From: Paludibacteraceae bacterium
Lineage (GTDB): Bacteria; Bacteroidota; Bacteroidia; Bacteroidales; Paludibacteraceae
Length of the DNA: 64,000 bases
Assembly (NCBI GenBank): GCA_017937025.1
Contig: JAGBEJ010000004.1
Span: 248,001-312,000 of the forward strand
Direction of reading: 5' to 3'
Below the pieces are notes generated by a model. The model was not told the origin of the DNA. It did not search any database and worked only from the letters and a program-made list of their open reading frames with translations. Position 1 is the first letter of the stretch. Every line of letters begins with the position of its first letter. The position numbers and the translations under genes are program-made. Shown here piece by piece: positions 1 to 64,000 of the stretch.

Positions 1-1
1 C

Positions 2-1273
2 AAGAGAATCCTCAAACTCAGTATCCGTAGCGAGAAAAACCTGAATGTTAGTGCGGAGGAAAGAGAGCGTGTGGAAAACATAATCTCGGAGGATATGCAG
101 AACACTGGAGTCACGAACACTAAGAATGTCATGAACCTCATCCGTCTGCTTTATGGCAGCGGCAAGTCTCTCGTTTATCAGTCTAGCGACATACGCATAC
201 TCTCTGAGCCGAAGAATACATTCGATTCCTTGTTCAGAGATCTGGAGGCGGCTAAGGACCACATACATATAGAATTCTACATAATAAGCAACGACTCCAC
301 AGGAAACCGTCTGCGTGAGATACTTGTGCGCAAGGCGAAGGAGGGCGTCAGAGTGAGGGTTATTTATGATTACTGGGGCAGCACGATAGACAAGAAGTAC
401 AGGAAATCGCTGAAGGATGCCGGCGTGCGCGTTCATTCGTTCTTTCCGCCGAAGTTCCCGTTCATACTCCGCCATGTGAACTACCGCAATCACAGGAAAA
501 TCGTCGTCATCGACGGCAAGGTTGGTTACACAGGAGGAGTGAACATTGCGGACAGGTATCTGCTGGGCAACAACTTCGGATTGTGGCGCGACACGATGGC
601 GAGGTTCGAGGGGTCTGTGGTGCATGGGCTTCAGGAGACATTCTTGGGAGACTGGTATTTCATAGACCACATGAAGCATCAGAAACCACGCTATTTCCCT
701 GAGCCTGTTGTGTTCAATGAGTGTCGTAACTTTGTGCAGATTGCCGATTGCGGTCCAGACACTCAATACAAGACAATACTTCAGGGCGTATCATTTTTGA
801 TAACAACGGCGCAGAAATACGTTTACATACAAACACCTTATTTCATGCCGCCGGTAGAGCTTGAGAACGCTCTCAAAATTTCCGCTCTCAGGAAAGTTGA
901 TGTGCGAATACTTCTGCCTGAAGTTTCGGATGCGTCAATGGCGCAGTCATGCAGCGCGTCGTACATAGAGACAATGCTTGAGGCTGGTGTCAAGATATAC
1001 TGGTACAAGGGTGGATTCCTGCACAGCAAGGCGATAGTGGCGGATGACTATATATCCACCGTCGGCACTTCGAACATGGACTTCAGAAGCTACGAGCAGA
1101 ACTTTGAGGTCAATGCGTTCATCTATGACAACAAGACAGCGGTGCATCTGCGCGACAACTTCATGAAGGATTTGGGTTCTTCGGAGCAGATAGACTTGGA
1201 AAGCTGGCGCAAGCGTTCGTCGATAGACAAGATGAAGGAGTCATTCTCAAGGCTTTTCAGTCCGGCGATGTAA
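2..1273 (+). CDS. cls: Cardiolipin synthase, phospholipase D family (5' end outside window)
   Basis: Transfers a phosphatidyl group between two phosphatidylglycerols (or related lipids) to make cardiolipin at the inner membrane. The frame is open from base 2 with no stop, so the gene enters from the left; a GTG at 71 is only an internal codon. Two HKD active-site motifs are visible, HRKIVVIDGKVGYTGG (about codon 164 of the visible part) and HSKAIVADD near codon 341, each followed by the usual G-x-x-N segment. The N-terminal membrane helices expected for this family would lie upstream of the window. Stop TAA at 1271-1273. Family assignment is secure; the exact substrate pair cannot be read from sequence. 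Confidence 0.93.
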   Translation, partial: KRILKLSIRSEKNLNVSAEERERVENIISEDMQNTGVTNTKNVMNLIRLLYGSGKSLVYQSSDIRILSEPKNTFDSLFRDLEAAKDHIHIEFYIISNDSTGNRLREILVRKAKEGVRVRVIYDYWGSTIDKKYRKSLKDAGVRVHSFFPPKFPFILRHVNYRNHRKIVVIDGKVGYTGGVNIADRYLLGNNFGLWRDTMARFEGSVVHGLQETFLGDWYFIDHMKHQKPRYFPEPVVFNECRNFVQIADCGPDTQYKTILQGVSFLITTAQKYVYIQTPYFMPPVELENALKISALRKVDVRILLPEVSDASMAQSCSASYIETMLEAGVKIYWYKGGFLHSKAIVADDYISTVGTSNMDFRSYEQNFEVNAFIYDNKTAVHLRDNFMKDLGSSEQIDLESWRKRSSIDKMKESFSRLFSPAM

Positions 1274-1303
1274 CATAGTCTGCGGCTAATTCATAAAAAT
1301 AAG

Positions 1304-1311
1304 TATCTTTG
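1304..1311 (+). promoter_or_regulatory. Promoter -7 box TATCTTTG
   Basis: Exact match to the Bacteroidota -7 consensus TAnnTTTG, 20 nt before the ATG at 1332. It separates the next gene from cls as its own transcription unit. Confidence 0.75.
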
Positions 1312-1331
1312 CAGAGTTTAAACCAAATTAT

Positions 1332-2090
1332 ATGAGGAAGAGCTTATTAGCATTAGTGATCTCAACGATATTCTCACTGACATGTGTTTACGGTCAGCAC
1401 CTGCTTTATCTTAAGAGCGGCGACAATCTCAAGGGCGAGCTCATAGGCGGCAAGAAGGACACAGTCTATTTCAAGTTCATGAGCAACCGCCTCGCCTTGC
1501 CGATAAGTCAGGTGAACGCCATATACTTCGACGAATCGACAGCGCCAAAGGCTCTGGCCGACCCTTACGCCGACATGGACGCCAAGCTCATAGGATATGT
1601 GACTGATGTGCATGTGCTGTCCGAGGTGGAGATGCCAGACGCAGGCACATCGGTTTACATAGTGAAGGAGGCGGATGTCAAGGGCTTCGATTACAAGTTA
1701 GTAGCGGACACATTCCAGGTCGTGAACATGTACCGCGACATGTACAATCTCTATGTGAACGGCGGAATGCAAGTGCCTGACGAGCTCAAGGTCATGATGA
1801 AGGTTTACAATGTGGACACCGACGCGAAATTCGAGAGCGTCTGCCGCCGCACCAACAAGAATATCTCCTTGCTGAAGAACAACAAGAAAGCCATCAAGGC
1901 AGTGTGCGACAACGACGGAAAGTTCAGCATGCCAGTGGCTTCTGGCACATACTACATATTAATCGTCAGCAAGAACACCACCAGCGCCACTTCGGTCGAG
2001 GCCGGCGGAAGAGTTTACTGCGTGAAGGCGTCGGTGCAGCAGAACGAGGAATACGTTATACCTCCGGTTAAGTTCGAGGTTCAAGACTAA
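1332..2090 (+). CDS. Secreted protein of unknown function
   Basis: 252 residues with a clear Sec signal peptide (MRKSLLALVIST then a hydrophobic run, likely cleaved after VYG, before QHL). The segment around residues 23-67 (LKSGDNLKGELIGG, then alternating hydrophobic residues) looks like a small beta-barrel of the kind often found at the start of Bacteroidota periplasmic proteins. The last 60 residues (FSMPVASGTYYILIVSK) resemble a carboxypeptidase-regulatory-like beta-sandwich. No catalytic motif is visible. It has its own promoter and is followed 35 bp later by fabG, which lacks an obvious promoter, so the two may be cotranscribed. Function not recognised. Confidence 0.7.
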   Translation: MRKSLLALVISTIFSLTCVYGQHLLYLKSGDNLKGELIGGKKDTVYFKFMSNRLALPISQVNAIYFDESTAPKALADPYADMDAKLIGYVTDVHVLSEVEMPDAGTSVYIVKEADVKGFDYKLVADTFQVVNMYRDMYNLYVNGGMQVPDELKVMMKVYNVDTDAKFESVCRRTNKNISLLKNNKKAIKAVCDNDGKFSMPVASGTYYILIVSKNTTSATSVEAGGRVYCVKASVQQNEEYVIPPVKFEVQD

Positions 2091-2125
2091 GACATTTTCA
2101 TTAATTCATAATAAAACAGACTATC

Positions 2126-2884
2126 ATGAAATTATTAGAAGGAAAGGTAGCATTGATAACAGGTGCTGCAAGAGGAATCGGCAAGGCCATTGCTCTTAAG
2201 TTTGCTCAGGAAGGTGCGAATATCGCTTTCACTGACCTTGTGCTCAACGACGACATGGCGGCTGGTTTGGAAGCAACAAGAAAAGAAGTTGAGGCTATCG
2301 GCGTGACATGCAAGGCTTATGCTGGAAATGCGGCCGACTTCGCAGAGACCGAGAAGGTTGTCAACCAGATAAAGGAGGACTTCGGCAAGATCGACATCCT
2401 TGTCAACAACGCCGGCATAACAAAGGACGGACTTATGCTCCGCATGAGCGAGGCACAGTGGGACGCAGTGCTGAACGTGAACCTGAAGTCAGCGTTCAAC
2501 TTCATCCACGCTTGCGCGCCTATCATGCTCCGTCAGCGTGGCGGCTCTATCATCAATATGTCGTCTGTGGTAGGTGTTCACGGCAATGCAGGCCAGTGCA
2601 ACTACTCAGCTTCAAAGGCAGGTATGATCGGATTGGCTAAGTCTATCGCTCAGGAGCTCGGACCTAAGGGTGTTCGTGCTAACGCTGTGGCTCCAGGCTT
2701 CATCGAGACTGCCATGACTGCTCAGCTCCCAGAGGAGATACGTGCCGAGTGGATGAAGAAGATACCTCTGCGTCGCGGCGGTCAGGTTGAGGATATAGCT
2801 AACGTATGTCTCTTCCTCGCATCAGACATGTCAAGCTATGTCAGCGGTCAGGTTATCCAAATCGACGGCGGTATGAACATGTAA
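2126..2884 (+). CDS. fabG: 3-oxoacyl-[ACP] reductase FabG
   Basis: Short-chain dehydrogenase that reduces 3-oxoacyl-ACP with NADPH in each round of fatty acid elongation; cytoplasmic. The cofactor motif TGAARGIG is at residues 12-19, the structural NNAG near residue 95, and the catalytic set S-YSASKAG (Ser, Tyr, Lys) around residues 143-160. The end DGGMNM is typical of FabG. Length 252 fits the family. No -7 box is seen in the 35-bp gap upstream, so transcription probably comes through from the secreted protein gene; a strong hairpin terminator follows. Other SDR reductases share these motifs, but the overall match to FabG is good. Confidence 0.9.
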   Translation: MKLLEGKVALITGAARGIGKAIALKFAQEGANIAFTDLVLNDDMAAGLEATRKEVEAIGVTCKAYAGNAADFAETEKVVNQIKEDFGKIDILVNNAGITKDGLMLRMSEAQWDAVLNVNLKSAFNFIHACAPIMLRQRGGSIINMSSVVGVHGNAGQCNYSASKAGMIGLAKSIAQELGPKGVRANAVAPGFIETAMTAQLPEEIRAEWMKKIPLRRGGQVEDIANVCLFLASDMSSYVSGQVIQIDGGMNM

Positions 2885-2909
2885 TCGTTCACCAAGAATA
2901 AAATCAGGC

Positions 2910-2943
2910 AAGGCTGGCTTCACGAAGCTGGCCTTTCTTTTTT
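2910..2943 (+). terminator. Intrinsic terminator of fabG
   Basis: 12-bp stem (2910-2921 with 2924-2935) followed by CTTTCTTTTTT. Two positions pair as G-U only if the + strand is transcribed (A-C mismatches on the other strand), which fixes the direction. Confidence 0.8.
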
Positions 2944-2950
2944 ATCTTTG
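2943..2950 (+). promoter_or_regulatory. Promoter -7 box TATCTTTG
   Basis: Exact TAnnTTTG match starting at the end of the fabG terminator. TTG codons at 2948 and 2951 overlap this box, so the downstream kinase must start at the ATG at 2972 rather than at those codons. Confidence 0.75.
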
Positions 2951-2971
2951 TTGAAAGCAAAATTCGGGTAT

Positions 2972-3922
2972 ATGGCAAAAATAGTAGGAGCAGGAGAGAC
3001 AATCGTGGACTTGATATTCAAGAACGGCGAGCCGCAGAAGGCGGTGCCGGGCGGTTCGGTGTTCAATGCGCTCGTCTCTGCCAAGCACGCAGGAGCCGAA
3101 GTGCTGTTTGTCAGCGAGACTGGCAAGGACAAAGTGGGGCGCATCGTGCTCGACTTTCTTAAGGACAACGGTATCTCCACCGACTACATATACCTTTACG
3201 ACGAGGTCAACACGCCGGTGTCCATGGCTTTCCTCAACGACAGGAACGACGCCGAGTACGTATTCTACAAGCCGCGGCCGCAGAGCCTGCCAGTCGAGCC
3301 GTTGCCGGTGTTGTCGGACGGCGACGCGCTGCTTTTCGGATCGTTTTATTCCCTCAGCGCCGACACTCGCTCACGTCTGGCCCCGTTGCTCAGCCAGTCG
3401 GTGAAAGTCGATTGCGTGAGATATTACGACCCGAATTTCAGAAGCTCGCACCTCAAGGACCTCGGCCGTTTGCTTCCTGTCATACTGGACAACATGCGTT
3501 CGGCCGACATCGTCAGAGGTTCGGACGAGGACTTCCGCAACATTTTCGGCACGGACGAGTTTGCCGGGCTGTCGGGCGAGGATTTCGTCAGGGCGTTGTA
3601 CGAGAGGCATATTGGAGCGTTGTGCGGCAACTTCATCTGCACATGCGGTTCGCAGGGCGTGTGGCTATGCACTCCGGAGCGTGTGAAGTTCTATCCGTCG
3701 CGCGACATAACGACAGTGAGCACAATAGGCGCCGGCGACAGTTTCAATGCCGGAGTTCTCAGCGCTGTTGTCAGTCTCGGACTGCGTAGAAGTGACCTGA
3801 AAGTGTTAAAACCGGAAACTTGGGACAAAATCATCACCGCCGGAGTCGATTTCTCGTCGGCAGTGTGTCAGACCTATTCCAACTACGTCCCGGACAATTT
3901 CGCATGGGATTCGTGTGAATGA
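2972..3922 (+). CDS. PfkB-family carbohydrate kinase (fructokinase-like)
   Basis: Ribokinase-fold sugar kinase, 316 residues from the ATG at 2972, chosen because the promoter box lies across earlier possible starts. Features: the N-terminal glycine-rich substrate loop (PGGSVFNA), the acidic DPNFR segment before the nucleotide site, and the C-terminal signature IGAGDSFNAG whose Asp is the catalytic base. Bacteroidota fructokinases look like this, but adenosine or other sugar specificity cannot be excluded. It has its own promoter and stands alone. Confidence 0.85.
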   Translation: MAKIVGAGETIVDLIFKNGEPQKAVPGGSVFNALVSAKHAGAEVLFVSETGKDKVGRIVLDFLKDNGISTDYIYLYDEVNTPVSMAFLNDRNDAEYVFYKPRPQSLPVEPLPVLSDGDALLFGSFYSLSADTRSRLAPLLSQSVKVDCVRYYDPNFRSSHLKDLGRLLPVILDNMRSADIVRGSDEDFRNIFGTDEFAGLSGEDFVRALYERHIGALCGNFICTCGSQGVWLCTPERVKFYPSRDITTVSTIGAGDSFNAGVLSAVVSLGLRRSDLKVLKPETWDKIITAGVDFSSAVCQTYSNYVPDNFAWDSCE

Positions 3923-4292
3923 CGAAAAGTTTTTCGTAAAAACGCATTTTCATGATTATTCAAATCTGAAAATTGCGAAGACTCGGCACGCGGCAACCAA
4001 GAATCAAATCCTCGCAAAACACGCCTGAAAAATGGTCTGTTATTTGCTTTTGCGCGATTCTGCGCGATGTCCCATAATTTCCCTTTTTGGAAAACATTTT
4101 GTTAAAATGGATTATGTAACTTATTGATATACAATATCATTAACATAAATTAAGAAAACATTGTGTCATAACGTCTTGTTTATTTCGTGTTAATGTGTGT
4201 ACTTTGCGTTGTTCCTTTTTGACGAGGACAAAACCCACAAAAACTGACATCTGCTTAATATAAATTAGTAGTAATCTTTTCATTCAATAACT
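3923..4292 (+). other. A+T-rich nrdD upstream region with promoter-like box
   Basis: 370 bp without a gene. The only promoter-like sequence is TACTTTG at 4200-4206, one base shorter than TAnnTTTG, about 85 bp before the nrdD start. An inverted repeat lies at 4124-4140 (separate entry). The long leader and the rich A+T tracts are compatible with regulated expression. I see no riboswitch fold and no small ORF I would defend. Confidence 0.45.
4124..4140. promoter_or_regulatory. Inverted repeat upstream of nrdD (candidate operator)
   Basis: TGATAT-ACA-ATATCA, a perfect 6-bp inverted repeat with 3-bp centre (4125-4139), about 60 bp before the promoter-like box. It resembles a CRP/FNR-type half site (TTGAT...ATCA) but the spacing is longer than the classic FNR spacing, so the binder is unknown. 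Confidence 0.4.
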
Positions 4293-6527
4293 ATGATTCA
4301 GACAGTAGTAAAACGTGACGGACGTATAGTCGGCTTCAACGAGGAGAAAATCAGAGCCGCGATTCGTAAGGCGATGCTTAGCACCGAGGCTGGCGAGGAC
4401 CAGGAACTTTTGTGCCGTATAGCCGACCACATAACGTACAACGGCAAAGAGCAGATGGGAGTGGAGGAAATCCAGGACATGGTGGAACTCGAATTGATGG
4501 GCAGTGAGCGCAAGGATGTCGCTAAGAAGTACATCGCATACCGCGACCAGAGAAGCATTGCGCGTCGTTCGAAGACTCACAACATGTTCCTTGAAATCAT
4601 AGAGACAAAGAGCAACGACATAACTCGCGAGAACGCGAACATGAACGCCGACACTCCTGCCGGAATGATGATGAAGTTCGCCAGCGAGACAACAAAGCCA
4701 TTCGTCGATGACTACCTGCTGAGCCCTGAGGTGCGCGAGGCTGTCAAGAACAACTACCTGCACATACACGATAAGGATTATTACCCAACAAAGAGTTTGA
4801 CTTGCGTGCAGCACCCTATGGACAAGATCCTGAAGAACGGTCTTGTGGCTGGTCACGGAGCGAGCCGTCCGGCTAAGAGAATCGAGACTGCGAGCATCAT
4901 GGGCTGTATAAGCATGGAGACTGCGCAGAACGAGATGCACGGCGGTCAGGCTATCCCGGCGTTCGACTTCTACCTTGCACCATACGTGCGAAAGAGCTAT
5001 GTCGAGGAAATAAAGAAAGTTGAGGAGCTCACAGGCGAGGATTACAGCGACCTGTATGACGCAGAGATAGATGAGTACGAGAAGAAGAGCCTCGAGGGAC
5101 TTTCTGGCAAGTCGAGAGTGAAGCAGTCGGCTATCAATCAGACTGTCGGCAGAGTGCACCAGTCTATGGAGGCGTTCATTCACAACATGAACACTATACA
5201 CTCGCGTGGCGGAAACCAGGTGGTGTTCTCTTCTATAAACTACGGAACAGACACAAGCGCAGAGGGACGTTGCATCATACGTGAGCTTCTGCTCAGCACA
5301 TACGACGGTGTGGGCAACCAGGAGACAGCCATATTCCCAATCCAGATATGGAAGAAGAAGAGAGGCGTCAACTACCTGCCAACCGACAAGAACTACGACC
5401 TCTACAAGCTGGCCTGCAAGGTGACTGCGAGAAGATTCTTCCCTAACTTCGTGAATCTCGACGCATCATTCAACCAGCATGAGAAGTGGAGAATCGATGA
5501 CCCAGAGCGCTACAAATACGAGGTTGCGACAATGGGATGCCGTACCAGAGTGTTCGAGAACCGCTTCGGCGAGAAGACATCCATCGGACGTGGAAACCTT
5601 TCGTTCACTACTATAAACATCGTCCGTCTGGCTCTTGAGTGCAGGGACATCGAGAATCAGGAGAACAGAATCAACAAGTTCTTCTCCGGACTCGACAACA
5701 TCCTCGAGATCGCGGCTAAGCAGCTCGACGAGCGCTTCAACTTCCAGAAGACAGCCTTGGCTAAGCAGTTCCCACTGCTCATGTCATCTCTGTGGGTGGG
5801 CAGCGAGAACCTCAAGCCTACTGACACGATAGAGAGCGTGATAAACCAGGGAACACTGGGTATCGGATTCATCGGACTTGCCGAGTGTCTGATAGCTCTT
5901 GTAGGCAAGCACCACGGCGAAAGCGATGAGGCTCAGCAGCTTGGTCTGAGAATCATAACTTACATGAGAGACAGAGTCAACGACTTCTGTGAGCGCTACC
6001 ACCACAACTACAGCGTGCTGGCGACTCCTGCCGAGGGTTTGGCTGGACGATTCACAAAGAGAGACAGAAAGGACTTCGGCGTAGTGCCAGGTGTGACCGA
6101 CAAGGACTATTACACAAACTCCAACCACGTGCCTGTTTACTACAAGTGCAGCGCTAAGCACAAGGCTGAAATCGAGGCGCCTTACCACGTGCTGACAAGA
6201 GGAGGACACATCTTCTATGTCGAGATTGACGGCGACGCTACACACAACCCAGAGGCGATAATGAACATCGTTGACCTTATAGACAAGTACGACATGGGAT
6301 ACGGCAGTGTAAACCACAACCGAAACAGATGTATGGACTGCGGATACGAGAACGCCGACCCTAACATGAAGACTTGTCCTAAGTGCGGAAGCACGAACAT
6401 CGACAAGCTGCAGAGAATCACCGGCTACCTCGTAGGAACGACTGACAGGTGGAACAGCGGCAAGCTGGCGGAGCTGAAAGACAGAGTTGTACACACGCTT
6501 GATACCGAGTCTAACACTCACGAATAA
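4293..6527 (+). CDS. nrdD: Anaerobic ribonucleoside-triphosphate reductase
   Basis: Reduces ribonucleoside triphosphates to dNTPs without oxygen, using a glycyl radical made by NrdG. 744 residues. An ATP-cone regulatory domain occupies the first ~95 residues (VVKRDGRIVGFNEEKIRAAI). The C-terminus carries a four-cysteine zinc site (CMDCG and CPKCG, about residues 682-702) and the glycyl-radical motif RITGYLVG with Gly at residue 711. Length and architecture are typical of class III enzymes. nrdG follows after 73 bp containing a hairpin. No class I or II reductase is in this window, which says nothing about the rest of the genome. Confidence 0.97.
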   Translation: MIQTVVKRDGRIVGFNEEKIRAAIRKAMLSTEAGEDQELLCRIADHITYNGKEQMGVEEIQDMVELELMGSERKDVAKKYIAYRDQRSIARRSKTHNMFLEIIETKSNDITRENANMNADTPAGMMMKFASETTKPFVDDYLLSPEVREAVKNNYLHIHDKDYYPTKSLTCVQHPMDKILKNGLVAGHGASRPAKRIETASIMGCISMETAQNEMHGGQAIPAFDFYLAPYVRKSYVEEIKKVEELTGEDYSDLYDAEIDEYEKKSLEGLSGKSRVKQSAINQTVGRVHQSMEAFIHNMNTIHSRGGNQVVFSSINYGTDTSAEGRCIIRELLLSTYDGVGNQETAIFPIQIWKKKRGVNYLPTDKNYDLYKLACKVTARRFFPNFVNLDASFNQHEKWRIDDPERYKYEVATMGCRTRVFENRFGEKTSIGRGNLSFTTINIVRLALECRDIENQENRINKFFSGLDNILEIAAKQLDERFNFQKTALAKQFPLLMSSLWVGSENLKPTDTIESVINQGTLGIGFIGLAECLIALVGKHHGESDEAQQLGLRIITYMRDRVNDFCERYHHNYSVLATPAEGLAGRFTKRDRKDFGVVPGVTDKDYYTNSNHVPVYYKCSAKHKAEIEAPYHVLTRGGHIFYVEIDGDATHNPEAIMNIVDLIDKYDMGYGSVNHNRNRCMDCGYENADPNMKTCPKCGSTNIDKLQRITGYLVGTTDRWNSGKLAELKDRVVHTLDTESNTHE

Positions 6528-6551
6528 ATCATAAAGAAATAACGCAAAATG

Positions 6552-6585
6552 AAAAGAGCTGCGCTGACACAAGCGTGGCTCTTTT
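6552..6585 (+). terminator. Hairpin between nrdD and nrdG (partial terminator or processing site)
   Basis: A 14-bp stem (6552-6565 with 6572-6585, loop GACACA) containing two G-U pairs that form only in the + strand RNA. The arm ends in TTTT and then breaks into CACG, so the U-tract is short. It sits 15 bp before the nrdG start, so it could lower nrdG expression relative to nrdD rather than end transcription. Confidence 0.6.
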
Positions 6586-6600
6586 CACGAATAAATATTT

Positions 6601-7122
6601 ATGGAAGACGAGAATATCATAAGAGTGATAAGCATCATGGACGACACCACAGTTGACGGGCCTGGATTCCGCACCGCCATCTACTGCGCCGGATGCACAA
6701 ACGCGTGTCCAGGCTGCCACAACCCATCGACATGGGACCCGAACGCTGGCCGTGACATGACAGTGCAGGAGGTTTTCGATCACATCGTCGGTGACGAGTT
6801 CGCCAACGTGACATTCACCGGCGGCGACCCGTTCTTCCGTCCGCTCGGTTTCGCCAAGCTTGCGGAAAAACTCAAGGCGGAGACAAACAAGAACATCTGG
6901 TGCTACACGGGATATTTGTTTGAGAATCTTGTCAAGAACGAGAACGCCATGAAGCTGCTCAAGCATCTGGATGTGCTGGTGGACGGACCGTTCAGGCAGG
7001 AGCTCAGGGACGAGGATCTGCTCTACAGAGGCAGCAGCAATCAGAGGCTCGTGGATGTGCAGAAATCTCTCGCCGCAGGCAAATTCGTTGAGTATGATTA
7101 CAATCCATACAAATTAAAATAA
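6601..7122 (+). CDS. nrdG: Anaerobic ribonucleotide reductase activating protein
   Basis: Radical SAM activase that abstracts hydrogen from the NrdD glycine. 173 residues. The cluster motif CTNACPGC (CxxxCxxC) is at about residues 32-39, and a glycine-rich SAM-binding strand (TFTGGDPFF) follows near residue 73. It lies just downstream of nrdD on the same strand, the usual arrangement. The C-terminus is short, as in other NrdG proteins. Confidence 0.95.
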   Translation: MEDENIIRVISIMDDTTVDGPGFRTAIYCAGCTNACPGCHNPSTWDPNAGRDMTVQEVFDHIVGDEFANVTFTGGDPFFRPLGFAKLAEKLKAETNKNIWCYTGYLFENLVKNENAMKLLKHLDVLVDGPFRQELRDEDLLYRGSSNQRLVDVQKSLAAGKFVEYDYNPYKLK

Positions 7123-7151
7123 AGCAACAAAGAAAGTTCGTAAAAAAGAAG

Positions 7152-7159
7152 TATTTTTG
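7152..7159 (+). promoter_or_regulatory. Promoter -7 box TATTTTTG
   Basis: TAnnTTTG match 20 nt before the ATG at 7180, giving the prenyl synthase its own promoter downstream of nrdDG. Confidence 0.7.
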
Positions 7160-7179
7160 TGACTTCTATATAGAATTCA

Positions 7180-8160
7180 ATGGACAAGCTATCGCAAATA
7201 AAGGAACCCGTCAAGGCGGAATTCGCTCGTTACGAAAAGATGTACGACGAGTCCTTTGCTACGACGAACCCTCTGCTCAAGCAGGTGTACTCGCGTGTCA
7301 CCGAGCGTAAGGGCAAGCAGCTCCGTCCTATTATGCTTCTGCTGGCAGCCAAGGCTTGCGGCGAGGTCACAGAAGTGTCCTACTACTCAGCGCTGGTGCT
7401 TGAGCTTCTGCATAACACCACACTCATACACGACGACGTGGTGGATGAGGCTAAGATAAGACGCGGCCAGCCATCCATCAACAAGGAATTCGGTAACAAG
7501 GTGGCAGTTCTTGCTGGCGACTATCTTCTGGCGCAGATCTTCTGGCTCACCAACAGCATCGGGAACAAGAAAATCCTGAAGGCGGTGTCCGAACTCGGAA
7601 AGGAACTAAGCGACGGCGAGATACTCCAGCTGATGCACACAGGCGACCCCGATTTCGCAGTGCAGAGATATGTCGAGGTGATAACAAAGAAGACTGCCGT
7701 GCTGTTCAGCACTTGCATGTACGCAGGAGCGGTGTCGTCGGGTAAGGCGGATGATAACACATGCGAATCGCTCAGGAGCTTCGGCAATGACCTCGGCATC
7801 TGTTTCCAGATGAAGGACGACATATTCGACTACAGCTATGCCAGCGAGCAGATAGGCAAGCCTGTGGGCAATGACATAAGAGAGAAGAAGATAACACTTC
7901 CGCTGATTTATGCGTATGCTGCGGCTAGTCAGGATGAGAAGGTCAAGATGGACGCAATGCTAAAGAGTGAGGACAATATGAGCGAGGAGCAAGTGAGATG
8001 GGCTGTGGACCTCGTGAGAAGGTACAACGGAGTGGAGAAAACGGAAGAAAAGATGAAGGAGTATCAGGCGACAGCGCTGAAGAAACTTGACGTGATAAAA
8101 GGCGAGTGCAGGGACTCGTTGGTGGAGATGCTCAGATACGTCGCTGAGCGTGATAAATAA
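7180..8160 (+). CDS. Long-chain trans-polyprenyl diphosphate synthase
   Basis: Condenses isopentenyl diphosphate onto an allylic diphosphate to build the side chain of menaquinone; IspB/octaprenyl synthase type. 326 residues. First aspartate-rich motif HDDVVDEAKIRRG near residues 87-99, second DDIFDY near residues 213-218. The residues before the first motif are small/aliphatic, which favours a long product, but chain length cannot be read safely. Stand-alone transcription unit between its own -7 box and a strong terminator. Confidence 0.92.
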   Translation: MDKLSQIKEPVKAEFARYEKMYDESFATTNPLLKQVYSRVTERKGKQLRPIMLLLAAKACGEVTEVSYYSALVLELLHNTTLIHDDVVDEAKIRRGQPSINKEFGNKVAVLAGDYLLAQIFWLTNSIGNKKILKAVSELGKELSDGEILQLMHTGDPDFAVQRYVEVITKKTAVLFSTCMYAGAVSSGKADDNTCESLRSFGNDLGICFQMKDDIFDYSYASEQIGKPVGNDIREKKITLPLIYAYAAASQDEKVKMDAMLKSEDNMSEEQVRWAVDLVRRYNGVEKTEEKMKEYQATALKKLDVIKGECRDSLVEMLRYVAERDK

Positions 8161-8184
8161 AGACTTTTATGAAAACGAATAATA

Positions 8185-8218
8185 AAGCCGGACTTTCAAG
8201 AGTTCGGCTTTTGTTTTT
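8185..8218 (+). terminator. Terminator of the prenyl synthase gene
   Basis: 10-bp stem (8185-8194 with 8201-8210) and TTTTGTTTTT. One G-U pair forms only on the + strand. It reaches the stop codon of the convergent lpxH gene. Confidence 0.8.
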
Positions 8219-8960
8219 ATTCATAGTGGTGGATGAGGAATTCGCTGCCGTTGAAAGTGGCGTAGCTGAATTCGCGGAACCAGTCGCCGAGTATCACGAC
8301 TCGGGAGCGTTCCATTGGCAAGTCAAGCAATATGTGGCGATGGCCGAACAGGTAGAAGTCCACGTCGTGTTTTAAGGCGTGTTTTTTCGCGAATAAGACG
8401 AGCGGTTCCTTATCCTCGCCCATGTATTCGCAATCTTCGTTGTCGTGCTTATTCCGGTTGCTTTTGCTCCATGTGTAGCCGAAGTTCAGCCCGATATACG
8501 GAGGCAGCATCTTGAACAGGAATTGCAGAGTCTTGGAGTGGAATATGGACTGTATAATCCTAACTGACAGTTTGTTGTCGTTCAGTCCGTCGCCGTGAGC
8601 GAGGAAGAACCTCTTGCCGAGGATTTCCTTTTCCATCGGCTTTGTGTGCACGTTTATGCCCAGTTCGTCAGCCAAGTAACCGAATGTCCACATGTCGTGG
8701 TTGCCGGTGAAGAAGTGCACTTCCACGCCCGAGTCGGCCATCTCGGCGATTTTCCCGAGGAATCTGACGTGCCCTTTCGGCACAACGGTGCGGTATTCGA
8801 ACCAGAAGTCGAACATGTCGCCCAGCAGGTATATAGCCGCCGCCTTGTCCTTGATGGAGTCGAGGAAGGAGACGAGCTTCCTTTCGTGCGCGCGAGGGTC
8901 GCCTATGGCTCTTGAACCGAGGTGCGCGTCAGAAAGAAAATATACGAGCTTTTCCGCCAT
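8217..8960 (-). CDS. lpxH: UDP-2,3-diacylglucosamine diphosphatase
   Basis: Metallophosphoesterase that hydrolyses UDP-2,3-diacylglucosamine to lipid X in lipid A synthesis. 247 residues. Metal ligands appear in order: DAHLG (residues 11-15), GDMFDFW (47-53), GNHD (81-84), AHGDG (120-124) and FGHRH (about 206-210). It is the last gene of a minus-strand operon, 12 bp after the SufT-like gene. LpxH-like proteins in Bacteroidota are somewhat divergent from the E. coli enzyme, but the motif set is complete. Confidence 0.88.
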   Translation of the reverse strand: MAEKLVYFLSDAHLGSRAIGDPRAHERKLVSFLDSIKDKAAAIYLLGDMFDFWFEYRTVVPKGHVRFLGKIAEMADSGVEVHFFTGNHDMWTFGYLADELGINVHTKPMEKEILGKRFFLAHGDGLNDNKLSVRIIQSIFHSKTLQFLFKMLPPYIGLNFGYTWSKSNRNKHDNEDCEYMGEDKEPLVLFAKKHALKHDVDFYLFGHRHILLDLPMERSRVVILGDWFREFSYATFNGSEFLIHHYE

Positions 8961-8972
8961 GGTATGTGTTTT

Positions 8973-9308
8973 TTATAGCAGTCCGAGTTCCAATTTCGCT
9001 TCCTCCGACATCATGTCGCGGCTCCACTCTGGCTCATACACCAGGTTTACAGTCGCTTTTGTTATGCCGGTGATGCCTTCTATCTTCTGCTTCACGTCGT
9101 CGAGTATGAAGTCGGCCATAGGGCACGAAGGCGCAGTGAATGTCATGTCTATTGTCACCTCCGAGCCTTCGAGGTCTATTTTGTAGATAAGTCCGAGGTC
9201 GTAGATGTTCACAGGGATTTCGGGGTCGTAAACGGTCTTCAGCGCCTCCACGATTCTCTCTTCGGTCTCCTCTTTCGTCAGAGCCTCGTTGTTTATGTTG
9301 TCAGCCAT
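8973..9308 (-). CDS. MIP18/SufT-family iron-sulfur assembly protein
   Basis: 111-residue member of the DUF59/MIP18 family, which helps mature iron-sulfur proteins. Characteristic segments are TVYDPEIPVNIYDLGLIY (residues 26-43), the strand VTIDMTFTAPSCP and the later VTVNLVYEP-like motif. The single cysteine in SCPM is the conserved one of the family. Middle gene of the thioesterase-SufT-lpxH operon (20 bp and 12 bp gaps). Biochemical role is from the family only. Confidence 0.85.
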   Translation of the reverse strand: MADNINNEALTKEETEERIVEALKTVYDPEIPVNIYDLGLIYKIDLEGSEVTIDMTFTAPSCPMADFILDDVKQKIEGITGITKATVNLVYEPEWSRDMMSEEAKLELGLL

Positions 9309-9328
9309 TTTAGGTTATGTTTGTTTGG

Positions 9329-9745
9329 TTATTCTGCGATTTCTGCTGCGATTTTTTCCACAAGGTCCTCAAGCTCTTGGCATATTCCGAGTCGTCCGTT
9401 TATCACGGTCACCGAGTCGATGCGCGCCTTGATGCACACCTTCTCGTCGGGCAGTCGGTAGATGTCCTGCATGAAGACGTATCTGATGCCGTCCTTCACG
9501 AGGTTGAGTCTTGAAGCGAATTTGTCGCCCGGCTTGAGCGAGTTCTTGTAGTCGATGGAGACACGCGCCACGACAGCGTCGATGCCTCTGTTGTGCAAGT
9601 CAGCGAAAGAGACGTTGTGCGCCTCGAGGAATTTGTGACGTGTATGCTCCAGATAGTGCTGGTAATTGGCGTTATTCACTATGCCCTGCAAGTCGCACTC
9701 ATAGTCGCGGACTTCCATTATGTACTCAAATGCGTATTTTTTCAT
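9329..9745 (-). CDS. Acyl-CoA/acyl-ACP thioesterase, hotdog fold
   Basis: 138 residues of the 4-hydroxybenzoyl-CoA thioesterase/YbgC type. The motif DYECDLQGIVNNANYQHYLE (residues 11-30) contains the catalytic Asp in a variant of the family pattern D-x-x-G-x-V-x-N-x-x-Y. The reading frame is open upstream, but the promoter box at 9754-9761 lies in that extension, so the start is the ATG at 9743-9745. First gene of the operon ending in lpxH. Substrate unknown. Confidence 0.85.
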   Translation of the reverse strand: MKKYAFEYIMEVRDYECDLQGIVNNANYQHYLEHTRHKFLEAHNVSFADLHNRGIDAVVARVSIDYKNSLKPGDKFASRLNLVKDGIRYVFMQDIYRLPDEKVCIKARIDSVTVINGRLGICQELEDLVEKIAAEIAE

Positions 9746-9753
9746 AAGTGCCA

Positions 9754-9761
9754 CAAAGATA
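9754..9761 (-). promoter_or_regulatory. Promoter -7 box TATCTTTG, nearly leaderless
   Basis: TAnnTTTG on the minus strand with only 8 nt before the thioesterase ATG. With transcription starting about 5-7 nt after the box, the leader is a few bases or none. Confidence 0.75.
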
Positions 9762-9806
9762 AGAAATAGGGAGGTAACAAGATTGACAAACAACGAGTTT
9801 TAATAA

Positions 9807-11027
9807 TTACGGTTGGGCTATGCCGCTTGCTACGGTGTAGGCTGTGGTCCATGCCGCCTGCAGGTTGAATCCTCCTGTCAGCGCGTCTATGTCTAGGACC
9901 TCGCCGGCGAAGAACAGCCCCGGCACGGCTTTGGACTCGAGAGTCTTGTTGCTCACGGAGCCCAGTTCCACGCCGCCGCAAGTGACGAATTCTTCCTTGT
10001 ACTGCCCTCTGCCGCTGACGTGGTAATTGTCCGAGAGCAGCACTGTCAGCAGTTTGTTCATGTTCTTCTTGCCGAGTTCGGCGAATGTTCTTTCGTGCGC
10101 TATTCCGGCTCTGCCGACAAGGTGCGCCCATAGCCTGTTGGTCAGGTTCTCGGGGTGGGCGGAGAGTATGTTTCTTGCGGCATAGCGTTTGGCGAGCGCC
10201 TCCAGTTCGTCGCGCATGGATTGTTCAGCGCGTCCGGTCCAGTTTATGGAGATGTCGCAGTTGTAATTCCTCTCGGCGAGCGTTCTGGCAGCGAATGACG
10301 ATAGTCGGAGCACGGCAGGTCCGGAGAATCCGAAGTGAGTTACGAGCAATGCGCCCTCGGCACGCAGTTTCGTCCCGTTTATCAGCACCGAAGCCATCGG
10401 CACTGACGCACCCATGAGCGAAGTGAGGTCGCTGTCGTTCACTTTCAGGCTGAAAAGCGAAGGCACAGGCTCGGCAATCTTGTGTCCGAGCGAGCCCAGC
10501 GACTGCATCAGCTGGCTGTTGCCTATACCGCCCGTCGTCACCACAACACGGTCGAATGATTCTGCTGTGCCGTCAAGCGAGAATGTTCCGTCGTCGTGTC
10601 TCGTTATGCCGTTTATCTTGGCGTTGGTTATGATTCTCACGCCATGTCCGCGCAGTATGCCGAGCAGAGTGTTCACCACCTCGAAGGCGTCGTCGGACAC
10701 GGGGAACACGCGGTTGTCGTCTTGTGTGTAGAGCCTTATGCCGTGGCTATCGAACCACGAGCATGCGCTGTCGTGGTCGAAAACGTAGAAAAGCCCTTTG
10801 AGCAGCCGGTGTCCGCGCGGATAGACGTCGGCGAGCGATGCGACCTCGCTGAACGAGTTGGTGATGTTGCACCTTCCTCCGCCTGTGAGCGACAGTTTGT
10901 GCATAGGTTTGGCGCCAGCCTCGAAGATGGTGATGTCGCACTCGTCGGACATCTCCATGATGTTGGCGGCGCAGAAGCATCCTGCCGCCCCGGCTCCTAT
11001 TATGGCGATTCTCTTTCTCTGTGGCAT
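9807..11027 (-). CDS. BaiN/HI0933-family FAD-dependent oxidoreductase
   Basis: 406-residue flavoprotein. Dinucleotide-binding motif IAIIGAGAAGCFCA lies at residues 7-20 and the family signature LSLTGGGRCNITN about residues 44-56; the C-terminal FAD segment FFAGEVLDIDALTGGFNLQ is typical of the HI0933 family. Members include the BaiN-type bile-acid reductases but most are uncharacterised, so the substrate is open. The ATG at 11025-11027 is preferred over an upstream in-frame start because the -7 box lies between them. Confidence 0.88.
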   Translation of the reverse strand: MPQRKRIAIIGAGAAGCFCAANIMEMSDECDITIFEAGAKPMHKLSLTGGGRCNITNSFSEVASLADVYPRGHRLLKGLFYVFDHDSACSWFDSHGIRLYTQDDNRVFPVSDDAFEVVNTLLGILRGHGVRIITNAKINGITRHDDGTFSLDGTAESFDRVVVTTGGIGNSQLMQSLGSLGHKIAEPVPSLFSLKVNDSDLTSLMGASVPMASVLINGTKLRAEGALLVTHFGFSGPAVLRLSSFAARTLAERNYNCDISINWTGRAEQSMRDELEALAKRYAARNILSAHPENLTNRLWAHLVGRAGIAHERTFAELGKKNMNKLLTVLLSDNYHVSGRGQYKEEFVTCGGVELGSVSNKTLESKAVPGLFFAGEVLDIDALTGGFNLQAAWTTAYTVASGIAQP

Positions 11028-11032
11028 GGGTG

Positions 11033-11040
11033 CAAAGATA
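11033..11040 (-). promoter_or_regulatory. Promoter -7 box TATCTTTG, leaderless spacing
   Basis: Minus-strand TAnnTTTG with 5 nt between the box and the flavoprotein ATG; the expected transcription start falls on or within a base or two of the A of ATG. Confidence 0.75.
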
Positions 11041-11082
11041 CGTTTTAAAATCATAAGCATACAAGATGCGGGCGTTGCTGAG

Positions 11083-11111
11083 ATTTTCTAAATAAATTCC
11101 TATAATTGCAT
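11083..11111 (+). repeat. Left copy of 29-bp direct repeat flanking the RAYT gene
   Basis: Identical over 29 bp to 11790-11818. It begins ATTTTCTAAATAAATT and ends CCTATAATTGCAT. The TATAATTG in it resembles the -7 box (one mismatch), so each copy may carry a promoter: this one for the transposase, the right one for the NlpC/P60 gene. Confidence 0.9.
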
Positions 11112-11142
11112 TTTTTATTACAAAGAGAACCATAAGCATTAT

Positions 11143-11769
11143 ATGTCAGAGAGCACCGGGAACAGCGAACATGACAAATTCTTGGGCAAGTACCGCAAGC
11201 AATCGGCGCGGGCTATGTGGCATGATTATGACGGCGGATTATATTTTGTGACCATTTGCACAAAGGACCGTAAATGTTATTTCGGCAACATCTCCGATAG
11301 CAGAATGTGTTTCACGGAGATAGGGGAATACGCGGAGCAATGCATCAAACAGATTTCGACACATAATCAATATGCGGAAATTTTATCTTGGGTGATTATG
11401 CCAAATCATATTCATTTAATGATAAAGATTTCCCAATTCGTAGAGACGGAGCACGCTCCGTCTAATTCACAGGGAATAAATAGATTACACCAGACGGAGC
11501 ATGCTCCGTCTCTACAACAAAATCAATGTGAAAACGAGATTGTTGATGAGAAAATGCGCGCAATCTCGTCGCGCAAGAATAATTTGTCATACGCTGTCGG
11601 CAATTTCAAATCCGCTGTCACGAAATTCGCCAACGAACGCAGAATACCTTTCGTATGGCAGACACGTTTTCATGACCACATTGTGCGAGACATCTGCGAA
11701 ATGAATCAAATCGCGGATTATATTGAAAACAACGTGCAGAAATGGGAGATGGACAAATTCTATGTATGA
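11143..11769 (+). CDS. REP-associated tyrosine transposase (RAYT, IS200-like Y1 family)
   Basis: 208 residues. Single-strand DNA transposase-like protein of the Y1/HUH superfamily that in other bacteria acts on REP palindromes. The N-terminal strand YFVTICTKDR (34-43), the metal-binding HUH motif as MPNHIHLMI (His89, His91), and the C-terminal helix QIADYIENN with Tyr193 as the likely nucleophile are all present. Residues about 100-126 contain a duplicated TEHAPS peptide that is absent from typical members; it is encoded by an inverted pair of palindromes at 11440-11515. The gene is A+T-richer than its neighbours. No terminal inverted repeats of an insertion sequence are present, which fits a domesticated RAYT. 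Confidence 0.9.
   Translation: MSESTGNSEHDKFLGKYRKQSARAMWHDYDGGLYFVTICTKDRKCYFGNISDSRMCFTEIGEYAEQCIKQISTHNQYAEILSWVIMPNHIHLMIKISQFVETEHAPSNSQGINRLHQTEHAPSLQQNQCENEIVDEKMRAISSRKNNLSYAVGNFKSAVTKFANERRIPFVWQTRFHDHIVRDICEMNQIADYIENNVQKWEMDKFYV
11440..11515. repeat. Inverted pair of REP-like palindromes inside the RAYT frame
   Basis: Left unit 11440-11463 and right unit 11492-11515 are reverse complements at 23 of 24 positions, separated by 28 bp. Each contains a palindrome; the right one, AGACGGAGCATGCTCCGTCT, is perfect over 20 bp. The outer ends read GTAGAGACG and CGTCTCTAC, shared with elements at 63056-63173. The pair is inserted in frame. Confidence 0.9.
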
Positions 11770-11789
11770 GAGGCCCTCTGCACAGAACT

Positions 11790-11818
11790 ATTTTCTAAAT
11801 AAATTCCTATAATTGCAT
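11790..11818 (+). repeat. Right copy of 29-bp direct repeat
   Basis: Exact copy of 11083-11111. Its promoter-like TATAATTG ends about 22 nt before the ATG of the NlpC/P60 gene, so it probably is the original promoter of that gene. Confidence 0.9.
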
Positions 11819-11836
11819 CCCAAAAGGAAAAACGAC

Positions 11837-12421
11837 ATGCGCAGAACAGCATATTTGGTGATAATTACAGCGGCGGCGCTACTTCTCGGCAGCTGCACAG
11901 TTACTAAGAATACCACTCGAAAAGGCTCAACCCCGAGAACACGTTACGCCTCTGCATCAAAAGGGACAGGCGGCAGCAGCGCATCGCTCGGCAGCGCCCA
12001 CAAGAGCAACTGCAGCAAACTGGGCGTCAACGCCTCATCGACCGACAACGCGCGACTCTACAGCGAGTGCGCCTCGTGGCTCGGCGCCAAGTACCAGTAC
12101 GGCGGCACGACCAAGAGCGGCGTCGATTGCTCGGGATTCGTCTATATGGTGTACAAGGCTGTATTCGGCAAGACGCTCACGCGCCAGTCGGCAGGCATGC
12201 TGACCGACAACTGCACCAAGATAACCAAGAACCAGCTGCGCGAGGGCGACCTCGTCTTTTTCCGCACCGACGGCAAGAAATCGTCCACGCCCAACCATGT
12301 GGGCATCTACCTGAAAGAGAACAAGTTCATCCACGCCAGCACGTCCAAAGGCGTCGTGGTGAGCGACCTTCTGCAGTCCTACTACGTCACCAACTGGATA
12401 ACCGGCGGCAGGGTGAAATAG
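11837..12421 (+). CDS. NlpC/P60 cell-wall hydrolase lipoprotein
   Basis: 194 residues from the ATG at 11837; an upstream TTG in frame is rejected because it lies in the promoter-like repeat. Lipoprotein signal with lipobox LLGSC (Cys at residue 20). The C40 peptidase domain occupies the last ~115 residues: catalytic Cys in DCSGFVYMV, His in PNHVGIYL, and the polar third residue near FIHAS. Such enzymes cut D-Glu-diaminopimelate bonds in peptidoglycan stem peptides. The Ser/Thr/Lys-rich stretch after the lipobox is a linker from the outer membrane. Confidence 0.9.
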   Translation: MRRTAYLVIITAAALLLGSCTVTKNTTRKGSTPRTRYASASKGTGGSSASLGSAHKSNCSKLGVNASSTDNARLYSECASWLGAKYQYGGTTKSGVDCSGFVYMVYKAVFGKTLTRQSAGMLTDNCTKITKNQLREGDLVFFRTDGKKSSTPNHVGIYLKENKFIHASTSKGVVVSDLLQSYYVTNWITGGRVK

Positions 12422-12424
12422 AAC

Positions 12425-13072
12425 TCACTTTTTTCTTATCATAGTCAGGCCGTCGCGCAGGGGGAGGATGACCGTCTCGATGCGAGGGTCGTTGGCGACG
12501 ATGTCGTTGAATTTCTGCACGGCTATGGTCTGGTAATCGTTGTGCTTAGGCGTCTCCACGACGTGTCCGTCCCAAAGCGTGTTGTCGGCGAGAATCACGC
12601 CTCCTTGCCTGAGAAGAGGCAGTGTCACTTCTAAATACTGAGGGTATTCGCGCTTGTCGGCATCGATGAAAACGAGGTCGAAAGGCTCTTCGGATGCGAG
12701 TGTCGGGATTACCGTCAGCGCGTCGCCTATGACTTGGCGGATGTGCTTGCCGTACTCTGATTTGGCGAAAAACTCCGCCGCCACTTCTCCGTTCTCGTCA
12801 TCGTTGTCCACAGTCACGACCACGCCGTCGGTCTCCGCCACAGCCTCGGCGAAGCACAGCGCCGAGTATCCGGTGAATGTGCCGAGTTCCAGCACCCTTT
12901 GCGCGCCTATCATCTTGGTTATCATCTTCAGGATTCTGCCCTCGAGGTGCCCCGACAGCATGCGCGAGTTGATGGCTGTGACGTGTGTGTGGCGGTCGAG
13001 CTCGGCCAGCAGAGCGGGTTCCGGCTCTATGTGCGAGAGTATGTATTCGTCTATTTGCTCCTGGTGGTTCAT
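12425..13072 (-). CDS. Class I SAM-dependent O-methyltransferase
   Basis: 215 residues of the catechol/caffeoyl-CoA O-methyltransferase family, to which the tRNA methyltransferase TrmR also belongs. SAM-binding VLELGTFTGYSAL near residues 60-72, acidic strand VVTVDND, and the metal-binding FIDADKREYPQY near residues 133-144 are intact. Last gene after an M16 peptidase, 4 bp apart. Its 3' end is 3 bp from the convergent NlpC/P60 gene. Substrate (small phenol or tRNA U34) not decidable here. Confidence 0.87.
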   Translation of the reverse strand: MNHQEQIDEYILSHIEPEPALLAELDRHTHVTAINSRMLSGHLEGRILKMITKMIGAQRVLELGTFTGYSALCFAEAVAETDGVVVTVDNDDENGEVAAEFFAKSEYGKHIRQVIGDALTVIPTLASEEPFDLVFIDADKREYPQYLEVTLPLLRQGGVILADNTLWDGHVVETPKHNDYQTIAVQKFNDIVANDPRIETVILPLRDGLTMIRKK

Positions 13073-13076
13073 GGTG

Positions 13077-14294
13077 TTAATAATAAAGCACGGACGAGAG
13101 CATCTGTTCGTCGAAGACTCTTTCTGCAGCCTTTCTGATGTCCTCAGCCGTTATTTCGTTTATGTATTCGCAAATCTGCTCGTATGTGGCTATTTTGTCG
13201 CGGTGGAGGAACGACTTGGCGATGGACAGCGCCAGCGCCTCCTTGTTCTCGTTGGCTATGGCTATCTGCCCGAGTATCTGTCGTTTGTATTTGGCTAATG
13301 CCGTCGGTGTTATGGCGGTTGTCGCCAATTTCTCCATCTCGCGCGAGATGAGCTTCCTGCACTTGTCGAGGTTCTTCTGCTCCGCGCCCACATAGACGCA
13401 GAACACGCCCGAATCGGTGTACGTCGTCAGGTTGGACTCCACCGTGTACGCCAGTCCGTTGTGCTCGCGCAGCGCGAGGTTCAGGCGGCTGTTCATGCCC
13501 GGTCCGCCGAGTATATTGTTCAGCATGTACATCGGGTAGAACTCGTCGCTGCCCAAGGCGCATGAGCGGTTGCCCACGACGAGGTGTATCTGGTGTGTCC
13601 TCTTGCGTTTCTCTATGTCTTTCTGCGTGTATATCGTGTTCTGCTCTCGTGTGTGTTTGCGCAGGTTGGCAGGTATGCCGCCCACGCATTTCTCAACCAC
13701 CTTCAGCACTTTCTTGAAGTCCAGCGGCGACACCGAGAAAAAGACCATCTGGTCGGTGTTGTAGTTGCACTTCACGAATCCGGCAGCGTCGTCGGTGGTG
13801 TATTTCGCCAATTTGCGCGCCGATCCGAGTATGTCGATGCCCAATGTGCGCTTGTCGAAAATCAGTTCCTCGAAGTCGTCGAAAATCAGTTCGGACGGCG
13901 TGTCGTTGTACGACTCTATCTCCTCGGCTATGACTTCGGCCTCGCGTGTTATCTCCTTCTGCGGAAACGTGGCGTTGAAGACCATGTCGGAAATCAGTTC
14001 AGCCGCTCTCTCGAAGTCTCTCGCCAGCGTTGTGGCGTAAACGAAAGTCTCCTCCTTGGTCGTGTATGCGTTCAGCTCGCCGCCCACGTCCTCCAGTCGG
14101 TTGATTATCTGTGTGGCAGTGCGGCGTGCCGTGCCTTTGAACATGGTGTGCTCTATGAAGTGCGCCATGCCGGTCTGCGACGGAGTCTGGTCGCGTGCTC
14201 CGGTGTTTATGCCGATGCCGCAGCAGCAGACGTTCGATGCCTGTTGCAGATGCACGAGTTTTATGCCGTTGCTGAACTTGTGTGTGAAATACAT
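13077..14294 (-). CDS. M16-family zinc peptidase
   Basis: 405 residues. Inverted zinc motif HFIEH near residues 45-49 with the third ligand in EVIAEEIESY about 75 residues later, both as in active subunits. A C-terminal M16_C domain follows. The start is the ATG at 14292-14294: the open frame runs further upstream but through the -7 box at 14303-14310. Related to mitochondrial processing peptidase beta and to PqqF-like proteins; substrate unknown. Cotranscribed with the O-methyltransferase. Confidence 0.9.
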   Translation of the reverse strand: MYFTHKFSNGIKLVHLQQASNVCCCGIGINTGARDQTPSQTGMAHFIEHTMFKGTARRTATQIINRLEDVGGELNAYTTKEETFVYATTLARDFERAAELISDMVFNATFPQKEITREAEVIAEEIESYNDTPSELIFDDFEELIFDKRTLGIDILGSARKLAKYTTDDAAGFVKCNYNTDQMVFFSVSPLDFKKVLKVVEKCVGGIPANLRKHTREQNTIYTQKDIEKRKRTHQIHLVVGNRSCALGSDEFYPMYMLNNILGGPGMNSRLNLALREHNGLAYTVESNLTTYTDSGVFCVYVGAEQKNLDKCRKLISREMEKLATTAITPTALAKYKRQILGQIAIANENKEALALSIAKSFLHRDKIATYEQICEYINEITAEDIRKAAERVFDEQMLSSVLYY

Positions 14295-14302
14295 AACGAG
14301 CG

Positions 14303-14310
14303 CAAAAGTA
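14303..14310 (-). promoter_or_regulatory. Promoter -7 box TACTTTTG, near-leaderless
   Basis: Minus-strand TAnnTTTG, 8 nt before the M16 peptidase ATG. It is back to back with the + strand box at 14334-14341. Confidence 0.7.
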
Positions 14311-14333
14311 GTGAAGGACTTATGATTAATCAT

Positions 14334-14341
14334 TATCTTTG
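14334..14341 (+). promoter_or_regulatory. Promoter -7 box TATCTTTG of the cyclophilin-trmD-argC operon
   Basis: Exact TAnnTTTG match 19 nt before the ATG at 14361. Confidence 0.75.
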
Positions 14342-14360
14342 CTGAAATAAATTTATAAAT

Positions 14361-15101
14361 ATGTCAGCGATAGTCAAGATTTCCACCTCATTGGGTGATA
14401 TGAAAGTGAGACTCTACGACGAGACTCCAAAGCACAGGGACAACTTCCTGAAACTCGCTAACGAAGGCTTCTACAACGGCCTTCTCTTCCACAGAATCAT
14501 CAAGGGCTTCATGATACAGGGCGGCGACCCTGAGAGCAAGACCGCGCCTAAGGGCAAGAGCCTCGGCGCCGGCGACGTGGGCTACACCATAGACGCCGAG
14601 TTCGTGTATCCGCAGCTGTTCCACAAGAAAGGCGCATTGGCTGCCGCCAGAACAGGCGACGAGGTGAACCCCGAGAAAAAGTCTTCTGGCTGCCAGTTTT
14701 ACATAGTGCAAGGCAAGAAATACTCCGACAGCGAGCTCAACCAGATGGAGAAGCAGATGCTCATGCAGGCCAAGAATAAGAGATTCAACGCGATGCTCAG
14801 GGAGAACGCCGACGAGGTGATGAGGCTCCGTCTGGCAAGAGACCAGAAGGGGCTTATGGCACTGCAGGCCAAGCTGATAGACGAGCTTGAAAAGGAGTTC
14901 AAGGGCAAGAAGGTGAAGTTCACCGACGAGCAGCGCGAGGCTTACAAGACAGTAGGCGGAACGCCGTTCCTCGACAATGATTATACCGTCTTCGGCGAGG
15001 TGATAGAGGGTCTCGAGATAATCGACGAGATAGCAAAGGTGAAGACCGGCCGAGGCGACCGTCCTGAGGACGACCTCAAGATGACCGTCACAGTAGAATA
15101 A
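14361..15101 (+). CDS. Cyclophilin-type peptidyl-prolyl isomerase
   Basis: 246 residues. Cyclophilin core split in two: residues 1-120 with the catalytic FHRIIKGFMIQGGDP (Arg in HRI), and residues ~195-246 with VFGEVIEGLEIIDEI. Between them lies a charged, probably helical insertion of about 75 residues (many Lys, Glu, Arg, Met). This insertion is what makes it longer than the usual ~170 residues. No signal peptide, so cytoplasmic. First gene of an operon with trmD (9-bp gap) and argC (19-bp gap). Confidence 0.92.
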   Translation: MSAIVKISTSLGDMKVRLYDETPKHRDNFLKLANEGFYNGLLFHRIIKGFMIQGGDPESKTAPKGKSLGAGDVGYTIDAEFVYPQLFHKKGALAAARTGDEVNPEKKSSGCQFYIVQGKKYSDSELNQMEKQMLMQAKNKRFNAMLRENADEVMRLRLARDQKGLMALQAKLIDELEKEFKGKKVKFTDEQREAYKTVGGTPFLDNDYTVFGEVIEGLEIIDEIAKVKTGRGDRPEDDLKMTVTVE

Positions 15102-15110
15102 CACAAGGAA

Positions 15111-15785
15111 ATGCGAATAGACATCATATCGGTAATGCCGGAGCTGCTGGAAAGCCCTTTCGCCCACTCGATAGTGAAGAAGGCGATAGACAAGGGGCTG
15201 GTGGAGATTGTCGTGCACAACTTGCGCGACTACTCGGTGAAGACTACCGGCAGAGTGGACGACTACCCTTTCGGAGGAGCCGCGGGGATGGTCATGCAGA
15301 TAGAGCCGATAGACCGCATAATAACCGAGCTTAAGAGCCAGCGACACTACGACGAGGTGATATTCACGTCGCCCGACGGCGAGAAGTTCGACCAGAAGAT
15401 GGCGAACACGCTGTCGATGAACGAGAACATGATAATCCTCTGCGGTCACTACAAAGGCGTGGACTACAGAGTCCGTGAGCACTTCATCACCAAGGAGATT
15501 TCCGTGGGCGACTATGTGCTGACGGGCGGCGAACTGCCTGCCGCAGTGATAGCCGACGCCGTGGTGAGGCTGATTCCGGGCAGCATAGGCGACGAGCAGA
15601 GCGCGCTGAGCGACAGTTTCCAGGATAATCTTCTGGAGCCGCCGGTCTATTCTCGTCCTGCCGACTACAAGGGCTGGAAAGTGCCGGAAGTGCTTCTGTG
15701 CGGCGACCACAAGAAGATAGAGAAATGGAAGGAGGAGCAGGCGCTTGAGCGCACCAAAAGGCTCCGTCCGGATTTGTTAGAGTAA
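15111..15785 (+). CDS. trmD: tRNA (guanine-N1)-methyltransferase
   Basis: 224 residues. Methylates G37 of tRNAs with G36, preventing frameshifts. Knot-fold SAM site: [12 protein letters not shown] near residues 47-58 and [16 protein letters not shown] near 127-142, both characteristic. The C-terminal part ([12 protein letters not shown]-like, then helices) binds tRNA. It sits between the cyclophilin and argC genes instead of in the rpsP-rimM-trmD-rplS cluster of many bacteria. Confidence 0.95.
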
Positions 15786-15804
15786 AAAACATAAAACAAA
15801 AGTT

Positions 15805-16773
15805 ATGATAAAAGCAGGAGTTATCGGTGGCGCAGGATACACCGGCGGCGAGTTGCTCAGAATACTCGTCAACCACCCAGACGTGGAAATTGAGTTCGTG
15901 AACAGTAACAGTAATGCGGGCAACAAGCTCTACTCTGTTCACGAGGGACTGATAGGCGAGACCGACATGGTCTTCACCGACCAGCTGCCATTCGAGAAAA
16001 TCGACGTGCTGTTCTCGTGTCTCGGACACGGCGACACGAAGAAGTTCTTGGAGTCGCACACAGTGCCAGCCAACGTGAAGATAGTCGATTTCACCCAGGA
16101 CCACAGAATCAAGGCCGAGGGCAACGACTTCGTTTACGGACTGCCTGAGATGAACAGAGAGAAGATAAAGGGCGCAATGCACATAGCCAATCCGGGCTGC
16201 TTCGCCACAGCCATACAGATAGGACTGCTGCCGCTGGCCAAGGCTGGTCTGCTGACCAACGAGATAAACACGACAGCCATAACCGGCAGCACCGGCGCGG
16301 GACAGAAGCCATCGGCTACATCGCACTTCAGCTGGAGAAACAACAATATCTCCGTTTATAAGGCGTTCGAGCACCAGCACCTGCTGGAAATCAGACAGTC
16401 GCTCACACAGCTGCAGGGCAAGTTCGACACCGAGCTGAACTTCATCCCAGTCAGAGGCGACTTCGCGAGGGGCATCTTCGTTTCCACTTACATGACAAGC
16501 GACCTCACCATCGAGCAGGCATACGACCTGTACAACGATTTCTATAAGGATGCGGCGTTCACATTCGTCGCTGAGGGCAACATCGACCTAAAGCAGGTGG
16601 TGAACACCAACAAGGCTGTCGTGAGCCTTCAGAAGCACGGAAACAAGCTTTTGGCGCTTAGTGCGATAGACAATCTGCTGAAGGGCGCGGCTGGCCAGGC
16701 AGTGCAGAACATGAACCTGCTGTTCGGACTGGACGAGAAGGCAGGTTTGAAGCTTAAGCCATCGGCATTCTAA
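15805..16773 (+). CDS. argC: N-acetyl-gamma-glutamyl-phosphate reductase
   Basis: 322 residues; third step of arginine synthesis, NADPH-dependent reduction of the acyl phosphate. N-terminal GGAGYTGGELLRIL binds the cofactor, and NPGCFAT carries the active-site cysteine near residue 132. TAITGSTGAGQKPS and the HQHLLEI segment are also diagnostic. No other arg genes are next to it. Ends the operon; a terminator follows 21 bp downstream. Confidence 0.96.
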   Translation: MIKAGVIGGAGYTGGELLRILVNHPDVEIEFVNSNSNAGNKLYSVHEGLIGETDMVFTDQLPFEKIDVLFSCLGHGDTKKFLESHTVPANVKIVDFTQDHRIKAEGNDFVYGLPEMNREKIKGAMHIANPGCFATAIQIGLLPLAKAGLLTNEINTTAITGSTGAGQKPSATSHFSWRNNNISVYKAFEHQHLLEIRQSLTQLQGKFDTELNFIPVRGDFARGIFVSTYMTSDLTIEQAYDLYNDFYKDAAFTFVAEGNIDLKQVVNTNKAVVSLQKHGNKLLALSAIDNLLKGAAGQAVQNMNLLFGLDEKAGLKLKPSAF

Positions 16774-16794
16774 TCGGCATAAGGCGATAATATA

Positions 16795-16825
16795 AAAGCG
16801 GGCAGAGATGTCCGCTTTCTTTTTG
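16795..16825 (+). terminator. Terminator of the cyclophilin-trmD-argC operon
   Basis: 10-bp stem (16795-16804 with 16809-16818), GAGA loop, then CTTTTTG. One G-U pair forms only in + strand RNA. Confidence 0.8.
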
Positions 16826-16850
16826 TGTGCCTGCGTGTGTGAAAACAAAA

Positions 16851-16878
16851 AAGCCGAAACGAAAGTTTCGGCTTTTCT
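16851..16878. terminator. Bidirectional terminator between argC and tRNA-Val
   Basis: Perfect 10-bp stem with a GAAA tetraloop (16851-16860, 16865-16874), A-tract on one side and T-tract on the other, so it can end the minus-strand tRNA transcript and act as a second stop for argC. Confidence 0.75.
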
Positions 16879-16883
16879 TTCTG

Positions 16884-16958
16884 TGGGCGTTGACGGATTC
16901 GAACCGCCGACCCTCTGCTTGTAAGGCAGATGCTCTGAACCAGCTGAGCTAAACGCCC
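16884..16958 (-). tRNA. tRNA-Val (anticodon UAC)
   Basis: 75-nt cloverleaf on the minus strand. Acceptor stem GGGCGTT/AACGCCC with discriminator A; D arm with TAGCTCAGCTGGTTCAGAGC; anticodon arm CTGCC-TTACAAG-GCAG giving anticodon TAC; T arm GGCGG-TTCGAAT-CCGTC. CCA is not encoded. A -7 box lies 26 bp upstream. Confidence 0.96.
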
Positions 16959-16984
16959 GGAATCGTATTCCCTTAAAAGCGATG

Positions 16985-16992
16985 CAAAGATA
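16985..16992 (-). promoter_or_regulatory. tRNA-Val promoter -7 box TATCTTTG
   Basis: Minus-strand TAnnTTTG, 26 bp upstream of the mature tRNA 5' end, implying a short 5' leader removed by RNase P. Confidence 0.7.
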
Positions 16993-17045
16993 GCAATATT
17001 TTGTCAACGAACAAGCGTTGCACTAAAAAAGCGCGACATAAAAAC

Positions 17046-17110
17046 AAAAAAGACTGACCTCGCTTGGCCAGTCCTTTTTGATAACCTTAAATCTAATACT
17101 ATGAAAAACA
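17046..17110 (-). ncRNA. Candidate small RNA of about 65 nt
   Basis: A minus-strand unit consisting of a -7 box (17116-17123), a ~35-nt A/U-rich segment including TAGTATTAGATTTAAGG, and a hairpin GACTGGCC-AAGCGA-GGTCAGTC (17052-17073) followed by TTTTTT. The stem has a G-U pair only in minus-strand RNA; the + strand has an A-C mismatch. No ORF is on this strand. The + strand has a 26-codon ORF at 17101-17181, but it has no promoter and points away from any gene. I recall similar intergenic units in Bacteroidales, but could not verify this. Confidence 0.55.
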
Positions 17111-17115
17111 CGATG

Positions 17116-17123
17116 CAAAGATA
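17116..17123 (-). promoter_or_regulatory. -7 box TATCTTTG of the candidate small RNA
   Basis: Minus-strand TAnnTTTG followed by GCATC, the same context as the tRNA-Val promoter 130 bp away. The DNA from 17124 to the stop of the next gene at 17281 is very A+T rich and shows nothing else. Confidence 0.65.
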
Positions 17124-17280
17124 TAGGTTTTATGTTATACAACATATATTTCTCGTTAAAAATATGTTAAATGTATGCTAAAAAACATCTTAAAAAATTT
17201 TATTTTAAGGTTTTTGTATGTTCAATTAATGTTAATAGGCAGTAAATAAGCGCGTTACAAAATATACATAGCGTAATGTG

Positions 17281-19341
17281 CTATAAATCAGTTTTCAGCA
17301 CTGCGTGAATCTCTGTTTTGTGCTTGGATTTGAACTTCTCGTTGCCGTATGAAATGTCTTTTTCGGAGAAATACCGGAACTGCCCGACCTTGATGAAGAG
17401 GTTTGTGCATTTGTTGATTTTGGCTTTGGCGCAGACGTAGTAGCGCAGTCCCTCGCCGTACATCATGGCTGACGAGAAGGCGTAGAGCACGTCGCTCTCG
17501 TAGGCGTAGAAGCGGTTGTTGTAGTCCAGCGCCTTGAAGTAGGCTATGCGCGAGTTCAGCGACAGCGGCAGCGACTTGAGGCTGTAGTTCATGTCGGCGC
17601 GCACGGAGTAGCCCCATGTGCGGTCCTGTGTGTCGTAGTCGAAGCTGTTCACCTCGACCGACGGCTTGCATTGCAGCCTGCCGTGCATCCAGTTCGCGTT
17701 GACATCGGCGCGCAGTGTCATGCGGTTCTGGTGGTCGATGTATTGCAGTGTCGGCGCCTTGGTGAAGTATTTCTGCGGCAGGTTGTGCTCCGTGCGTTTC
17801 AGTCGGAAGCTGAGCGCCGCTCCTACTCGCCGGCTTGGGTAGAGCTCGATTTTGGTGAATGTGTTGTAGCCGTTGGATGGCATGTCGGTGCCGTATTTCG
17901 CCCACGGATACGAGAAGAAGTCGGCGAAGGCTGACATCCTGAGCCCGGGCAGCGGAGAGAATGCGGCGCCGATGTAGAATCCCTGCTCGTTGTTCACTCG
18001 TCCGCCCTCTGCCAGCGAATTTGACATGATGGCGTTGTACTTTTCGGAGTAATAGCGGTGCATGACGGTGAGCTTGAGGAACGACAGCGGCTTGAAGTCT
18101 ATGGAGTTGATGGTGGCTAAGGCGTTGTCGCCGCTGACGGCGGTCTCGCCTGAGATGTAAACATGGCGCCAGGTGTAGCTGTAATCGACGCTTGCCGCCA
18201 CTTGCTCCCAGCCGCGGAAGTAGAATGTGGTGTAGAGCTTGTCGGCAGGCGCCATCTTGTGGTCGAACCACACGCAGGCGGCTGTGGCGCCGAGTCTGAG
18301 GTCCTTGTGTGCGAAAGTGACGTTGGCTCCGGCGGTCTGCATCAGCACAGTGCCGCGGTTTTGCAGCTCCTTGTCGGTACGGTGCAGTCCGGTCTGGTTG
18401 ATGGACGAGAATGTGGATGAGTCCGACAGCGCTGCGTCAATGTCCTTGATGGAGTAGAACGCCGATATGTCAACTTTGCCGAAGTTGAGTGTCGTGCCCA
18501 CGCCTTGCAGCAGGTTCTGCTCGGATATGGACGACGAGCGCTTGACGCCGATGTCTGCCGTGCCCACGCTGTTCACCTCCGACGAGAACCCGAGCGAGAA
18601 CGCCGAGTTCATGACGAGTCCGCGTCCGAACGTTGCGGTCATGTTGCCTAAGACGACGCGCTTCAGCCACATGTCGTTGTCTATCTGCACATAGGCGTGG
18701 TACGAGTCGAAGCCTTTGTTGCGCTTGCCCCAGAACTGCTCGCCGGCATCCTTCTCGGCGTTGAATCCTGCGTTTATGCGGTTGGAGTAGCGAAATCTGT
18801 AGTATGCGGCGCTGTAGAACTGGCTTGGCTCGCTTGCCTCCGGGCAGTTGTCGCCCCTTAGCGCTATTTCGTGGCGTCCTTGTCTAAGGGCGTTCTTCAG
18901 CGGTCTCTTGTTTGTCGGCTCGGCTCCATTCTCCGCCTTGCCTGTGGTGACGAACGGCATCAGGTTCAGCACGTCCTGCCTGTACATTCCGTCCACGAGG
19001 AACAGCTCGTTCAGGTCGTCCATCTTGCCGTTGCTCTCGATGTATCCGCAAATGGCGTCAATCTGCAGTGCCGACAGGAATTGCAGCGACTCCAGCTCCT
19101 CTTTCAGGCGTTTGTTGCTGTTTATCACGATTTTGTTCTCGAGCCTTTCCTCGAGTTTCTCTCTGAGCATGGCGAAAACCTCTTCGCTGGCGTTCTCGTC
19201 GGTCTGGTCGCTCATGGAGTAATATGCGTCGATAATGTCGTCGATGCGGCTTTCGAGCGCGGCTTGGCTTATGTTCTCGCCGTGCGCTGTGCCGAGTGTC
19301 AGCAGTGTTGCGATTGATAGTAGTAGAGTGCGTCCGTGCAT
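17281..19341 (-). CDS. Helix-hairpin-helix domain outer-membrane barrel protein
   Basis: 686 residues from the ATG at 19339-19341, chosen because it follows the previous stop by 2 bp and opens a signal peptide (MHGRTLLLSIATLLTLGTAHG). Residues ~95-135 are a ComEA-like helix-hairpin-helix region (LSALQIDAICGYIESNG). The remainder has alternating polar/hydrophobic strands with many Tyr, Phe and Gly, and an aromatic-rich end, as in outer-membrane beta barrels. The family is widespread in Bacteroidota with no assigned function. Last gene of the operon beginning with purD. Confidence 0.8.
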   Translation of the reverse strand: MHGRTLLLSIATLLTLGTAHGENISQAALESRIDDIIDAYYSMSDQTDENASEEVFAMLREKLEERLENKIVINSNKRLKEELESLQFLSALQIDAICGYIESNGKMDDLNELFLVDGMYRQDVLNLMPFVTTGKAENGAEPTNKRPLKNALRQGRHEIALRGDNCPEASEPSQFYSAAYYRFRYSNRINAGFNAEKDAGEQFWGKRNKGFDSYHAYVQIDNDMWLKRVVLGNMTATFGRGLVMNSAFSLGFSSEVNSVGTADIGVKRSSSISEQNLLQGVGTTLNFGKVDISAFYSIKDIDAALSDSSTFSSINQTGLHRTDKELQNRGTVLMQTAGANVTFAHKDLRLGATAACVWFDHKMAPADKLYTTFYFRGWEQVAASVDYSYTWRHVYISGETAVSGDNALATINSIDFKPLSFLKLTVMHRYYSEKYNAIMSNSLAEGGRVNNEQGFYIGAAFSPLPGLRMSAFADFFSYPWAKYGTDMPSNGYNTFTKIELYPSRRVGAALSFRLKRTEHNLPQKYFTKAPTLQYIDHQNRMTLRADVNANWMHGRLQCKPSVEVNSFDYDTQDRTWGYSVRADMNYSLKSLPLSLNSRIAYFKALDYNNRFYAYESDVLYAFSSAMMYGEGLRYYVCAKAKINKCTNLFIKVGQFRYFSEKDISYGNEKFKSKHKTEIHAVLKTDL

Positions 19342-19343
19342 TG

Positions 19344-20186
19344 TCAGAAAAGATAAGAGAGTGAGCAAGTGGATGTGTTTCCTAATGCGTAATGGCGGCT
19401 GAAGCGTGATGTCAGATGAAAGTCCTTCCACATGAGTCCCAGTCCGATGTCAGGGATGAACGGCGCGCCTTGGCATCCCACCGATGCCGACATCCACGAC
19501 AGTATCTTCCACTCCACGCCCAGATGCCAGTCCCAGTCGTGCTTGCCGCTGCGGTCTAGTTGCCCGAGGAGCACCACATGACCGTCGTAGGAGTAGGACA
19601 TGCCGAGCGAATAGACGGAGCTTATGTCGAAGCTCCTGCCGTTAATCGCGATTTTCGTCATGAATGGATTGAACGAGTGCAGCCCGATGACAAGGTTCTC
19701 CAGTGGCTCGTACATCAGTCCGACCTCGCAGAGCGCATTGCCCCGGTAGCGGTCGATTTCCTGCTGCTCCACATAGTAATAGTCCACGCCGACAGACATG
19801 GCGAAGCGCCGTGTGAACATGCGCGATATGGCTATGCCGACGATATTCTCGTTGTATGCGCTTATGCCGAAGCGCGAGAATGCCGCGCCGAAGCTTGCTA
19901 TGGGCGTGTTGACGGATGAGGCTGCGGAGAATGACGACAGCTCCGACATGGCGAAGCGGTTGTTGTAAAGCAGTGACGCTGAGCCGTGTATGTTGTTGTC
20001 CTTGAGGTCTCGTCTGGAGAATGCCATCGCCGACGGGTTGTGGAACGGTGTCCATGAGCCGTGGTAGGCTGCGGTGGCGTTGGCTGGAGTGGTTGAGGCG
20101 GTTATTGCCAGCGGCTCGTACTGAGCGGCGGCGTGCGATAAGAATGCTGTGAGCAGGAGTATTGTCGATAGGAGTCTTTTTGTCAT
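19344..20186 (-). CDS. PorV/PorQ-like outer-membrane beta-barrel protein
   Basis: 280 residues with a signal peptide ending near SHAAAQ. The mature part resembles the PorV/PorQ family linked to type IX secretion (an FHNPSAMAF segment early on, repeated amphipathic strands, and an end SLSYLF fitting a barrel C-terminus). The match is weak enough that I give no gene symbol. It overlaps the upstream radical SAM gene by 4 bp (ATGA) and is followed 2 bp later by the HHH barrel protein, which suggests these two envelope proteins work together. Confidence 0.7.
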   Translation of the reverse strand: MTKRLLSTILLLTAFLSHAAAQYEPLAITASTTPANATAAYHGSWTPFHNPSAMAFSRRDLKDNNIHGSASLLYNNRFAMSELSSFSAASSVNTPIASFGAAFSRFGISAYNENIVGIAISRMFTRRFAMSVGVDYYYVEQQEIDRYRGNALCEVGLMYEPLENLVIGLHSFNPFMTKIAINGRSFDISSVYSLGMSYSYDGHVVLLGQLDRSGKHDWDWHLGVEWKILSWMSASVGCQGAPFIPDIGLGLMWKDFHLTSRFSRHYALGNTSTCSLSYLF

Positions 20187-20998
20187 TCAGCCGTCGTTAC
20201 TTCTATGTTCAGCTTTCTTATTCTTGAAGCCACGGAGCGCAGTGTTTCCGCCGGCACTTTCTCGAGGCTCGCCACCGGCGCTTTTCTGTCCAGAGCGTAG
20301 AGCATCACCATCTTCGGCTTTATCTTCTCCATGGCGTTGAGATACGCCTCGATTTCCTTCTCGGTGGTGTTGTCGAACTCCACGCCTTTGTACTTGCCCT
20401 TTATGAGTATGGTTTGTATTATCACGTTGCCGCCGAAAGAGCCCAACTGCTTTATCAAGTCGTTGCTGTTGAACTTGGGCGAGTGCGGCAGGTCTATGGC
20501 TCTCATGGTGCTTGTTATGGCGGAGTCCAGTTTGAGCACAGGCATGTCGATGCGCTTCAGTGCAGCTACGACATCCGGCTTGGTTATCGTCGTGGAGTTT
20601 GAGAGCACTGTTATGTTGGTGTCGGGGTAATACTCGTCCCTCAGCCTTATGGTCTCGTCTATTATTTTGCCGAATTCAGGGTGCAGAGTCGGCTCGCCGT
20701 TGCCCGAGAACGTTATGCTGTCCACAGCGATGTCGTTCTCCTTGAGTTCCTTCAGCCGGTATTCCAGCACGGAGATTATCGACTGGCAGTCGTGCAGGGC
20801 GATGTCCTCCGGACGTGGTTTGGGGTTCGAGAATCCGCATTCGCAGTAAACGCAGTCGAACGTGCAGAGTTTTTCCACTTCCGGCATTATGTTTATGCCA
20901 AGCGAGCGTCCGAAGCGGCGGCTGTTTATCGGGCCGTAGATTATATGTTTAAGCAGCCTCTTTTGCTTGAATTCGTCGTTTAAACTCTGCTCTTCCAT
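20183..20998 (-). CDS. Radical SAM protein of unknown substrate
   Basis: 271 residues. The cluster motif is CTFDCVYCEC (residues 44-53, CxxxCxxC), followed by the SAM-binding FSGNGEPTLH near residues 97-106. The start region YGPINSRRFGRSLGIN is typical of a group often annotated simply as radical SAM protein, related to the tRNA-wybutosine/MoaA-like superfamily. Substrate cannot be told. It lies 9 bp downstream of a glycosyltransferase and overlaps the next gene by 4 bp. Confidence 0.88.
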   Translation of the reverse strand: MEEQSLNDEFKQKRLLKHIIYGPINSRRFGRSLGINIMPEVEKLCTFDCVYCECGFSNPKPRPEDIALHDCQSIISVLEYRLKELKENDIAVDSITFSGNGEPTLHPEFGKIIDETIRLRDEYYPDTNITVLSNSTTITKPDVVAALKRIDMPVLKLDSAITSTMRAIDLPHSPKFNSNDLIKQLGSFGGNVIIQTILIKGKYKGVEFDNTTEKEIEAYLNAMEKIKPKMVMLYALDRKAPVASLEKVPAETLRSVASRIRKLNIEVTTAE

Positions 20999-21007
20999 CG
21001 CGGTGAA

Positions 21008-22141
21008 TTATTTTACCTGGCTCATGGCTTTGTCCACGTTCTCAAGCATTCTGTCCCAGGAGTATTTCTTCTTCTCCTCCTTGATATTCTCGACGAACTC
21101 GGAATAGCGTTCATTGGCGTAGAAGTCGTTTATCGCATCGGCTATGACTTTCGCCTCCGGTTCCACCGAGTAGCCCACCTTGCCGTTCGGCACTATCTCC
21201 GGCAGTCCGCCCACGTTGGTCACGAGCATCGGCTTCTCGAAGTGGTAGGCTATCTGTGTCACGCCGCTCTGCGTGGCTGTCTTGTAAGGCTGCACGATGA
21301 TGTCGGACGCGCAGAAGTAGTTCTTCACCTGCTCGTCGGCTATGAAGTCCGTGCGCCAGATTATCTTGCTTTCGAGCCCGAGTTCCTTCTCCAACTCGAA
21401 GTATGTCTCGCTGTTGTTGTAGAACTCTCCAGCCACTATCAGCTTTATGTCGCTGTTCTTAATCCTCTCGTCGGCTATCGCCTTGAGCAGGATGTCCAAG
21501 CCCTTGTAGTCGCGTATGAACCCGAAGAAGAGCATGTACTTGGCGGAAGGGTCGAGCCCGAGGCTGCCGATGGCTTCCTCACGGCTGACGGCAGTGCCGA
21601 AGTTGTCGTATATCGGGTGCGGCGACAGCAGGCAAGGTTTCTTGTCGTTGAGCGACTTGAGGTCGTCGTACACCGACTTCGACATGGCTATGAAGGCGTC
21701 GATGCTGCTGACGAAGTACTTGGACAGTATCTTGTCGCCTGGTCTGTGCTCGTGTGGTATTATGTTGTCGAGTATGGATACGACCTTGGTCTTTCCGTTG
21801 CCCTTCACTATGCGCGCTATCGTGCCGAAGCATGGCGCCATGAGCGGCAGCCAGAACTTGATGATGAGCAGGTCGGCGTTCTTCTTCTTCAGCTCGCGTC
21901 CCACTTTTATCCAGTTGAACGGATTTATCGAGTTCACCTTGCGCTTTATGTCAAGGTCTTCGGGGCGCGGGTCTGGAGAATACTGCGTTTTGCCAGGGAA
22001 AAGGAAAGAAGGGTATTGCAGGGTGAAGGTGAATATCTCCACCTCGTCGCCCTTCTTGATGTACTCTCTGGCTATCCTTTCGTCGAAGTCGGCTATGCCG
22101 CCTCTGTACGGCCACGCAGGACCAACGATCAGTATCTTCAT
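21008..22141 (-). CDS. GT4-family glycosyltransferase
   Basis: 377 residues with the GT-B fold: N-terminal GPAWPYRGGIADFDERIA (donor/acceptor loop) and a C-terminal nucleotide-sugar domain (MLFFGFIRDYKGLDILLKA, then QPYKTATQSGVTQIAYHFEKP carrying the Glu of the E-x7-E-like site). Cytoplasmic face of the membrane is likely. Acceptor unknown; a surface glycan or O-glycosylation pathway are both possible. 10 bp after purD. Confidence 0.87.
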   Translation of the reverse strand: MKILIVGPAWPYRGGIADFDERIAREYIKKGDEVEIFTFTLQYPSFLFPGKTQYSPDPRPEDLDIKRKVNSINPFNWIKVGRELKKKNADLLIIKFWLPLMAPCFGTIARIVKGNGKTKVVSILDNIIPHEHRPGDKILSKYFVSSIDAFIAMSKSVYDDLKSLNDKKPCLLSPHPIYDNFGTAVSREEAIGSLGLDPSAKYMLFFGFIRDYKGLDILLKAIADERIKNSDIKLIVAGEFYNNSETYFELEKELGLESKIIWRTDFIADEQVKNYFCASDIIVQPYKTATQSGVTQIAYHFEKPMLVTNVGGLPEIVPNGKVGYSVEPEAKVIADAINDFYANERYSEFVENIKEEKKKYSWDRMLENVDKAMSQVK

Positions 22142-22151
22142 TACTATGTTT

Positions 22152-23423
22152 TTACTTTAAGTCGAATCCGATGTCGCGGCGGAAGTACTTCTTGTCGAAT
22201 TCTATTTGCTGAGCGCCCTTGAACGACTGTGCCAGAGCTTCGTCCTTGGTCTTGCCGTATGAGCTGACGGCGATAACTCGTCCGCCGCTTGTGACAACCT
22301 GTCCGTCCTTCACGCTTGTGCCGGCGTGGAAGACGATGCTGTTCTCCACCTTGTCCTGACCGGTGATGACCTTGCCCTTCTCGTAAGCCTCAGGGTAGCC
22401 GCCGGAAACGAGCATCACTGTCACGGCGTAGCGTGGGTCTATCTCGAGAGTCTTCTCGGCGAGGTTGCCATCAGCCACACCTTCCAGCAGGTCCACGAGG
22501 TCGCTCTTTATGCGCAGCATCACGACCTCGGTCTCAGGGTCGCCCATGCGCGCGTTGTATTCTATTGTGTATGGCTCGCCTCCTACGTTTATGAGTCCGA
22601 AGAAGAGGAAGCCCTTGTAGTCTATCTTGTCGGCCTTGAGTCCTTCTATCGTAGGGCGGACGATTCTGTCCTCGACCTTCTTCATGAACACATCGTCGGC
22701 GAATGACACAGGTGAAACCGAGCCCATGCCGCCGGTGTTCAGTCCCTTGTCGCCCTCGCCGATTCTCTTGTAGTCCTTAGCCACAGGGAGTATCTTGTAG
22801 TCGTTGCCGTCGGTTATGGCGAAGACTGAGCATTCGATGCCGCTGAGGAACTCCTCGAGAAGCACTGTGCTGCTGGCGTCGCCGAACTTTCCGCCAAGCA
22901 TCTCGTCCAGCTCCTTGATGGCCTCGTCCAGGTCGTTGAGTATCAGCACGCCCTTGCCGGCAGCCAGTCCGTCGGCCTTGAGCACGTATGGCGCTTTGTG
23001 GCTCTTGAGGAAAGCCACGCCCTCGTCTATGTTGTCTTTTGTCACGCTCAGGTATCCGGCTGTAGGGATGTTGTGGCGCATCATGAACTGCTTGGAGAAG
23101 TCCTTGCTGCCCTCCATCTGCGCGCCCTCCTTCGAAGGTCCAATCACTGGGATTGACTTCAGCTGAGCGTCGTTCTTGAAGAAGTCGTAGATGCCGTCCA
23201 CGAGCGGAGCCTCTGGTCCTACGACCACCATGTCAACGCCTTTTTCCAAGGCTGCCTTCTTTATGCCCTCGAAGTCGGATACGCTTACGTTGATGTTCTC
23301 GCCGCAATTCGTTGTTCCCGCATTGCCTGGAGCGATGTACAGTTTCTCAACTTTTGGACTTTGTGCTATTTTCCAAGCGATGGCGTGCTCACGTCCTCCT
23401 GAGCCTAAAAGAAGTATCTTCAT
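22152..23423 (-). CDS. purD: Phosphoribosylamine-glycine ligase
   Basis: 423 residues from the ATG at 23421-23423 ([19 protein letters not shown]). ATP-grasp enzyme, step two of purine synthesis. Recognisable: the glycine-rich start, the [19 protein letters not shown] segment, [11 protein letters not shown] as ATP-binding loop and [12 protein letters not shown] as metal site. The frame is open 27 codons upstream but the promoter lies there. First gene of an operon with a glycosyltransferase, a radical SAM protein and two barrel proteins. Confidence 0.96.
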
Positions 23424-23467
23424 ATTCTGAAAAAAGTAGTGATTTTTGTGTTTTACAATATATATCG

Positions 23468-23475
23468 CAAATATA
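23468..23475 (-). promoter_or_regulatory. purD promoter -7 box TATATTTG
   Basis: Minus-strand TAnnTTTG, 44 bp before the purD ATG; divergent from the lpxK promoter 45 bp away. Confidence 0.7.
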
Positions 23476-23512
23476 AGCAATATTAATAACCCTTTTTCTC
23501 TCATTTTCTCAT

Positions 23513-23520
23513 TATATTTG
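23513..23520 (+). promoter_or_regulatory. lpxK promoter -7 box TATATTTG
   Basis: TAnnTTTG 27 nt before the ATG at 23548. Confidence 0.7.
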
Positions 23521-23547
23521 TCTTTAGCGTCATTAATTTAATTGATA

Positions 23548-24669
23548 ATGAGTATGTCACAGCAAAAGCGTTCCATTTTCTTCCGTGTGTTGGCTGCGTT
23601 CCTGTCTTCGTTTTACGGCATAGGCGTGAACTTCAGAAATTTCCTGTTCAACACAGGTCTTATTTCAAGTAAAAAATACCGCTTGCCGATAATCTCGGTC
23701 GGCAACATAACTGTCGGAGGAACAGGCAAGACGCCGCACTCGGAGTTCATACTCTCCACACTGACGCCGTTCATGCAGGTGGCGCTGCTGAGCCGAGGCT
23801 ACAAGAGAAAGACCAAGGACTTCATCATAGCCGACAAGAACTCCACCGCCGACCAGATAGGCGACGAGCCATACCAGATACACAAGAAGTTCCCTGAAGT
23901 GGTGGTGGCTATCGACGCCAACCGACGTCGCGCCATCGAGAAATTGCAGACTACATATCCCAACCTCGGAGCAGTGGTCATGGACGACGCCTACCAGCAC
24001 CGCTTTGTGGAGCCGGGCATAAACATCCTCCTGATAGACTTCAACCGCCCTCTGCACGAGGACCATCTGCTGCCTCACGGCGAGTTGCGTGAGCCGGAGC
24101 ATAACAAGAACCGCGCGAACATCATAATCATAACCAAGTGTCCAGAGGCAGCGACACCTATCGACTACCGACTGATAACCAAGCACCTGAAGCCACGCCC
24201 TTACCAGACGCTGTATTTCTCGTCAATAAAGTACGAGGAACTGCAGCCGGCATTCGGCGGCGCTCCGGTGACAAAGGAAATGCTGCGCGCCGGCAGATAC
24301 GGAGTGGTGCTGCTGACAGGCATACAGAACGACGCGCATGTGAAGCGGCATGTGAACGAATTCGCCGACAACGTGAAGGCTATTTCGTTCCCGGACCACC
24401 ACGACTTCACGATGGAGGACATCCAGCTGCTGGAGAAGACATACAACAACCTCGGCAACGAGAAGAAGATAATCATAACCACAGAAAAGGACGCAGCGAG
24501 ACTCGAGCACTCGAACATGATAACCGACGAGCTTAAGTCCAGCATCTACGTTCTGCCTATCAAGGTGAAGATACTTTTCGACAAAGAGGAGGATTTCAAA
24601 AAACAGATACTCGACTATGTTAGAAAGAATACGACAAACAACAAGCTATCTAAGGACCCGATTAAATAA
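23548..24669 (+). CDS. lpxK: Tetraacyldisaccharide 4'-kinase
   Basis: 373 residues; adds the 4'-phosphate to the lipid A precursor at the inner membrane. A hydrophobic N-terminal helix (FFRVLAAFLSSFYGIGVNF) is followed by the P-loop ISVGNITVGGTGKTP near residues 48-62 and by DDAYQHR (Walker-B-like). Start: ATG 23548; ATG 23554 is equally possible. Its 3' end overlaps the next gene by 53 bp. Together with lpxH at 8.2 kb this shows lipid A genes scattered rather than clustered. Confidence 0.93.
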   Translation: MSMSQQKRSIFFRVLAAFLSSFYGIGVNFRNFLFNTGLISSKKYRLPIISVGNITVGGTGKTPHSEFILSTLTPFMQVALLSRGYKRKTKDFIIADKNSTADQIGDEPYQIHKKFPEVVVAIDANRRRAIEKLQTTYPNLGAVVMDDAYQHRFVEPGINILLIDFNRPLHEDHLLPHGELREPEHNKNRANIIIITKCPEAATPIDYRLITKHLKPRPYQTLYFSSIKYEELQPAFGGAPVTKEMLRAGRYGVVLLTGIQNDAHVKRHVNEFADNVKAISFPDHHDFTMEDIQLLEKTYNNLGNEKKIIITTEKDAARLEHSNMITDELKSSIYVLPIKVKILFDKEEDFKKQILDYVRKNTTNNKLSKDPIK

Positions 24670-25426
24670 CGAGATTCCAAAGGCGGTCATCGTGCTCGGC
24701 AGCGGACTGGGACAGCTTGCCAACGAGATAAGCGGCAAGACGGTGATACCTTACTCGGAGATACCGAACTTTCCCGTTTCGACAGTCGAAGGACACGCCG
24801 GCAACCTGATAATAGGCGAGCTGGCAGGGCAGCGTGTGCTGGCCATGCAGGGGCGTTTCCACTACTACGAGGGCTACAACATGAAGGAAGTGACATTCCC
24901 GATGCGAGTCTTCGCGGCACTTGGCATAAAGGTGGCGATGCTCTCCAACGCAGCAGGAGGCGTGAATCCGCAGTTCAGTAAGGGCGACGTGATGCTCATC
25001 ACCGACCACATAAGTTTTCTTCCGGACAACCCTCTGAGAGGCAAGAACCTCAGCGAGTTCGGACCGCGATTCCCCGACATGACGCACGCCTACGACCCGC
25101 AGCTCATAGAGACTGCGCGCAGAGTGGCTAAGGACAACGGCATAAACCTTCACGAGGGCGTTTATATCGGCGTGCAGGGTCCTTCGTTCGAGACTCCAGC
25201 CGAGTACCGTTTCTTCCACACCATAGGCGCCGACGCCGTGGGCATGAGCACAGTGCCGGAAGTCATCGTGGCGGTGCATTCAGGCATGAGAGTCTGCGCC
25301 CTGTCGGTCATAACCAACTGCGGGCTTTCCGGCGAGGTGAACGACCATGAGGATGTGCAGAAACAGGCGAACCAGACCGAGCCTGTGATGACGGCTCTGT
25401 TTAAAGGTGTGATAGCTTCATTGTAA
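24617..25426 (+). CDS. Purine-nucleoside phosphorylase (trimeric, class II)
   Basis: 269 residues. Cleaves purine nucleosides with phosphate to base and ribose-1-phosphate. Diagnostic segments: AVIVLGSGLG (phosphate site), EGHAGNLIIG, MQGRFHYYEGY (phosphate and ribose contacts), TNAAGG-like LSNAAGGVNP and the purine-binding GPSFETPAE followed by GADAVGMSTVPE. The start ATG lies inside lpxK; no later Met precedes the conserved region, so the 53-bp overlap is probably real and implies translational coupling. Confidence 0.94.
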   Translation: MLERIRQTTSYLRTRLNNEIPKAVIVLGSGLGQLANEISGKTVIPYSEIPNFPVSTVEGHAGNLIIGELAGQRVLAMQGRFHYYEGYNMKEVTFPMRVFAALGIKVAMLSNAAGGVNPQFSKGDVMLITDHISFLPDNPLRGKNLSEFGPRFPDMTHAYDPQLIETARRVAKDNGINLHEGVYIGVQGPSFETPAEYRFFHTIGADAVGMSTVPEVIVAVHSGMRVCALSVITNCGLSGEVNDHEDVQKQANQTEPVMTALFKGVIASL

Positions 25427-25431
25427 GAATT

Positions 25432-25920
25432 ATGGCAAAACGAATTATAACAAAGGTCGGTGATGTTTTTTGTGTAAAGATAGATGACGAGCACAAAAGA
25501 TATTTTCAATATATCATCAGTGACTTGACGTGTTTAAACAGCGATGTCATCCGGGCTTTCCGAGAGGTGTATTCTATAGATGAAGAGCCAGAGTTGTCAG
25601 AGATTGTAAGAGGAGAAGTGGATTTTTATTCACATTGTGTGACAAGCGCAGGAATCAAAAGAGGATTGTGGGAAAAGGTGGGGAACATAAAGGAAGTAGG
25701 AGAGATTAGCCACATTATTTTCAAAGACAAAATGGATTATACACGAGAAGACATTAAAGATGATTGGAGGATATGGAGAATAAACCAGAATATTATTCAT
25801 GTAGGGAAATTGAGCAAAGAGAACAAGAAAGGATTTTTGGGATTAGTTTTCACACCAGAAGATATTTATTACAAGATAAAAAATGGTGTACATTATGGTT
25901 TTGCCGCAAAATATGAATAA
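25432..25920 (+). CDS. Immunity-type protein, Imm26-like
   Basis: 162 residues, starting 5 bp after the phosphorylase stop. The N-terminus ITKVGDVFCVKIDDEHKRYF matches the opening of Imm26-like immunity proteins (GDhFxIxLxDxxYxY), which neutralise polymorphic toxins. The remainder has no motif I recognise. The gene is clearly A+T-richer than lpxK and the phosphorylase, pointing to later acquisition. No toxin gene is adjacent, so it may be an orphan immunity gene. Its first ~50 bp are repeated just downstream. Confidence 0.6.
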   Translation: MAKRIITKVGDVFCVKIDDEHKRYFQYIISDLTCLNSDVIRAFREVYSIDEEPELSEIVRGEVDFYSHCVTSAGIKRGLWEKVGNIKEVGEISHIIFKDKMDYTREDIKDDWRIWRINQNIIHVGKLSKENKKGFLGLVFTPEDIYYKIKNGVHYGFAAKYE

Positions 25921-25926
25921 ACAATT

Positions 25927-25978
25927 ATGGCAAAACGAATTATAACAAAGGTTGGTGATGTTTTTTGTGTGAAGTAGT
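25927..25978 (+). pseudogene. Duplicated 5' end of the Imm26-like gene
   Basis: From the ATG at 25927 the sequence repeats the first ~48 bp of the gene at 25432 (with the preceding AATT) with two differences, then runs into TAG at 25976-25978. It encodes MAKRIITKVGDVFCVK and stops. It abuts the next gene, which begins at 25980, so the copy looks like a scar of tandem duplication or recombination. Confidence 0.85.
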
Positions 25979-25979
25979 T

Positions 25980-26330
25980 ATGGAGTTAAATTGGAATGAA
26001 TCACATTTAATAGTCGCATTAAGAGTTCTGGTGCCCTTTTTCAGGAAGCATGGCTTTTCCATCTCTAATTTAGAATATGATTTTAGGGATGGAGATTATA
26101 TAGAGTTCAAGGATGGTTCAGGTAAAAGGGAATTTGTTGTCATATATAACCCCGGATTTGACTTCAGAATGAGGAGAAAGAGATTTTTCATGACAGAAGA
26201 CGTGAGTTTACTGGATATGAAGAATAAAACTCAAGAATACTCAAATTTGCCGGAAGATTATAAAGGAGAGGAGGAACTGCACGACCTATTAAAAGGCTAC
26301 ACTGAATTTATAGAATCGCGCATCTTATGA
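25980..26330 (+). CDS. Small unknown protein in immunity-type island
   Basis: 116 residues from the ATG at 25980 (MELNWNESHLIVALRVLVPF). No signal peptide or known motif; many acidic and aromatic residues, as is common among immunity proteins. A+T-rich like the gene before it. The open frame extends 5 codons upstream but those codons belong to the truncated gene copy. Its stop overlaps the next small ORF as ATGA. The immunity role is guessed from context only. Confidence 0.5.
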   Translation: MELNWNESHLIVALRVLVPFFRKHGFSISNLEYDFRDGDYIEFKDGSGKREFVVIYNPGFDFRMRRKRFFMTEDVSLLDMKNKTQEYSNLPEDYKGEEELHDLLKGYTEFIESRIL

Positions 26331-26446
26331 ACATAATATGGCAGGAAAAGCTTGACTTAAATGTAATATTCCAGAAAAAATCTTTTTGGAGCGCGCCTAA
26401 AAATGCCCGACCATTAGATGAAATAAAACATTTGATAGGGGAATAA
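26327..26446 (+). CDS. 39-residue small ORF coupled to the previous gene
   Basis: Starts with an ATGA overlap on the preceding stop and ends just before a terminator; encodes MNIIWQEKLDLNVIFQKK followed by a Trp-rich segment ending HLIGE. The 4-bp overlap and the position before the terminator favour translation. It may be the tail of a decayed gene rather than an intact one. Not recognised. Confidence 0.35.
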   Translation: MNIIWQEKLDLNVIFQKKSFWSAPKNARPLDEIKHLIGE

Positions 26447-26448
26447 AA

Positions 26449-26478
26449 AAAGGATAGCTTTTGGGCTATCCTTTCTCA
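26449..26478. terminator. Bidirectional terminator
   Basis: Perfect 10-bp stem (26449-26458 with 26465-26474), A-tract before and CTTTCTC after. Serves the + strand immunity island and, on the minus strand, the coiled-coil gene that ends at 26501. Confidence 0.8.
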
Positions 26479-26500
26479 TTTCTATGCGGTCTGGAAGAAA

Positions 26501-27400
26501 TTACTTCTTTGTGATGTTGAATGTGGTGGAAGCGAGCGCTGCGCCGTCGATGAAGACGTCCACTTTGTATGTGCCGGGCATGAGGGTCTCGGTCACGTCG
26601 TAATACAATATCTGCTGCTGCTTCTCGCCCTTGTACTCGATGTCCTTTTTCATGGAATAGGCTATGTAGTTGCCTTCGTACTTGAACTTGGTGTTGCCCT
26701 TGTTCAGGCACTCGTGCGAAGGAGAGAGTATTCTCATGTAGATGGTCTTGTAGCCCACCTGCGTCGTCACGTTCTTTCCAATGAGTATGTTGACGGCGAT
26801 TCTCTGTATCTTGCCGAGTCGGTTGGTCACGTTGCCGCGCTTGTTCAGTGTTTCTACCGAGAGTATGTCCACGTCTATCATCGCCGCGCGAGTGACGACC
26901 TCTGTGAGCTGCTGCTTGTCCTTGGTCAGCTGCTCGTTCTTGGTGGTTGTCTCCTCCACTTGCTGCTTCATCTGCGAGTTTTCGTTGCGCAGCGCGCTGT
27001 TCACGCGGTTCAGCGAGTCCACTTTGCGGATGTAGTCATACAGCACTGTCCTGACGACTGAAAGCTCGTCCTTGAGCTCCTGTATCTTCTTTGCGTCGGT
27101 GGCTTTGACGGTGTTCAGTTCGTCTATCAGGAGCTGGATTTTCTGCTTCTGCTCCTCGATTTGCGCTATGAGCGAGTCGTTGCCTATGTTCATGGCGCTG
27201 AACTCGTTAATCTCGGCTTGCATCGAGAGCAGGTCTTCCTGCGCCTGGCGTTTCTCCATGTCCAGCAGTTCCTCGGCGGCCTTCAGGTCCTCCTGCTGCT
27301 TCTCGTTCTCCTGCGAGAGTCTGACGAACTGCACGCCCAGCACTCCGAGAGCGGCTATGGCGACTGCTATGATGATGGTGATGATTATTTTTCTCTTCAT
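26501..27400 (-). CDS. Membrane-anchored coiled-coil protein of unknown function
   Basis: 299 residues. One N-terminal membrane helix (residues 4-26, IIITIIIAVAIAALGVLGV), then a long heptad-rich coiled coil rich in Glu, Gln, Lys and Leu to about residue 170, then a globular beta-rich domain of ~125 residues ending DGAALASTTFNITKK. Likely periplasmic with the helix as an uncleaved anchor. Six base pairs after topA, hence cotranscribed. Similar proteins occur in other Bacteroidales, but I know no function. Confidence 0.75.
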   Translation of the reverse strand: MKRKIIITIIIAVAIAALGVLGVQFVRLSQENEKQQEDLKAAEELLDMEKRQAQEDLLSMQAEINEFSAMNIGNDSLIAQIEEQKQKIQLLIDELNTVKATDAKKIQELKDELSVVRTVLYDYIRKVDSLNRVNSALRNENSQMKQQVEETTTKNEQLTKDKQQLTEVVTRAAMIDVDILSVETLNKRGNVTNRLGKIQRIAVNILIGKNVTTQVGYKTIYMRILSPSHECLNKGNTKFKYEGNYIAYSMKKDIEYKGEKQQQILYYDVTETLMPGTYKVDVFIDGAALASTTFNITKK

Positions 27401-27406
27401 AGTCGT

Positions 27407-29758
27407 TTATTTACTGCCTTTGGCTGTTGTACGGCGTGCGCGTCCGCGCTTCGGCTTGTCGGACTTGTCCTCGTTCTCTATGATGGTCTTGCATTCCTCG
27501 AGTGTCAGAGCCGCAGGGTCCTGCTTCTTAGGAATCTTGTAGTTTGACTTCTTGTATGAGATGTAAGGACCGAATCTTCCGTTGAGAATCTGGAGTTCAG
27601 GCTCTTCGTCGAAAGTCTTTATTATCTTGTTCTTGTCGTCGGTGCGCTTCTTCTCTATCAGTTCGATGGCTCTCTCGAGAGTTATGGTCAGAGGGTCCTC
27701 GCCCTTAGGTATAGAGACGAACTTGGAGTTGTGTCGGATGTATGGTCCGAAACGTCCTACGGCAGCCACGATGTCCTTGTCCTCGAACTGTCCGAGTGTG
27801 CGTGGCAGCTTGAAGAGGTCGAGCACTTCGTCGAGAGTTATGGTCTCGATGCTCTGTCCCTTGCGCAGAGGCGCGAAGCGTGGCTTCTCCTCCTCGTCGG
27901 CCGAGCCTATCTGCGCCACAGGTCCGAATCGTCCTATCTTGACTGACACAGGCTTGCCCGTTCCCGGTTCCTCGCCGAGTATTCTCTCGCCTATCTTGTG
28001 CTCGGACTTGACCATCGACGCCTCCACTGAAGGGTGGAAGTCCTTGTAGAACTTGTCGATGGACTTCTTCCAGTCGGTCTTGCCCTCGGCTATGTTGTCG
28101 AAGTCCTTCTCCACCTTGGCTGTGAAGTTGTAGTCCATTATGTTAGGGAAAGTCTGGTCCAGGAAGTCTGTCACGACGATTCCGGTGTCTGTAGGCAGCA
28201 GTTTGCCCTTCTCCGCTCCGGTTATCTCCTCCTTCATCTCGTCCACTATCGCGTTGTCCTTGCCGAGGCTCAGCACGTTGTAGAGTCTCTTCACGCCTTC
28301 CTTCTCGCCCTTCTCCACGTATCCGCGGTTCTGTATTGTCGATATGATAGGCGCGTATGTTGATGGTCGGCCGATGCCGAGTTCCTCGAGCTTGCGCACG
28401 AGCGAAGCCTCGGTGTAGCGTGCAGGGTGCTGGCTGAATCGTTCAGTGGCGTTTATGCCGTTCATCTTCAGCGCGTCGCCCTTCTTGAGCGGAGGCAGTA
28501 TTGAGCTGTCTTCCTTTGCTGTCTCGTCGTCTGTGCTTTCAAGGTAGAGCTTCAGGAATCCGTCGAAGGTTACAACCTCGCCTGTAGCCACGAACTTCTC
28601 GTCGCTTGTCGATATTTTGATGGTGGCTGTCGTGCGCTCTATCTCGGCGTCAGCCATCTGCGATGCCACGGTTCTTTTCCATATCAGGTCGTAGAGGCGC
28701 TTCTCCTGCGCTGTGCCGCTGATAGCCTGGTTGGCTATGTATGTCGGTCTGATAGCCTCGTGAGCCTCCTGCGCTCCCTTTGAGCTGGTGTGGAACTGGC
28801 GTGTCTTGGAGTACTTCTCGCCGTAGTTTTCGGTGATGGTCTCCTTGGCAGTGCCTATGGCGAGTGTCGAGAGGTTGAGCGAGTCGGTACGCATGTATGT
28901 TATGTGTCCCGATTCGTAGAGTGTCTGTGCCACTCTCATGGTCTGGTTCACGGAGAATCCGAGTTTGCGTGCAGCCTCCTGCTGCAGTGTCGATGTGGTG
29001 AAAGGAGGCGCTGGCGACTTCTTGGCAGGTTTTACTACCACGTTGTCGATGCTGAATTCCGCGTTCTTGCAGTTCTCGAGGAACATGAGCACTTCCTCCT
29101 TGGTCTTGAATCGGCTCTGCAGTTCAGCCTTCACTTTGCTTGCCTTGCCTTTGGCGTTGGCTATGGTGAATTCGCCTAAGACTCTGTAGCTTGCCTCGCT
29201 CTTGAAGTTGTTTATCTCGCGCTCTCTCTCCACGATGAGGCGCACAGCCACGCTCTGCACACGTCCGGCAGAGAGCGAAGGCTTGATTTTTCTCCAAAGC
29301 ACAGGCGAGAGCTCGTAACCCACGATGCGGTCCAACACACGGCGTGCCTGCTGCGCGTCCACGAGGTTTATGTCAATCTCGCGAGGGTTCTCGATAGCCT
29401 TCAGTATGGCGTTCTTTGTGATTTCGTGGAAGACGATTCTCTTGGACTTCGCCTTGTCCAGTCCTAAGACTTCAGCCAAGTGCCATGATATGGCCTCTCC
29501 TTCGCGGTCCTCATCGGATGCGAGCCAAACGGTCTTTGCGCTTTTCGATGCTTTCTTCAGCTCGCCCACGAGTTTGAGTTTGTCTTTAGAGACTTCGTAT
29601 AGAGGTTCGTAGTTATGGTCGAAGTCGATGCCGAGTCCTTTGTCGCTCAGGTCGCGGATATGTCCGAAACTCGACATTACTGTGAAATCTTTCCCAAGGA
29701 AGTTCTGAATGGTTTTTGCTTTCGCAGGGGACTCAACGATGACTAGATTTTCTGGCAT
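27407..29758 (-). CDS. topA: DNA topoisomerase I
   Basis: 783 residues. Relaxes negative supercoils by single-strand passage. Toprim domain starts at residue 4 (LVIVESPAKAKTIQNFLG) with acidic residues in SDEDREGEAISWHL; the nucleophilic tyrosine is in GHITYMRTDS near residue 292. The C-terminus has glycine/proline repeats of the GRFGPYI type (four or so copies) instead of zinc fingers, and a basic tail. This C-terminal type is common in Bacteroidota. A seven-base promoter-like TATTTTG lies on the minus strand at 29805-29811. Confidence 0.96.
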   Translation of the reverse strand: MPENLVIVESPAKAKTIQNFLGKDFTVMSSFGHIRDLSDKGLGIDFDHNYEPLYEVSKDKLKLVGELKKASKSAKTVWLASDEDREGEAISWHLAEVLGLDKAKSKRIVFHEITKNAILKAIENPREIDINLVDAQQARRVLDRIVGYELSPVLWRKIKPSLSAGRVQSVAVRLIVEREREINNFKSEASYRVLGEFTIANAKGKASKVKAELQSRFKTKEEVLMFLENCKNAEFSIDNVVVKPAKKSPAPPFTTSTLQQEAARKLGFSVNQTMRVAQTLYESGHITYMRTDSLNLSTLAIGTAKETITENYGEKYSKTRQFHTSSKGAQEAHEAIRPTYIANQAISGTAQEKRLYDLIWKRTVASQMADAEIERTTATIKISTSDEKFVATGEVVTFDGFLKLYLESTDDETAKEDSSILPPLKKGDALKMNGINATERFSQHPARYTEASLVRKLEELGIGRPSTYAPIISTIQNRGYVEKGEKEGVKRLYNVLSLGKDNAIVDEMKEEITGAEKGKLLPTDTGIVVTDFLDQTFPNIMDYNFTAKVEKDFDNIAEGKTDWKKSIDKFYKDFHPSVEASMVKSEHKIGERILGEEPGTGKPVSVKIGRFGPVAQIGSADEEEKPRFAPLRKGQSIETITLDEVLDLFKLPRTLGQFEDKDIVAAVGRFGPYIRHNSKFVSIPKGEDPLTITLERAIELIEKKRTDDKNKIIKTFDEEPELQILNGRFGPYISYKKSNYKIPKKQDPAALTLEECKTIIENEDKSDKPKRGRARRTTAKGSK

Positions 29759-29818
29759 GATTGAATCTTTTTCTATTTATATGTGTGATTTTTCTTTTGG
29801 CGTGCAAAATAACGAATA

Positions 29819-29853
29819 AAAAAACGGAGACACAAATCGTAACTCCGTTTTTT
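29819..29853. terminator. Bidirectional terminator between topA and trpS
   Basis: Perfect 11-bp stem (29819-29829 with 29843-29853) with A-tract and T-tract arms. On the minus strand it ends trpS, leaving topA as a separate unit. Confidence 0.75.
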
Positions 29854-29902
29854 GTAAATCTTATTAATCAGTTGATTAACCCATTTACATTAGTAAATGT
29901 CT

Positions 29903-30898
29903 TTAGAAAGGTTTGAAACCGATGATTTCTCTTACCTCTTGGATTGTCTTGCGTGCGCTCTCTCTTGCTTTCTCGGCGCCCATCTTTGTGACTTTGGAGA
30001 TGTAGGCGTCGTCGGCTGAGATGGCTTTTATCTTCTCGCTGAACGGAGCGACGAACTTTATCATGTCCTCGGCGAGCTGCTTCTTCATGTCGCCGTAGCG
30101 TATCGCGCATTTGTTGTACTGCTCGTCGAAGAACGCCACTGTGTCCGGCGTAGAGACGATGGACATGAGCTGGAAGAGGTTCTTTATCGCCTCTGGCTTC
30201 TCCTGGTTAGGCTCGGTCGGTCCGCCGTCGGTCTTGGCTTTCATCACTTTCTTTCTTATGTCCTCCGGTGTGTCGTTCAGGTAGATGGCGTTGCCTTCGC
30301 CCTCGCTCTTGCCCATCTTGCCCGAGCCGTTGAGTCCCGGCACTTTGACGAGTTCGCCGCCGTAGTTGAATGCCTGTGGCTCTTTGAAGTAATCGACGCC
30401 GTAGATGTTGTTGAATCGGTTGCCGAATGTTCTTGTCATCTCAAGGTGCGGAGCCTGGTCTTTGCCCACAGGCACTTTCGTAGCCTTGTGCAGGAGTATG
30501 TCGGCAGCCATGAGCGTAGGGTATGTCAGCAGTCCGGCGTTGACGTTCTGTGGGTTCTGGCGCACCTTCTCCTTGAATGTCGCGCAGCGCTCCAGCTCGC
30601 CTATGTAGGCGTTCATGTTGAGGAAGAGGTAGAGTTCGATGACTTCAGGCACGTCGCTCTGCACATAGAGTGTGCACTTCTCAGGGTCGAGTCCTGCGGC
30701 GAGGTAATCCACGAGTATCGACTTGACGTTGCCGTGCAGGTCGTCGGGGTGCGGATGTGTAGTAAGTGAGTGATAGTCAGCTATAAAGAAATAGCAATTG
30801 TATTCGTTCTGCATCTTGATGAAGTTCTTGAGCGCTCCGAAGTAGTTGCCCAAGTGCAGGTTTCCGGTTGGGCGTATGCCGCTTACTACAGTTTCCAT
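29903..30898 (-). CDS. trpS: Tryptophanyl-tRNA synthetase
   Basis: 331 residues from the ATG at 30896-30898 (METVVSGIRPTGNLHLGNYFG). Class I synthetase: the HIGH-like GNLHLGN and the KMSKS-like GKMGKSEG near residue 186 are intact. An in-frame upstream extension is rejected because the -7 box falls inside it. Stand-alone transcription unit. Confidence 0.96.
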   Translation of the reverse strand: METVVSGIRPTGNLHLGNYFGALKNFIKMQNEYNCYFFIADYHSLTTHPHPDDLHGNVKSILVDYLAAGLDPEKCTLYVQSDVPEVIELYLFLNMNAYIGELERCATFKEKVRQNPQNVNAGLLTYPTLMAADILLHKATKVPVGKDQAPHLEMTRTFGNRFNNIYGVDYFKEPQAFNYGGELVKVPGLNGSGKMGKSEGEGNAIYLNDTPEDIRKKVMKAKTDGGPTEPNQEKPEAIKNLFQLMSIVSTPDTVAFFDEQYNKCAIRYGDMKKQLAEDMIKFVAPFSEKIKAISADDAYISKVTKMGAEKARESARKTIQEVREIIGFKPF

Positions 30899-30946
30899 TT
30901 TATTATCGTTTTTGTTGTTTGTCTTTATTTTTGCGTTTACGAGGCA

Positions 30947-30954
30947 CAAAAATA
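30947..30954 (-). promoter_or_regulatory. trpS promoter -7 box TATTTTTG
   Basis: Minus-strand TAnnTTTG, 48 nt before the trpS ATG. Confidence 0.65.
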
Positions 30955-30995
30955 GTGATATTTTGAAGAAGAATGAAAAAGTGGGCGGTTGTTTG

Positions 30996-31121
30996 TTCGG
31001 TGCTTCGACTACGCTTGGTTGGTTCGCCCACTTCGGCTCCGCTCAGTGACCGAACCCCAGCAGTCGAAATGCGGATGGGGCGTTATTCGGTGCTTCGGCA
31101 CTTCGGCTCCGCTCAGTGACC
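30996..31121. repeat. Tandem pair of CTTCGGCTCCGCTCAG repeats
   Basis: A 23-bp exact repeat containing CTTCGGCTCCGCTCAGTGAC at 31029-31051 and again at 31099-31121 (70-bp period). TTCGGTGCTTCG also recurs at 30996 and 31087. At 31002-31022 a related GCTTCGACTACGCT occurs. The intergenic region 30955-31198 is otherwise empty. Related sequence recurs at 62807-62864. Confidence 0.8.
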
Positions 31122-31198
31122 AAATGTAGTTGAGCCACAGTGACCGAGTGCAACCGAAAGCCGCAGATGATTTGTTCCGTTTTTAGGAAACAAAACTC

Positions 31199-31206
31199 TA
31201 TATTTG
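31199..31206 (+). promoter_or_regulatory. Promoter -7 box TATATTTG
   Basis: TAnnTTTG 34 nt before the ATG at 31241. Confidence 0.7.
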
Positions 31207-31240
31207 CGGATGCAATAACCAAATTAAAACACATATAACC

Positions 31241-31645
31241 ATGAAGAAATTATTATTCCCATTGTTCGCTTTGGCAGCTATGGTACTCGCATCTTGTTCA
31301 GAAGACAAGGACGAGAAGGAGACTTATTATTATACAATCGCTACCGACGATATGTCATGGGGCAAGGCTGATATGAATTACATCGCCAACTTCTTCCCAG
31401 ACGATGTGAGAATATTCACTATGGAAGGCAGTTCTCGTGACGAGGCTGACCAGAAAGCGATTGAGCGTTACAACGACATACTCTCGCAGATAGACAACGA
31501 CGCTGTTTGCAACGCATTCCCTTCTTATTACGACGAGGGCATGGAGGAGTATTTGTATTACGCAGCACACTTGACACGCACAGTGGGTCGTCCGGACACA
31601 TTGAAGTCAAAATACTGGACAATCAAGGGCATTGAGGACAGATAA
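31241..31645 (+). CDS. Small lipoprotein of unknown function
   Basis: 134 residues. Lipoprotein signal MKKLLFPLFALAAMVLASC (Cys at residue 19) followed by acidic residues, which in Bacteroidota can act as a surface-export signal. The mature part is acidic with many Tyr (ETYYYTIATDDMSWGKAD). No domain recognised. Own promoter and terminator. Confidence 0.7.
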   Translation: MKKLLFPLFALAAMVLASCSEDKDEKETYYYTIATDDMSWGKADMNYIANFFPDDVRIFTMEGSSRDEADQKAIERYNDILSQIDNDAVCNAFPSYYDEGMEEYLYYAAHLTRTVGRPDTLKSKYWTIKGIEDR

Positions 31646-31670
31646 TCCACAAAATGAAACGAAAACAATA

Positions 31671-31707
31671 AAGGCAGTGAAGAGGTTCTTCGCTGCCTTG
31701 TTTTTTA
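31671..31707 (+). terminator. Terminator of the small lipoprotein gene
   Basis: 12-bp stem AAGGCAGTGAAG/CTTCGCTGCCTT with a U-G pair formed on the + strand only, followed by GTTTTTT. It touches the 3' end of the convergent regulator gene. Confidence 0.8.
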
Positions 31708-32835
31708 TGCCTTGTCTTTGTTTCTTGCCGTCGGCTTCTGTTTCTTTTCCAGCGACTTGCGGAAGTCTCTCGGCGACTCGTCGAACCGCAGTTTGAACGC
31801 CTTGCTCATGGACTGTATGTCCTTGTATCCCGACGCGAGCGCCACTTCGGTTATTGTCATGTCGGTCGTTCTGAGCAGCCGTGCGCACTTGAGCAGTTTC
31901 TTCTCTGACACCCATGCCGAGAACGACATGCCCAGGTTTTTGTAAAGGTAGTTGCTGAAATTCTCGTTGGACACTTTCAGCGCGTTGGCTATGTCGCTGA
32001 TGTTGGCTTTCGGGCGGAAGATAGGGTTGTTCTCCTCTCTTAGCAGCAGAATCTCCAGGTTCTCCGCAATGATCTGCGCAGGCGACTTCTCGCTCGACTT
32101 CTGCAGGCACGACTTGCGGTATCTGTTATATATGAAATATGTGCGTGACACAGCCACCATCAGCAGCATGTTCGCCACGAAGTGCGGCCAGATACTCTCT
32201 ATGAAGTGCGCCGACATGGAGAATGTCATTATGCCAGTGTATGAGAATATGCTGATAGCCTCGTCGTTCATGCGCTTCCTCACTTCTATCGATACCTCCT
32301 TCTTCTTTCGGAAGTACTTCAAGTAGCTGCTTATGAGCATGATTATCATGAACATGTAGCATGTCACGATGATGATGGTCAGGATTTCCCTGACGACGAA
32401 GAACGCTCCGATGAAGCTTTCGGTGTGGCAGATGTCGCTGTAGTGGTATAGCGGCTTGTAGAGGTCGAGTGCTTGGCTCACGCCGTTGCCTATGACGCAG
32501 ATGACAGCGTACTGCAGCAGCATGAACCACGAGTAGGGGTTCTTGTAGTAGTCTTTGCCGAAGTGGGCTATGGACAAGAGTATGAACGTGACGAAGGTGA
32601 TGTATTCCCAGCACATCGCGTTGGTGGCGAGGATTTCCACCTGTCCGTTGTGGACGATGTGGGCGTTTGCCACAGTAGTCGCCGCCAGCATTGCGTAAAA
32701 GGTCATGAAGGATTTACGGCGCAGCTGGAAGCGCTTGTTCTTCATCTTTCTGCTGGCGAAAGCCATATAAATGTAGATGATCACAAGCTGCAGCAGGAGT
32801 ATGGAACATGAAATGTAAAAAACAATTGTATCCAT
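31705..32835 (-). CDS. Membrane-embedded AraC-family regulator
   Basis: 376 residues. Six or seven hydrophobic helices fill the first ~235 residues (first one ISCSILLLQLVIIYIYMAF), then a cytoplasmic AraC-type DNA-binding domain: ANISDIANALKVSNENFSNY (first HTH, about 275-295) and TITEVALASGYKDIQSMSKA (second HTH, about 330-350). The layout suggests a sensor that binds DNA from the membrane. Its target genes are not evident from neighbours. Confidence 0.85.
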   Translation of the reverse strand: MDTIVFYISCSILLLQLVIIYIYMAFASRKMKNKRFQLRRKSFMTFYAMLAATTVANAHIVHNGQVEILATNAMCWEYITFVTFILLSIAHFGKDYYKNPYSWFMLLQYAVICVIGNGVSQALDLYKPLYHYSDICHTESFIGAFFVVREILTIIIVTCYMFMIIMLISSYLKYFRKKKEVSIEVRKRMNDEAISIFSYTGIMTFSMSAHFIESIWPHFVANMLLMVAVSRTYFIYNRYRKSCLQKSSEKSPAQIIAENLEILLLREENNPIFRPKANISDIANALKVSNENFSNYLYKNLGMSFSAWVSEKKLLKCARLLRTTDMTITEVALASGYKDIQSMSKAFKLRFDESPRDFRKSLEKKQKPTARNKDKA

Positions 32836-32906
32836 GAACCGGAGGTGTTGCTTTATTGTGGTTAATATCTGAGAGTGTCGGATGTGTAACGCTCTAATAT
32901 AGAAAA

Positions 32907-32914
32907 CAAATTTA
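32907..32914 (-). promoter_or_regulatory. Promoter -7 box TAAATTTG of the AraC-type gene
   Basis: Minus-strand TAnnTTTG, 71 nt before the ATG at 32835. Confidence 0.55.
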
Positions 32915-33014
32915 AAAATTTAAGCAAAACGAGCGGTCGCTGGCTTGATTTTTATTAAATATTCTTTGTGCGGAGTCTGTTCTTAAATGCGATTTTCACT
33001 TTGGCGTGTCATAA

Positions 33015-33055
33015 AAAAATCCTGACGCCTTGTAGGTGCCAGGATTTTTGTTTTG
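33015..33055 (-). terminator. Terminator of the Lrp-type gene
   Basis: Stem of 10 bp (33015-33024 with 33040-33049) extended by an inner CGCC/GGTG helix, with A/T tracts on both sides. Confidence 0.65.
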
Positions 33056-33070
33056 TCAACGTGCCGTTGC

Positions 33071-33526
33071 TTAGTCAACAGGCAGCTCTCGCTTTATGCT
33101 TTCCTCCAGCGACATGAATGTGTCGGTTGACTTCACGCCCGGAATCTCCTGTATCTGGCGGTTCAGCAGGTCCATGAGGTGCTTGTCGTCCTTGGCGTAT
33201 AGCTTGACGAGCAAGTTGTAAGGGCCGAGTGTGAAGTGGCACTCTATGATTTCAGGTATCAGCTCCAGCTTAGGCACTACCACTTTGTACAGCGAGCCGC
33301 TGTCCAGCGTGATGCCGATGTAGGTGCAGATGTTGTAGCCCAGTGTCTTAGGGTTCACGTCATATCCCGAGCCAGTTATCACTCCAGCGTCAATCAGTCG
33401 CTGCACTCTCTGGTGGATGGCGGCTCTGGAAACGCCGCACTCCTCAGCCACGTCCTTGAATGGGATTCTTGCGTTGTGTGTGATGATATTCAGAATCTTA
33501 CGGTCAAGTTCGTCGATTTTCTCCAT
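33071..33526 (-). CDS. Lrp/AsnC-family transcriptional regulator
   Basis: 151 residues from the ATG at 33524-33526 (MEKIDELDRKILNII). N-terminal winged HTH: PFKDVAEECGVSRAAIHQRVQRLIDAGVI (recognition helix SRAAIHQRV). C-terminal RAM/AsnC ligand domain, residues 65-151. The in-frame extension upstream of this Met is excluded by the promoter box at 33597. Divergent from gdhA with a 334-bp shared regulatory region; Lrp-type proteins often control amino-acid metabolism, so control of gdhA is a reasonable inference. Confidence 0.92.
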   Translation of the reverse strand: MEKIDELDRKILNIITHNARIPFKDVAEECGVSRAAIHQRVQRLIDAGVITGSGYDVNPKTLGYNICTYIGITLDSGSLYKVVVPKLELIPEIIECHFTLGPYNLLVKLYAKDDKHLMDLLNRQIQEIPGVKSTDTFMSLEESIKRELPVD

Positions 33527-33596
33527 AATTGCAAATGTGTTTAGATTTAGGGATTTTAATCCGAAGCGAAACCGCCTCGGCTGTGTCATATTTATA

Positions 33597-33604
33597 CAAA
33601 TATA
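33597..33604 (-). promoter_or_regulatory. Promoter -7 box TATATTTG of the Lrp-type gene
   Basis: Minus-strand TAnnTTTG, 70 nt before the ATG. Confidence 0.65.
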
Positions 33605-33743
33605 ACGAAGAAACTGCGATGTGTCAAACAAAAACATCGGATTTTTGCAAAAACTGCCCTCTTTTGCTATCAAAAGAATAGTATTAATGCTTTACAACAT
33701 ATAAAAATGACATAAAGAGCAGCGATTATCTTGCTAAATAGTA

Positions 33744-33775
33744 GAAACACGTAATCGCATAGGTGAAACACGTAA
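33744..33775 (+). promoter_or_regulatory. Paired GAAACACGTAA repeats upstream of gdhA (candidate operator)
   Basis: GAAACACGTAA at 33744-33754 and 33765-33775, start to start 21 bp, i.e. two helical turns. They lie about 40-70 bp before the gdhA -7 box, a normal place for an activator. Lrp-family proteins bind as multimers to phased sites. Confidence 0.5.
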
Positions 33776-33813
33776 AGTTTTTGCGATTCTGCATCAGTGT
33801 GTGAAATAAGGAA

Positions 33814-33821
33814 TACTTTTG
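33814..33821 (+). promoter_or_regulatory. gdhA promoter -7 box TACTTTTG
   Basis: TAnnTTTG 39 nt before the gdhA ATG, downstream of the paired repeats. Confidence 0.7.
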
Positions 33822-33857
33822 CACGTGAAAAACTAACACAAAAACCTAATACAATAA

Positions 33858-35213
<1,356 letters not shown>

Positions 35214-35242
35214 TTAAGTCTTCAGTAAAACATATATAAAAG

Positions 35243-35285
35243 GAACCGCCCTGTTGCTCGACGCAGCAGGGCGGTTCTGTTTTTG
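35243..35285 (+). terminator. Strong terminator of gdhA
   Basis: 15-bp stem (35243-35257 with 35263-35277), loop TCGAC, then TGTTTTTG. One U-G pair forms on the + strand only. Confidence 0.85.
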
Positions 35286-35296
35286 TGCCTTGTTCC

Positions 35297-37306
35297 TTAC
35301 TCGTTCTTCAGGAACTTCATTTCCACTCTTCTGTTCTTGGCTCTGCCTTCGTCGGTAGAGTTGCTCTCGATAGGTCTTTCGCTGCCGTATCCGTGTGTCA
35401 CGAGCCTGTCGGCAGGGCAGCCCTCCTTCACGAGAAATTCCTTGACGGCGTCGGCTCTCTTTTGCGAGAGGTTCTTGTTGTACTTGTCGCTGCCTATGCT
35501 GTCGGTGTGTCCCGAGATTTCCACTTTCTCGGTGTTGCTCATTATGATTTTAGCCACACGCTCCAGCTCAGGTCTTGACTCTGGCAGCAGGTCGTATTTG
35601 CCGAAGTCGAAGAAGATGTTGTTAAGCACCACAGCCTTGCCGCCCTTGAGCATGTCCTCGATGGAAGTGACTGTGATGTTTTCCTCGACTCTTTTCGCGT
35701 CTGATATTTCTCTCAGGTCGAGGCTGTTGGCTGTAGGGTAGATGTCGTCGCTCGCCACATAGTAGCCGTAGCGTTTGCCCAGCGGCAGTACGATGTAGAA
35801 ACTTCCGTCCACAGGGTCGCTCTTGGCTGTTCCTATGGTTTTGCCGGTCTCCATGTCCTCCCATTTGATGGTGGCGGCTCTTGGCTTGCCGTTCTTGTCT
35901 CTTATTTTTCCGGCGATTGTCGCCACGTTGTTAGGACGGTACTTCACCGGCAGCTCTATGGAGTAGATGTCGGCGTGGTTGTTTTCTGTGAACTTGGAGA
36001 AGTACGCGAGCTTTCCGTCGGTCGATACTTTGTAGTCCTTGTCGCTCTTAGGCGTGTTTATCTCCTTGCCTATGTTCACAGGCTCGCTCCATTGTGTCCA
36101 GCTTGAGTCGCTCAGTCTCTTGCTCATGAATATGTCCTCCTCGCCCAGACCTCCGTGTCCAGCCGATGCGAAGTATAGCGTCTTCATGTCGGGATGCAGG
36201 AATGGCGAGCGTTCGCAGTATTTCGTGTTTATAACCGAGCCTAAGTTAATCGGTTTGCCCCAGTCGCCGTTCTCGTCTTTTATGGAAACGTAGATGTCGG
36301 TATTGAATCGTCCTTCGGGGTCGGTGTCGTTATATACCGCTCCGGAGTGGTAGTTGTCTTTGTATTTAGACGCGAACATGATTACGTTTCCGTCGCTCGA
36401 CAGTGACACGTCGGCTTGCCATGCGCCCTGGTTTATAGCCGAGGCGAGCTTCTCGGTCTTCCATCCCTTGTCGGTCTTCACGGCGGACATCAGTTTTCCG
36501 TTCTTGAAGAATATCAGCGATGTTCCGTCGGTGCTTATCGCTTCCACAGCCTCGTTGCTCGACAGGCTCGAGAGTTCCTCCACCTTTATGCCTTTGTTCC
36601 ACATGCTTTTGCCTTTGGTGCTGTAGAATATGTCCTCGGCAGGCTTTCCGGTTCTGGAGCGTCCTTTGTCTCTGCGGCAGAAGTATATGAAATTTCCGTC
36701 AGCCGAAATCACAGGTGCGTATTCGTCGTCGTTGGTGTTTATGCCGCTCACAGGCACGGGCACAATCTTCGTGTTCTCCTTGGCTTCGAGTGTGGCGAGC
36801 AGCGCGTTCATTTTCTTAGGATGCTTCTCGAAGTACGGGAGATAGCGTTTTGCTGTGGCGGCTGCTTCAGCCCAGTTGCGGCTTTCCACCTTTCCGCCTA
36901 TTATGTATTGGACGAGGAAGAAGGCCTTGTCGTTAGGCGCGGCGTTTTTTATGAACTCGGCGAAGTCCTTGTCCTTCAGTTTGAGCCACTGTTTGGCGAG
37001 TTTCATGTCCTTCGCCTTCATTTTCGCTACTGTCGGCATCTTGTACTTTTTGTAGAAATCCGTGATGGTCTCTATCGTTCCGTCAGCGGTATAGACGTCG
37101 TGGAACAGTGTATCGACCTGGCTTTCTATCGCCGTGCCTCGGCTGGCGTTGAACAGTTCTGTCGTCTTGTCGATGTCCCATGATTTGCTGCATTCGTCGT
37201 AGAGTTTCTGCAGTTCGTAGTCGGAAAGCGCACTCTCTTGCGCCGCAGAAAGGAATGTTGCGGCGGCGAGCGCAATGCATGCGATTGCGTTTCTTTTCAT
37301 GTTCAT
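35297..37306 (-). CDS. OmpA-family protein with PD40 repeats
   Basis: 669 residues from ATG 37304-37306 (ATG 37300 is also possible). Signal peptide ends near FLSAAQ. An N-terminal helical part (~residues 20-160) is followed by WD40-like PD40 propeller blades (DEYAPVISADGNFIYFCRR, SPFLHPDMKTLYFAS and similar), a carboxypeptidase-like insert (GKIRDKNGKPRAATIKW) and a C-terminal OmpA peptidoglycan-binding domain (FFDFGKYDL, then EISGHTDSIGSDKYNKNLS). Same architecture as T9SS-associated PorE-like proteins, but many paralogues exist in Bacteroidota. Confidence 0.88.
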   Translation of the reverse strand: MNMKRNAIACIALAAATFLSAAQESALSDYELQKLYDECSKSWDIDKTTELFNASRGTAIESQVDTLFHDVYTADGTIETITDFYKKYKMPTVAKMKAKDMKLAKQWLKLKDKDFAEFIKNAAPNDKAFFLVQYIIGGKVESRNWAEAAATAKRYLPYFEKHPKKMNALLATLEAKENTKIVPVPVSGINTNDDEYAPVISADGNFIYFCRRDKGRSRTGKPAEDIFYSTKGKSMWNKGIKVEELSSLSSNEAVEAISTDGTSLIFFKNGKLMSAVKTDKGWKTEKLASAINQGAWQADVSLSSDGNVIMFASKYKDNYHSGAVYNDTDPEGRFNTDIYVSIKDENGDWGKPINLGSVINTKYCERSPFLHPDMKTLYFASAGHGGLGEEDIFMSKRLSDSSWTQWSEPVNIGKEINTPKSDKDYKVSTDGKLAYFSKFTENNHADIYSIELPVKYRPNNVATIAGKIRDKNGKPRAATIKWEDMETGKTIGTAKSDPVDGSFYIVLPLGKRYGYYVASDDIYPTANSLDLREISDAKRVEENITVTSIEDMLKGGKAVVLNNIFFDFGKYDLLPESRPELERVAKIIMSNTEKVEISGHTDSIGSDKYNKNLSQKRADAVKEFLVKEGCPADRLVTHGYGSERPIESNSTDEGRAKNRRVEMKFLKNE

Positions 37307-37332
37307 AGTGCTTTTTAAACTTAAGGTTTGAG

Positions 37333-37340
37333 CAAATATA
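37333..37340 (-). promoter_or_regulatory. Promoter -7 box TATATTTG
   Basis: Minus-strand TAnnTTTG, 26 nt before the OmpA-family ATG. Confidence 0.7.
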
Positions 37341-37406
37341 GAGAAAGAAGTCAAGAAAGAACAGATTCTCGGCTCTTTTAAGATTTGTGGGGTGAGGTTT
37401 TATGGC

Positions 37407-38480
37407 TTACCAGTCAAACGTGAGCTGTTGTTGCGATTGCGCGCTGTCGGGTATGAGCGGACTGGCGACGGTCAGGCCAAGCAAACGCACCGAGCGGCCG
37501 GAGATGTCCACGTCCTCCAGCAGAGCATGGGCTGTACGCAGTATCTCGTCCATCGACTCGATAGGCGCATTGCCGGTGAAGCTGTGTGTCGTTTGCCGGA
37601 AGTCGCTGTATTTCACCTTCAGCACGAGCGAACGCCCCTTGAAGTTGTTCTTTTCCAGCCTGCGGACCAGTTCCGAGGCTAATGGTGTGAGCGCCACCGA
37701 CATGTCCTCGTACGTCGTCAAGTCCTCGGCGAAAGTGCGTTCGCAGCCCACCGATTTGCGCACCCATTCGGTCACGACGGGGCGATGGTCGATGCCTCGC
37801 GCGAAGTCGTAAAACACCCTGCCCATCTTGCCGAACACGCGTGTGAGTGTCGTGAGCGGCACGTCGCGCAGTTCCTTGCCTGTGAACACCCCCAAGGCAT
37901 GCATCCGCTGCGCCGTCTTTTCTCCCACGCCCCACAGCTGCTCCACCTTCAGTCCGTCGATGAAGTCCAGAGCTCGGTCGGGATGCACGGTGCACAGCCC
38001 GTTGGGCTTGCGGTAGTCGCTGGCTATCTTCGCCAGGAATTTGCAGTAGCTCACGCCAGCCGATGCGGTAAGCCCAGTTTTCTCGAGTATGCGCCGCTTT
38101 ATCTCGCGCGCGATGTCCACCGCCAGTGTCATTCCCTTCTTGTTGGCGGTCACGTCAAGATACGCCTCGTCCAGGCTCAACGGTTCGATTATGTCAGTGT
38201 ATTCGTGGAAGATGCTGTGCACCTGCCGTGATATTTCCTTGTACCGTTCGTAGCGCCCCTCCACGACTATCAGGTCGGGACACAGGCGATGCGCCGTAGC
38301 CACAGGCAGAGCGGAGTGTATGCCGTATTTGCGTGCTATGTAGTTGGCTGTAGCCACCACGCCGCGCGGTCCGTCGTATCCCACCACGACTGGATGGCCT
38401 TTGAGCGCAGGATTGTCGTGCTCTTCCACCGATACGAAGAACGCGTCCATGTCTATGTGAATAATCTTGCGGTACGCCAT
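37407..38480 (-). CDS. dinB: DNA polymerase IV (Y family)
   Basis: 357 residues. Translesion polymerase. Motif HIDMDAFFVSVEE (residues 8-20) and PLSLDEAYLDVT (near 100) give the catalytic acidic residues; YRKPNGLC, the thumb HhH (VGEKTAQRMHALG) and a little-finger domain with the end QQQLTFDW follow. The terminal QLTFDW resembles a beta-clamp binding motif. 23 bp downstream of the rhomboid gene with no promoter seen between, hence probably cotranscribed. Confidence 0.95.
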   Translation of the reverse strand: MAYRKIIHIDMDAFFVSVEEHDNPALKGHPVVVGYDGPRGVVATANYIARKYGIHSALPVATAHRLCPDLIVVEGRYERYKEISRQVHSIFHEYTDIIEPLSLDEAYLDVTANKKGMTLAVDIAREIKRRILEKTGLTASAGVSYCKFLAKIASDYRKPNGLCTVHPDRALDFIDGLKVEQLWGVGEKTAQRMHALGVFTGKELRDVPLTTLTRVFGKMGRVFYDFARGIDHRPVVTEWVRKSVGCERTFAEDLTTYEDMSVALTPLASELVRRLEKNNFKGRSLVLKVKYSDFRQTTHSFTGNAPIESMDEILRTAHALLEDVDISGRSVRLLGLTVASPLIPDSAQSQQQLTFDW

Positions 38481-38503
38481 CGTCTTGTGGTGCGGTTTTA
38501 CTC

Positions 38504-39148
38504 TTACATCCTCATTTGCTCAAAGAAATACCCCAGCAGCTTAGGCTCGAACAGCAGCGGGAACACGATTCCGTAAACGGCGCCGGCGAAGTGGGCGAGG
38601 TGTCCGATGTTGCTGCCGCCACGCTTTGCCATATATGCGCTGTAAGCCAGATATATAGCGCCGAACACGTATCCTGGAACCGGTATTGGTATGAACATTA
38701 TCATTATGCCGATTTTCGGATTGATAAGAATCGAGGCGAAAAGCACTGCCGAAATCGCTCCAGACGCTCCTACAGCGTGGTAGAACGGGTCGCGCTTGTG
38801 CTTTATGAGGTCGGGCACCGATGCCGCGCCCAGGGCTGTGATATAGAATATGGCGTAAAGCACAGTTCCTATGCCGTTGCCGTATATCGCATTGAATGCG
38901 TCTTCCACGAGATAACCGAAGAAGTAAAGCGTGAGCATGTTGAACAGCAGATGCCCCCAGTCGGCATGCACCAGTCCGCTGCTGAACAGCCTGTGCCACT
39001 GCTTCCTGTCTATAACGTAATATGGGCAAAAATCGAGTTTGCCGAACCACTCTCCGTGTCTCAGTCTCTCTGGCAGAACGCTGCTGCGGTCGCCAAATGC
39101 GGCGATGGACACATACACTGTCGCTATTATTATGATCGTCGTTACCAT
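38504..39148 (-). CDS. Rhomboid-family intramembrane serine protease
   Basis: 214 residues. Membrane helices with HADWGHLLFNMLTLYFFG (helix 2), the catalytic serine in GASGAISAVLF, and the catalytic histidine in GHLAHFAGAVYG of the last helix. The first helix starts at the N-terminus. Cleaves membrane proteins; substrate unknown. Promoter box only 4 nt before the ATG. Confidence 0.9.
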   Translation of the reverse strand: MVTTIIIIATVYVSIAAFGDRSSVLPERLRHGEWFGKLDFCPYYVIDRKQWHRLFSSGLVHADWGHLLFNMLTLYFFGYLVEDAFNAIYGNGIGTVLYAIFYITALGAASVPDLIKHKRDPFYHAVGASGAISAVLFASILINPKIGIMIMFIPIPVPGYVFGAIYLAYSAYMAKRGGSNIGHLAHFAGAVYGIVFPLLFEPKLLGYFFEQMRM

Positions 39149-39152
39149 GTCT

Positions 39153-39160
39153 CAAAAATA
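39153..39160 (-). promoter_or_regulatory. Promoter -7 box TATTTTTG, leaderless spacing
   Basis: Minus-strand TAnnTTTG with 4 nt to the rhomboid ATG, the shortest spacing in the window. Confidence 0.65.
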
Positions 39161-39227
39161 TGCATTTTTTCAGAAAGATTGATTCCCTTACGGAATGGCA
39201 GTTGTCGGCTATTTATTTTCAAATGTC

Positions 39228-39235
39228 TATATTTG
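39228..39235 (+). promoter_or_regulatory. polA promoter -7 box TATATTTG
   Basis: TAnnTTTG 22 nt before the ATG at 39258. It lies inside the open frame upstream of that ATG, which fixes the start. Confidence 0.75.
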
Positions 39236-39257
39236 TATTCATCTGACTAAAATCGTT

Positions 39258-42014
39258 ATGAAAAAACTCTTTCTTCTTGACGCATACGCGCTTATATACC
39301 GTGCTTATTACGCATTTCTGAAAGTGCCGCGCATCAATTCCAAAGGACTTAACACATCAGCCATATTCGGATTTCTGAACACTCTGCAAGAGGTTCTGCG
39401 CGAACAGCAGCCGACGCATTGCGCTGTGGTTTTTGACCCGGGAGGCAAGACCTTCCGTCACGAGGCTTACGAGCAGTACAAGGCGCAGCGCGAGGAGACG
39501 CCCGAGGATATCCGCAAGTCGGTGCCGATAATCAAAAGGCTCGTCGAGGCATACAACATTCCTGTGATTTCAGTTGACGGATTCGAGGCTGACGACGTGA
39601 TAGGTACGCTAGCCTACAAGGCTTCGGCTGAAGGCATGGACGTGTACATGATGACTCCCGACAAGGACTACGGACAGCTTGTGGGCGACCACCGATATAT
39701 GTTCCGTCCGCGATTCGGAGGCGGTTTCGAGACTTTGGGCGAGAAGGAAGTGCTGGAGAAGTGGGGGCTCAAGCGTGTTGACCAGGTGATAGACCTTCTC
39801 GGACTCATGGGCGACAGCTCTGACAACATACCGGGATGCCCGGGCGTGGGCGAGAAGACGGCAGTGAAGCTGCTCACAGAGTATGACAACATAGAGAATC
39901 TGCTGGCTAATACAGAGTCGCTCAAGGGCGCTATGAAAAAGAAGGTGGAGGAGAACAGAGAGCAGATCGAGTTCTCCAAGTTTCTCGCCACGATAAAGAC
40001 CGATGTGCCTGTGGAATACGACGAGGAGGCGCTGAAGGTCGTAGAGCCGGATGTGCCGAAGTTAGTGGACTTGTTTACAGAACTGGAGTTCCGCAAACAG
40101 CTTGAGAAACTGACAGGAGCGGTTCCTGCGGCGCAGTCGCCTCAGCCCGACCTGTTCTCCGCCATGGGGCAGTCGGTGCCAGCGCCAGCGCCAGCGGTTT
40201 CTACACTTTCGTCGGCTGAAAGCGTTGAGCATAATTACATCTGCGTGGACAGCGACGAGAAACTGGACGAGCTGCTGAAAGCCCTTTCGTCGGCAGAGGA
40301 GTTCTGCTTCGACACCGAGACGACGTCAGTCGATGCGATAAACGCTGAGCTTGTGGGCATGTCGTTCGCCGTGAAGGAGCATGAGGCGTATTATGTGCCG
40401 GTGAGCGCTTCGCGCGACGAGGCGATGAGGCTTTTGGATAAGTTCAAGCCGTTGTTCGAGGATAAGAATATCCGCAAGATAGGACAGAACATGAAGTACG
40501 ACATCCTCGTGCTTGAGAACTACGGCATAGAGGTCAAGAACCTGTACTTCGACACGATGATTGCCCACTACATAACCAATCCTGAACTACGCCACAACAT
40601 GGACTACATGGCGGAGTCGCTGCTGGGCTACAGGACCATACATATCGATTCGCTCATAGGCACAGGCAAGGCGCAGAAGTCGATGCGTGACGTGCCGGTG
40701 GCTGATGTTGCCGAGTACGCCGCTGAGGATGCCGACATCACGCTGCAGCTGTACAATGTGCTGAAAAAGGAGATGGTGGACGAGAAGGGCAAACTGTTCT
40801 TTGACATCGAGATGCCGCTCGTCAAGGTGCTGGCGCGCATGGAGCGCAACGGAGTGCTCATCGACGACTTCGCGCTGGCGCAGAGCTCGCAGGTCATGTC
40901 GGCGGAGCTTGTCAAGATAGAGAAAGAGGCTAAGTCGCTTGCCGGCGATGAGGCGCTGAACATAAGCTCGCCGAAGCAGGTGGGCGAACTGCTGTTTGAG
41001 AAACTTAAGTTAGTGGAGAAGCCTCGCAAGACCAAGACCGGGCAGTATGTGACCGACGAGGAGACGCTGCAGTCGCTTGCCGGCAAACACGACATCGTGG
41101 ACAAGATACTGCAGTACCGTGGCGTGAAGAAACTGCTCAGCACATATATCGACGCTTTGCCTAAACTAATAAACGCAAAGACAGGCAAGATACATACATC
41201 GTTCAACCAAACCGTCACAGCCACGGGACGACTGTCGTCGAGCAACCCGAACCTCCAGAACATACCTATACGCGAGGAGCAGGGCAAGGAGATACGCAAG
41301 GCGTTCATAGCCGAGCCGGGCTGTGTGTTCCTCTCTGCCGACTATTCGCAGGTGGAACTGCGCATTATGGCGCACCTGAGCGGTGACGAGCACCTTGTGG
41401 CTGCGTTCAAAAGCGACGAGGACATTCATGCCGCCACAGCTTCGCACATCTACCACCTGCCGATAGAGGAAGTGACAAAGGACATGCGCCGCAAGGCCAA
41501 GACGGCGAACTTCGGCATCATATACGGCATATCGGCTTTCGGACTTGCCGAGAGGCTCGGAATATCAAGAGGCGAGGCGAAGCAGCTCATCGACGACTAT
41601 TTCGCGTCGTTTCCTAAGGTTATGGAATACATAGAGCAGTGCAAGGCGACAGCCAGAGGCAACGGATATGTGGAGACTATTCTGCACCGCCGACGCTACT
41701 TGCCGGACATCCTTTCGCACAACGCCAATGTGCGCGGATTCGCCGAACGCAATGCCGTGAACGCGCCTATACAAGGCTCAGCCGCCGACATCATAAAGAT
41801 AGCCATGATAAACATCGACCGCCGCATGACGGAACTCGGACTGAAATCGACAATGATGCTTCAGGTACACGACGAATTGAACTTCAACGTGCCGAAGGAT
41901 GAGCTTGACACAATGAAAAACATAGTCAAAGAGGAAATGGAGGGTGCATTCAAACTATCTGTGCCGCTGCGAGTTGACATCGGCGTGGGCGACAACTGGC
42001 TTGAGGCGCATTAA
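39258..42014 (+). CDS. polA: DNA polymerase I
   Basis: 918 residues from MKKLFLLDAYALIYRAYYAF. Three domains: 5'-3' nuclease (residues 1-285, with DADDVIG-like FEADDVIGTLA and GDSSDNIPG), 3'-5' exonuclease (about 330-510) and polymerase A palm (about 540-918). The exonuclease DxE motif FDTETTSVDA is intact, as is DADITLQLY later, so proofreading should be active, unlike Taq-type enzymes. Palm motifs A (SADYSQVELRIMAHLSG) and C (QVHDELNFNV) are complete. An Ala/Pro-rich linker sits near residue 310. Confidence 0.97.
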   Translation: MKKLFLLDAYALIYRAYYAFLKVPRINSKGLNTSAIFGFLNTLQEVLREQQPTHCAVVFDPGGKTFRHEAYEQYKAQREETPEDIRKSVPIIKRLVEAYNIPVISVDGFEADDVIGTLAYKASAEGMDVYMMTPDKDYGQLVGDHRYMFRPRFGGGFETLGEKEVLEKWGLKRVDQVIDLLGLMGDSSDNIPGCPGVGEKTAVKLLTEYDNIENLLANTESLKGAMKKKVEENREQIEFSKFLATIKTDVPVEYDEEALKVVEPDVPKLVDLFTELEFRKQLEKLTGAVPAAQSPQPDLFSAMGQSVPAPAPAVSTLSSAESVEHNYICVDSDEKLDELLKALSSAEEFCFDTETTSVDAINAELVGMSFAVKEHEAYYVPVSASRDEAMRLLDKFKPLFEDKNIRKIGQNMKYDILVLENYGIEVKNLYFDTMIAHYITNPELRHNMDYMAESLLGYRTIHIDSLIGTGKAQKSMRDVPVADVAEYAAEDADITLQLYNVLKKEMVDEKGKLFFDIEMPLVKVLARMERNGVLIDDFALAQSSQVMSAELVKIEKEAKSLAGDEALNISSPKQVGELLFEKLKLVEKPRKTKTGQYVTDEETLQSLAGKHDIVDKILQYRGVKKLLSTYIDALPKLINAKTGKIHTSFNQTVTATGRLSSSNPNLQNIPIREEQGKEIRKAFIAEPGCVFLSADYSQVELRIMAHLSGDEHLVAAFKSDEDIHAATASHIYHLPIEEVTKDMRRKAKTANFGIIYGISAFGLAERLGISRGEAKQLIDDYFASFPKVMEYIEQCKATARGNGYVETILHRRRYLPDILSHNANVRGFAERNAVNAPIQGSAADIIKIAMINIDRRMTELGLKSTMMLQVHDELNFNVPKDELDTMKNIVKEEMEGAFKLSVPLRVDIGVGDNWLEAH

Positions 42015-42034
42015 ACTCACGATAAAGGAAAAAC

Positions 42035-42068
42035 AAAGGCTGTCATTTTTTATGGCGGCCTTTTTCTT
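42035..42068 (+). terminator. polA terminator
   Basis: 12-bp stem (42035-42046 with 42052-42063), two U-G pairs on the + strand only, then TTTTTCTTT. Confidence 0.8.
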
Positions 42069-42075
42069 TGCTTTT

Positions 42076-42090
42076 TGCAACCCGGTTGCA
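42076..42090. promoter_or_regulatory. Inverted repeat operator candidate of the metal permease
   Basis: TGCAACC-C-GGTTGCA, a perfect 7-bp inverted repeat with 1-bp centre, ending 13 bp before the -7 box, so it covers the -33 region. Placement suits a repressor that blocks sigma binding. Confidence 0.55.
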
Positions 42091-42103
42091 CATGTTCCCG
42101 CCA

Positions 42104-42111
42104 TAATTTTG
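42104..42111 (+). promoter_or_regulatory. Promoter -7 box TAATTTTG
   Basis: TAnnTTTG 26 nt before the ATG at 42138. Confidence 0.7.
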
Positions 42112-42137
42112 CACCAGAAATTAAAAACAACATCACT

Positions 42138-43445
42138 ATGAATGAAATTGTACACTTGATTAACGAGATGTCGCCCTATCTTCTTTTGGGCTTCCTGCTT
42201 GCAGGACTTATGCACTCGTTCATCCCCGGCAGGTATTACACAAGATTCCTCGCCAAGAAGTCGTTCGGCAGCGTGGTCAATGCCGCCTTGTTCGGCATTC
42301 CGCTTCCGTTATGTTCGTGTGGAGTTATTCCGACAGCCATGTCGCTGCGCAAGGAGGGCGCGTCAAAAGGTGCTGTGGCATCGTTCCTCGTCGCTACGCC
42401 GCAGACTGGCGTCGACAGCATCATCGCCACTTTCAGTCTTATGGGACTGCCTTTTGCCATTGTGCGTCCGATAGCTGCTTTGCTGACTGCGGTATTCGGC
42501 GGCGCGATGGTGAACCTGACCGACGACAGCGAGGAGAAAACCGCTGACAATGCCGCCAGCAAGCATGCGGAGCATAAGCATGAAGGCTTTGGACACAAGC
42601 TGCGCGAGGCTTTGGAATATGCCTACATAGAGATGATGGAGGACATCGGCAAATGGCTCGTCATCGGACTTGTGATAGCCGGGCTGATAACTGTCTTCGT
42701 GCCAGCCGAGTTGTTCGCTGTATTCAACGGCAACACTCTCGCCTCGATGCTTCTGGTGCTGTGCATTGCGCTGCCAATGTACCTTTGCGCTACAGGAAGC
42801 ATTCCGATAGCCGTTGCGCTCATGATGAAGGGACTTACTCCCGGCGCGGCTTTAGTGTTGCTCATGGCTGGTCCTGCATGCAACTTCGCATCAATGCTGG
42901 TTGTGAAGAAAGTGCTCGGCACACGTACGCTCGTCACTTACCTCGCGTCTATCATTGTCGGCTCTATCACCTTTGGATATTTAATTGACTATCTGCAGTT
43001 TAACGGTATCGTCAATTTCCTTGAACAGCTGACAATGCAGCAGGCATGTTGCGAAGAGGGCGACAGCTGGTTCTCATGGGTATGTACAATTCTCATGGCT
43101 CTGATGCTTATTAACGCCATAGTGCTGCCTAAACTCGGACTGCGCAAAGCTCATCAATGCCATTGCCACGGCGAGCATAACCACGGCGGTGACTGCTCAT
43201 GCGGATGCGATGACGATGACTGCTGCGACACAAAAGAGCACGCCGAGGCCCGCACATATATAATCGAGGGCATGAACTGCAACCATTGCCGCGCCAATGC
43301 GGAGAAGGCGCTGCAGCAAGTGGAAGGCGTGACGAGCGCCAGTGTGGATTTGGCGTCGAAAAGAGCGGTTGTCACAGGCACAGCTACTGAGCAGCAACTG
43401 CGCGAAGCCATCGAGTCGATAGGCTTCAGGCTGGAGAAAGCATAA
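42138..43445 (+). CDS. SO_0444-type metal efflux permease with HMA domain
   Basis: 435 residues from the ATG at 42138; an upstream frame is cut by the promoter. Two sets of membrane helices of the ArsP/DUF318 permease family, with conserved FGIPLPLCSCGVIPTA and VATPQTGVDS in the first half and MAGPACNFASM in the second. The halves are joined by a His-rich cytosolic segment (KHAEHKHEGFGH). After the last helix comes a Cys/His linker (HQCHCHGEHNHGGDCSCGC) and a C-terminal heavy-metal-associated domain with GMNCNHCRANAEKAL. Copper or zinc export is likely; arsenical export is an alternative. Alone in its operon. Confidence 0.88.
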   Translation: MNEIVHLINEMSPYLLLGFLLAGLMHSFIPGRYYTRFLAKKSFGSVVNAALFGIPLPLCSCGVIPTAMSLRKEGASKGAVASFLVATPQTGVDSIIATFSLMGLPFAIVRPIAALLTAVFGGAMVNLTDDSEEKTADNAASKHAEHKHEGFGHKLREALEYAYIEMMEDIGKWLVIGLVIAGLITVFVPAELFAVFNGNTLASMLLVLCIALPMYLCATGSIPIAVALMMKGLTPGAALVLLMAGPACNFASMLVVKKVLGTRTLVTYLASIIVGSITFGYLIDYLQFNGIVNFLEQLTMQQACCEEGDSWFSWVCTILMALMLINAIVLPKLGLRKAHQCHCHGEHNHGGDCSCGCDDDDCCDTKEHAEARTYIIEGMNCNHCRANAEKALQQVEGVTSASVDLASKRAVVTGTATEQQLREAIESIGFRLEKA

Positions 43446-43460
43446 TTCAATCACATAAAA

Positions 43461-43499
43461 AAGAAGAAAGGCTCGCATTGTCTGCGGGCCTTCTTCTTA
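43461..43499 (+). terminator. Terminator of the permease gene
   Basis: Long hairpin (AAGAAGaAAGGCTCGC with GCGGGCCTTCTTCTT); a U-G pair on the + strand supports that direction. Also abuts the stop of the convergent BspA-like gene. Confidence 0.7.
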
Positions 43500-44927
43500 T
43501 TCCTTTGGCAATTCCTTCGATGGTCTGATGTTTCGGAAATTCATCCAGAATTCGCCTCCCTTGTATTTTTTCAAGCTCATTTTCGGAACATAGAGCGGTA
43601 TGTCGAGGTCGTAAGTCAGGTCGGCGTCGATGATAGGCGGTCTGGCGGCGCGGCATCTTATGTATTTGAGCCCGGTGCAGTCGCCCAGTATCTCGTCGCC
43701 TATCTCCTTCACGCTGCTCGGTATCTCTATCGCAGTCAGCCCCGTGCAGTTCTTGAACGCCCATTTGTCTATGTCGGTCACGCTTCTCGGTATTATTATT
43801 CTCGTTATGTTTTTACATTCCTCGAAGGCGCAGTAACCTATCGTGCTGACGTACTTAGGCACGGAGAATTCGCCCGACACGGTCTGCGGCACTCTTATGA
43901 GTTCGGTCCTGTCCTTGTTGAAGAGGATGCCGTTCCCCGAGTCGTACTCTGTGTTCTCCAGGTCCACGTTTATCGCTGTCAGACTGGAGCATCCGGTGAA
44001 CACGTCGTTTATCTCCTCCACCTTGGCAGGGATGTTTATCGTCGTGATTTTCGCGCAGCCCTCGAAGGCTCTGTCCTCGATGACAGTCACTGTGGCAGGC
44101 ATGTTGAATACGCCTTCCTTGGCTTGCGGCACGGTCAGCATCACGGTTTTGTGGCGGTCATACAGGGCGCCGTTGTCCGATGCGTATTTTGTGTTGCCTT
44201 CCTCCACTGTTATGCTTTTCAGATTGGTGCAGCACCCTATGAAAGCCATTTCGCCTATGTGGCTCACGGTTTTCGCTATCTTTATCTCGCTGCCGTTGTA
44301 TCTCTCGAAGGCGTCGTCTTGGATTGTTTTCACAACGTAGGTCTTGCCGTCGATTTTCACTTTCTGCGGTATGCTCAGTTTGCCCTTCTTCTCGCTCACG
44401 TATGTCACGCTTGCGTACTTGTTGCCCTTGCCTGCCGCTGTTTCTATCTGGTAGTACACGCCGTCTATCTCGGTCGGCATTTCCTCCTTGTTGTACACGT
44501 CGGAGAAGCATCGCCACATCGGTGAGCTTCTGTATCTGCCGTAGCTTGCCTTAGGCACATAGAGCGTGGCGGAGCAGTCTGCGAATCCGGTTGTGAAAGG
44601 CGGTTTGGCGGCATCGCATATTATGAACCTCAGGCTCGGGCAGTCGTCAAAGTCGTCTTTTATCATCGTTATGCTGCTGGGCAGATGCACCATTATCAGG
44701 TCCGGGCTGTCCTTGAACGCGCCTTTTTCTATGCCTTTCACTTGGAACTTCTCGCCGCCGATGTTCACGGTGGCTGGGATTATGACCTCGCCGCTGTATT
44801 TCTTCTCTCCGCCTACGACGTATGCTTCTCCGGCCTCGGTCTCATAGTAGATGCCGTCAGCCTCGCTTGCAGCCCAAGCGGTGCAGGCGCAGACTATTGC
44901 GGCGATTATAGTGAGCAGTTTCTTCAT
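43497..44927 (-). CDS. BspA-like leucine-rich repeat surface protein
   Basis: 476 residues. Signal peptide MKKLLTIIAAIVCACTAWA. Leucine-rich repeats of the BspA/LRR_5 type (units like VTVIEDRAFEGCAKITTINI). The repeat block is capped by LYVPKASYGRYRSSPMW near residue 120 and again by LYVPKMSLKKYKGGEFW near 455, so two cap modules are present, suggesting duplication of a shorter ancestral protein. No C-terminal secretion tag is obvious. Likely extracellular adhesin or binding protein. Confidence 0.85.
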   Translation of the reverse strand: MKKLLTIIAAIVCACTAWAASEADGIYYETEAGEAYVVGGEKKYSGEVIIPATVNIGGEKFQVKGIEKGAFKDSPDLIMVHLPSSITMIKDDFDDCPSLRFIICDAAKPPFTTGFADCSATLYVPKASYGRYRSSPMWRCFSDVYNKEEMPTEIDGVYYQIETAAGKGNKYASVTYVSEKKGKLSIPQKVKIDGKTYVVKTIQDDAFERYNGSEIKIAKTVSHIGEMAFIGCCTNLKSITVEEGNTKYASDNGALYDRHKTVMLTVPQAKEGVFNMPATVTVIEDRAFEGCAKITTINIPAKVEEINDVFTGCSSLTAINVDLENTEYDSGNGILFNKDRTELIRVPQTVSGEFSVPKYVSTIGYCAFEECKNITRIIIPRSVTDIDKWAFKNCTGLTAIEIPSSVKEIGDEILGDCTGLKYIRCRAARPPIIDADLTYDLDIPLYVPKMSLKKYKGGEFWMNFRNIRPSKELPKE

Positions 44928-45001
44928 GCTTTCCTTTTTCTCTATGGCGCAAATTTAATTACATAATTCGTTCTGTGCTGCCATGTCATTAATTATCATA
45001 G

Positions 45002-45037
45002 TAAAAAAAAGGTCCAAGCCGCAAGCTCAGACCTTCT
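45002..45037 (-). terminator. Terminator of the lipoprotein-array transcript
   Basis: Stem 45009-45019 with 45025-45035; two positions are C-A mismatches on + but G-U pairs on the minus strand, so the minus strand is the transcribed one. T-tract at 45003-45010 (read on minus). Confidence 0.75.
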
Positions 45038-45040
45038 CTT

Positions 45041-45712
45041 TTATAGTGTGACACATTGTTTATAATTCAGCCACGGTGTGTATTTGCCTATGATTAATTT
45101 TTTGAGATATGCCCTTTGGTGTGGGCTTGTCTTTTTCATTATGTATATGTCACTTTTTAATGCATGGTATGCGTTTGGGTTTATCTCGGGCAACTCCTTT
45201 TCAAGGAAATCCAGTGTGATGGTATGCAACTCTTTTGTCTCTGTGTCGTAGGCGTAATGGTATCTTTTTCCTGCGGGATGTTGGAGAACCATGAAGCCGG
45301 TCAGAAGTCCTATGACCACGCCTGAAACAACTTGCGCAGTGGCGTATAAAGCGGCTCTCTGTTTGGTCATGGCTGCGTTAAACAAGATGTATCTGCCGCT
45401 GCTTATCAGTTTGGTATAGCCTTTCTGAACTTTGAAGGCAGAGCCGTTTAGATATAGAGTGTCCCCGTTTGAGTAAGCCCAGGCTTTTTTCTTCAACAGC
45501 TTTTTTGTCTTTTTGTCCTCGGATTTCAGAACGTAATCATTCCTGTCGTTCGGGCATCCCTTAAGTTTTATTATTTGCGCTGAATCTTTCACAGAAGGTG
45601 TTTTGCTCACTATTTCCTCAAGGCTCATATATATTCCCTGCGGATAATCCTCTTGCGCTGTTGCGCTGTGCGCCATCAATACGGCAACTAATGCCAAAAA
45701 TATGTTTTTCAT
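45041..45712 (-). CDS. Secreted protein of unknown function (DUF6563-like)
   Basis: 223 residues. Signal peptide ending SATAQ. A strand-rich middle (KAWAYSNGDTLYLNGSAFKVQKGYTKL) and one hydrophobic helix near residues 125-145 (AQVVSGVVIGLLTGFMVL). Resembles the DUF6563-type proteins seen in Bacteroidales by its GIYMSLEEIVSKTPS start, but I cannot confirm it. Last gene of the lipoprotein array, 53 bp after the previous gene; that gap contains a coding-like fragment. Confidence 0.65.
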   Translation of the reverse strand: MKNIFLALVAVLMAHSATAQEDYPQGIYMSLEEIVSKTPSVKDSAQIIKLKGCPNDRNDYVLKSEDKKTKKLLKKKAWAYSNGDTLYLNGSAFKVQKGYTKLISSGRYILFNAAMTKQRAALYATAQVVSGVVIGLLTGFMVLQHPAGKRYHYAYDTETKELHTITLDFLEKELPEINPNAYHALKSDIYIMKKTSPHQRAYLKKLIIGKYTPWLNYKQCVTL

Positions 45713-45765
45713 TGTGTTTATAATAATCTAAGAATGTCGTGAAGTTCCTTTCGTACCATTTGTTT

Positions 45766-46212
45766 TTACGGATACTCAAAAGTCACAATGTCTGTAGTTG
45801 GATTCATGTCATAAAAGTTTTCCTTTGTGTATTTGTATGTCTTTAAGACATTTGCTCCATTGGGTAAGGCATCGTACTTTTGTCCTTCTTTTGCTTCTAT
45901 TGGCACTGTAGATATTACAACATAAAATGTGTCAATCTTACTTATTTCAAAGTAATCTGTCCAATAATTATTTCTTCCTTTGAAAAAATCCAAACCACCA
46001 TGTAAAGTGTCAGATGGTGATATTGGACTTCCGCCAATTCTAAGGCAAGCTATTTCCCCATGATTATAAGTGAAAAATGAATATTCTATAATTCTATGAG
46101 AAGAATTGATTACTTGATAATGGATATAGCTTCTTTTCTCTGGATCGAAAAACTTCTCACAAGAAACCAGAAAAAATGCTACAATTATTGTGATTATAAA
46201 AGTATTTTTCAT
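45766..46212 (-). CDS. Array lipoprotein A1
   Basis: 148 residues; lipobox FLVSC. N-terminal half: YIHYQVINSSHRIIEYSFF; C-terminal half nearly identical to the paralogue at 46934 (IDTFYVVIS, PIEAKEGQKYDALP, NVLKTYKYTKENFYD, ending VTFEYP). The first halves differ strongly, giving a variable head and constant tail. A+T-rich. No function known. Confidence 0.75.
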   Translation of the reverse strand: MKNTFIITIIVAFFLVSCEKFFDPEKRSYIHYQVINSSHRIIEYSFFTYNHGEIACLRIGGSPISPSDTLHGGLDFFKGRNNYWTDYFEISKIDTFYVVISTVPIEAKEGQKYDALPNGANVLKTYKYTKENFYDMNPTTDIVTFEYP

Positions 46213-46242
46213 TGTTTTTGTATTTTAAAAGACCTTTGTGTA

Positions 46243-46341
46243 TTAAGGTCTGTAAGGATTATTTGGATAATAAGGATTTATGCTGCGAGGATCTGCAGTG
46301 GGATATCTCCAAAAATCCCATTCGTCATCCGTTTTTTTTAT
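46243..46341 (-). pseudogene. Orphan coding fragment upstream of A1
   Basis: 32 codons without a start codon between a TGA and a TAA, encoding DDEWDFWRYPTADPRSINP and a Tyr/Pro-rich end. Rich in Trp, Tyr and Pro, unlike random A+T-rich DNA. Ends 30 bp before the A1 start. Could be the tail of a lost gene. Confidence 0.4.
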
Positions 46342-46805
46342 TCATATGATTTCACAATTATTCCTTCCATATCTTTCGAAGGAGGATATGTAAGCGGATG
46401 CCGCTCCGAAAAGTGTTCTTTATAATATTGCAGTGGTATATCATATCGTTGCAATATTTGATAATCCTTCACTATCATGTCCCATGGAACGTTTTCACAA
46501 ACACTTTGCAAGATTATGAATATGGTTATTGTGTCTTGAGACACATCCTTGTTTTTATACCAACTCGCACTCCAGCATCTATTTTGTGGAAATGTTCTTG
46601 ATGTGAACCAATAATCATCTTTTGTGGCATGTAAAATTGTGTCGTGTTGAGATTTTATGTCAAAATGCTCGCTTGATAGATGAAATATAGATATTGTGTC
46701 ATTTGAAATGTTTCTAACAACAATTGAGGTATAGCAGTCCTCATCTGTCAATCCCTTGCAGCAAGAAAAAAGCACTGCCAATGTTAAAAAAAATATATAT
46801 TTCAT
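46338..46805 (-). CDS. Array lipoprotein B1
   Basis: 155 residues; lipobox LFSCC. Segment IVVRNISNDTISIFHLSS, then DTITIFIILQ, then LQRYDIPLQYY and YPPSKDME near the end. The same order (NxS strand, DT-hydrophobic strand, a Tyr-rich helix, YPP) occurs in B2 at 47484 and, in looser form, in A1 and A2. A+T-rich; function unknown. Confidence 0.72.
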   Translation of the reverse strand: MKYIFFLTLAVLFSCCKGLTDEDCYTSIVVRNISNDTISIFHLSSEHFDIKSQHDTILHATKDDYWFTSRTFPQNRCWSASWYKNKDVSQDTITIFIILQSVCENVPWDMIVKDYQILQRYDIPLQYYKEHFSERHPLTYPPSKDMEGIIVKSYE

Positions 46806-46818
46806 AGTGTTTGGGGAA

Positions 46819-46947
46819 TTAAAAGCCTAGGAATTCATATGTCGGATGTTCTTTATTAATCTCAGCATTCCACCAATCTTCCCCGAAATGCCTTCTGCCG
46901 TATGCACTCGCTTCGCGCTCGTACCATTTGTTTTTATGGATAAACAA
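46819..46947 (-). pseudogene. Orphan coding fragment after A2
   Basis: 42 codons from a TTG in frame to TAA, overlapping the A2 stop; encodes NKWYEREASAYGRRHFGEDW and ends HPTYEFLGF. The same NKWYER is found in the same place after A1 (45713-45765), there with GAAAGG instead of GAGCGC, three synonymous changes. This supports past coding in this frame. Ends 13 bp before B1. Confidence 0.45.
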
Positions 46948-47398
46948 AAGTTACAACATCAGTCTCAGGATTAAAGTCGTAAAAGCTCTCCTTTGTATAT
47001 TTGTATATTTTCAAGACGTTACTCCCTTTTGGTAAAGCATCATACTTCTGTCCTTCTTTTGCTTCTATTGGTTTTGCGGATATCACCACATAGAATGTGT
47101 CTATTTTTTCTGTATTAAAATAGTCACCCCAAGAGTTCTGCTCTCTCCCATTGTCGTATATAAATCCACCATGTGTGGAATCATTGGGCATGATTGGCTC
47201 ATGCCCGATTACAAAGCAAGTTATATTATCAGCATTATTCATTTTATGATAAAAGAAAGAGAACTCAACTTTAAAATCTGTATTATTCCTTACCCTATAT
47301 GGAATACAATTAGGTTCAGATTCAAGCAGATTCTTGCATGATGTTATGCCCCATAGTGTTATCAACCATCCTACAAGGGCGCATATTATGTTTTTCAT
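46934..47398 (-). CDS. Array lipoprotein A2
   Basis: 154 residues; lipobox GITSC (Cys near residue 21). Head: IPYRVRNNTDFKVEFSFFYH; tail nearly identical to A1 (KIDTFYVVIS, PIEAKEGQKYDALP, YKYTKESFYD). The difference lies in the first half. A+T-rich. Function unknown. Confidence 0.75.
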   Translation of the reverse strand: MKNIICALVGWLITLWGITSCKNLLESEPNCIPYRVRNNTDFKVEFSFFYHKMNNADNITCFVIGHEPIMPNDSTHGGFIYDNGREQNSWGDYFNTEKIDTFYVVISAKPIEAKEGQKYDALPKGSNVLKIYKYTKESFYDFNPETDVVTFVYP

Positions 47399-47483
47399 GT
47401 CTCTTTTATTAGTATATGGATGTTGTGAAGTTTTTATTTCGTATTATTGTTTCTATAGTTGTTATGTCCGGCTGCGCTGATTG

Positions 47484-47975
47484 TCAATTGTTCCCGTTGA
47501 TTATCTCCTCGTATGAAGGTGTCATTTCCATATCCCGCATTTCTGGAGTTGGCGGATAATAAATATGCCAGTTCATTTGACGCAAAAAATCCAAGGTGAG
47601 TTTATAACCGACAATGCATGGCTCCTCAATGTTTGCTTTGTTTGAATCCGCATCAAATATAAATAGCACTAATGTATCAGTTTTGGGTAAATTGTGAAAA
47701 AAAGCCTCCCAATGATCTGGAACATTTGATACGAAATCAATTGCTTTACCTGGGGCTATTTCATTGCGATTAGAATAGTTTGCAGCTATGTTTTGCGCTT
47801 TTGCAAAAGAGATTTCTGGCGATATGCAAAAGTCCTGATATATAATGGCTTTATCTGAATTGTTATGTATTGTAATAAGATAATGCCATTTGTCACTATT
47901 TTCATAATTACAAGATGGGAATGCGAAAACAACGCAGAATAATATTGCGAACGAGATAAGGGGAATGTTTTTCAT
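47484..47975 (-). CDS. Array lipoprotein B2
   Basis: 163 residues from the ATG at 47973-47975 (MKNIPLISFAILFCVVFAF), with lipobox FPSC; an upstream in-frame start at 48032 adds residues without a signal. Strand YLITIHNNSDKAIIY, then DTLVLFIFDAD, then MNWHIYYPPTPEM near the end. Distant relative of B1. After the TGA stop the same frame stays open for 24 codons (47406-47480). First gene of the array transcript. Confidence 0.72.
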   Translation of the reverse strand: MKNIPLISFAILFCVVFAFPSCNYENSDKWHYLITIHNNSDKAIIYQDFCISPEISFAKAQNIAANYSNRNEIAPGKAIDFVSNVPDHWEAFFHNLPKTDTLVLFIFDADSNKANIEEPCIVGYKLTLDFLRQMNWHIYYPPTPEMRDMEMTPSYEEIINGNN

Positions 47976-48031
47976 GTTTTGTGTATGCTTTGTTTTTGTT
48001 TTGTTGCATTTTAGCGTGTCACAAAGCCACA

Positions 48032-48039
48032 CAAAGTTA
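48032..48039 (-). promoter_or_regulatory. Promoter -7 box TAACTTTG of the lipoprotein array
   Basis: Minus-strand TAnnTTTG, 56 nt before the B2 start; no other box is seen before the array terminator, so the five genes may form one transcript. Confidence 0.65.
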
Positions 48040-48200
48040 AGTTAATTATTGAATAAATAGATGCCTTTTTATACATTAAGTTTTTGTATTATAATTTATT
48101 CTTATGCTCATAGCGTAATATAGAATGGCGGCATAATAAAGTTTCATTTTGCCAGCAAATTGAATATTAAAAGAGATTTTGTTTTTCTCACCCCTCTTTC

Positions 48201-48208
48201 TATCTTTG
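48201..48208 (+). promoter_or_regulatory. Promoter -7 box TATCTTTG
   Basis: Exact TAnnTTTG match 20 nt before the ATG at 48229. Confidence 0.75.
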
Positions 48209-48228
48209 CTTACATCAAGCTTTGAGAT

Positions 48229-48942
48229 ATGGAGAAATTCGGCAACGGCGACCTTCTGCCTAAATACGACACATGCTTTTTCGAGCGTTACGCCAAAGAG
48301 ACGTTGGCGGACTTGGTCAGCGCGCATTATGCCGGACTTGTAAACCGCGACCGCCCCGACCTGCAGGATACGTCGCTCGGCATAGGTATCGAAGTGACGC
48401 GTGCCATGCGCGAGGGCAAGGCGGAGGCGCATGAGCTGATAAACGACGTGGCGGGGCAGAGGATTATAGACGTACCGTCCGAAGTGTCGTCTTCCGTCAA
48501 TGCCTATGGCTACGGATTCGTGCTCAACGGTCAGCTCATAGGACGTGCCGAGCGTGAGTACTGGGAGAGGGCATTGCCGCTGCAGCACATAATCGAGAGC
48601 AAGGTGGCTAAGGTGGCGAACGGTTTTTATGGGTATTTCTCGGAGTTCGGGCTGTATGTATTCTCCAAAGAAACTCTATCGACACAGGATGTGTTGGGCA
48701 CGATGGATTGGATGATTTCCCTGCAGAAGCCCAATCGGCTGGCTTACAATTACCTTTTTCTCTCGCAGAGCACCGACCTCTGGGTTTGCAATCTTGACAG
48801 GCGTGAGACACACCGTTTCAACATCCCGGTCGCCAAGCGACAGACTTATTACAACATAGCCATAACATCGCATGAGGACCATTCTGAGCTGCAGCGCCAG
48901 ATGGAGCGGATGCGCCAGGCAAAAGGAAACGACAATGAATAA
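48229..48942 (+). CDS. Conserved unknown protein, possible nuclease fold
   Basis: 237 residues, no signal peptide. RPDLQDTSLGIGIEVTRAM (about residues 41-59) has an acidic residue, a short gap and an E-x-T strand, a pattern seen in PD-(D/E)xK nucleases; the Lys expected in that fold is replaced by Thr, so this is only a hint. The rest (LYVFSKETLSTQDVLGTMDW) is not recognised. Ends in a Gln/Arg-rich helix. Overlaps the folate gene by 8 bp, so the two are translated together. Confidence 0.55.
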   Translation: MEKFGNGDLLPKYDTCFFERYAKETLADLVSAHYAGLVNRDRPDLQDTSLGIGIEVTRAMREGKAEAHELINDVAGQRIIDVPSEVSSSVNAYGYGFVLNGQLIGRAEREYWERALPLQHIIESKVAKVANGFYGYFSEFGLYVFSKETLSTQDVLGTMDWMISLQKPNRLAYNYLFLSQSTDLWVCNLDRRETHRFNIPVAKRQTYYNIAITSHEDHSELQRQMERMRQAKGNDNE

Positions 48943-49462
48943 ACAGGAGATAAGAAAGAATATTCGCGACATCAAGAAGGAGCATGGCGCCGAACGGCTG
49001 AAGACTCTTTCTGCCGCCGTGTGTGCTAACCTTGAGTCCAACCCGGTGTATGACTCGGCGTCGGTGGTGCTGCTCTACGCCTCGCTTCCCGACGAGGTGG
49101 ACACTACTCCGCTTGTGCAGCGTGCCATCGCCTCAGGCAAGACGGTTGTGCTGCCGGTGGTGCTGGGCGACGAGCTTGAGCTCCGTGTCTATTCGGGCGA
49201 CGACTCTATGGAGACGGGCGCGTTCGGCATCATGGAGCCTATGGGCGAGCCTTATGTCGGCGATGTGGATGTGGCTATCGTGCCGGGTGTGGCGTTTTCG
49301 GACGGCGGTGTCCGTCTCGGGCGCGGCAAAGGCTTCTACGACCGTATGCTCAAGTCATTGCCTTGCTACAAGATAGGTCTCTGCTTCTCATTCCAGCGAA
49401 TGGACATCTCCTCGCTGGCAGAGCCTCACGATGTGCTGATGGACGAAGTTGTGTCTGACTAA
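48935..49462 (+). CDS. 5-formyltetrahydrofolate cyclo-ligase
   Basis: 175 residues from the ATG at 48935 (MNKQEIRKNIRDIKKEHG). ATP-dependent conversion of 5-formyl-THF to methenyl-THF. Characteristic VLLYASLPDEVDTTPLV in the first half and the nucleotide-binding VPGVAFSDGGVRLGRGKGFYDRML near residues 122-145. Convergent with rodA; the two stop codons are 2 bp apart with no terminator between. Confidence 0.92.
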   Translation: MNKQEIRKNIRDIKKEHGAERLKTLSAAVCANLESNPVYDSASVVLLYASLPDEVDTTPLVQRAIASGKTVVLPVVLGDELELRVYSGDDSMETGAFGIMEPMGEPYVGDVDVAIVPGVAFSDGGVRLGRGKGFYDRMLKSLPCYKIGLCFSFQRMDISSLAEPHDVLMDEVVSD

Positions 49463-49464
49463 GG

Positions 49465-50919
49465 CTATCTCTCCAGTCGTGTCGAATCGAGCTTCAGCAG
49501 CACGAACAACATCAAAGTGAATCCCCAGAGCGACGAGCCTCCGTAGCTGAAGAACGGCAACGGAATACCGATAACCGGCATCACGCCTATTACCATTCCA
49601 ATGTTTATGGTGAAGTGGAACAGCAGAATGGCGGCGACGCAGTAGGCATAGACCTGGTTGAATACTTCGGTCTGCCTTTCGGCGATTATGACAATCCTTA
49701 TCATCAGGAATAGGTACAGCGCCATGATTATGGTAGAGCCGACGAATCCGAACTCCTCTCCCAGTGTGCAGAAGATGAAGTCGGTGCTTTGCTCAGGCAC
49801 GTATTTCAGCTTAGTCTGAGTTCCCTTCAAATATCCTTTGCCTATGAACTGTCCAGAGCCGATGGCGATTTTCGACTGGTTCACGTTGTATCCTGCGCCT
49901 TGCGAGTCTTCCTCGGTGCCCAGCAACACAAGGATTCTCGACTTCTGGTGAGCCTGCAGCGCGTTGTCGAACAGATAGTCTGCCGAGTAGCAGTATCCGA
50001 CTGATATTAACGCGAACAGTCCTATCAGCGCATAGCTCTTTCTTCTTTCTTTTATCGCCCTCCAGAACGCCGCGAGCGCAGTGTACACAATCACGGCAAT
50101 CACGAACCATATATAATCGACAGTGATGAAGAAGTTTGTCACCACCGCGATGAATATTATCGCCAGCGTGCTCTTTATGTTCTTCCATACCAGCTCTTTG
50201 TCCCTCTGGAACACAAAGATGAATATGTTGGTGGTCAGTATTATGAGAATGCCGGAGATGAGCATTCCGAGGTTGCATCGGTCGCCTTGCTGGCAGAACA
50301 CTGACTCGTATTTTATGACGAATATGAACAGTGCGGCGGCGAGCAGTCCTAAGACGATGAGCACGCCCGGCATGCCTTTTCTGTACAGCACGAGGAACAG
50401 GGCAGCGAATACTAATGCTGAGCCGGTCTCGTTCTGTGCAATGATTATCGCCATAGGCAGCATGATGAGCGCGATAACCTTGGCGTAGCTCCTAAGCCCT
50501 TGCAGCTTGAAGTCGTAGGCACTCATCATCTTTGCCAGCGCGAGGCTGGTGGCGAATTTCGCAAGCTCGGCAGGCTGCAGTCTCACAGGTCCGAGCTCAA
50601 GCCATGAGTGCGAGCCGTTGATGTCCCTCGATAGGAATATCGTGGCTATCAGCAGCAGTATCATGGCGCCGTAGAATACATACGCGAAAGTGTTGTATAT
50701 CCGGTAGTTGATGAGCAGGATGGATATGCCGATGATGCCGGCGCAGATAATCCACACGAGCTGTTTGCCGGCTTGCTGCGAGAAGTCGAACATGCTGGAG
50801 TTGTCGAACTCGTAGCTTGACGCGTACACGCAGAACCATCCAGCGACTACAAGTATTATGTAAACAATGATAGTCGGCCAGTCTATGATGTTAGTTATGC
50901 TTACGTGTCGCTGTGTCAT
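49465..50919 (-). CDS. rodA: Rod-shape peptidoglycan polymerase RodA
   Basis: 484 residues, SEDS glycosyltransferase that works with PBP2 in the elongasome. About ten membrane helices; conserved SWLELGPVRLQPAELAKFA in the first half and the late FSYGGSSLW. It is longer than the ~370 residues of E. coli RodA because of extra helices near residues 190-300, a feature seen in Bacteroidota. Last gene of the purH-mre operon, 6 bp after mrdA. Confidence 0.95.
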   Translation of the reverse strand: MTQRHVSITNIIDWPTIIVYIILVVAGWFCVYASSYEFDNSSMFDFSQQAGKQLVWIICAGIIGISILLINYRIYNTFAYVFYGAMILLLIATIFLSRDINGSHSWLELGPVRLQPAELAKFATSLALAKMMSAYDFKLQGLRSYAKVIALIMLPMAIIIAQNETGSALVFAALFLVLYRKGMPGVLIVLGLLAAALFIFVIKYESVFCQQGDRCNLGMLISGILIILTTNIFIFVFQRDKELVWKNIKSTLAIIFIAVVTNFFITVDYIWFVIAVIVYTALAAFWRAIKERRKSYALIGLFALISVGYCYSADYLFDNALQAHQKSRILVLLGTEEDSQGAGYNVNQSKIAIGSGQFIGKGYLKGTQTKLKYVPEQSTDFIFCTLGEEFGFVGSTIIMALYLFLMIRIVIIAERQTEVFNQVYAYCVAAILLFHFTINIGMVIGVMPVIGIPLPFFSYGGSSLWGFTLMLFVLLKLDSTRLER

Positions 50920-50925
50920 GTGGTT

Positions 50926-52776
50926 TTATCTTGGGGTTTTGGTTGATGGTATGAGGTTAGCGTTTACCATTCTGTCCTCTAAAGCTTTGCGCGCAGGTGA
51001 GATGCCGCCTTTGAGGTATTTCTCCATCATCAGCGATGCTATAGGACCTGCCCATGTGGCTCCGAATCCTGCGTTCTCCACCACAACGGCTATCGCTATC
51101 TTAGGATTCTCTCTCGGTGCGAATGCCATGAATATCGAGTGGTCCTTGCCGTGAGGGTTCTGCGCTGTACCTGTCTTGGCGCATACGGTTATGCTGTCCA
51201 TCTGCGCCACTCTCGCCGTTCCGCCTTTCACAGCCATCTCCATGCCGTCTATCGACGCGGCGAAGAATTTCTTGTCCACGTTTGTCACATGCTTCCTTGT
51301 CAGGCTGTCGGCTATCTGCTCGCCTTCTATCTTCCTGACTATGTGCGGCGTTATCCAGTAACCCTGGTTAGCTATCGCAGAAGCGTAATTCGCCAGCTGT
51401 ATAGGAGTGGCGATAATCTCTCCTTGTCCGATGGCTATGGATATGATTGTCAGACCTTTCCAGCCTCTCTCTCCGTATCTTTTATTGTAGAATTCGGCAT
51501 TTGGTATGAATCCGCGGTTCTCGTTAGGGAAGTCCACGCCTGTCTTATATCCGAATCCGAACGACACGACGTCCCTTTTCCATGTCTCGAATGCGTCCTG
51601 CACGTTCTTGTATTTCTTGCTGTCCATCATAGCCTTCAGTCCCCAGCAGTAGTATCCGTTGCATGATGTCTGAAGCGAGTGGCGCATGTCCAGTGGCGAA
51701 GGGTGTCCGTGGCATCCGACTGTCAGTCCGCCGAATATGAAACCGTGGTGGCAAGGGTATCTTGTCTCCGGTGTTATGATTCCTTCCTGCTGGAATATGA
51801 GCGAGTTCACGACTTTGAATGTCGAGCCAGGAGGGTATCTTGCCATGAGCGGACGGTCGAGGAGTGGCTTCAGAGGGTCGTTGTTCAGTCTTTTGAAGTT
51901 CTCGCCTCTCTGTCGTCCCACGAGGTCCGACGGATTGAAGTTAGGCGATGACACAAGCGCCAGTATTTCTCCGCTCTGCGGCTCTATCGCCACGACCGAG
52001 CCTATCTTGTTTCTCATCAGCTTCTCGCCGTACATCTGCAGGTCTATGTCGATGGAGAGTTCTATGTTCTTGCCCGGCACTGAGGCTTTGTCAAGCTTTC
52101 CGTCCTGATATTTGCCTTTCAGTCGTCCGCGCGCGTCTCTCAGGAGTATCTCGTAGCCCTTTTCGCCTCTCAGCGTCTTTTCGTAGTATTTTTCCACGCC
52201 GTTCTTTCCGGCATAGTCGCCTCGTGAGTAGTACGGGTCGTTGTCCATGTCTCTCTGCGACACTTCTCCCACCGAGCCCAGCGCATGGGCTGCGCATGGA
52301 TACGTGTATTCCCTCAATGTTCTGTCCTGAATGTAGAATCCGGGCAGCTTGTACAGTTTTTCCTGTAGTATGGCGAATTCCTCGATAGACAGTTGCGATA
52401 TGAGAACCTGTGGAGTGTACTTTGAGTATCCTCTCTCGTTCTTCATTCGCTTTATCAGCTTTATCAGCTTTTCCTTTGTGATGTTGGTCGCGCGGCAGAA
52501 GTCCAGGGTGTCGAATTCCTGCACCTCGTTCATGATTACCATCACGTCGTATGCCGGCTTGTTATAGACGAGCAGTTTTCCGTTTCGGTCGTAGATGAGG
52601 CCTCGGGCAGGGAACTTGGTCTTTTTCAGGAAGGCGTTGCTGTCGGCGTGCTGCTTGTATTCTGGGTTCAGTATCTGAAGGTTTATTAGCTGCAGCACAT
52701 ACACGATGAACACGATAATCATCGAGCCGATTATCACGTCCTTTCTGTCCTTGAGGTTGTCGTTTTCTACTGACAC
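50926..52776 (-). CDS. mrdA: Penicillin-binding protein 2 (transpeptidase)
   Basis: 616 residues. One N-terminal membrane helix (IGSMIIVFIVYVLQLINLQ), a pedestal/dimerisation domain (~residues 50-240) and the transpeptidase domain: SxxK as PPGSTFK near residue 320, SxN as LQTSCNGY near 370 and KTG as CAKTGTAQNPHG near 548. Cross-links peptidoglycan during rod growth with RodA. Six bp gaps on both sides. Confidence 0.96.
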   Translation of the reverse strand: MSVENDNLKDRKDVIIGSMIIVFIVYVLQLINLQILNPEYKQHADSNAFLKKTKFPARGLIYDRNGKLLVYNKPAYDVMVIMNEVQEFDTLDFCRATNITKEKLIKLIKRMKNERGYSKYTPQVLISQLSIEEFAILQEKLYKLPGFYIQDRTLREYTYPCAAHALGSVGEVSQRDMDNDPYYSRGDYAGKNGVEKYYEKTLRGEKGYEILLRDARGRLKGKYQDGKLDKASVPGKNIELSIDIDLQMYGEKLMRNKIGSVVAIEPQSGEILALVSSPNFNPSDLVGRQRGENFKRLNNDPLKPLLDRPLMARYPPGSTFKVVNSLIFQQEGIITPETRYPCHHGFIFGGLTVGCHGHPSPLDMRHSLQTSCNGYYCWGLKAMMDSKKYKNVQDAFETWKRDVVSFGFGYKTGVDFPNENRGFIPNAEFYNKRYGERGWKGLTIISIAIGQGEIIATPIQLANYASAIANQGYWITPHIVRKIEGEQIADSLTRKHVTNVDKKFFAASIDGMEMAVKGGTARVAQMDSITVCAKTGTAQNPHGKDHSIFMAFAPRENPKIAIAVVVENAGFGATWAGPIASLMMEKYLKGGISPARKALEDRMVNANLIPSTKTPR

Positions 52777-52782
52777 GCTGCT

Positions 52783-53307
52783 TTACTTGTTTTTTTCGCT
52801 TGCCTTGTACTTGTAGTACTCTATGGCAATGATAAGTATTAATGTGAATATCATGCTTGTCACCATTCTCAGCAGAAGTGTTCCGAAAGCCTCGAGCGAG
52901 AATGCCTCCATCAGGAAAAGCAGTATATGGTGAAGTATGACAATCAAAAGCGTGTAGTTGACGAACTTGTTGTTTCCCATCGTTTTTATGGATGGGACGA
53001 ACTTGTTGTGGTTTATGTTGTCGTTGTTGGTTATGAACAGCGGCAGTGTCTTTATCGACGCGAGTCCGGCCGCAGTGGTCGCGAACGCGTGCAGTCCAGG
53101 CGTGCTGCAGAACACATCCATGAATCCGCCTATCAGGAAGCTCACCAGCAGTGTCAGGTACGGAGATATTTCCTTCGGCAGTATTATCACCAGCCAGATG
53201 TACAGAAGCGGTGTTCCGTATCCGTAGATGTTTACGTTGTTGAGTATCAGTATCTGTGCAGCCAATACCAGCAGTGCGGTCAGTATGTATTTTATAAGGT
53301 CGTTCAT
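52783..53307 (-). CDS. mreD: Rod shape-determining protein MreD
   Basis: 174 residues, five or six membrane helices (first ILTALLVLAAQILILNNVNIY), little else conserved, as is usual for MreD. Identification rests on length, hydrophobicity, the PLLYIWLVIILP segment and its place between mreC and mrdA. Confidence 0.85.
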   Translation of the reverse strand: MNDLIKYILTALLVLAAQILILNNVNIYGYGTPLLYIWLVIILPKEISPYLTLLVSFLIGGFMDVFCSTPGLHAFATTAAGLASIKTLPLFITNNDNINHNKFVPSIKTMGNNKFVNYTLLIVILHHILLFLMEAFSLEAFGTLLLRMVTSMIFTLILIIAIEYYKYKASEKNK

Positions 53308-53334
53308 TAGTTCCCTGTCTTTGCGGTGCTTGCT

Positions 53335-54219
53335 TTATTTCTTGGTTGAGTCTCTTCTTGCGTACGCCTCGAGGTCGGCTTGCTCCTTCTTATGCTTGTA
53401 GTCAAGCACCTGCACGTATGCCAGGTTGTTGAAGTTCACCGAGAGCTCCACGTCTATGTCGTAGTAGTTGTCGTCTTCTCCTGTCTTGAAGTCGTGCACC
53501 GTTCCCACCATTATGCCTTCTGGGAAGAAGTCGGAGTATCCTGATGTCACGATGCTGTCGCCCTTCTTAATCTTGACGTGGCGTGGCACCTGCTTCATCT
53601 TTGCGTATCTTGGGTCGCCTCCGTGCCATACGAGCGAGCCGATGTCCTTTATCGTCGCTACAGTGTCCTTGTTCATTCTGCTCTTCACCTTGCAAGAGAT
53701 CTGCGACTTAGGGTTAAGCACTGGCATCACGACCGAGAAGTGCTTAGAGCACGCTGTGACTATGCCCACGATTCCGCAAGGCGACACAACGCTCATCTCC
53801 GGCTTCACGCCGTTTTCTGTTCCTCGGTTAAGTGTTATGAAGTTCTGCAGCTGTGATGTGCTGTTGTTTATCACTTTCGCTTGCAGACAAGTGTATTCGA
53901 GTTTAGGGTCAAGCGGAGAGTGAGCTATCGAGTCTCCGCTGTTCTTCATGCTTTGCAGCTTGTTCTCAAGAACGAAAACCTTGTTTCTGAGTTCCACGTT
54001 TTCCTTCGAGAGATCCTGGTTCACCTCCTTGAGGCTCAGGTAGTATGTGACAGCCTCTTCGACTTTGTATATCTCGCCGGTTATCTCGTTGCAGTTGCGG
54101 TAAAACACTGAGCGCTGGAAATAGTTGCCATTCACGATGAGTATGATGGCGTATAACTCCAACGCGAAGAAGAAGAAATAAATACCGTACTTTACGAAAA
54201 ACTTAATGAGGTTGTTCAC
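53335..54219 (-). CDS. mreC: Rod shape-determining protein MreC
   Basis: 294 residues. N-terminal membrane helix (FVKYGIYFFFFALELYAIIL), a short coiled coil (~60-95), then the periplasmic double beta-barrel: QNFITLNRGTENGVKPEMSV and SPCGIVGIVTACSKHFSVVMPVL are typical. Scaffold linking MreB to PBP2. Followed by a Lys/Glu-rich tail. 93 bp downstream of mreB, a gap that holds a degenerate palindrome. Confidence 0.93.
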   Translation of the reverse strand: MNNLIKFFVKYGIYFFFFALELYAIILIVNGNYFQRSVFYRNCNEITGEIYKVEEAVTYYLSLKEVNQDLSKENVELRNKVFVLENKLQSMKNSGDSIAHSPLDPKLEYTCLQAKVINNSTSQLQNFITLNRGTENGVKPEMSVVSPCGIVGIVTACSKHFSVVMPVLNPKSQISCKVKSRMNKDTVATIKDIGSLVWHGGDPRYAKMKQVPRHVKIKKGDSIVTSGYSDFFPEGIMVGTVHDFKTGEDDNYYDIDVELSVNFNNLAYVQVLDYKHKKEQADLEAYARRDSTKK

Positions 54220-54263
54220 TGTTCTTTGTCGTCGTTAATTACTTGTGTGGAATAATAACAAGA

Positions 54264-54291
54264 TAGAGACGCGAACCGAATCACGCCTCTA
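54264..54291. repeat. Degenerate palindrome between mreB and mreC
   Basis: TAGAGACGCG and CACGCCTCTA arms that pair at 8 of 10 positions around ~8 bp, the same outer sequence (TAGAGACG...CTCTA) as the elements at 11440-11515 and 63056-63173. On the minus strand it lies in the intercistronic RNA of the mre operon. Confidence 0.5.
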
Positions 54292-54312
54292 CCTGTTGAA
54301 TATTGCATTTGA

Positions 54313-55332
54313 TTATCTCATAAGGAAGTTGAACTTGTCAACGTTCTTAAGAGCGATACCAGTTCCTCTTGCTACGGCTCTCAATGGGTCCTCTGCGATG
54401 TGGAAAGGTATGTTGATCTTGTCAGAAAGTCTCTTGTCCAGACCGCGGAGCAGCGCTCCACCACCAGCCAGATAGATACCCTTCTTCACGATGTCGGCAT
54501 ACAACTCAGGTGGTGTAGCCTCCAGCGCGCTGAGCACAGCGGCCTCAATCTTGGAGATAGACTTCTCCAGACAGTGCGCTATCTCCTGGTAAGATACAGG
54601 CACGTCAAGAGGCAGGGCTGTCATTCTGTTAGGTCCGTGTACCAGATAATCCTCTGGTGGATCATCAAGCTCGGTCAGGGCGGCTCCTACGTTTATCTTT
54701 ATGAGCTCGGCAGTACGCTCTCCGATACGGATGTTGTGCTGGCGTCCCATATAGTCGATAATGTCCTCTGTGAGGTCGTCTCCTGCTATACGGATAGACT
54801 TGTTAGAGACGATACCGCCTAATGAAATAACTGCGATTTCGGTAGTACCTCCGCCTATGTCAACTATCATGTTGCCTTCTGGCGCCTCAACGTCGATGCC
54901 GATACCTATGGCAGCTGCCATTGGCTCGTATATCATGTACACGTCGCGGCCGCCGGCATGCTCAGATGAGTCGCGCACGGCACGGATTTCCACTTCGGTA
55001 GATCCTGAGGGGATACATACCACCATCTTAAGAGAAGGAGCAAAGAAGCGAGGCTTGTTGTTGATCATGGCTATCATGCCTCTAATCATCTGCTCAGCAG
55101 CGTAGAAGTCTGCGATGACACCATCTCTCAACGGACGAACGGTACGGATGTTCTCGTGTGTACGTCCGTGCATCTGCCTTGCCTGCTCTCCGATAGCGAT
55201 AAGTTTGTCGGTGCGACGGTCCAGCGCTACGACTGAAGGCTCGTCAACCACAATCTTATCATTGCACATGATAATGGTATTTGCGGTACCAAGGTCAATG
55301 GCAATTTCCTGTGTGAATGAGAATAGACCCAT
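54313..55332 (-). CDS. mreB: Actin-like rod shape protein MreB
   Basis: 339 residues. ATP-binding actin fold: IAIDLGTANTIIM (phosphate 1), MIVDIGGGTTEIAVISLGG (phosphate 2), the adenosine motif YLAGGGALLRGL. Membrane-bound filaments orient wall synthesis. 35 bp after purH. Confidence 0.97.
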   Translation of the reverse strand: MGLFSFTQEIAIDLGTANTIIMCNDKIVVDEPSVVALDRRTDKLIAIGEQARQMHGRTHENIRTVRPLRDGVIADFYAAEQMIRGMIAMINNKPRFFAPSLKMVVCIPSGSTEVEIRAVRDSSEHAGGRDVYMIYEPMAAAIGIGIDVEAPEGNMIVDIGGGTTEIAVISLGGIVSNKSIRIAGDDLTEDIIDYMGRQHNIRIGERTAELIKINVGAALTELDDPPEDYLVHGPNRMTALPLDVPVSYQEIAHCLEKSISKIEAAVLSALEATPPELYADIVKKGIYLAGGGALLRGLDKRLSDKINIPFHIAEDPLRAVARGTGIALKNVDKFNFLMR

Positions 55333-55367
55333 ATGGTTTATTTAAAAGGTTATCAAAAATTCCTTTA

Positions 55368-56960
55368 TCAATGTTTGAAATGTCTTCTGCCGGTGAATAC
55401 CATTGCGATGCCGAACTCGTCGCAAGAGTTGATTACCTCCTCGTCGCGAATGCTGCCGCCCGGCTGCACAATGTATTTGATGCCGTATTCGTTGCATGCC
55501 TCAACGCTGTCCTTGAAAGGGAAGAACGCGTCAGAGATAAGCACTGAATCCTCGATTTTGCATCCCTGCTTCAAGTTGAAGCGTGGGATTGTCAGTCGCT
55601 GCAAGCTGTCGATACGGTTTGGCTGTCCCATGCCTGCGCCTGTCAGCCAGTATGAGCCGTCGTCAGCCAGCGAAACGAGCGACATTGAGTTGCTCTTCAG
55701 GTATTTGCAAGCCTGTGTGCCGAATTTGGCCAAGTCTATCTGCTTCTCGCTGAAAGTCTTTTTTGTCACTGGCTTGTATTCTGTGTCCATGCCTTCGTCC
55801 TCGTCCTGAACCAGAAGTCCGCCGTTCACCGAACGATACAGCTTCTCGCCTGTGATAGCAGGCTTGATTGGTGTAACCAGGACACGGAGATTCTTCTTCT
55901 TAGCCAAGATTTCCTTAGCCTCGTCTGTGTATGAAGGAGCGATTATTATCTCGATGAATTTGCCAGAGAACCAGCTTGCTATCTCGGCGTCAACCTCGCT
56001 TGTGAAGCATACGATACCTCCGTATGCGCTCACAGGGTCGCCAGCCCAAGCCAGCTCCAGCGCTCTCATAGGAGTGCTTGCCACTGCCAGTCCGCATGGG
56101 TTCAAGTGCTTAACCACAGAGACAGCCACCTTGTTAGGCACGTTCTCTACTGAGTTGTATGCATCGCTTGCTGCCTTCCATGCAGCGTCGGCGTCGAGCA
56201 TGTTGTTGTATGATATTTCCTTTCCCTGCAGGCAAGGCGAGCCAGCCAGCGTGTGCTCCAGCTTTGTGTTAGCGAATTTGTAGAACACAGCCTTCTGGTG
56301 AGGGTTCTCGCCATAGCGGAGGTGTGTAGGATTGTTCAAGCTGATGCGAAGAGCGGACTCCTCGTTGTTGTCGAACCAGTTGAAGATGTGTGAGTCGTAG
56401 TTCGATGACACTGCGAAAGCCTCCTTTGCGAAGAACTTTCTCTCGTCAAGCGTAGTCTGTGCGCCGTTCTTCTCGAGGATGTCAAGAAGAGGCTTGTACT
56501 GTGCCTGTGAGGCTACGATAACCACGTCCTTGTAATTCTTGGCAGCGGCTCTGATGAGAGAGATACCGCCTATGTCGATTTTCTCGATGATGTCTTGTTC
56601 TGCAGCGCCTGAAGCGACAGTCTGCTCGAATGGATAGAGGTCCACGATAACGAGGTCTATTTCAGGTATCTCGTACTGCTTCATCTGCTCCTGGTCGCCT
56701 TGTTCGTCTCTTCTGCCGAGGATACCGCCGAATATCTTTGGGTGCAGAGTCTTGACTCTTCCGCCCAAGATAGAAGGATATGTTGTCAGTGATTCAACTG
56801 CCTGGCAAGGGACGCCAAGCGACTCGATGAAACTTTGAGTGCCACCGGTTGAAATAAGTGTCACACCGTCCTCGTGCAGTTTCTTCACGATATTGTCAAG
56901 TCCGTTGTCCTTGTGGAACACGGAAATCAGGGCGGATTTAATTTTTTTACTGTCAGCCAT
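55368..56960 (-). CDS. purH: Bifunctional AICAR transformylase/IMP cyclohydrolase
   Basis: 530 residues. Last two steps of purine synthesis. N-terminal MGS-like cyclohydrolase (GVTLISTGGTQSFIESLGV, then HPKIFGGILGRR), C-terminal transformylase with NPHQKAVFY, KHLNPCGLAVAS and the end QPGGSIRDEEVINSCDEFGIAMVFTG. First gene of the rod-shape operon; this purH-mreB order is usual in Bacteroidota. Confidence 0.97.
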   Translation of the reverse strand: MADSKKIKSALISVFHKDNGLDNIVKKLHEDGVTLISTGGTQSFIESLGVPCQAVESLTTYPSILGGRVKTLHPKIFGGILGRRDEQGDQEQMKQYEIPEIDLVIVDLYPFEQTVASGAAEQDIIEKIDIGGISLIRAAAKNYKDVVIVASQAQYKPLLDILEKNGAQTTLDERKFFAKEAFAVSSNYDSHIFNWFDNNEESALRISLNNPTHLRYGENPHQKAVFYKFANTKLEHTLAGSPCLQGKEISYNNMLDADAAWKAASDAYNSVENVPNKVAVSVVKHLNPCGLAVASTPMRALELAWAGDPVSAYGGIVCFTSEVDAEIASWFSGKFIEIIIAPSYTDEAKEILAKKKNLRVLVTPIKPAITGEKLYRSVNGGLLVQDEDEGMDTEYKPVTKKTFSEKQIDLAKFGTQACKYLKSNSMSLVSLADDGSYWLTGAGMGQPNRIDSLQRLTIPRFNLKQGCKIEDSVLISDAFFPFKDSVEACNEYGIKYIVQPGGSIRDEEVINSCDEFGIAMVFTGRRHFKH

Positions 56961-56989
56961 TTATGCTATTAAAAAATATTTTTAGGTCA

Positions 56990-56997
56990 CAAAGTTA
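56990..56997 (-). promoter_or_regulatory. Promoter -7 box TAACTTTG of purH-mre operon
   Basis: Minus-strand TAnnTTTG, 29 nt before the purH ATG. Confidence 0.7.
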
Positions 56998-57085
56998 TCA
57001 AAAATATGCGTATAGGAATACATATAAGAGGCATAAAATAAAGTTTTTTGAAAAAATAAGACCCATGTGTCTATACCAATGTGTG

Positions 57086-57109
57086 AAAATAGTATATTCG
57101 CACTATTTT
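57086..57109 (+). promoter_or_regulatory. Palindrome enclosing a variant -7 box, FKBP operon
   Basis: AAAATAGT (57086-57093) and ACTATTTT (57102-57109) are perfect inverted arms. The 8 bases TATATTCG at 57093-57100 inside match TAnnTTTG except T to C at the seventh place. Start codon of the first FKBP follows at 57144. The box lying within a palindrome suggests an operator. Confidence 0.5.
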
Positions 57110-57143
57110 ATATGCTTTTACGAATATATTAACAGGAAACAAA

Positions 57144-57728
57144 ATGGATAAAGTAAGCTATGCACTTGGTCTGAATATTGGCAACAATCTTTTGGACGCA
57201 GGTATCGACAAACTTGAGTGGGACAAATTTCTGAAGGGAGTGAAGGACTCGATGGAGAAAAATGACCAGGAAATGACAAACCAGGAGGCTCAGCAGGAGC
57301 TGAACAGCTTCTTCGCTAAGCTGCAGGCCGACGCCGAGGCGAAGAACTCGAAGCAGGAGAAGACTTTCCTCGACAACAACGCTAAGCGTGAGGAGATTAC
57401 TGTGCTGCCTTCGGGACTGCAGTACGAGATACTCACAGCCGGCGACGGCGCTAAGCCTAAGGCCACAGACAAGGTGAAGTGCCACTACGAGGGAACGCTG
57501 ATAGACGGAACAGTATTCGACAGTTCATACCGCAGAGGCGAGCCTGCCGTGTTCGGTGTGAACCAGGTGATAGCTGGATGGGTAGAGGCGCTGCAGCTGA
57601 TGTCTGTAGGCTCGAAGTGGAGACTCTACATCCCTTACAGACTGGGCTACGGCGAGCACGGAGCAGGAAGTTCCATCCCTCCATACTCAACACTTATATT
57701 CGATGTGGAGCTGCTGGATATTGTATAA
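57144..57728 (+). CDS. FKBP-type prolyl isomerase, cytoplasmic
   Basis: 194 residues, no signal peptide (MDKVSYALGLNIGNNLLDAG). N-terminal helical Mip-like dimerisation region (~1-85) and C-terminal FKBP domain (~95-194) with VKCHYEGTLIDGTVFDSSY and GWVEALQLMSVGSKWRLYIP. First of three tandem paralogues, 19 bp before the next. Confidence 0.92.
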   Translation: MDKVSYALGLNIGNNLLDAGIDKLEWDKFLKGVKDSMEKNDQEMTNQEAQQELNSFFAKLQADAEAKNSKQEKTFLDNNAKREEITVLPSGLQYEILTAGDGAKPKATDKVKCHYEGTLIDGTVFDSSYRRGEPAVFGVNQVIAGWVEALQLMSVGSKWRLYIPYRLGYGEHGAGSSIPPYSTLIFDVELLDIV

Positions 57729-57747
57729 CACAGAAAAACAATAAAGC

Positions 57748-58452
57748 ATGAAAAAGATAACTTGCATTTTACTGGTATTGGCGATGGCTGCAGGCGTATG
57801 CGCAAAGAAGAAGAGCTCTGCCGCCAAGGGCAACGACGTAGTGCTGACAAGCACGATGGACAGCGTGAGCTACGCAGTCGGAGTCAGTGTCGGCGTTGAT
57901 GTGAAGAAACAGCTGCTTGAGAGATTCCTCGACAACAAGCAGAACAACAAAGTTGTGGCCGAGGCGTTCCTTAAAGCCATAAGCGGCGATTCTGTAATCT
58001 TCAGCAAGCGCCAGGCGGACTCGATTTCTTCGACTTTCTTCGCTGCGGAGATGAAGAAAAAGAATGATGCATGGAAGACCAAGAACACCAACTTCTTGGC
58101 GACAAACTCGAAGGCGGCTGGCGTGATGACCACAGAGTCCGGACTCCAGTACAAGATGATAAAAGCCGGCAACGGCAAGAAACCATCTGCCAGCAACACT
58201 GTTAAGGTGCACTACGAGGGCAAACTGATAGACGGAACGGTATTCGACAGCTCAAGGAAGCGCCGCGAGCCGATAGAGTTCAGACTCGACCAGGTGATAA
58301 AAGGCTGGACCGAGGGACTGCAGCTCATGGACGAGGGTTCTGTGTACGAGCTCTACATCCCATACGAACTGGGCTACGGCGAGAGGCCTATGGGCAACAT
58401 CCCTGCATACTCCACACTGATATTCAACGTGGAGCTGCTCGAAATCAAATAA
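57748..58452 (+). CDS. FKBP-type prolyl isomerase, periplasmic
   Basis: 234 residues. Sec signal peptide MKKITCILLVLAMAAGVCA; the Cys lacks the small residue at -1 of a lipobox, so cleavage by signal peptidase I is likelier. Same two-part architecture: helical region then FKBP domain with VKVHYEGKLIDGTVFDSS and IKGWTEGLQLMDEGSVYELY. A periplasmic foldase is implied. Confidence 0.92.
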   Translation: MKKITCILLVLAMAAGVCAKKKSSAAKGNDVVLTSTMDSVSYAVGVSVGVDVKKQLLERFLDNKQNNKVVAEAFLKAISGDSVIFSKRQADSISSTFFAAEMKKKNDAWKTKNTNFLATNSKAAGVMTTESGLQYKMIKAGNGKKPSASNTVKVHYEGKLIDGTVFDSSRKRREPIEFRLDQVIKGWTEGLQLMDEGSVYELYIPYELGYGERPMGNIPAYSTLIFNVELLEIK

Positions 58453-58485
58453 CGCACAACATCTAAAAACAACTTATATTTAAAA

Positions 58486-59352
58486 ATGAAAAAGAGCTTA
58501 ATTATGGTCAGCGCGGCTGCAGTTGCAGTGCTGATGGCGTCTTGCTCAAACAAGGGCAACGACGAGTTGAACAATTCTGATGATTCGCTTTCATACGCTT
58601 ACGGAGTAGGCTACGGCAGCCACATCTCCGAGCAGTATCTCGAGGGCGCTAACGAGGGCGACAAGTACGACGCTCTGATGAAGGGCATCGAGGAAGGAAT
58701 GAAGGGCGACAGCATAATGAAGTATTATGTCGTAGGTCTTCAGATAGGCGACGAGCTGAGACAGGAGTCTGAGAACGGACTGATGAACGACTCGACTCTC
58801 AAACTGGACAAGGACAAGGTTTTCTACGCTCTTAAGAAGGCCATCGCCAAGGAAGAGCTGAAGATGACAAAGGAGCAGTCTGGCGAAGTGATACAAGACA
58901 TCATCCGCAAGAAGCTCGAGGCTGCATCGATAAGCAAGTACGGCGAATACAAGAAGCAGCAGGAGGCATTCTTGACCACGAACGGCAAGAGAGAGGGCGT
59001 TGTGACTACAGAGTCCGGTCTGCAGTACGAGATAGTGAAGGCTGGAAACGGTGCTAAGCCAACACTGAACGACATCGCTGTAGTATATTACAAGGGAACG
59101 CTGACCGACGGCACAGAGTTCGACTCGACAGAGAAGCACGGAGGCAAGCCTGCTGAGATGCCGCTCGCATCTCTCATCCCAGGATGGAAGGAGGCTTTGC
59201 AGCTGATGCCTGCAGGCTCTAAGTGGAAGATATACATCCCAAGCAACCTGGGCTACGGCTCAAACGACATGGGCACAATCAAGCCTTACTCTACCTTGGT
59301 GTTCGAGGTCGAGTTGCTTGAGGTTAAACCAGCAGCGCAGCCACAGCAGTAA
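58486..59352 (+). CDS. FKBP-type prolyl isomerase lipoprotein
   Basis: 288 residues. Lipoprotein signal with lipobox LMASC followed by SNKGND; in Bacteroidota acidic residues just after the Cys can steer to the surface, so it may face outward or stay in the inner leaflet. The helical region is longer than in its neighbours; the FKBP domain (~185-280) has VVYYKGTLTDGTEFDST and WKEALQLMPAGSKWKIYIP. Confidence 0.92.
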   Translation: MKKSLIMVSAAAVAVLMASCSNKGNDELNNSDDSLSYAYGVGYGSHISEQYLEGANEGDKYDALMKGIEEGMKGDSIMKYYVVGLQIGDELRQESENGLMNDSTLKLDKDKVFYALKKAIAKEELKMTKEQSGEVIQDIIRKKLEAASISKYGEYKKQQEAFLTTNGKREGVVTTESGLQYEIVKAGNGAKPTLNDIAVVYYKGTLTDGTEFDSTEKHGGKPAEMPLASLIPGWKEALQLMPAGSKWKIYIPSNLGYGSNDMGTIKPYSTLVFEVELLEVKPAAQPQQ

Positions 59353-59379
59353 GAAGACAATTAGTTTTTCATAAAGATG

Positions 59380-59420
59380 AGCGGCGGGATTCCGGTTGAA
59401 GGGGTTCTGCCGCTTTTTGT
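59380..59420 (+). terminator. Terminator of the FKBP operon
   Basis: AGCGGC...GCCGCT stem with partly paired interior and a TTTTTGTTT tail. Confidence 0.6.
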
Positions 59421-59471
59421 TTAACGTTGCATTTTTGTATGTGCTGAATACGATTACGGAAAAATTTCTTT

Positions 59472-59479
59472 AATTTCGC
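59472..59479 (+). promoter_or_regulatory. Variant -7 box TAATTTCG of fumarase
   Basis: One mismatch (C for T) to TAnnTTTG, 48 nt before the fumarase ATG; the same change is seen in the FKBP and DUF805 boxes. Confidence 0.45.
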
Positions 59480-59527
59480 TCCTTGTTAATCAACTTCAAA
59501 AAGAAACACAATAAACAATCGTAAAAT

Positions 59528-61180
59528 ATGGCTAACACACCAGAATTCAAGTACGCTCCTATGTTCCAGGTGGGCAAGGACGATACTGAGTACCGTTTGC
59601 TCTCGAAGGAGGGCGTTTCAGTAGGCGAGTTTGAAGGACACGAGATTCTGAAGGTCTCAAAAGAGGCTCTCACGCTGCTTGCACAGCAGGCTTTCCACGA
59701 CGTGGAGTTCATGCTGCGCCGCGAGCACAACCTTCAGGTTGCCGCAATCCTTAAGGACCCAGAGGCATCGGAGAACGACAAATACGTTGCATTGCAGTTT
59801 CTTCGCAATGCCGAGACAGCATGCAAGGGTATTCTGCCTTTCTGCCAGGACACTGGTACTGCCATTATTCACGCCGAGAAGGGACAGCAGGTCTGGACAG
59901 GCTTCGAGGACGAGGAGGCTCTCTCACGCGGCGTGTTCAACACATTCACACAGGATAATCTGCGCTACTCGCAGAACGCTCCGCTCAACATGTACGATGA
60001 GGTGAACACTCGCTGCAACCTGCCTGCACAGATTGACATCGAGGCTTGCGAGGGCGCGGAATACCGCTTCGTGATGGTGGCAAAGGGCGGCGGCTCTGCC
60101 AACAAGACATATTTCTACCCGATGACAAAGGCTACAATCCAGAACGAGGGCACTCTCATCCCATTCCTTGTGGAGAAGATGAAGAGCCTCGGAACAGCCG
60201 CTTGTCCTCCTTATCACATAGCATTCGTAATCGGCGGCACTTCGGCAGAGAAGAACCTTCTCACCGTAAAGCTCGCATCAATCAAGTATTACGACAATCT
60301 GCCTACAACAGGCGACGAGACTGGCCGCGCATTCCGCGACGTTGAGTTGGAGAAGAAACTTCTCGTAGAGGCTCACAAGATTGGTCTTGGCGCACAGTTT
60401 GGCGGAAAGCATCTTGCTCACGATATCCGCGTGGTTCGTCTGCCACGCCACGGTGCATCTTGCCCAATCGGTATGGGCGTAAGCTGCTCTGCCGACCGTA
60501 ACATCAAGGCTAAAATTAACAAGGATGGTATCTGGCTCGAGAAGATGGATTCAAACCCATCAGAACTCATTCCTGAGGAATATCGTCGTCCGGGCGAGGG
60601 CGCAAAGGGCGTTGAGATCGACCTCGACAAGGGTATCGATGCCGTTCGTGCCGAGCTTTCTAAATATCCGGTCAGCACACGCGTAAACCTCAAGGGTACA
60701 ATCATCGTGGCGCGCGATATAGCTCACGCTAAGCTCAAGGCTCGTCTTGACGCGGGCGAGGCAATGCCTGATTACTTCAAGAATCACCCGATTCTGTATG
60801 CAGGACCAGCCAAGACTCCAGAGGGCTATCCTTGCGGCTCTATGGGACCGACAACTGCCAACCGCATGGACCCATACGTTGACGAGTTCCAGGACAACGG
60901 CGCATCTCTCGTGATGATAGCCAAGGGCAACCGTTCACAGGTGGTTACCGATGCCTGCAAGAAGCATGGCGGATTCTATCTCGGCACAATCGGAGGCGTG
61001 GCTGCCGTTCTTTCACAGAGCAGCATCAAGAGCATCGAGTGCGTTGAGTATCCGGAGCTCGGCATGGAGGCAATCTGGAAGATTACAGTAGAGGATTTCC
61101 CTGCGTTCATCTTGGTCGATGACAAGGGCAACGACTTCTTCCAGCAGCTGAAGCCTTGGTGTCCAAACTGCAACAAGTAA
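59528..61180 (+). CDS. Class I fumarate hydratase (iron-sulfur)
   Basis: 550 residues. Interconverts fumarate and malate using a labile [4Fe-4S] cluster, important in the anaerobic fumarate/succinate pathway of Bacteroidota. N-terminal domain with [19 protein letters not shown] (cluster Cys, near residue 105), [15 protein letters not shown], then [37 protein letters not shown] (Cys ligands near 318), and a C-terminal beta domain with [16 protein letters not shown]. Single-chain A-B fusion, as in E. coli FumA/FumB. Confidence 0.95.
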
Positions 61181-61189
61181 GATTACAAT

Positions 61190-62737
61190 ATGAATTTTGA
61201 CATCTCAAGAAAAACGAGAATGAAAGGAACGACTTTATCATCTATCCGACGAGTGGCTATAACGCTGCTCGTCATGCTTTTTACAACGGCGAGTGCTTGG
61301 GCACAGTTTTTCCCACCAACAAACTACCAACTCTCCTTGAGCGCAAACTATCAGGGAGGTGCTATAGGAATGGTTGATGTTCCAATTTCTGAACCAACCA
61401 CCACCTATACGCTAACACAAAATGATGAACCAATCCGTACAGATTATATATTTGAAGGTTGGTCAACATCATCGACAGGGGATGTAGAATATAAAACTGG
61501 TGACCCGGTAGAATTAACTGGCAATTTGACGCTTTATGCGATATGGGAGGACGCTCCCTATGAATTGACATACACTATCACCAATAAAGAAAAAAAACAA
61601 GTGGAGTTGTCAGGATATGAAGGAGATAAGCCCGCAGGAGTCTTGAACATCCCTGCCACCGTTACAATAAATGGTATAGAATATTCTGTGACGAGCATTG
61701 GGGAAAAAGCCTTTGAGAATTGTGACAACCTTCAATCTGTCACTATCCCTAATAGCGTTACGAGCATTGATTTTAGTGCCTTTTTGTGGTGTAGAAACCT
61801 TCAATCTGTCACTATCCCTAATAGCGTTACGAGCATTGGGGATTGTGCCTTTGCTGCTTGTAACAGCCTTCAATCTATCACTATCCCTAACAAGGTGACG
61901 AGCATTGGAAATCATGCCTTTGAAAATTGCACAAACCTTCAATCTATCACTATCCCTAACAAGGTGACGAGCATTGGGGCTTATGCCTTTTCTTGGTGTG
62001 AAAACCTTCAATCTGTCACTATCCCTAACAGCGTGACAAGCATTGGAAATCATGCCTTTGAGTTTTGTTACAGCCTCCAATATGTCAATATCAATGGCAA
62101 TCCGAAGATTGGAACTGACGCCTTTTGGAAAACCCCTGCGACTGTGGCAATTAACCTGACGGCAAGCCCAATAGACGGAGATTATTGGACTACCTTCTAT
62201 AACAACGGCTATAACTTCCAAGCTGATGGGAATACCACGGTGTATAAAGGAACGGTGAATGAATCATCACTCATGCTGACGGAAGTGGAAGACAAGATTG
62301 TAAATTCTGGCACAGCGGTAATACTGAAATCATCAGGCAATCCAGTTATGACTCTTACAGAATCAGGCAGCAGCGATACTAACGGCAACGACCTGCGAGG
62401 TATAAGCGATAGGACCTTGCGTACAGATGTTATATCCAATTTCAGCGCTAACGAGATTTACACAATGGGCAATACATCGGCAGGCTTCGGTTTCCACAGA
62501 TACACAGGTGAGTATGTTCCGGCAGGTGAGGCATTTCTTCCACTCAACACAGATGGGGCTGTGGTTGAGAGTTTTGCTATTGTTTTGCCCAGCGTTTCGT
62601 CAACAGGTATTAAGCCCGTTTCTTCCGACAAAGATTTGCAGAAACACTGGTTCACTATCAGCGGCGCACGTCTGGGCGGCAAGCCTTCACATCCAGGCGT
62701 TTACATTAATGGAAACAAGAAGGTGATGATTAAATAA
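61190..62737 (+). CDS. BspA-like LRR protein with InlB-type repeat
   Basis: 515 residues; start 61190 (an ATG at 61220 is equally possible and gives a shorter signal region). Signal peptide ends ASAWAQ. Residues ~45-125 hold a Listeria-Bacteroides repeat (EGWSTSSTGDVEYKTGDPV, LTGNLTLYAIWED), then five to six LRR_5 units of 23 residues (LQSVTIPNSVTSIG plus A-F-x-x-C), a beta domain, and a C-terminal tail ISGARLGGKPSHPGVYINGN like those on secreted Bacteroidales proteins. Only 9 bp after the fumarase stop, with no promoter seen. Confidence 0.85.
   Translation: MNFDISRKTRMKGTTLSSIRRVAITLLVMLFTTASAWAQFFPPTNYQLSLSANYQGGAIGMVDVPISEPTTTYTLTQNDEPIRTDYIFEGWSTSSTGDVEYKTGDPVELTGNLTLYAIWEDAPYELTYTITNKEKKQVELSGYEGDKPAGVLNIPATVTINGIEYSVTSIGEKAFENCDNLQSVTIPNSVTSIDFSAFLWCRNLQSVTIPNSVTSIGDCAFAACNSLQSITIPNKVTSIGNHAFENCTNLQSITIPNKVTSIGAYAFSWCENLQSVTIPNSVTSIGNHAFEFCYSLQYVNINGNPKIGTDAFWKTPATVAINLTASPIDGDYWTTFYNNGYNFQADGNTTVYKGTVNESSLMLTEVEDKIVNSGTAVILKSSGNPVMTLTESGSSDTNGNDLRGISDRTLRTDVISNFSANEIYTMGNTSAGFGFHRYTGEYVPAGEAFLPLNTDGAVVESFAIVLPSVSSTGIKPVSSDKDLQKHWFTISGARLGGKPSHPGVYINGNKKVMIK
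61729..62073 (+). repeat. Five tandem 69-bp repeats in the BspA-like gene
   Basis: Units start at 61729, 61798, 61867, 61936 and 62005, each beginning CCTTCAATCT and encoding 23 residues. Neighbouring units share long identical stretches (units 1-2, and 3-4), a sign of recent slippage or gene conversion. Confidence 0.95.
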
Positions 62738-62756
62738 CGCATAACAGACGTTTAAA

Positions 62757-62793
62757 CAAAAATCCCGGCTCGTTAGAGTCGGGATTTTTTTGT
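62757..62793 (+). terminator. Terminator of the fumarase/BspA transcript
   Basis: AAAATCCCGGCTC/GAGTCGGGATTTT stem with GTTA loop and TTTTTTTG tail; one G-U pair on the + strand only. Confidence 0.85.
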
Positions 62794-62806
62794 GAGTAGA
62801 GTTTCC

Positions 62807-62864
62807 CTTCGGCTCCGCTCAGGGACTGGATTAGTGAGTATTGGTTGCTGAGCGTAGTCGAAGC
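62807..62864. repeat. Inverted pair of CTTCGGCTCCGCTCAG-type elements
   Basis: CTTCGGCTCCGCTCAGGGAC at 62807-62826 and the reverse complement of GCTTCGACTACGCTCAGCAA at about 62845-62864 point toward each other. Same family as the elements at 31002-31121. Confidence 0.75.
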
Positions 62865-62928
62865 GAGTGAAATTGTGTGTTGTATTCTTTTTTGTGACAA
62901 AATGAGTTTTTAAAACTCGAAAAAGTCA

Positions 62929-62936
62929 TACTTTTG
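62929..62936 (+). promoter_or_regulatory. Promoter-like TACTTTTG before the palindrome array
   Basis: TAnnTTTG match on the + strand; no + strand gene follows, only the palindrome array and the minus-oriented terminator at 63227. It could drive a short non-coding RNA or be chance. Confidence 0.4.
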
Positions 62937-62990
62937 TTAAGCTAATATAGGTATACCTGTACATCAATAAATTCTATAATGCTGGTTTCA

Positions 62991-63219
62991 TAAGGTATCT
63001 TATATTAAGCGTTTAAAACAGAAAAACAAACACAGATTCTGAACCTTTACGTCAAGTACAGACGCCGATTCATAGCGTCTCCACATAAAATGAACCTTGT
63101 ACAGACGTAGCGCGCTACGTCTCTACAGAACGAATGAAATCTTGTACAGACGTCATAATATGGCGTCTCTACATAAAAACCGACATAACATCTCGTAAGG
63201 TATCTTATGCGTTTAAAAC
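62991..63219 (+). repeat. Direct repeats bracketing the palindrome array
   Basis: TAAGGTATCTTAT-ATTAA-GCGTTTAAAAC at 62991-63019 and the same without ATTAA at 63196-63219. The array at 63056-63173 lies between. The 540-bp gap 62738-63280 holds only repeats, this box and terminators. Confidence 0.85.
63056..63173 (+). repeat. Three tandem GTACAGACG...CGTCTCTACA palindromes
   Basis: Units 63056-63085, 63099-63127 and 63144-63173 in one orientation. Each starts GTACAGACG and ends CGTCTCTACA (CGTCTCCACA in the first) around 10-11 variable bases that are themselves roughly palindromic (TAGCGCGCTA in the second). Outer arms match the palindromes inside the RAYT gene. Confidence 0.9.
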
Positions 63220-63226
63220 TTAGAGC

Positions 63227-63261
63227 ATAAAAAATCCCCAAGCATTGCTTGAGGATTTTTT
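63227..63261 (-). terminator. Terminator of the DUF805 gene
   Basis: Stem 63229-63243 with 63247-63261; one position is C-A on + but G-U on minus, so the minus strand is the transcribed one. Confidence 0.8.
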
Positions 63262-63280
63262 ATTCGTTTCTGGAAATGTA

Positions 63281-63628
63281 TTATGCCTGCTCGTTGTTTG
63301 CAGGAGCGTCAGCAGAAGGCTGAGCAGCGAAATACAAGAAGATGATTGCTCCGATGATAGGGATAAGGCATACGAGCATGAACCATCCGCTCTTGTTGAT
63401 GTCGTGCATTCTTCTTGCGCCGAGCGCGAGGCTTGGGACGAGAGTGGCAAGCGCCAAGATGGCAGAGAGTATCTGTCCAACGCCAGGAATGATGTTTAAC
63501 ACGAAAGAAACAACGAACATAGCGAGAGCGAAATACCAGAACTCTTTTCTGTCAGCCTTGCCCTCAAACTGAGTGTACTTGTTCTTTAAAACGTCGATGC
63601 AGTTGTTTTTTACTTCTTCGAATGTCAT
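63281..63628 (-). CDS. DUF805 membrane protein
   Basis: 115 residues. Starts with soluble FEGKADRKEFWYF-type motif (typical G-R-x-R-R-x-F-W-Y pattern of DUF805), then three membrane helices (MFVVSFVLNIIPGV; ILSAILALATLVPSLAL; FMLVCLIPIIGAIIFLYF) and the RMHDINKSGWF loop diagnostic of the family. Ends in an acidic/Ala tail. Function unknown in this family. Confidence 0.9.
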   Translation of the reverse strand: MTFEEVKNNCIDVLKNKYTQFEGKADRKEFWYFALAMFVVSFVLNIIPGVGQILSAILALATLVPSLALGARRMHDINKSGWFMLVCLIPIIGAIIFLYFAAQPSADAPANNEQA

Positions 63629-63662
63629 AAGCTTAGTTTTTAAAATTTGTAAGAATATGCCG

Positions 63663-63670
63663 CGAATATA
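63663..63670 (-). promoter_or_regulatory. Variant -7 box TATATTCG of the DUF805 gene
   Basis: Minus strand; one mismatch to TAnnTTTG, 34 nt before the ATG. Same TTCG ending as in the FKBP operon. Confidence 0.45.
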
Positions 63671-63678
63671 GCAAAATT

Positions 63679-64000
63679 TTACAAATTATCTATTTCCTGC
63701 AGCCAAATGGCAGAAGATGCGTCGGACGGCATGCGCCAGTCGCCGCGTGGCGAGAGGTTCACCGAGCCGACCTTCGGTCCGTCAGGCATTGCGGAGCGCT
63801 TGAACTGCTGATTGAAGAATCGGCGCACGAATGTCCTGAGCCACTTCTTTATCACGTCGCCCTTGTACTGTCCGGCGAATGCGATGTTGGCGAGGTAGAA
63901 AATCTTCTTAGGTCCGAATCCGAAGCGCAGCATGTAGTAGAGGAAGAAGTCGTGCAGCTCGTATGGTCCGACGAGGTCCTCGGTCTTCTGCGCGATGTTT
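63679..64000 (-). CDS. nadE: Glutamine-dependent NAD+ synthetase, C-terminal part
   Basis: The frame runs off the right edge; 106 codons are visible on the minus strand. It encodes the C-terminal end of the synthetase domain: [18 protein letters not shown], then [40 protein letters not shown] and [15 protein letters not shown]. This C-terminal block is typical of long glutamine-dependent NadE (about 640 residues). Catalyses the last step of NAD synthesis. The visible ATG at 63933 is internal. Confidence 0.92.

What the first reader, a model, noticed from the sequence alone, without database searches (positions are those of the whole stretch)
45041..48039. Array of divergent lipoproteins with A-B-A-B order
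Reading the minus strand, the order is B2-A2-B1-A1 plus a fifth secreted protein. A1 and A2 have nearly identical C-terminal halves and unrelated N-terminal halves; B1 and B2 share a looser pattern (Asn-x-Ser strand, DT plus hydrophobic strand, YPP). All four may be one superfamily. The block is A+T-rich and lacks any enzyme, which fits a recombining cassette such as immunity, phage-exclusion or surface-variation genes.
Basis: partly seen in the sequence, partly recalled or inferred. Interest (0 to 1): 0.6.

Follow-up and report, generated by a model that had tools for sequence, protein, structure and literature searches.

The report
Orphan immunity array with toxin scars
A bacterium that carries no copy of the weapon keeps a shuffled row of four antidote lipoproteins against a family of Rhs protein-cutting toxins used by its relatives, with the last few codons of deleted toxin genes still lying between the antidotes.

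Summary
The array is real. On the minus strand the order is B2-A2-B1-A1, then an unrelated secreted DUF6563 protein. The four lipoproteins are one superfamily, absent from Pfam, NCBIfam, PHROGs and PADLOC. Elsewhere in Bacteroidota, members of this family sit directly downstream of secreted SpvB/Rhs polymorphic toxins that end in a zinc-peptidase-like domain (HEYGHxxQ...WxExxAN). A toxin gene lies directly upstream in 26 of 63 homologues, against 1 of 384 control genes. In the reverse test, 25 of 27 toxins found by a toxin-only search have a family member as next gene.

The window keeps the last ~38 codons of such a toxin between A2 and B1, and a second, probable toxin tail between B1 and A1. 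No Rhs core was found in any of the six genomes of the genus. The best reading is a homogeneous polyimmunity locus: orphan immunity lipoproteins left or collected by Rhs C-terminal displacement and kept against non-kin toxins.

It is not rAID: no recombinase lies within 80 kb. Protection itself is inferred, not shown.

The parts
47484..47975 (-). B2: 163-aa predicted immunity lipoprotein (lipobox FPSC)
   Evidence: B-family alignments A2 and A4; lipobox Cys invariant in 27/27 members of A4; AlphaFold model pLDDT 82.6
46934..47398 (-). A2: 154-aa predicted immunity lipoprotein (lipobox ITSC)
   Evidence: Found by the B-only profile at 3e-5; AlphaFold model pLDDT 83.8
46819..46938 (-). Scar 1: last ~38 codons and stop of a deleted Rhs zincin toxin (HKNKWYEREASAYGRRHFGEDWWNAEINKEHPTYEFLGF*), out of frame with A2, its start abutting A2's stop
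   Evidence: Only hit in the 2.2-Mb genome to the toxin of G008 (59% over 38 aa, E=1.1e-4); toxin HMM; tail profile finds only this scar, three toxins of B-family loci and one marginal hit (E=0.0097) in 393 genomes
46338..46805 (-). B1: 155-aa predicted immunity lipoprotein, 13 nt after scar 1
   Evidence: B-profile hit; 99% identical nucleotide copy at the syntenic site of G004
46243..46332 (-). Scar 2: probable last ~29 codons of a second toxin (TDDEWDFWRYPTADPRSINPYYPNNPYRP*)
   Evidence: Copies before A genes in G004 (79-90% identity) and before B3 at the second locus in G000 (70%); W-D-F..Y-P pattern as in toxin tails of L060; not scored by the toxin HMM, so weaker
45766..46212 (-). A1: 148-aa predicted immunity lipoprotein (lipobox LVSC)
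   Evidence: Found by the B-only profile
45747..45767 (-). 7-codon stub of scar 1 (KNKWYER) behind A1's stop, joined to the 5' flank of the DUF6563 gene
   Evidence: Frame translation; same join in G004
45041..45712 (-). DUF6563 secreted protein at the array's end; not an immunity homologue
   Evidence: PF20201 E=5.9e-17; absent from this place in G001; its signal-peptide start is duplicated and joined to a scar-2-like tail upstream of B3

Best explanation
The array is a homogeneous polyimmunity locus: four orphan immunity lipoproteins of one new family. The cognate attackers are Sec-exported SpvB/Rhs polymorphic toxins whose C-terminus is a predicted zinc-dependent peptidase (HEYGHxxQ ... WxExxAN). 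Proposed mechanism: each lipoprotein is anchored in the cell envelope of the recipient and binds and blocks an incoming toxin domain there. Shown: family membership, toxin linkage elsewhere, toxin tail in the window, no Rhs core found in the genus, species-to-species reshuffling. Inferred: location, binding, protection, the toxin's peptidase activity, and that the array arose by Rhs C-terminal displacement followed by deletion of all toxin sequence except short tails.
For: 1) The B-only profile hits 52 of 393 Bacteroidales genomes. 26 of 63 hits outside the own genome (19 of 39 loci) have a zincin-toxin ORF <100 bp upstream, against 1 of 384 other ORFs in the same loci. 2) Reverse test: a toxin-only query in genome contigs gives 25 of 27 assessable Bacteroidota toxins with a B-family next gene, including Flavobacteriales and Cytophagales. 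3) Scar 1 is the toxin's C-terminus; the tail profile in 393 genomes finds this scar, three toxins that sit in B-family loci and one marginal hit. 4) The same tail+immunity layout is repeated in G428; toxins with tandem B-family genes occur in L057, L064, L066, L070. 5) No Rhs core in 6 of 6 genomes of the genus. 6) Content varies at the syntenic site: B4-scar1-B1-scar2-A in G004, one mosaic A in G001, and an A3-like gene sits at the main site in G004 but A3 lies 250 kb away in G000. 7) Lipobox Cys invariant in 27/27. 8) Toxins carry SpvB, RHS and FG-GAP domains and a signal peptide.
Against: No protection or expression data. Scar 2 is not recognised by the toxin HMM. A proteins were not found next to an intact toxin; they join the family only through profile similarity, fold order and shared array position. 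About half of the B-family loci have no intact toxin directly upstream, some because contigs end. No known immunity fold was matched in the PDB. The two AlphaFold alignments share sequences, so the fold agreement is not fully independent.
Confidence: 0.78

Rival explanations
1. Passive debris: leftovers of a dead Rhs toxin locus, with immunity genes drifting and giving no protection.
For: Toxin tails without toxins, no Rhs core in the genus, one frameshifted A gene in G004, A+T-rich block.
Against: All four genes are intact with lipobox; B1 is 99% identical between species; immunity modules are multiplied and reshuffled while toxin sequence is lost, both here and in G428.
Confidence: 0.14
2. 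The lipoproteins are accessories of the Rhs toxins (export, anchoring or chaperone parts) rather than antidotes.
For: Position directly behind the toxin gene and lipoprotein nature fit either role.
Against: They persist and multiply without any toxin or Rhs gene in the genus; up to five divergent copies follow one toxin (L070); the family is highly divergent, as immunity proteins are.
Confidence: 0.05
3. Surface-variation or phage-exclusion lipoproteins.
For: Secreted, divergent, recombining; one very weak PHROG match of B1 to the Cor exclusion family over the N-terminal region with the signal peptide (E=0.03).
Against: No phage or plasmid homologue by tblastn, no PADLOC match, strong toxin linkage.
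Confidence: 0.03

Closest known systems
Polyimmunity loci (Zhang et al. 2012, PMC3482391)
   Same: Four tandem, co-oriented, closely spaced paralogous immunity genes without intact toxins; content differs between related genomes.
   Different: Immunity family not in Pfam/NCBIfam; extracytoplasmic lipoproteins, whereas most listed families are cytoplasmic; short toxin tails remain between the genes; no recombinase nearby.
Orphan rhs-CT/rhsI and cdiA-CT/cdiI modules formed by C-terminal displacement (PMC3150448, PMC8125069)
   Same: Toxin C-terminal sequence followed by an immunity gene, repeated in arrays; G428 and L060 still hold larger toxin fragments.
   Different: In the window only the last ~30-38 codons of the toxin are left and no full-length Rhs was found in the genus.
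rAID / AID orphan immunity clusters of Bacteroidales (PMC12247911)
   Same: Orphan immunity genes, short, co-oriented, low G+C, Bacteroidales.
   Different: No tyrosine recombinase within 80 kb; intergenic repeats are toxin tails; cognate toxins are Sec-exported SpvB/Rhs proteins, not evident T6SS effectors.
VgrG2b-PA0261 (Tpe-Tpi) metallopeptidase effector and immunity (PMC6899460)
   Same: Works alike: an HExxH toxin active in the periplasm, neutralised by an envelope-located immunity protein, a lipoprotein in some species.
   Different: No detected sequence relation; different delivery (T6SS VgrG against SpvB/Rhs with signal peptide).
Tox-MPTase1-5 and PVC-metallopeptidase toxin domains (PMC3482391)
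   Same: Zincin motif HExxH, for the PVC type HExxHxxQ-E, in toxins that include C-terminal domains of RHS proteins.
   Different: No Pfam model matches the toxin domain; that survey lists no immunity partner for Tox-MPTases.

Membership tests
Polyimmunity locus | Tandem, same-orientation immunity genes with small gaps; four or more for an extended locus | tested here: met
   Four genes, gaps of 86-129 bp
Polyimmunity locus | Members belong to families paired with toxins elsewhere | tested here: met
   26/63 forward, 25/27 reverse; for A members only via homology to B
[quoted passage not shown]
   No intact toxin; only tails of 7-38 codons
Polyimmunity locus | Content differs between closely related genomes | tested here: met
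   G000, G001, G004 compared at the same site; species level only, no strains available
rAID system | Adjacent tyrosine recombinase | tested here: not met
   PF00589: three hits in the genome, nearest 86 kb away
rAID system | Co-oriented short genes below 41% G+C | tested here: met
rAID system | Conserved intergenic motifs | tested here: inconclusive
   Shared intergenic sequence exists but is toxin coding sequence
Orphan Rhs-CT/RhsI module | Toxin C-terminal fragment directly upstream of an immunity gene | tested here: met
   Scar 1 before B1; scar 2 before A1 is probable only
Orphan Rhs-CT/RhsI module | Linked full-length rhs gene | tested here: not met
   No Rhs core in six genomes of the genus
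Tpe-Tpi (VgrG2b/PA0261) | Sequence homology of toxin and immunity | tested here: inconclusive
   Toxin and immunity profiles find no relative among PDB chains; no Pfam/NCBIfam match; no direct comparison with PA0261 was run
Zinc metallopeptidase toxin | HExxH plus third ligand, catalytic activity | tested here: inconclusive
   HEYGH and a downstream E invariant in the seven-toxin alignment; activity not testable here

The most novel reading that the evidence does not exclude
The unit that moves is 'toxin tail + immunity gene' with a fixed boundary: the stop codon of one immunity gene abuts the codons for (K)WYE of the next toxin tail in two genera and behind at least three different immunity 3' ends. 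The tails would serve as homology arms by which orphan immunity genes are added, lost and swapped without a dedicated recombinase.
Probability: 0.3. Interest if true: 0.7.

Novelty: new variant of a known kind. Interest (0 to 1): 0.52.

Why it matters
It gives a likely function and a partner to a widespread Bacteroidota family of uncharacterised lipoproteins and to a zincin toxin domain of SpvB/Rhs proteins that Pfam does not describe. It also shows intermediate stages from toxin-immunity pair, through orphan cassettes, to a toxin-free antidote array, so the origin of polyimmunity loci can be read from the scars. Specificity can be tested pair by pair.

Tried and rejected
Pfam, NCBIfam, PHROGs and PADLOC scans of the array proteins gave only DUF6563. 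NCBIfam on the family gave one isolated weak TsiR match (E=0.0019, one of 27), not interpreted. Foldseek against the PDB gave nothing below E=0.001 for either model. Marginal hits of scar 2 (E 0.02-0.07) in other genera were read and look like chance. The idea that the scars are structured recombination sites was tested by DNA folding: z=0.7 and 0.4 for scar 1-type tails, not supported. Pairwise A-B alignments are not convincing (z at most 3.4); only the profile shows the relation.

Full report
Observation. The block holds five minus-strand ORFs: B2 47484-47975, A2 46934-47398, B1 46338-46805, A1 45766-46212 and a DUF6563 protein 45041-45712. The first four begin with a lipoprotein signal. G+C is 34-40% in a ~50% neighbourhood of housekeeping genes: polA, ArsP-like permease and BspA-like LRR on one side; 5-FTHF cyclo-ligase, rodA/ftsW, PBP2 and mreDCB on the other (gene names other than the permease and LRR are my reading of the translations). 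A1 and A2 are 81% identical in the C-terminal half and 39% in the N-terminal half; the latter is highly significant (z=22), so 'unrelated' is wrong. A profile of B proteins alone finds the A proteins, so all four are one superfamily. AlphaFold models of A2 and B2 (pLDDT 84 and 83) show a similar order of strands and helices.

Second copy. The same genome has another B-A pair (B3, A3) at C13:40245-41265, 250 kb away.

The key lead. In G008, a family member lies 12 bp behind a 1,730-aa Rhs protein whose last residues, SHKWYEIEASYYGKRHF...IEKAHPTHK, resemble a translated stretch in the gap between A2 and B1 of the window, NKWYEREASAYGRRHF...NKEHPTYEFLGF, which is out of frame with A2. Searching the whole own genome with the C-terminal 415 residues of that Rhs protein returns only this gap (59% over 38 aa, E=1.1e-4).

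Forward test. The B profile matches 52 of 393 Bacteroidales genomes. Forty regions were fetched. Outside the own genome, 26 of 63 family genes (19 of 39 loci) have an ORF with the toxin domain less than 100 bp upstream, against 1 of 384 other ORFs of at least 120 aa in the same loci. The domain carries HEYGHxxQSxxxG and W(Y/F)ExxA(N/S); HEYGH and the downstream Glu are invariant in a seven-toxin alignment. I read these as zinc ligands and catalytic Glu; activity is inferred. Pfam has no model for it. The full proteins have a signal peptide and SpvB, FG-GAP and RHS domains; one is preceded by a gene with a T9SS sorting domain, so they look Sec-exported rather than T6SS-loaded.

Reverse test. 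A toxin-only alignment scanned over genome contigs and read downstream: 25 of 27 assessable Bacteroidota toxins are followed by a B-profile gene, including Flavobacteriales, Cytophagales and Dyadobacter soli. 'Assessable' is my count: toxins whose contig ends, or that have no ORF of at least 70 aa within 150 bp, were left out. The Firmicutes hits of that scan are mostly short HEYGH proteins without such a neighbour.

The scars. Scar 1 is the best toxin-HMM match in the six-frame translation of the window (E=0.0066) and is found upstream of B1 in the targeted test (E=5.7e-4). A profile of this tail in 393 genomes finds only scar 1, three toxins that all sit in B-family loci (L057, L064, L066) and one marginal hit. 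Scar 2, before A1, is probable: it recurs before A genes in G004 and before B3 in the own genome and fits the WDFxxYP tail pattern of L060 toxins, but the HMM does not score it. In L005 a scar-2-like tail is fused to the signal-peptide start of a DUF6563 gene, which looks like a recombination product.

Variation. At the same site G004 has B4-scar1-B1-scar2-A at one contig end and the tail end of another B, scar 2, a frameshifted A3-like gene and DUF6563 at another. G001 has one A gene next to the flank; it is a mosaic, A1-like for 240 nt (69-90%), A2-like for 180 nt (82-92%), then A1-like (97%). The G004 A gene is 91-100% identical to A3 for 360 nt and then A2-like. Contigs are fragmented in both, so full arrays are not known.

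Intermediates. In G428, another genus of the family, immunity genes alternate with 35-codon toxin tails, and a second locus still holds Rhs-core pieces and larger toxin pieces. In L060, family genes alternate with orphan toxin cassettes, several of them intact; in L070 five tandem copies follow one toxin. This fits C-terminal displacement, known from Rhs and CDI (PMC3150448, PMC8125069), followed by toxin loss. Junctions are striking: the stop codon of the upstream immunity gene abuts the codons for (K)WYE in A1, A2, B4 of G004 and in G428. I could not decide between common descent of a few junctions and a preferred boundary.

Why orphan. No genome of the genus shows an Rhs core (only two of the six are at least 90% complete), so the genes cannot serve self-protection here as far as the assemblies show. 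Orphan immunity against toxins of other strains is established for Bacteroidales rAID genes (PMC12247911) and orphan CdiI (PMC3150448). A mechanistic parallel for an HExxH periplasmic toxin blocked by an envelope immunity protein is VgrG2b-PA0261 (PMC6899460). This is likeness of function, not membership.

Filing. All tested features of a polyimmunity locus (PMC3482391) are met. The rAID definition fails on the recombinase. I call it a new variant: new lipoprotein immunity family, new toxin partner, toxin tails retained.

Organism. Unnamed; G008 of the same family matches a public record labelled Paludibacteraceae (contig lengths agree), so the window probably belongs to that family. Strains of the species were not available.

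Noticed in passing
window 46213-46300, minus strand: Terminator-like hairpin (AGACCTT...AAGGTCT followed by T's) shortly before the A1 start codon; the 128-nt stretch folds better than shuffles (z=-3.1). It could limit A1 expression.
   Followed up: partly
L005:5109-5243 (G000:C13:40108-40242): Small ORF joining the signal-peptide start of a DUF6563 protein to a scar-2-like toxin tail, directly upstream of B3.
   Followed up: partly
L111:7157-10881 and L112:5656-12402: G428: arrays of immunity genes with repeated toxin-tail modules and Rhs-core fragments, a good intermediate stage of array formation.
   Followed up: partly
L060 (G341:C1:165000-184900): Family genes alternating with small HEYGH toxin cassettes, several intact, near one long toxin ORF.
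   Followed up: partly
L057:15302-15694 and L064:14288-14683: Gene just upstream of the Rhs toxin encodes a short protein with a YPNPVK motif; the L057 copy matches the Por_Secre_tail domain, a possible T9SS link of toxin delivery.
   Followed up: partly
window 43497-44927 and 61190-62737: Two BspA-like leucine-rich repeat proteins, one bordering the array (the second by my reading of its translation).
   Followed up: no
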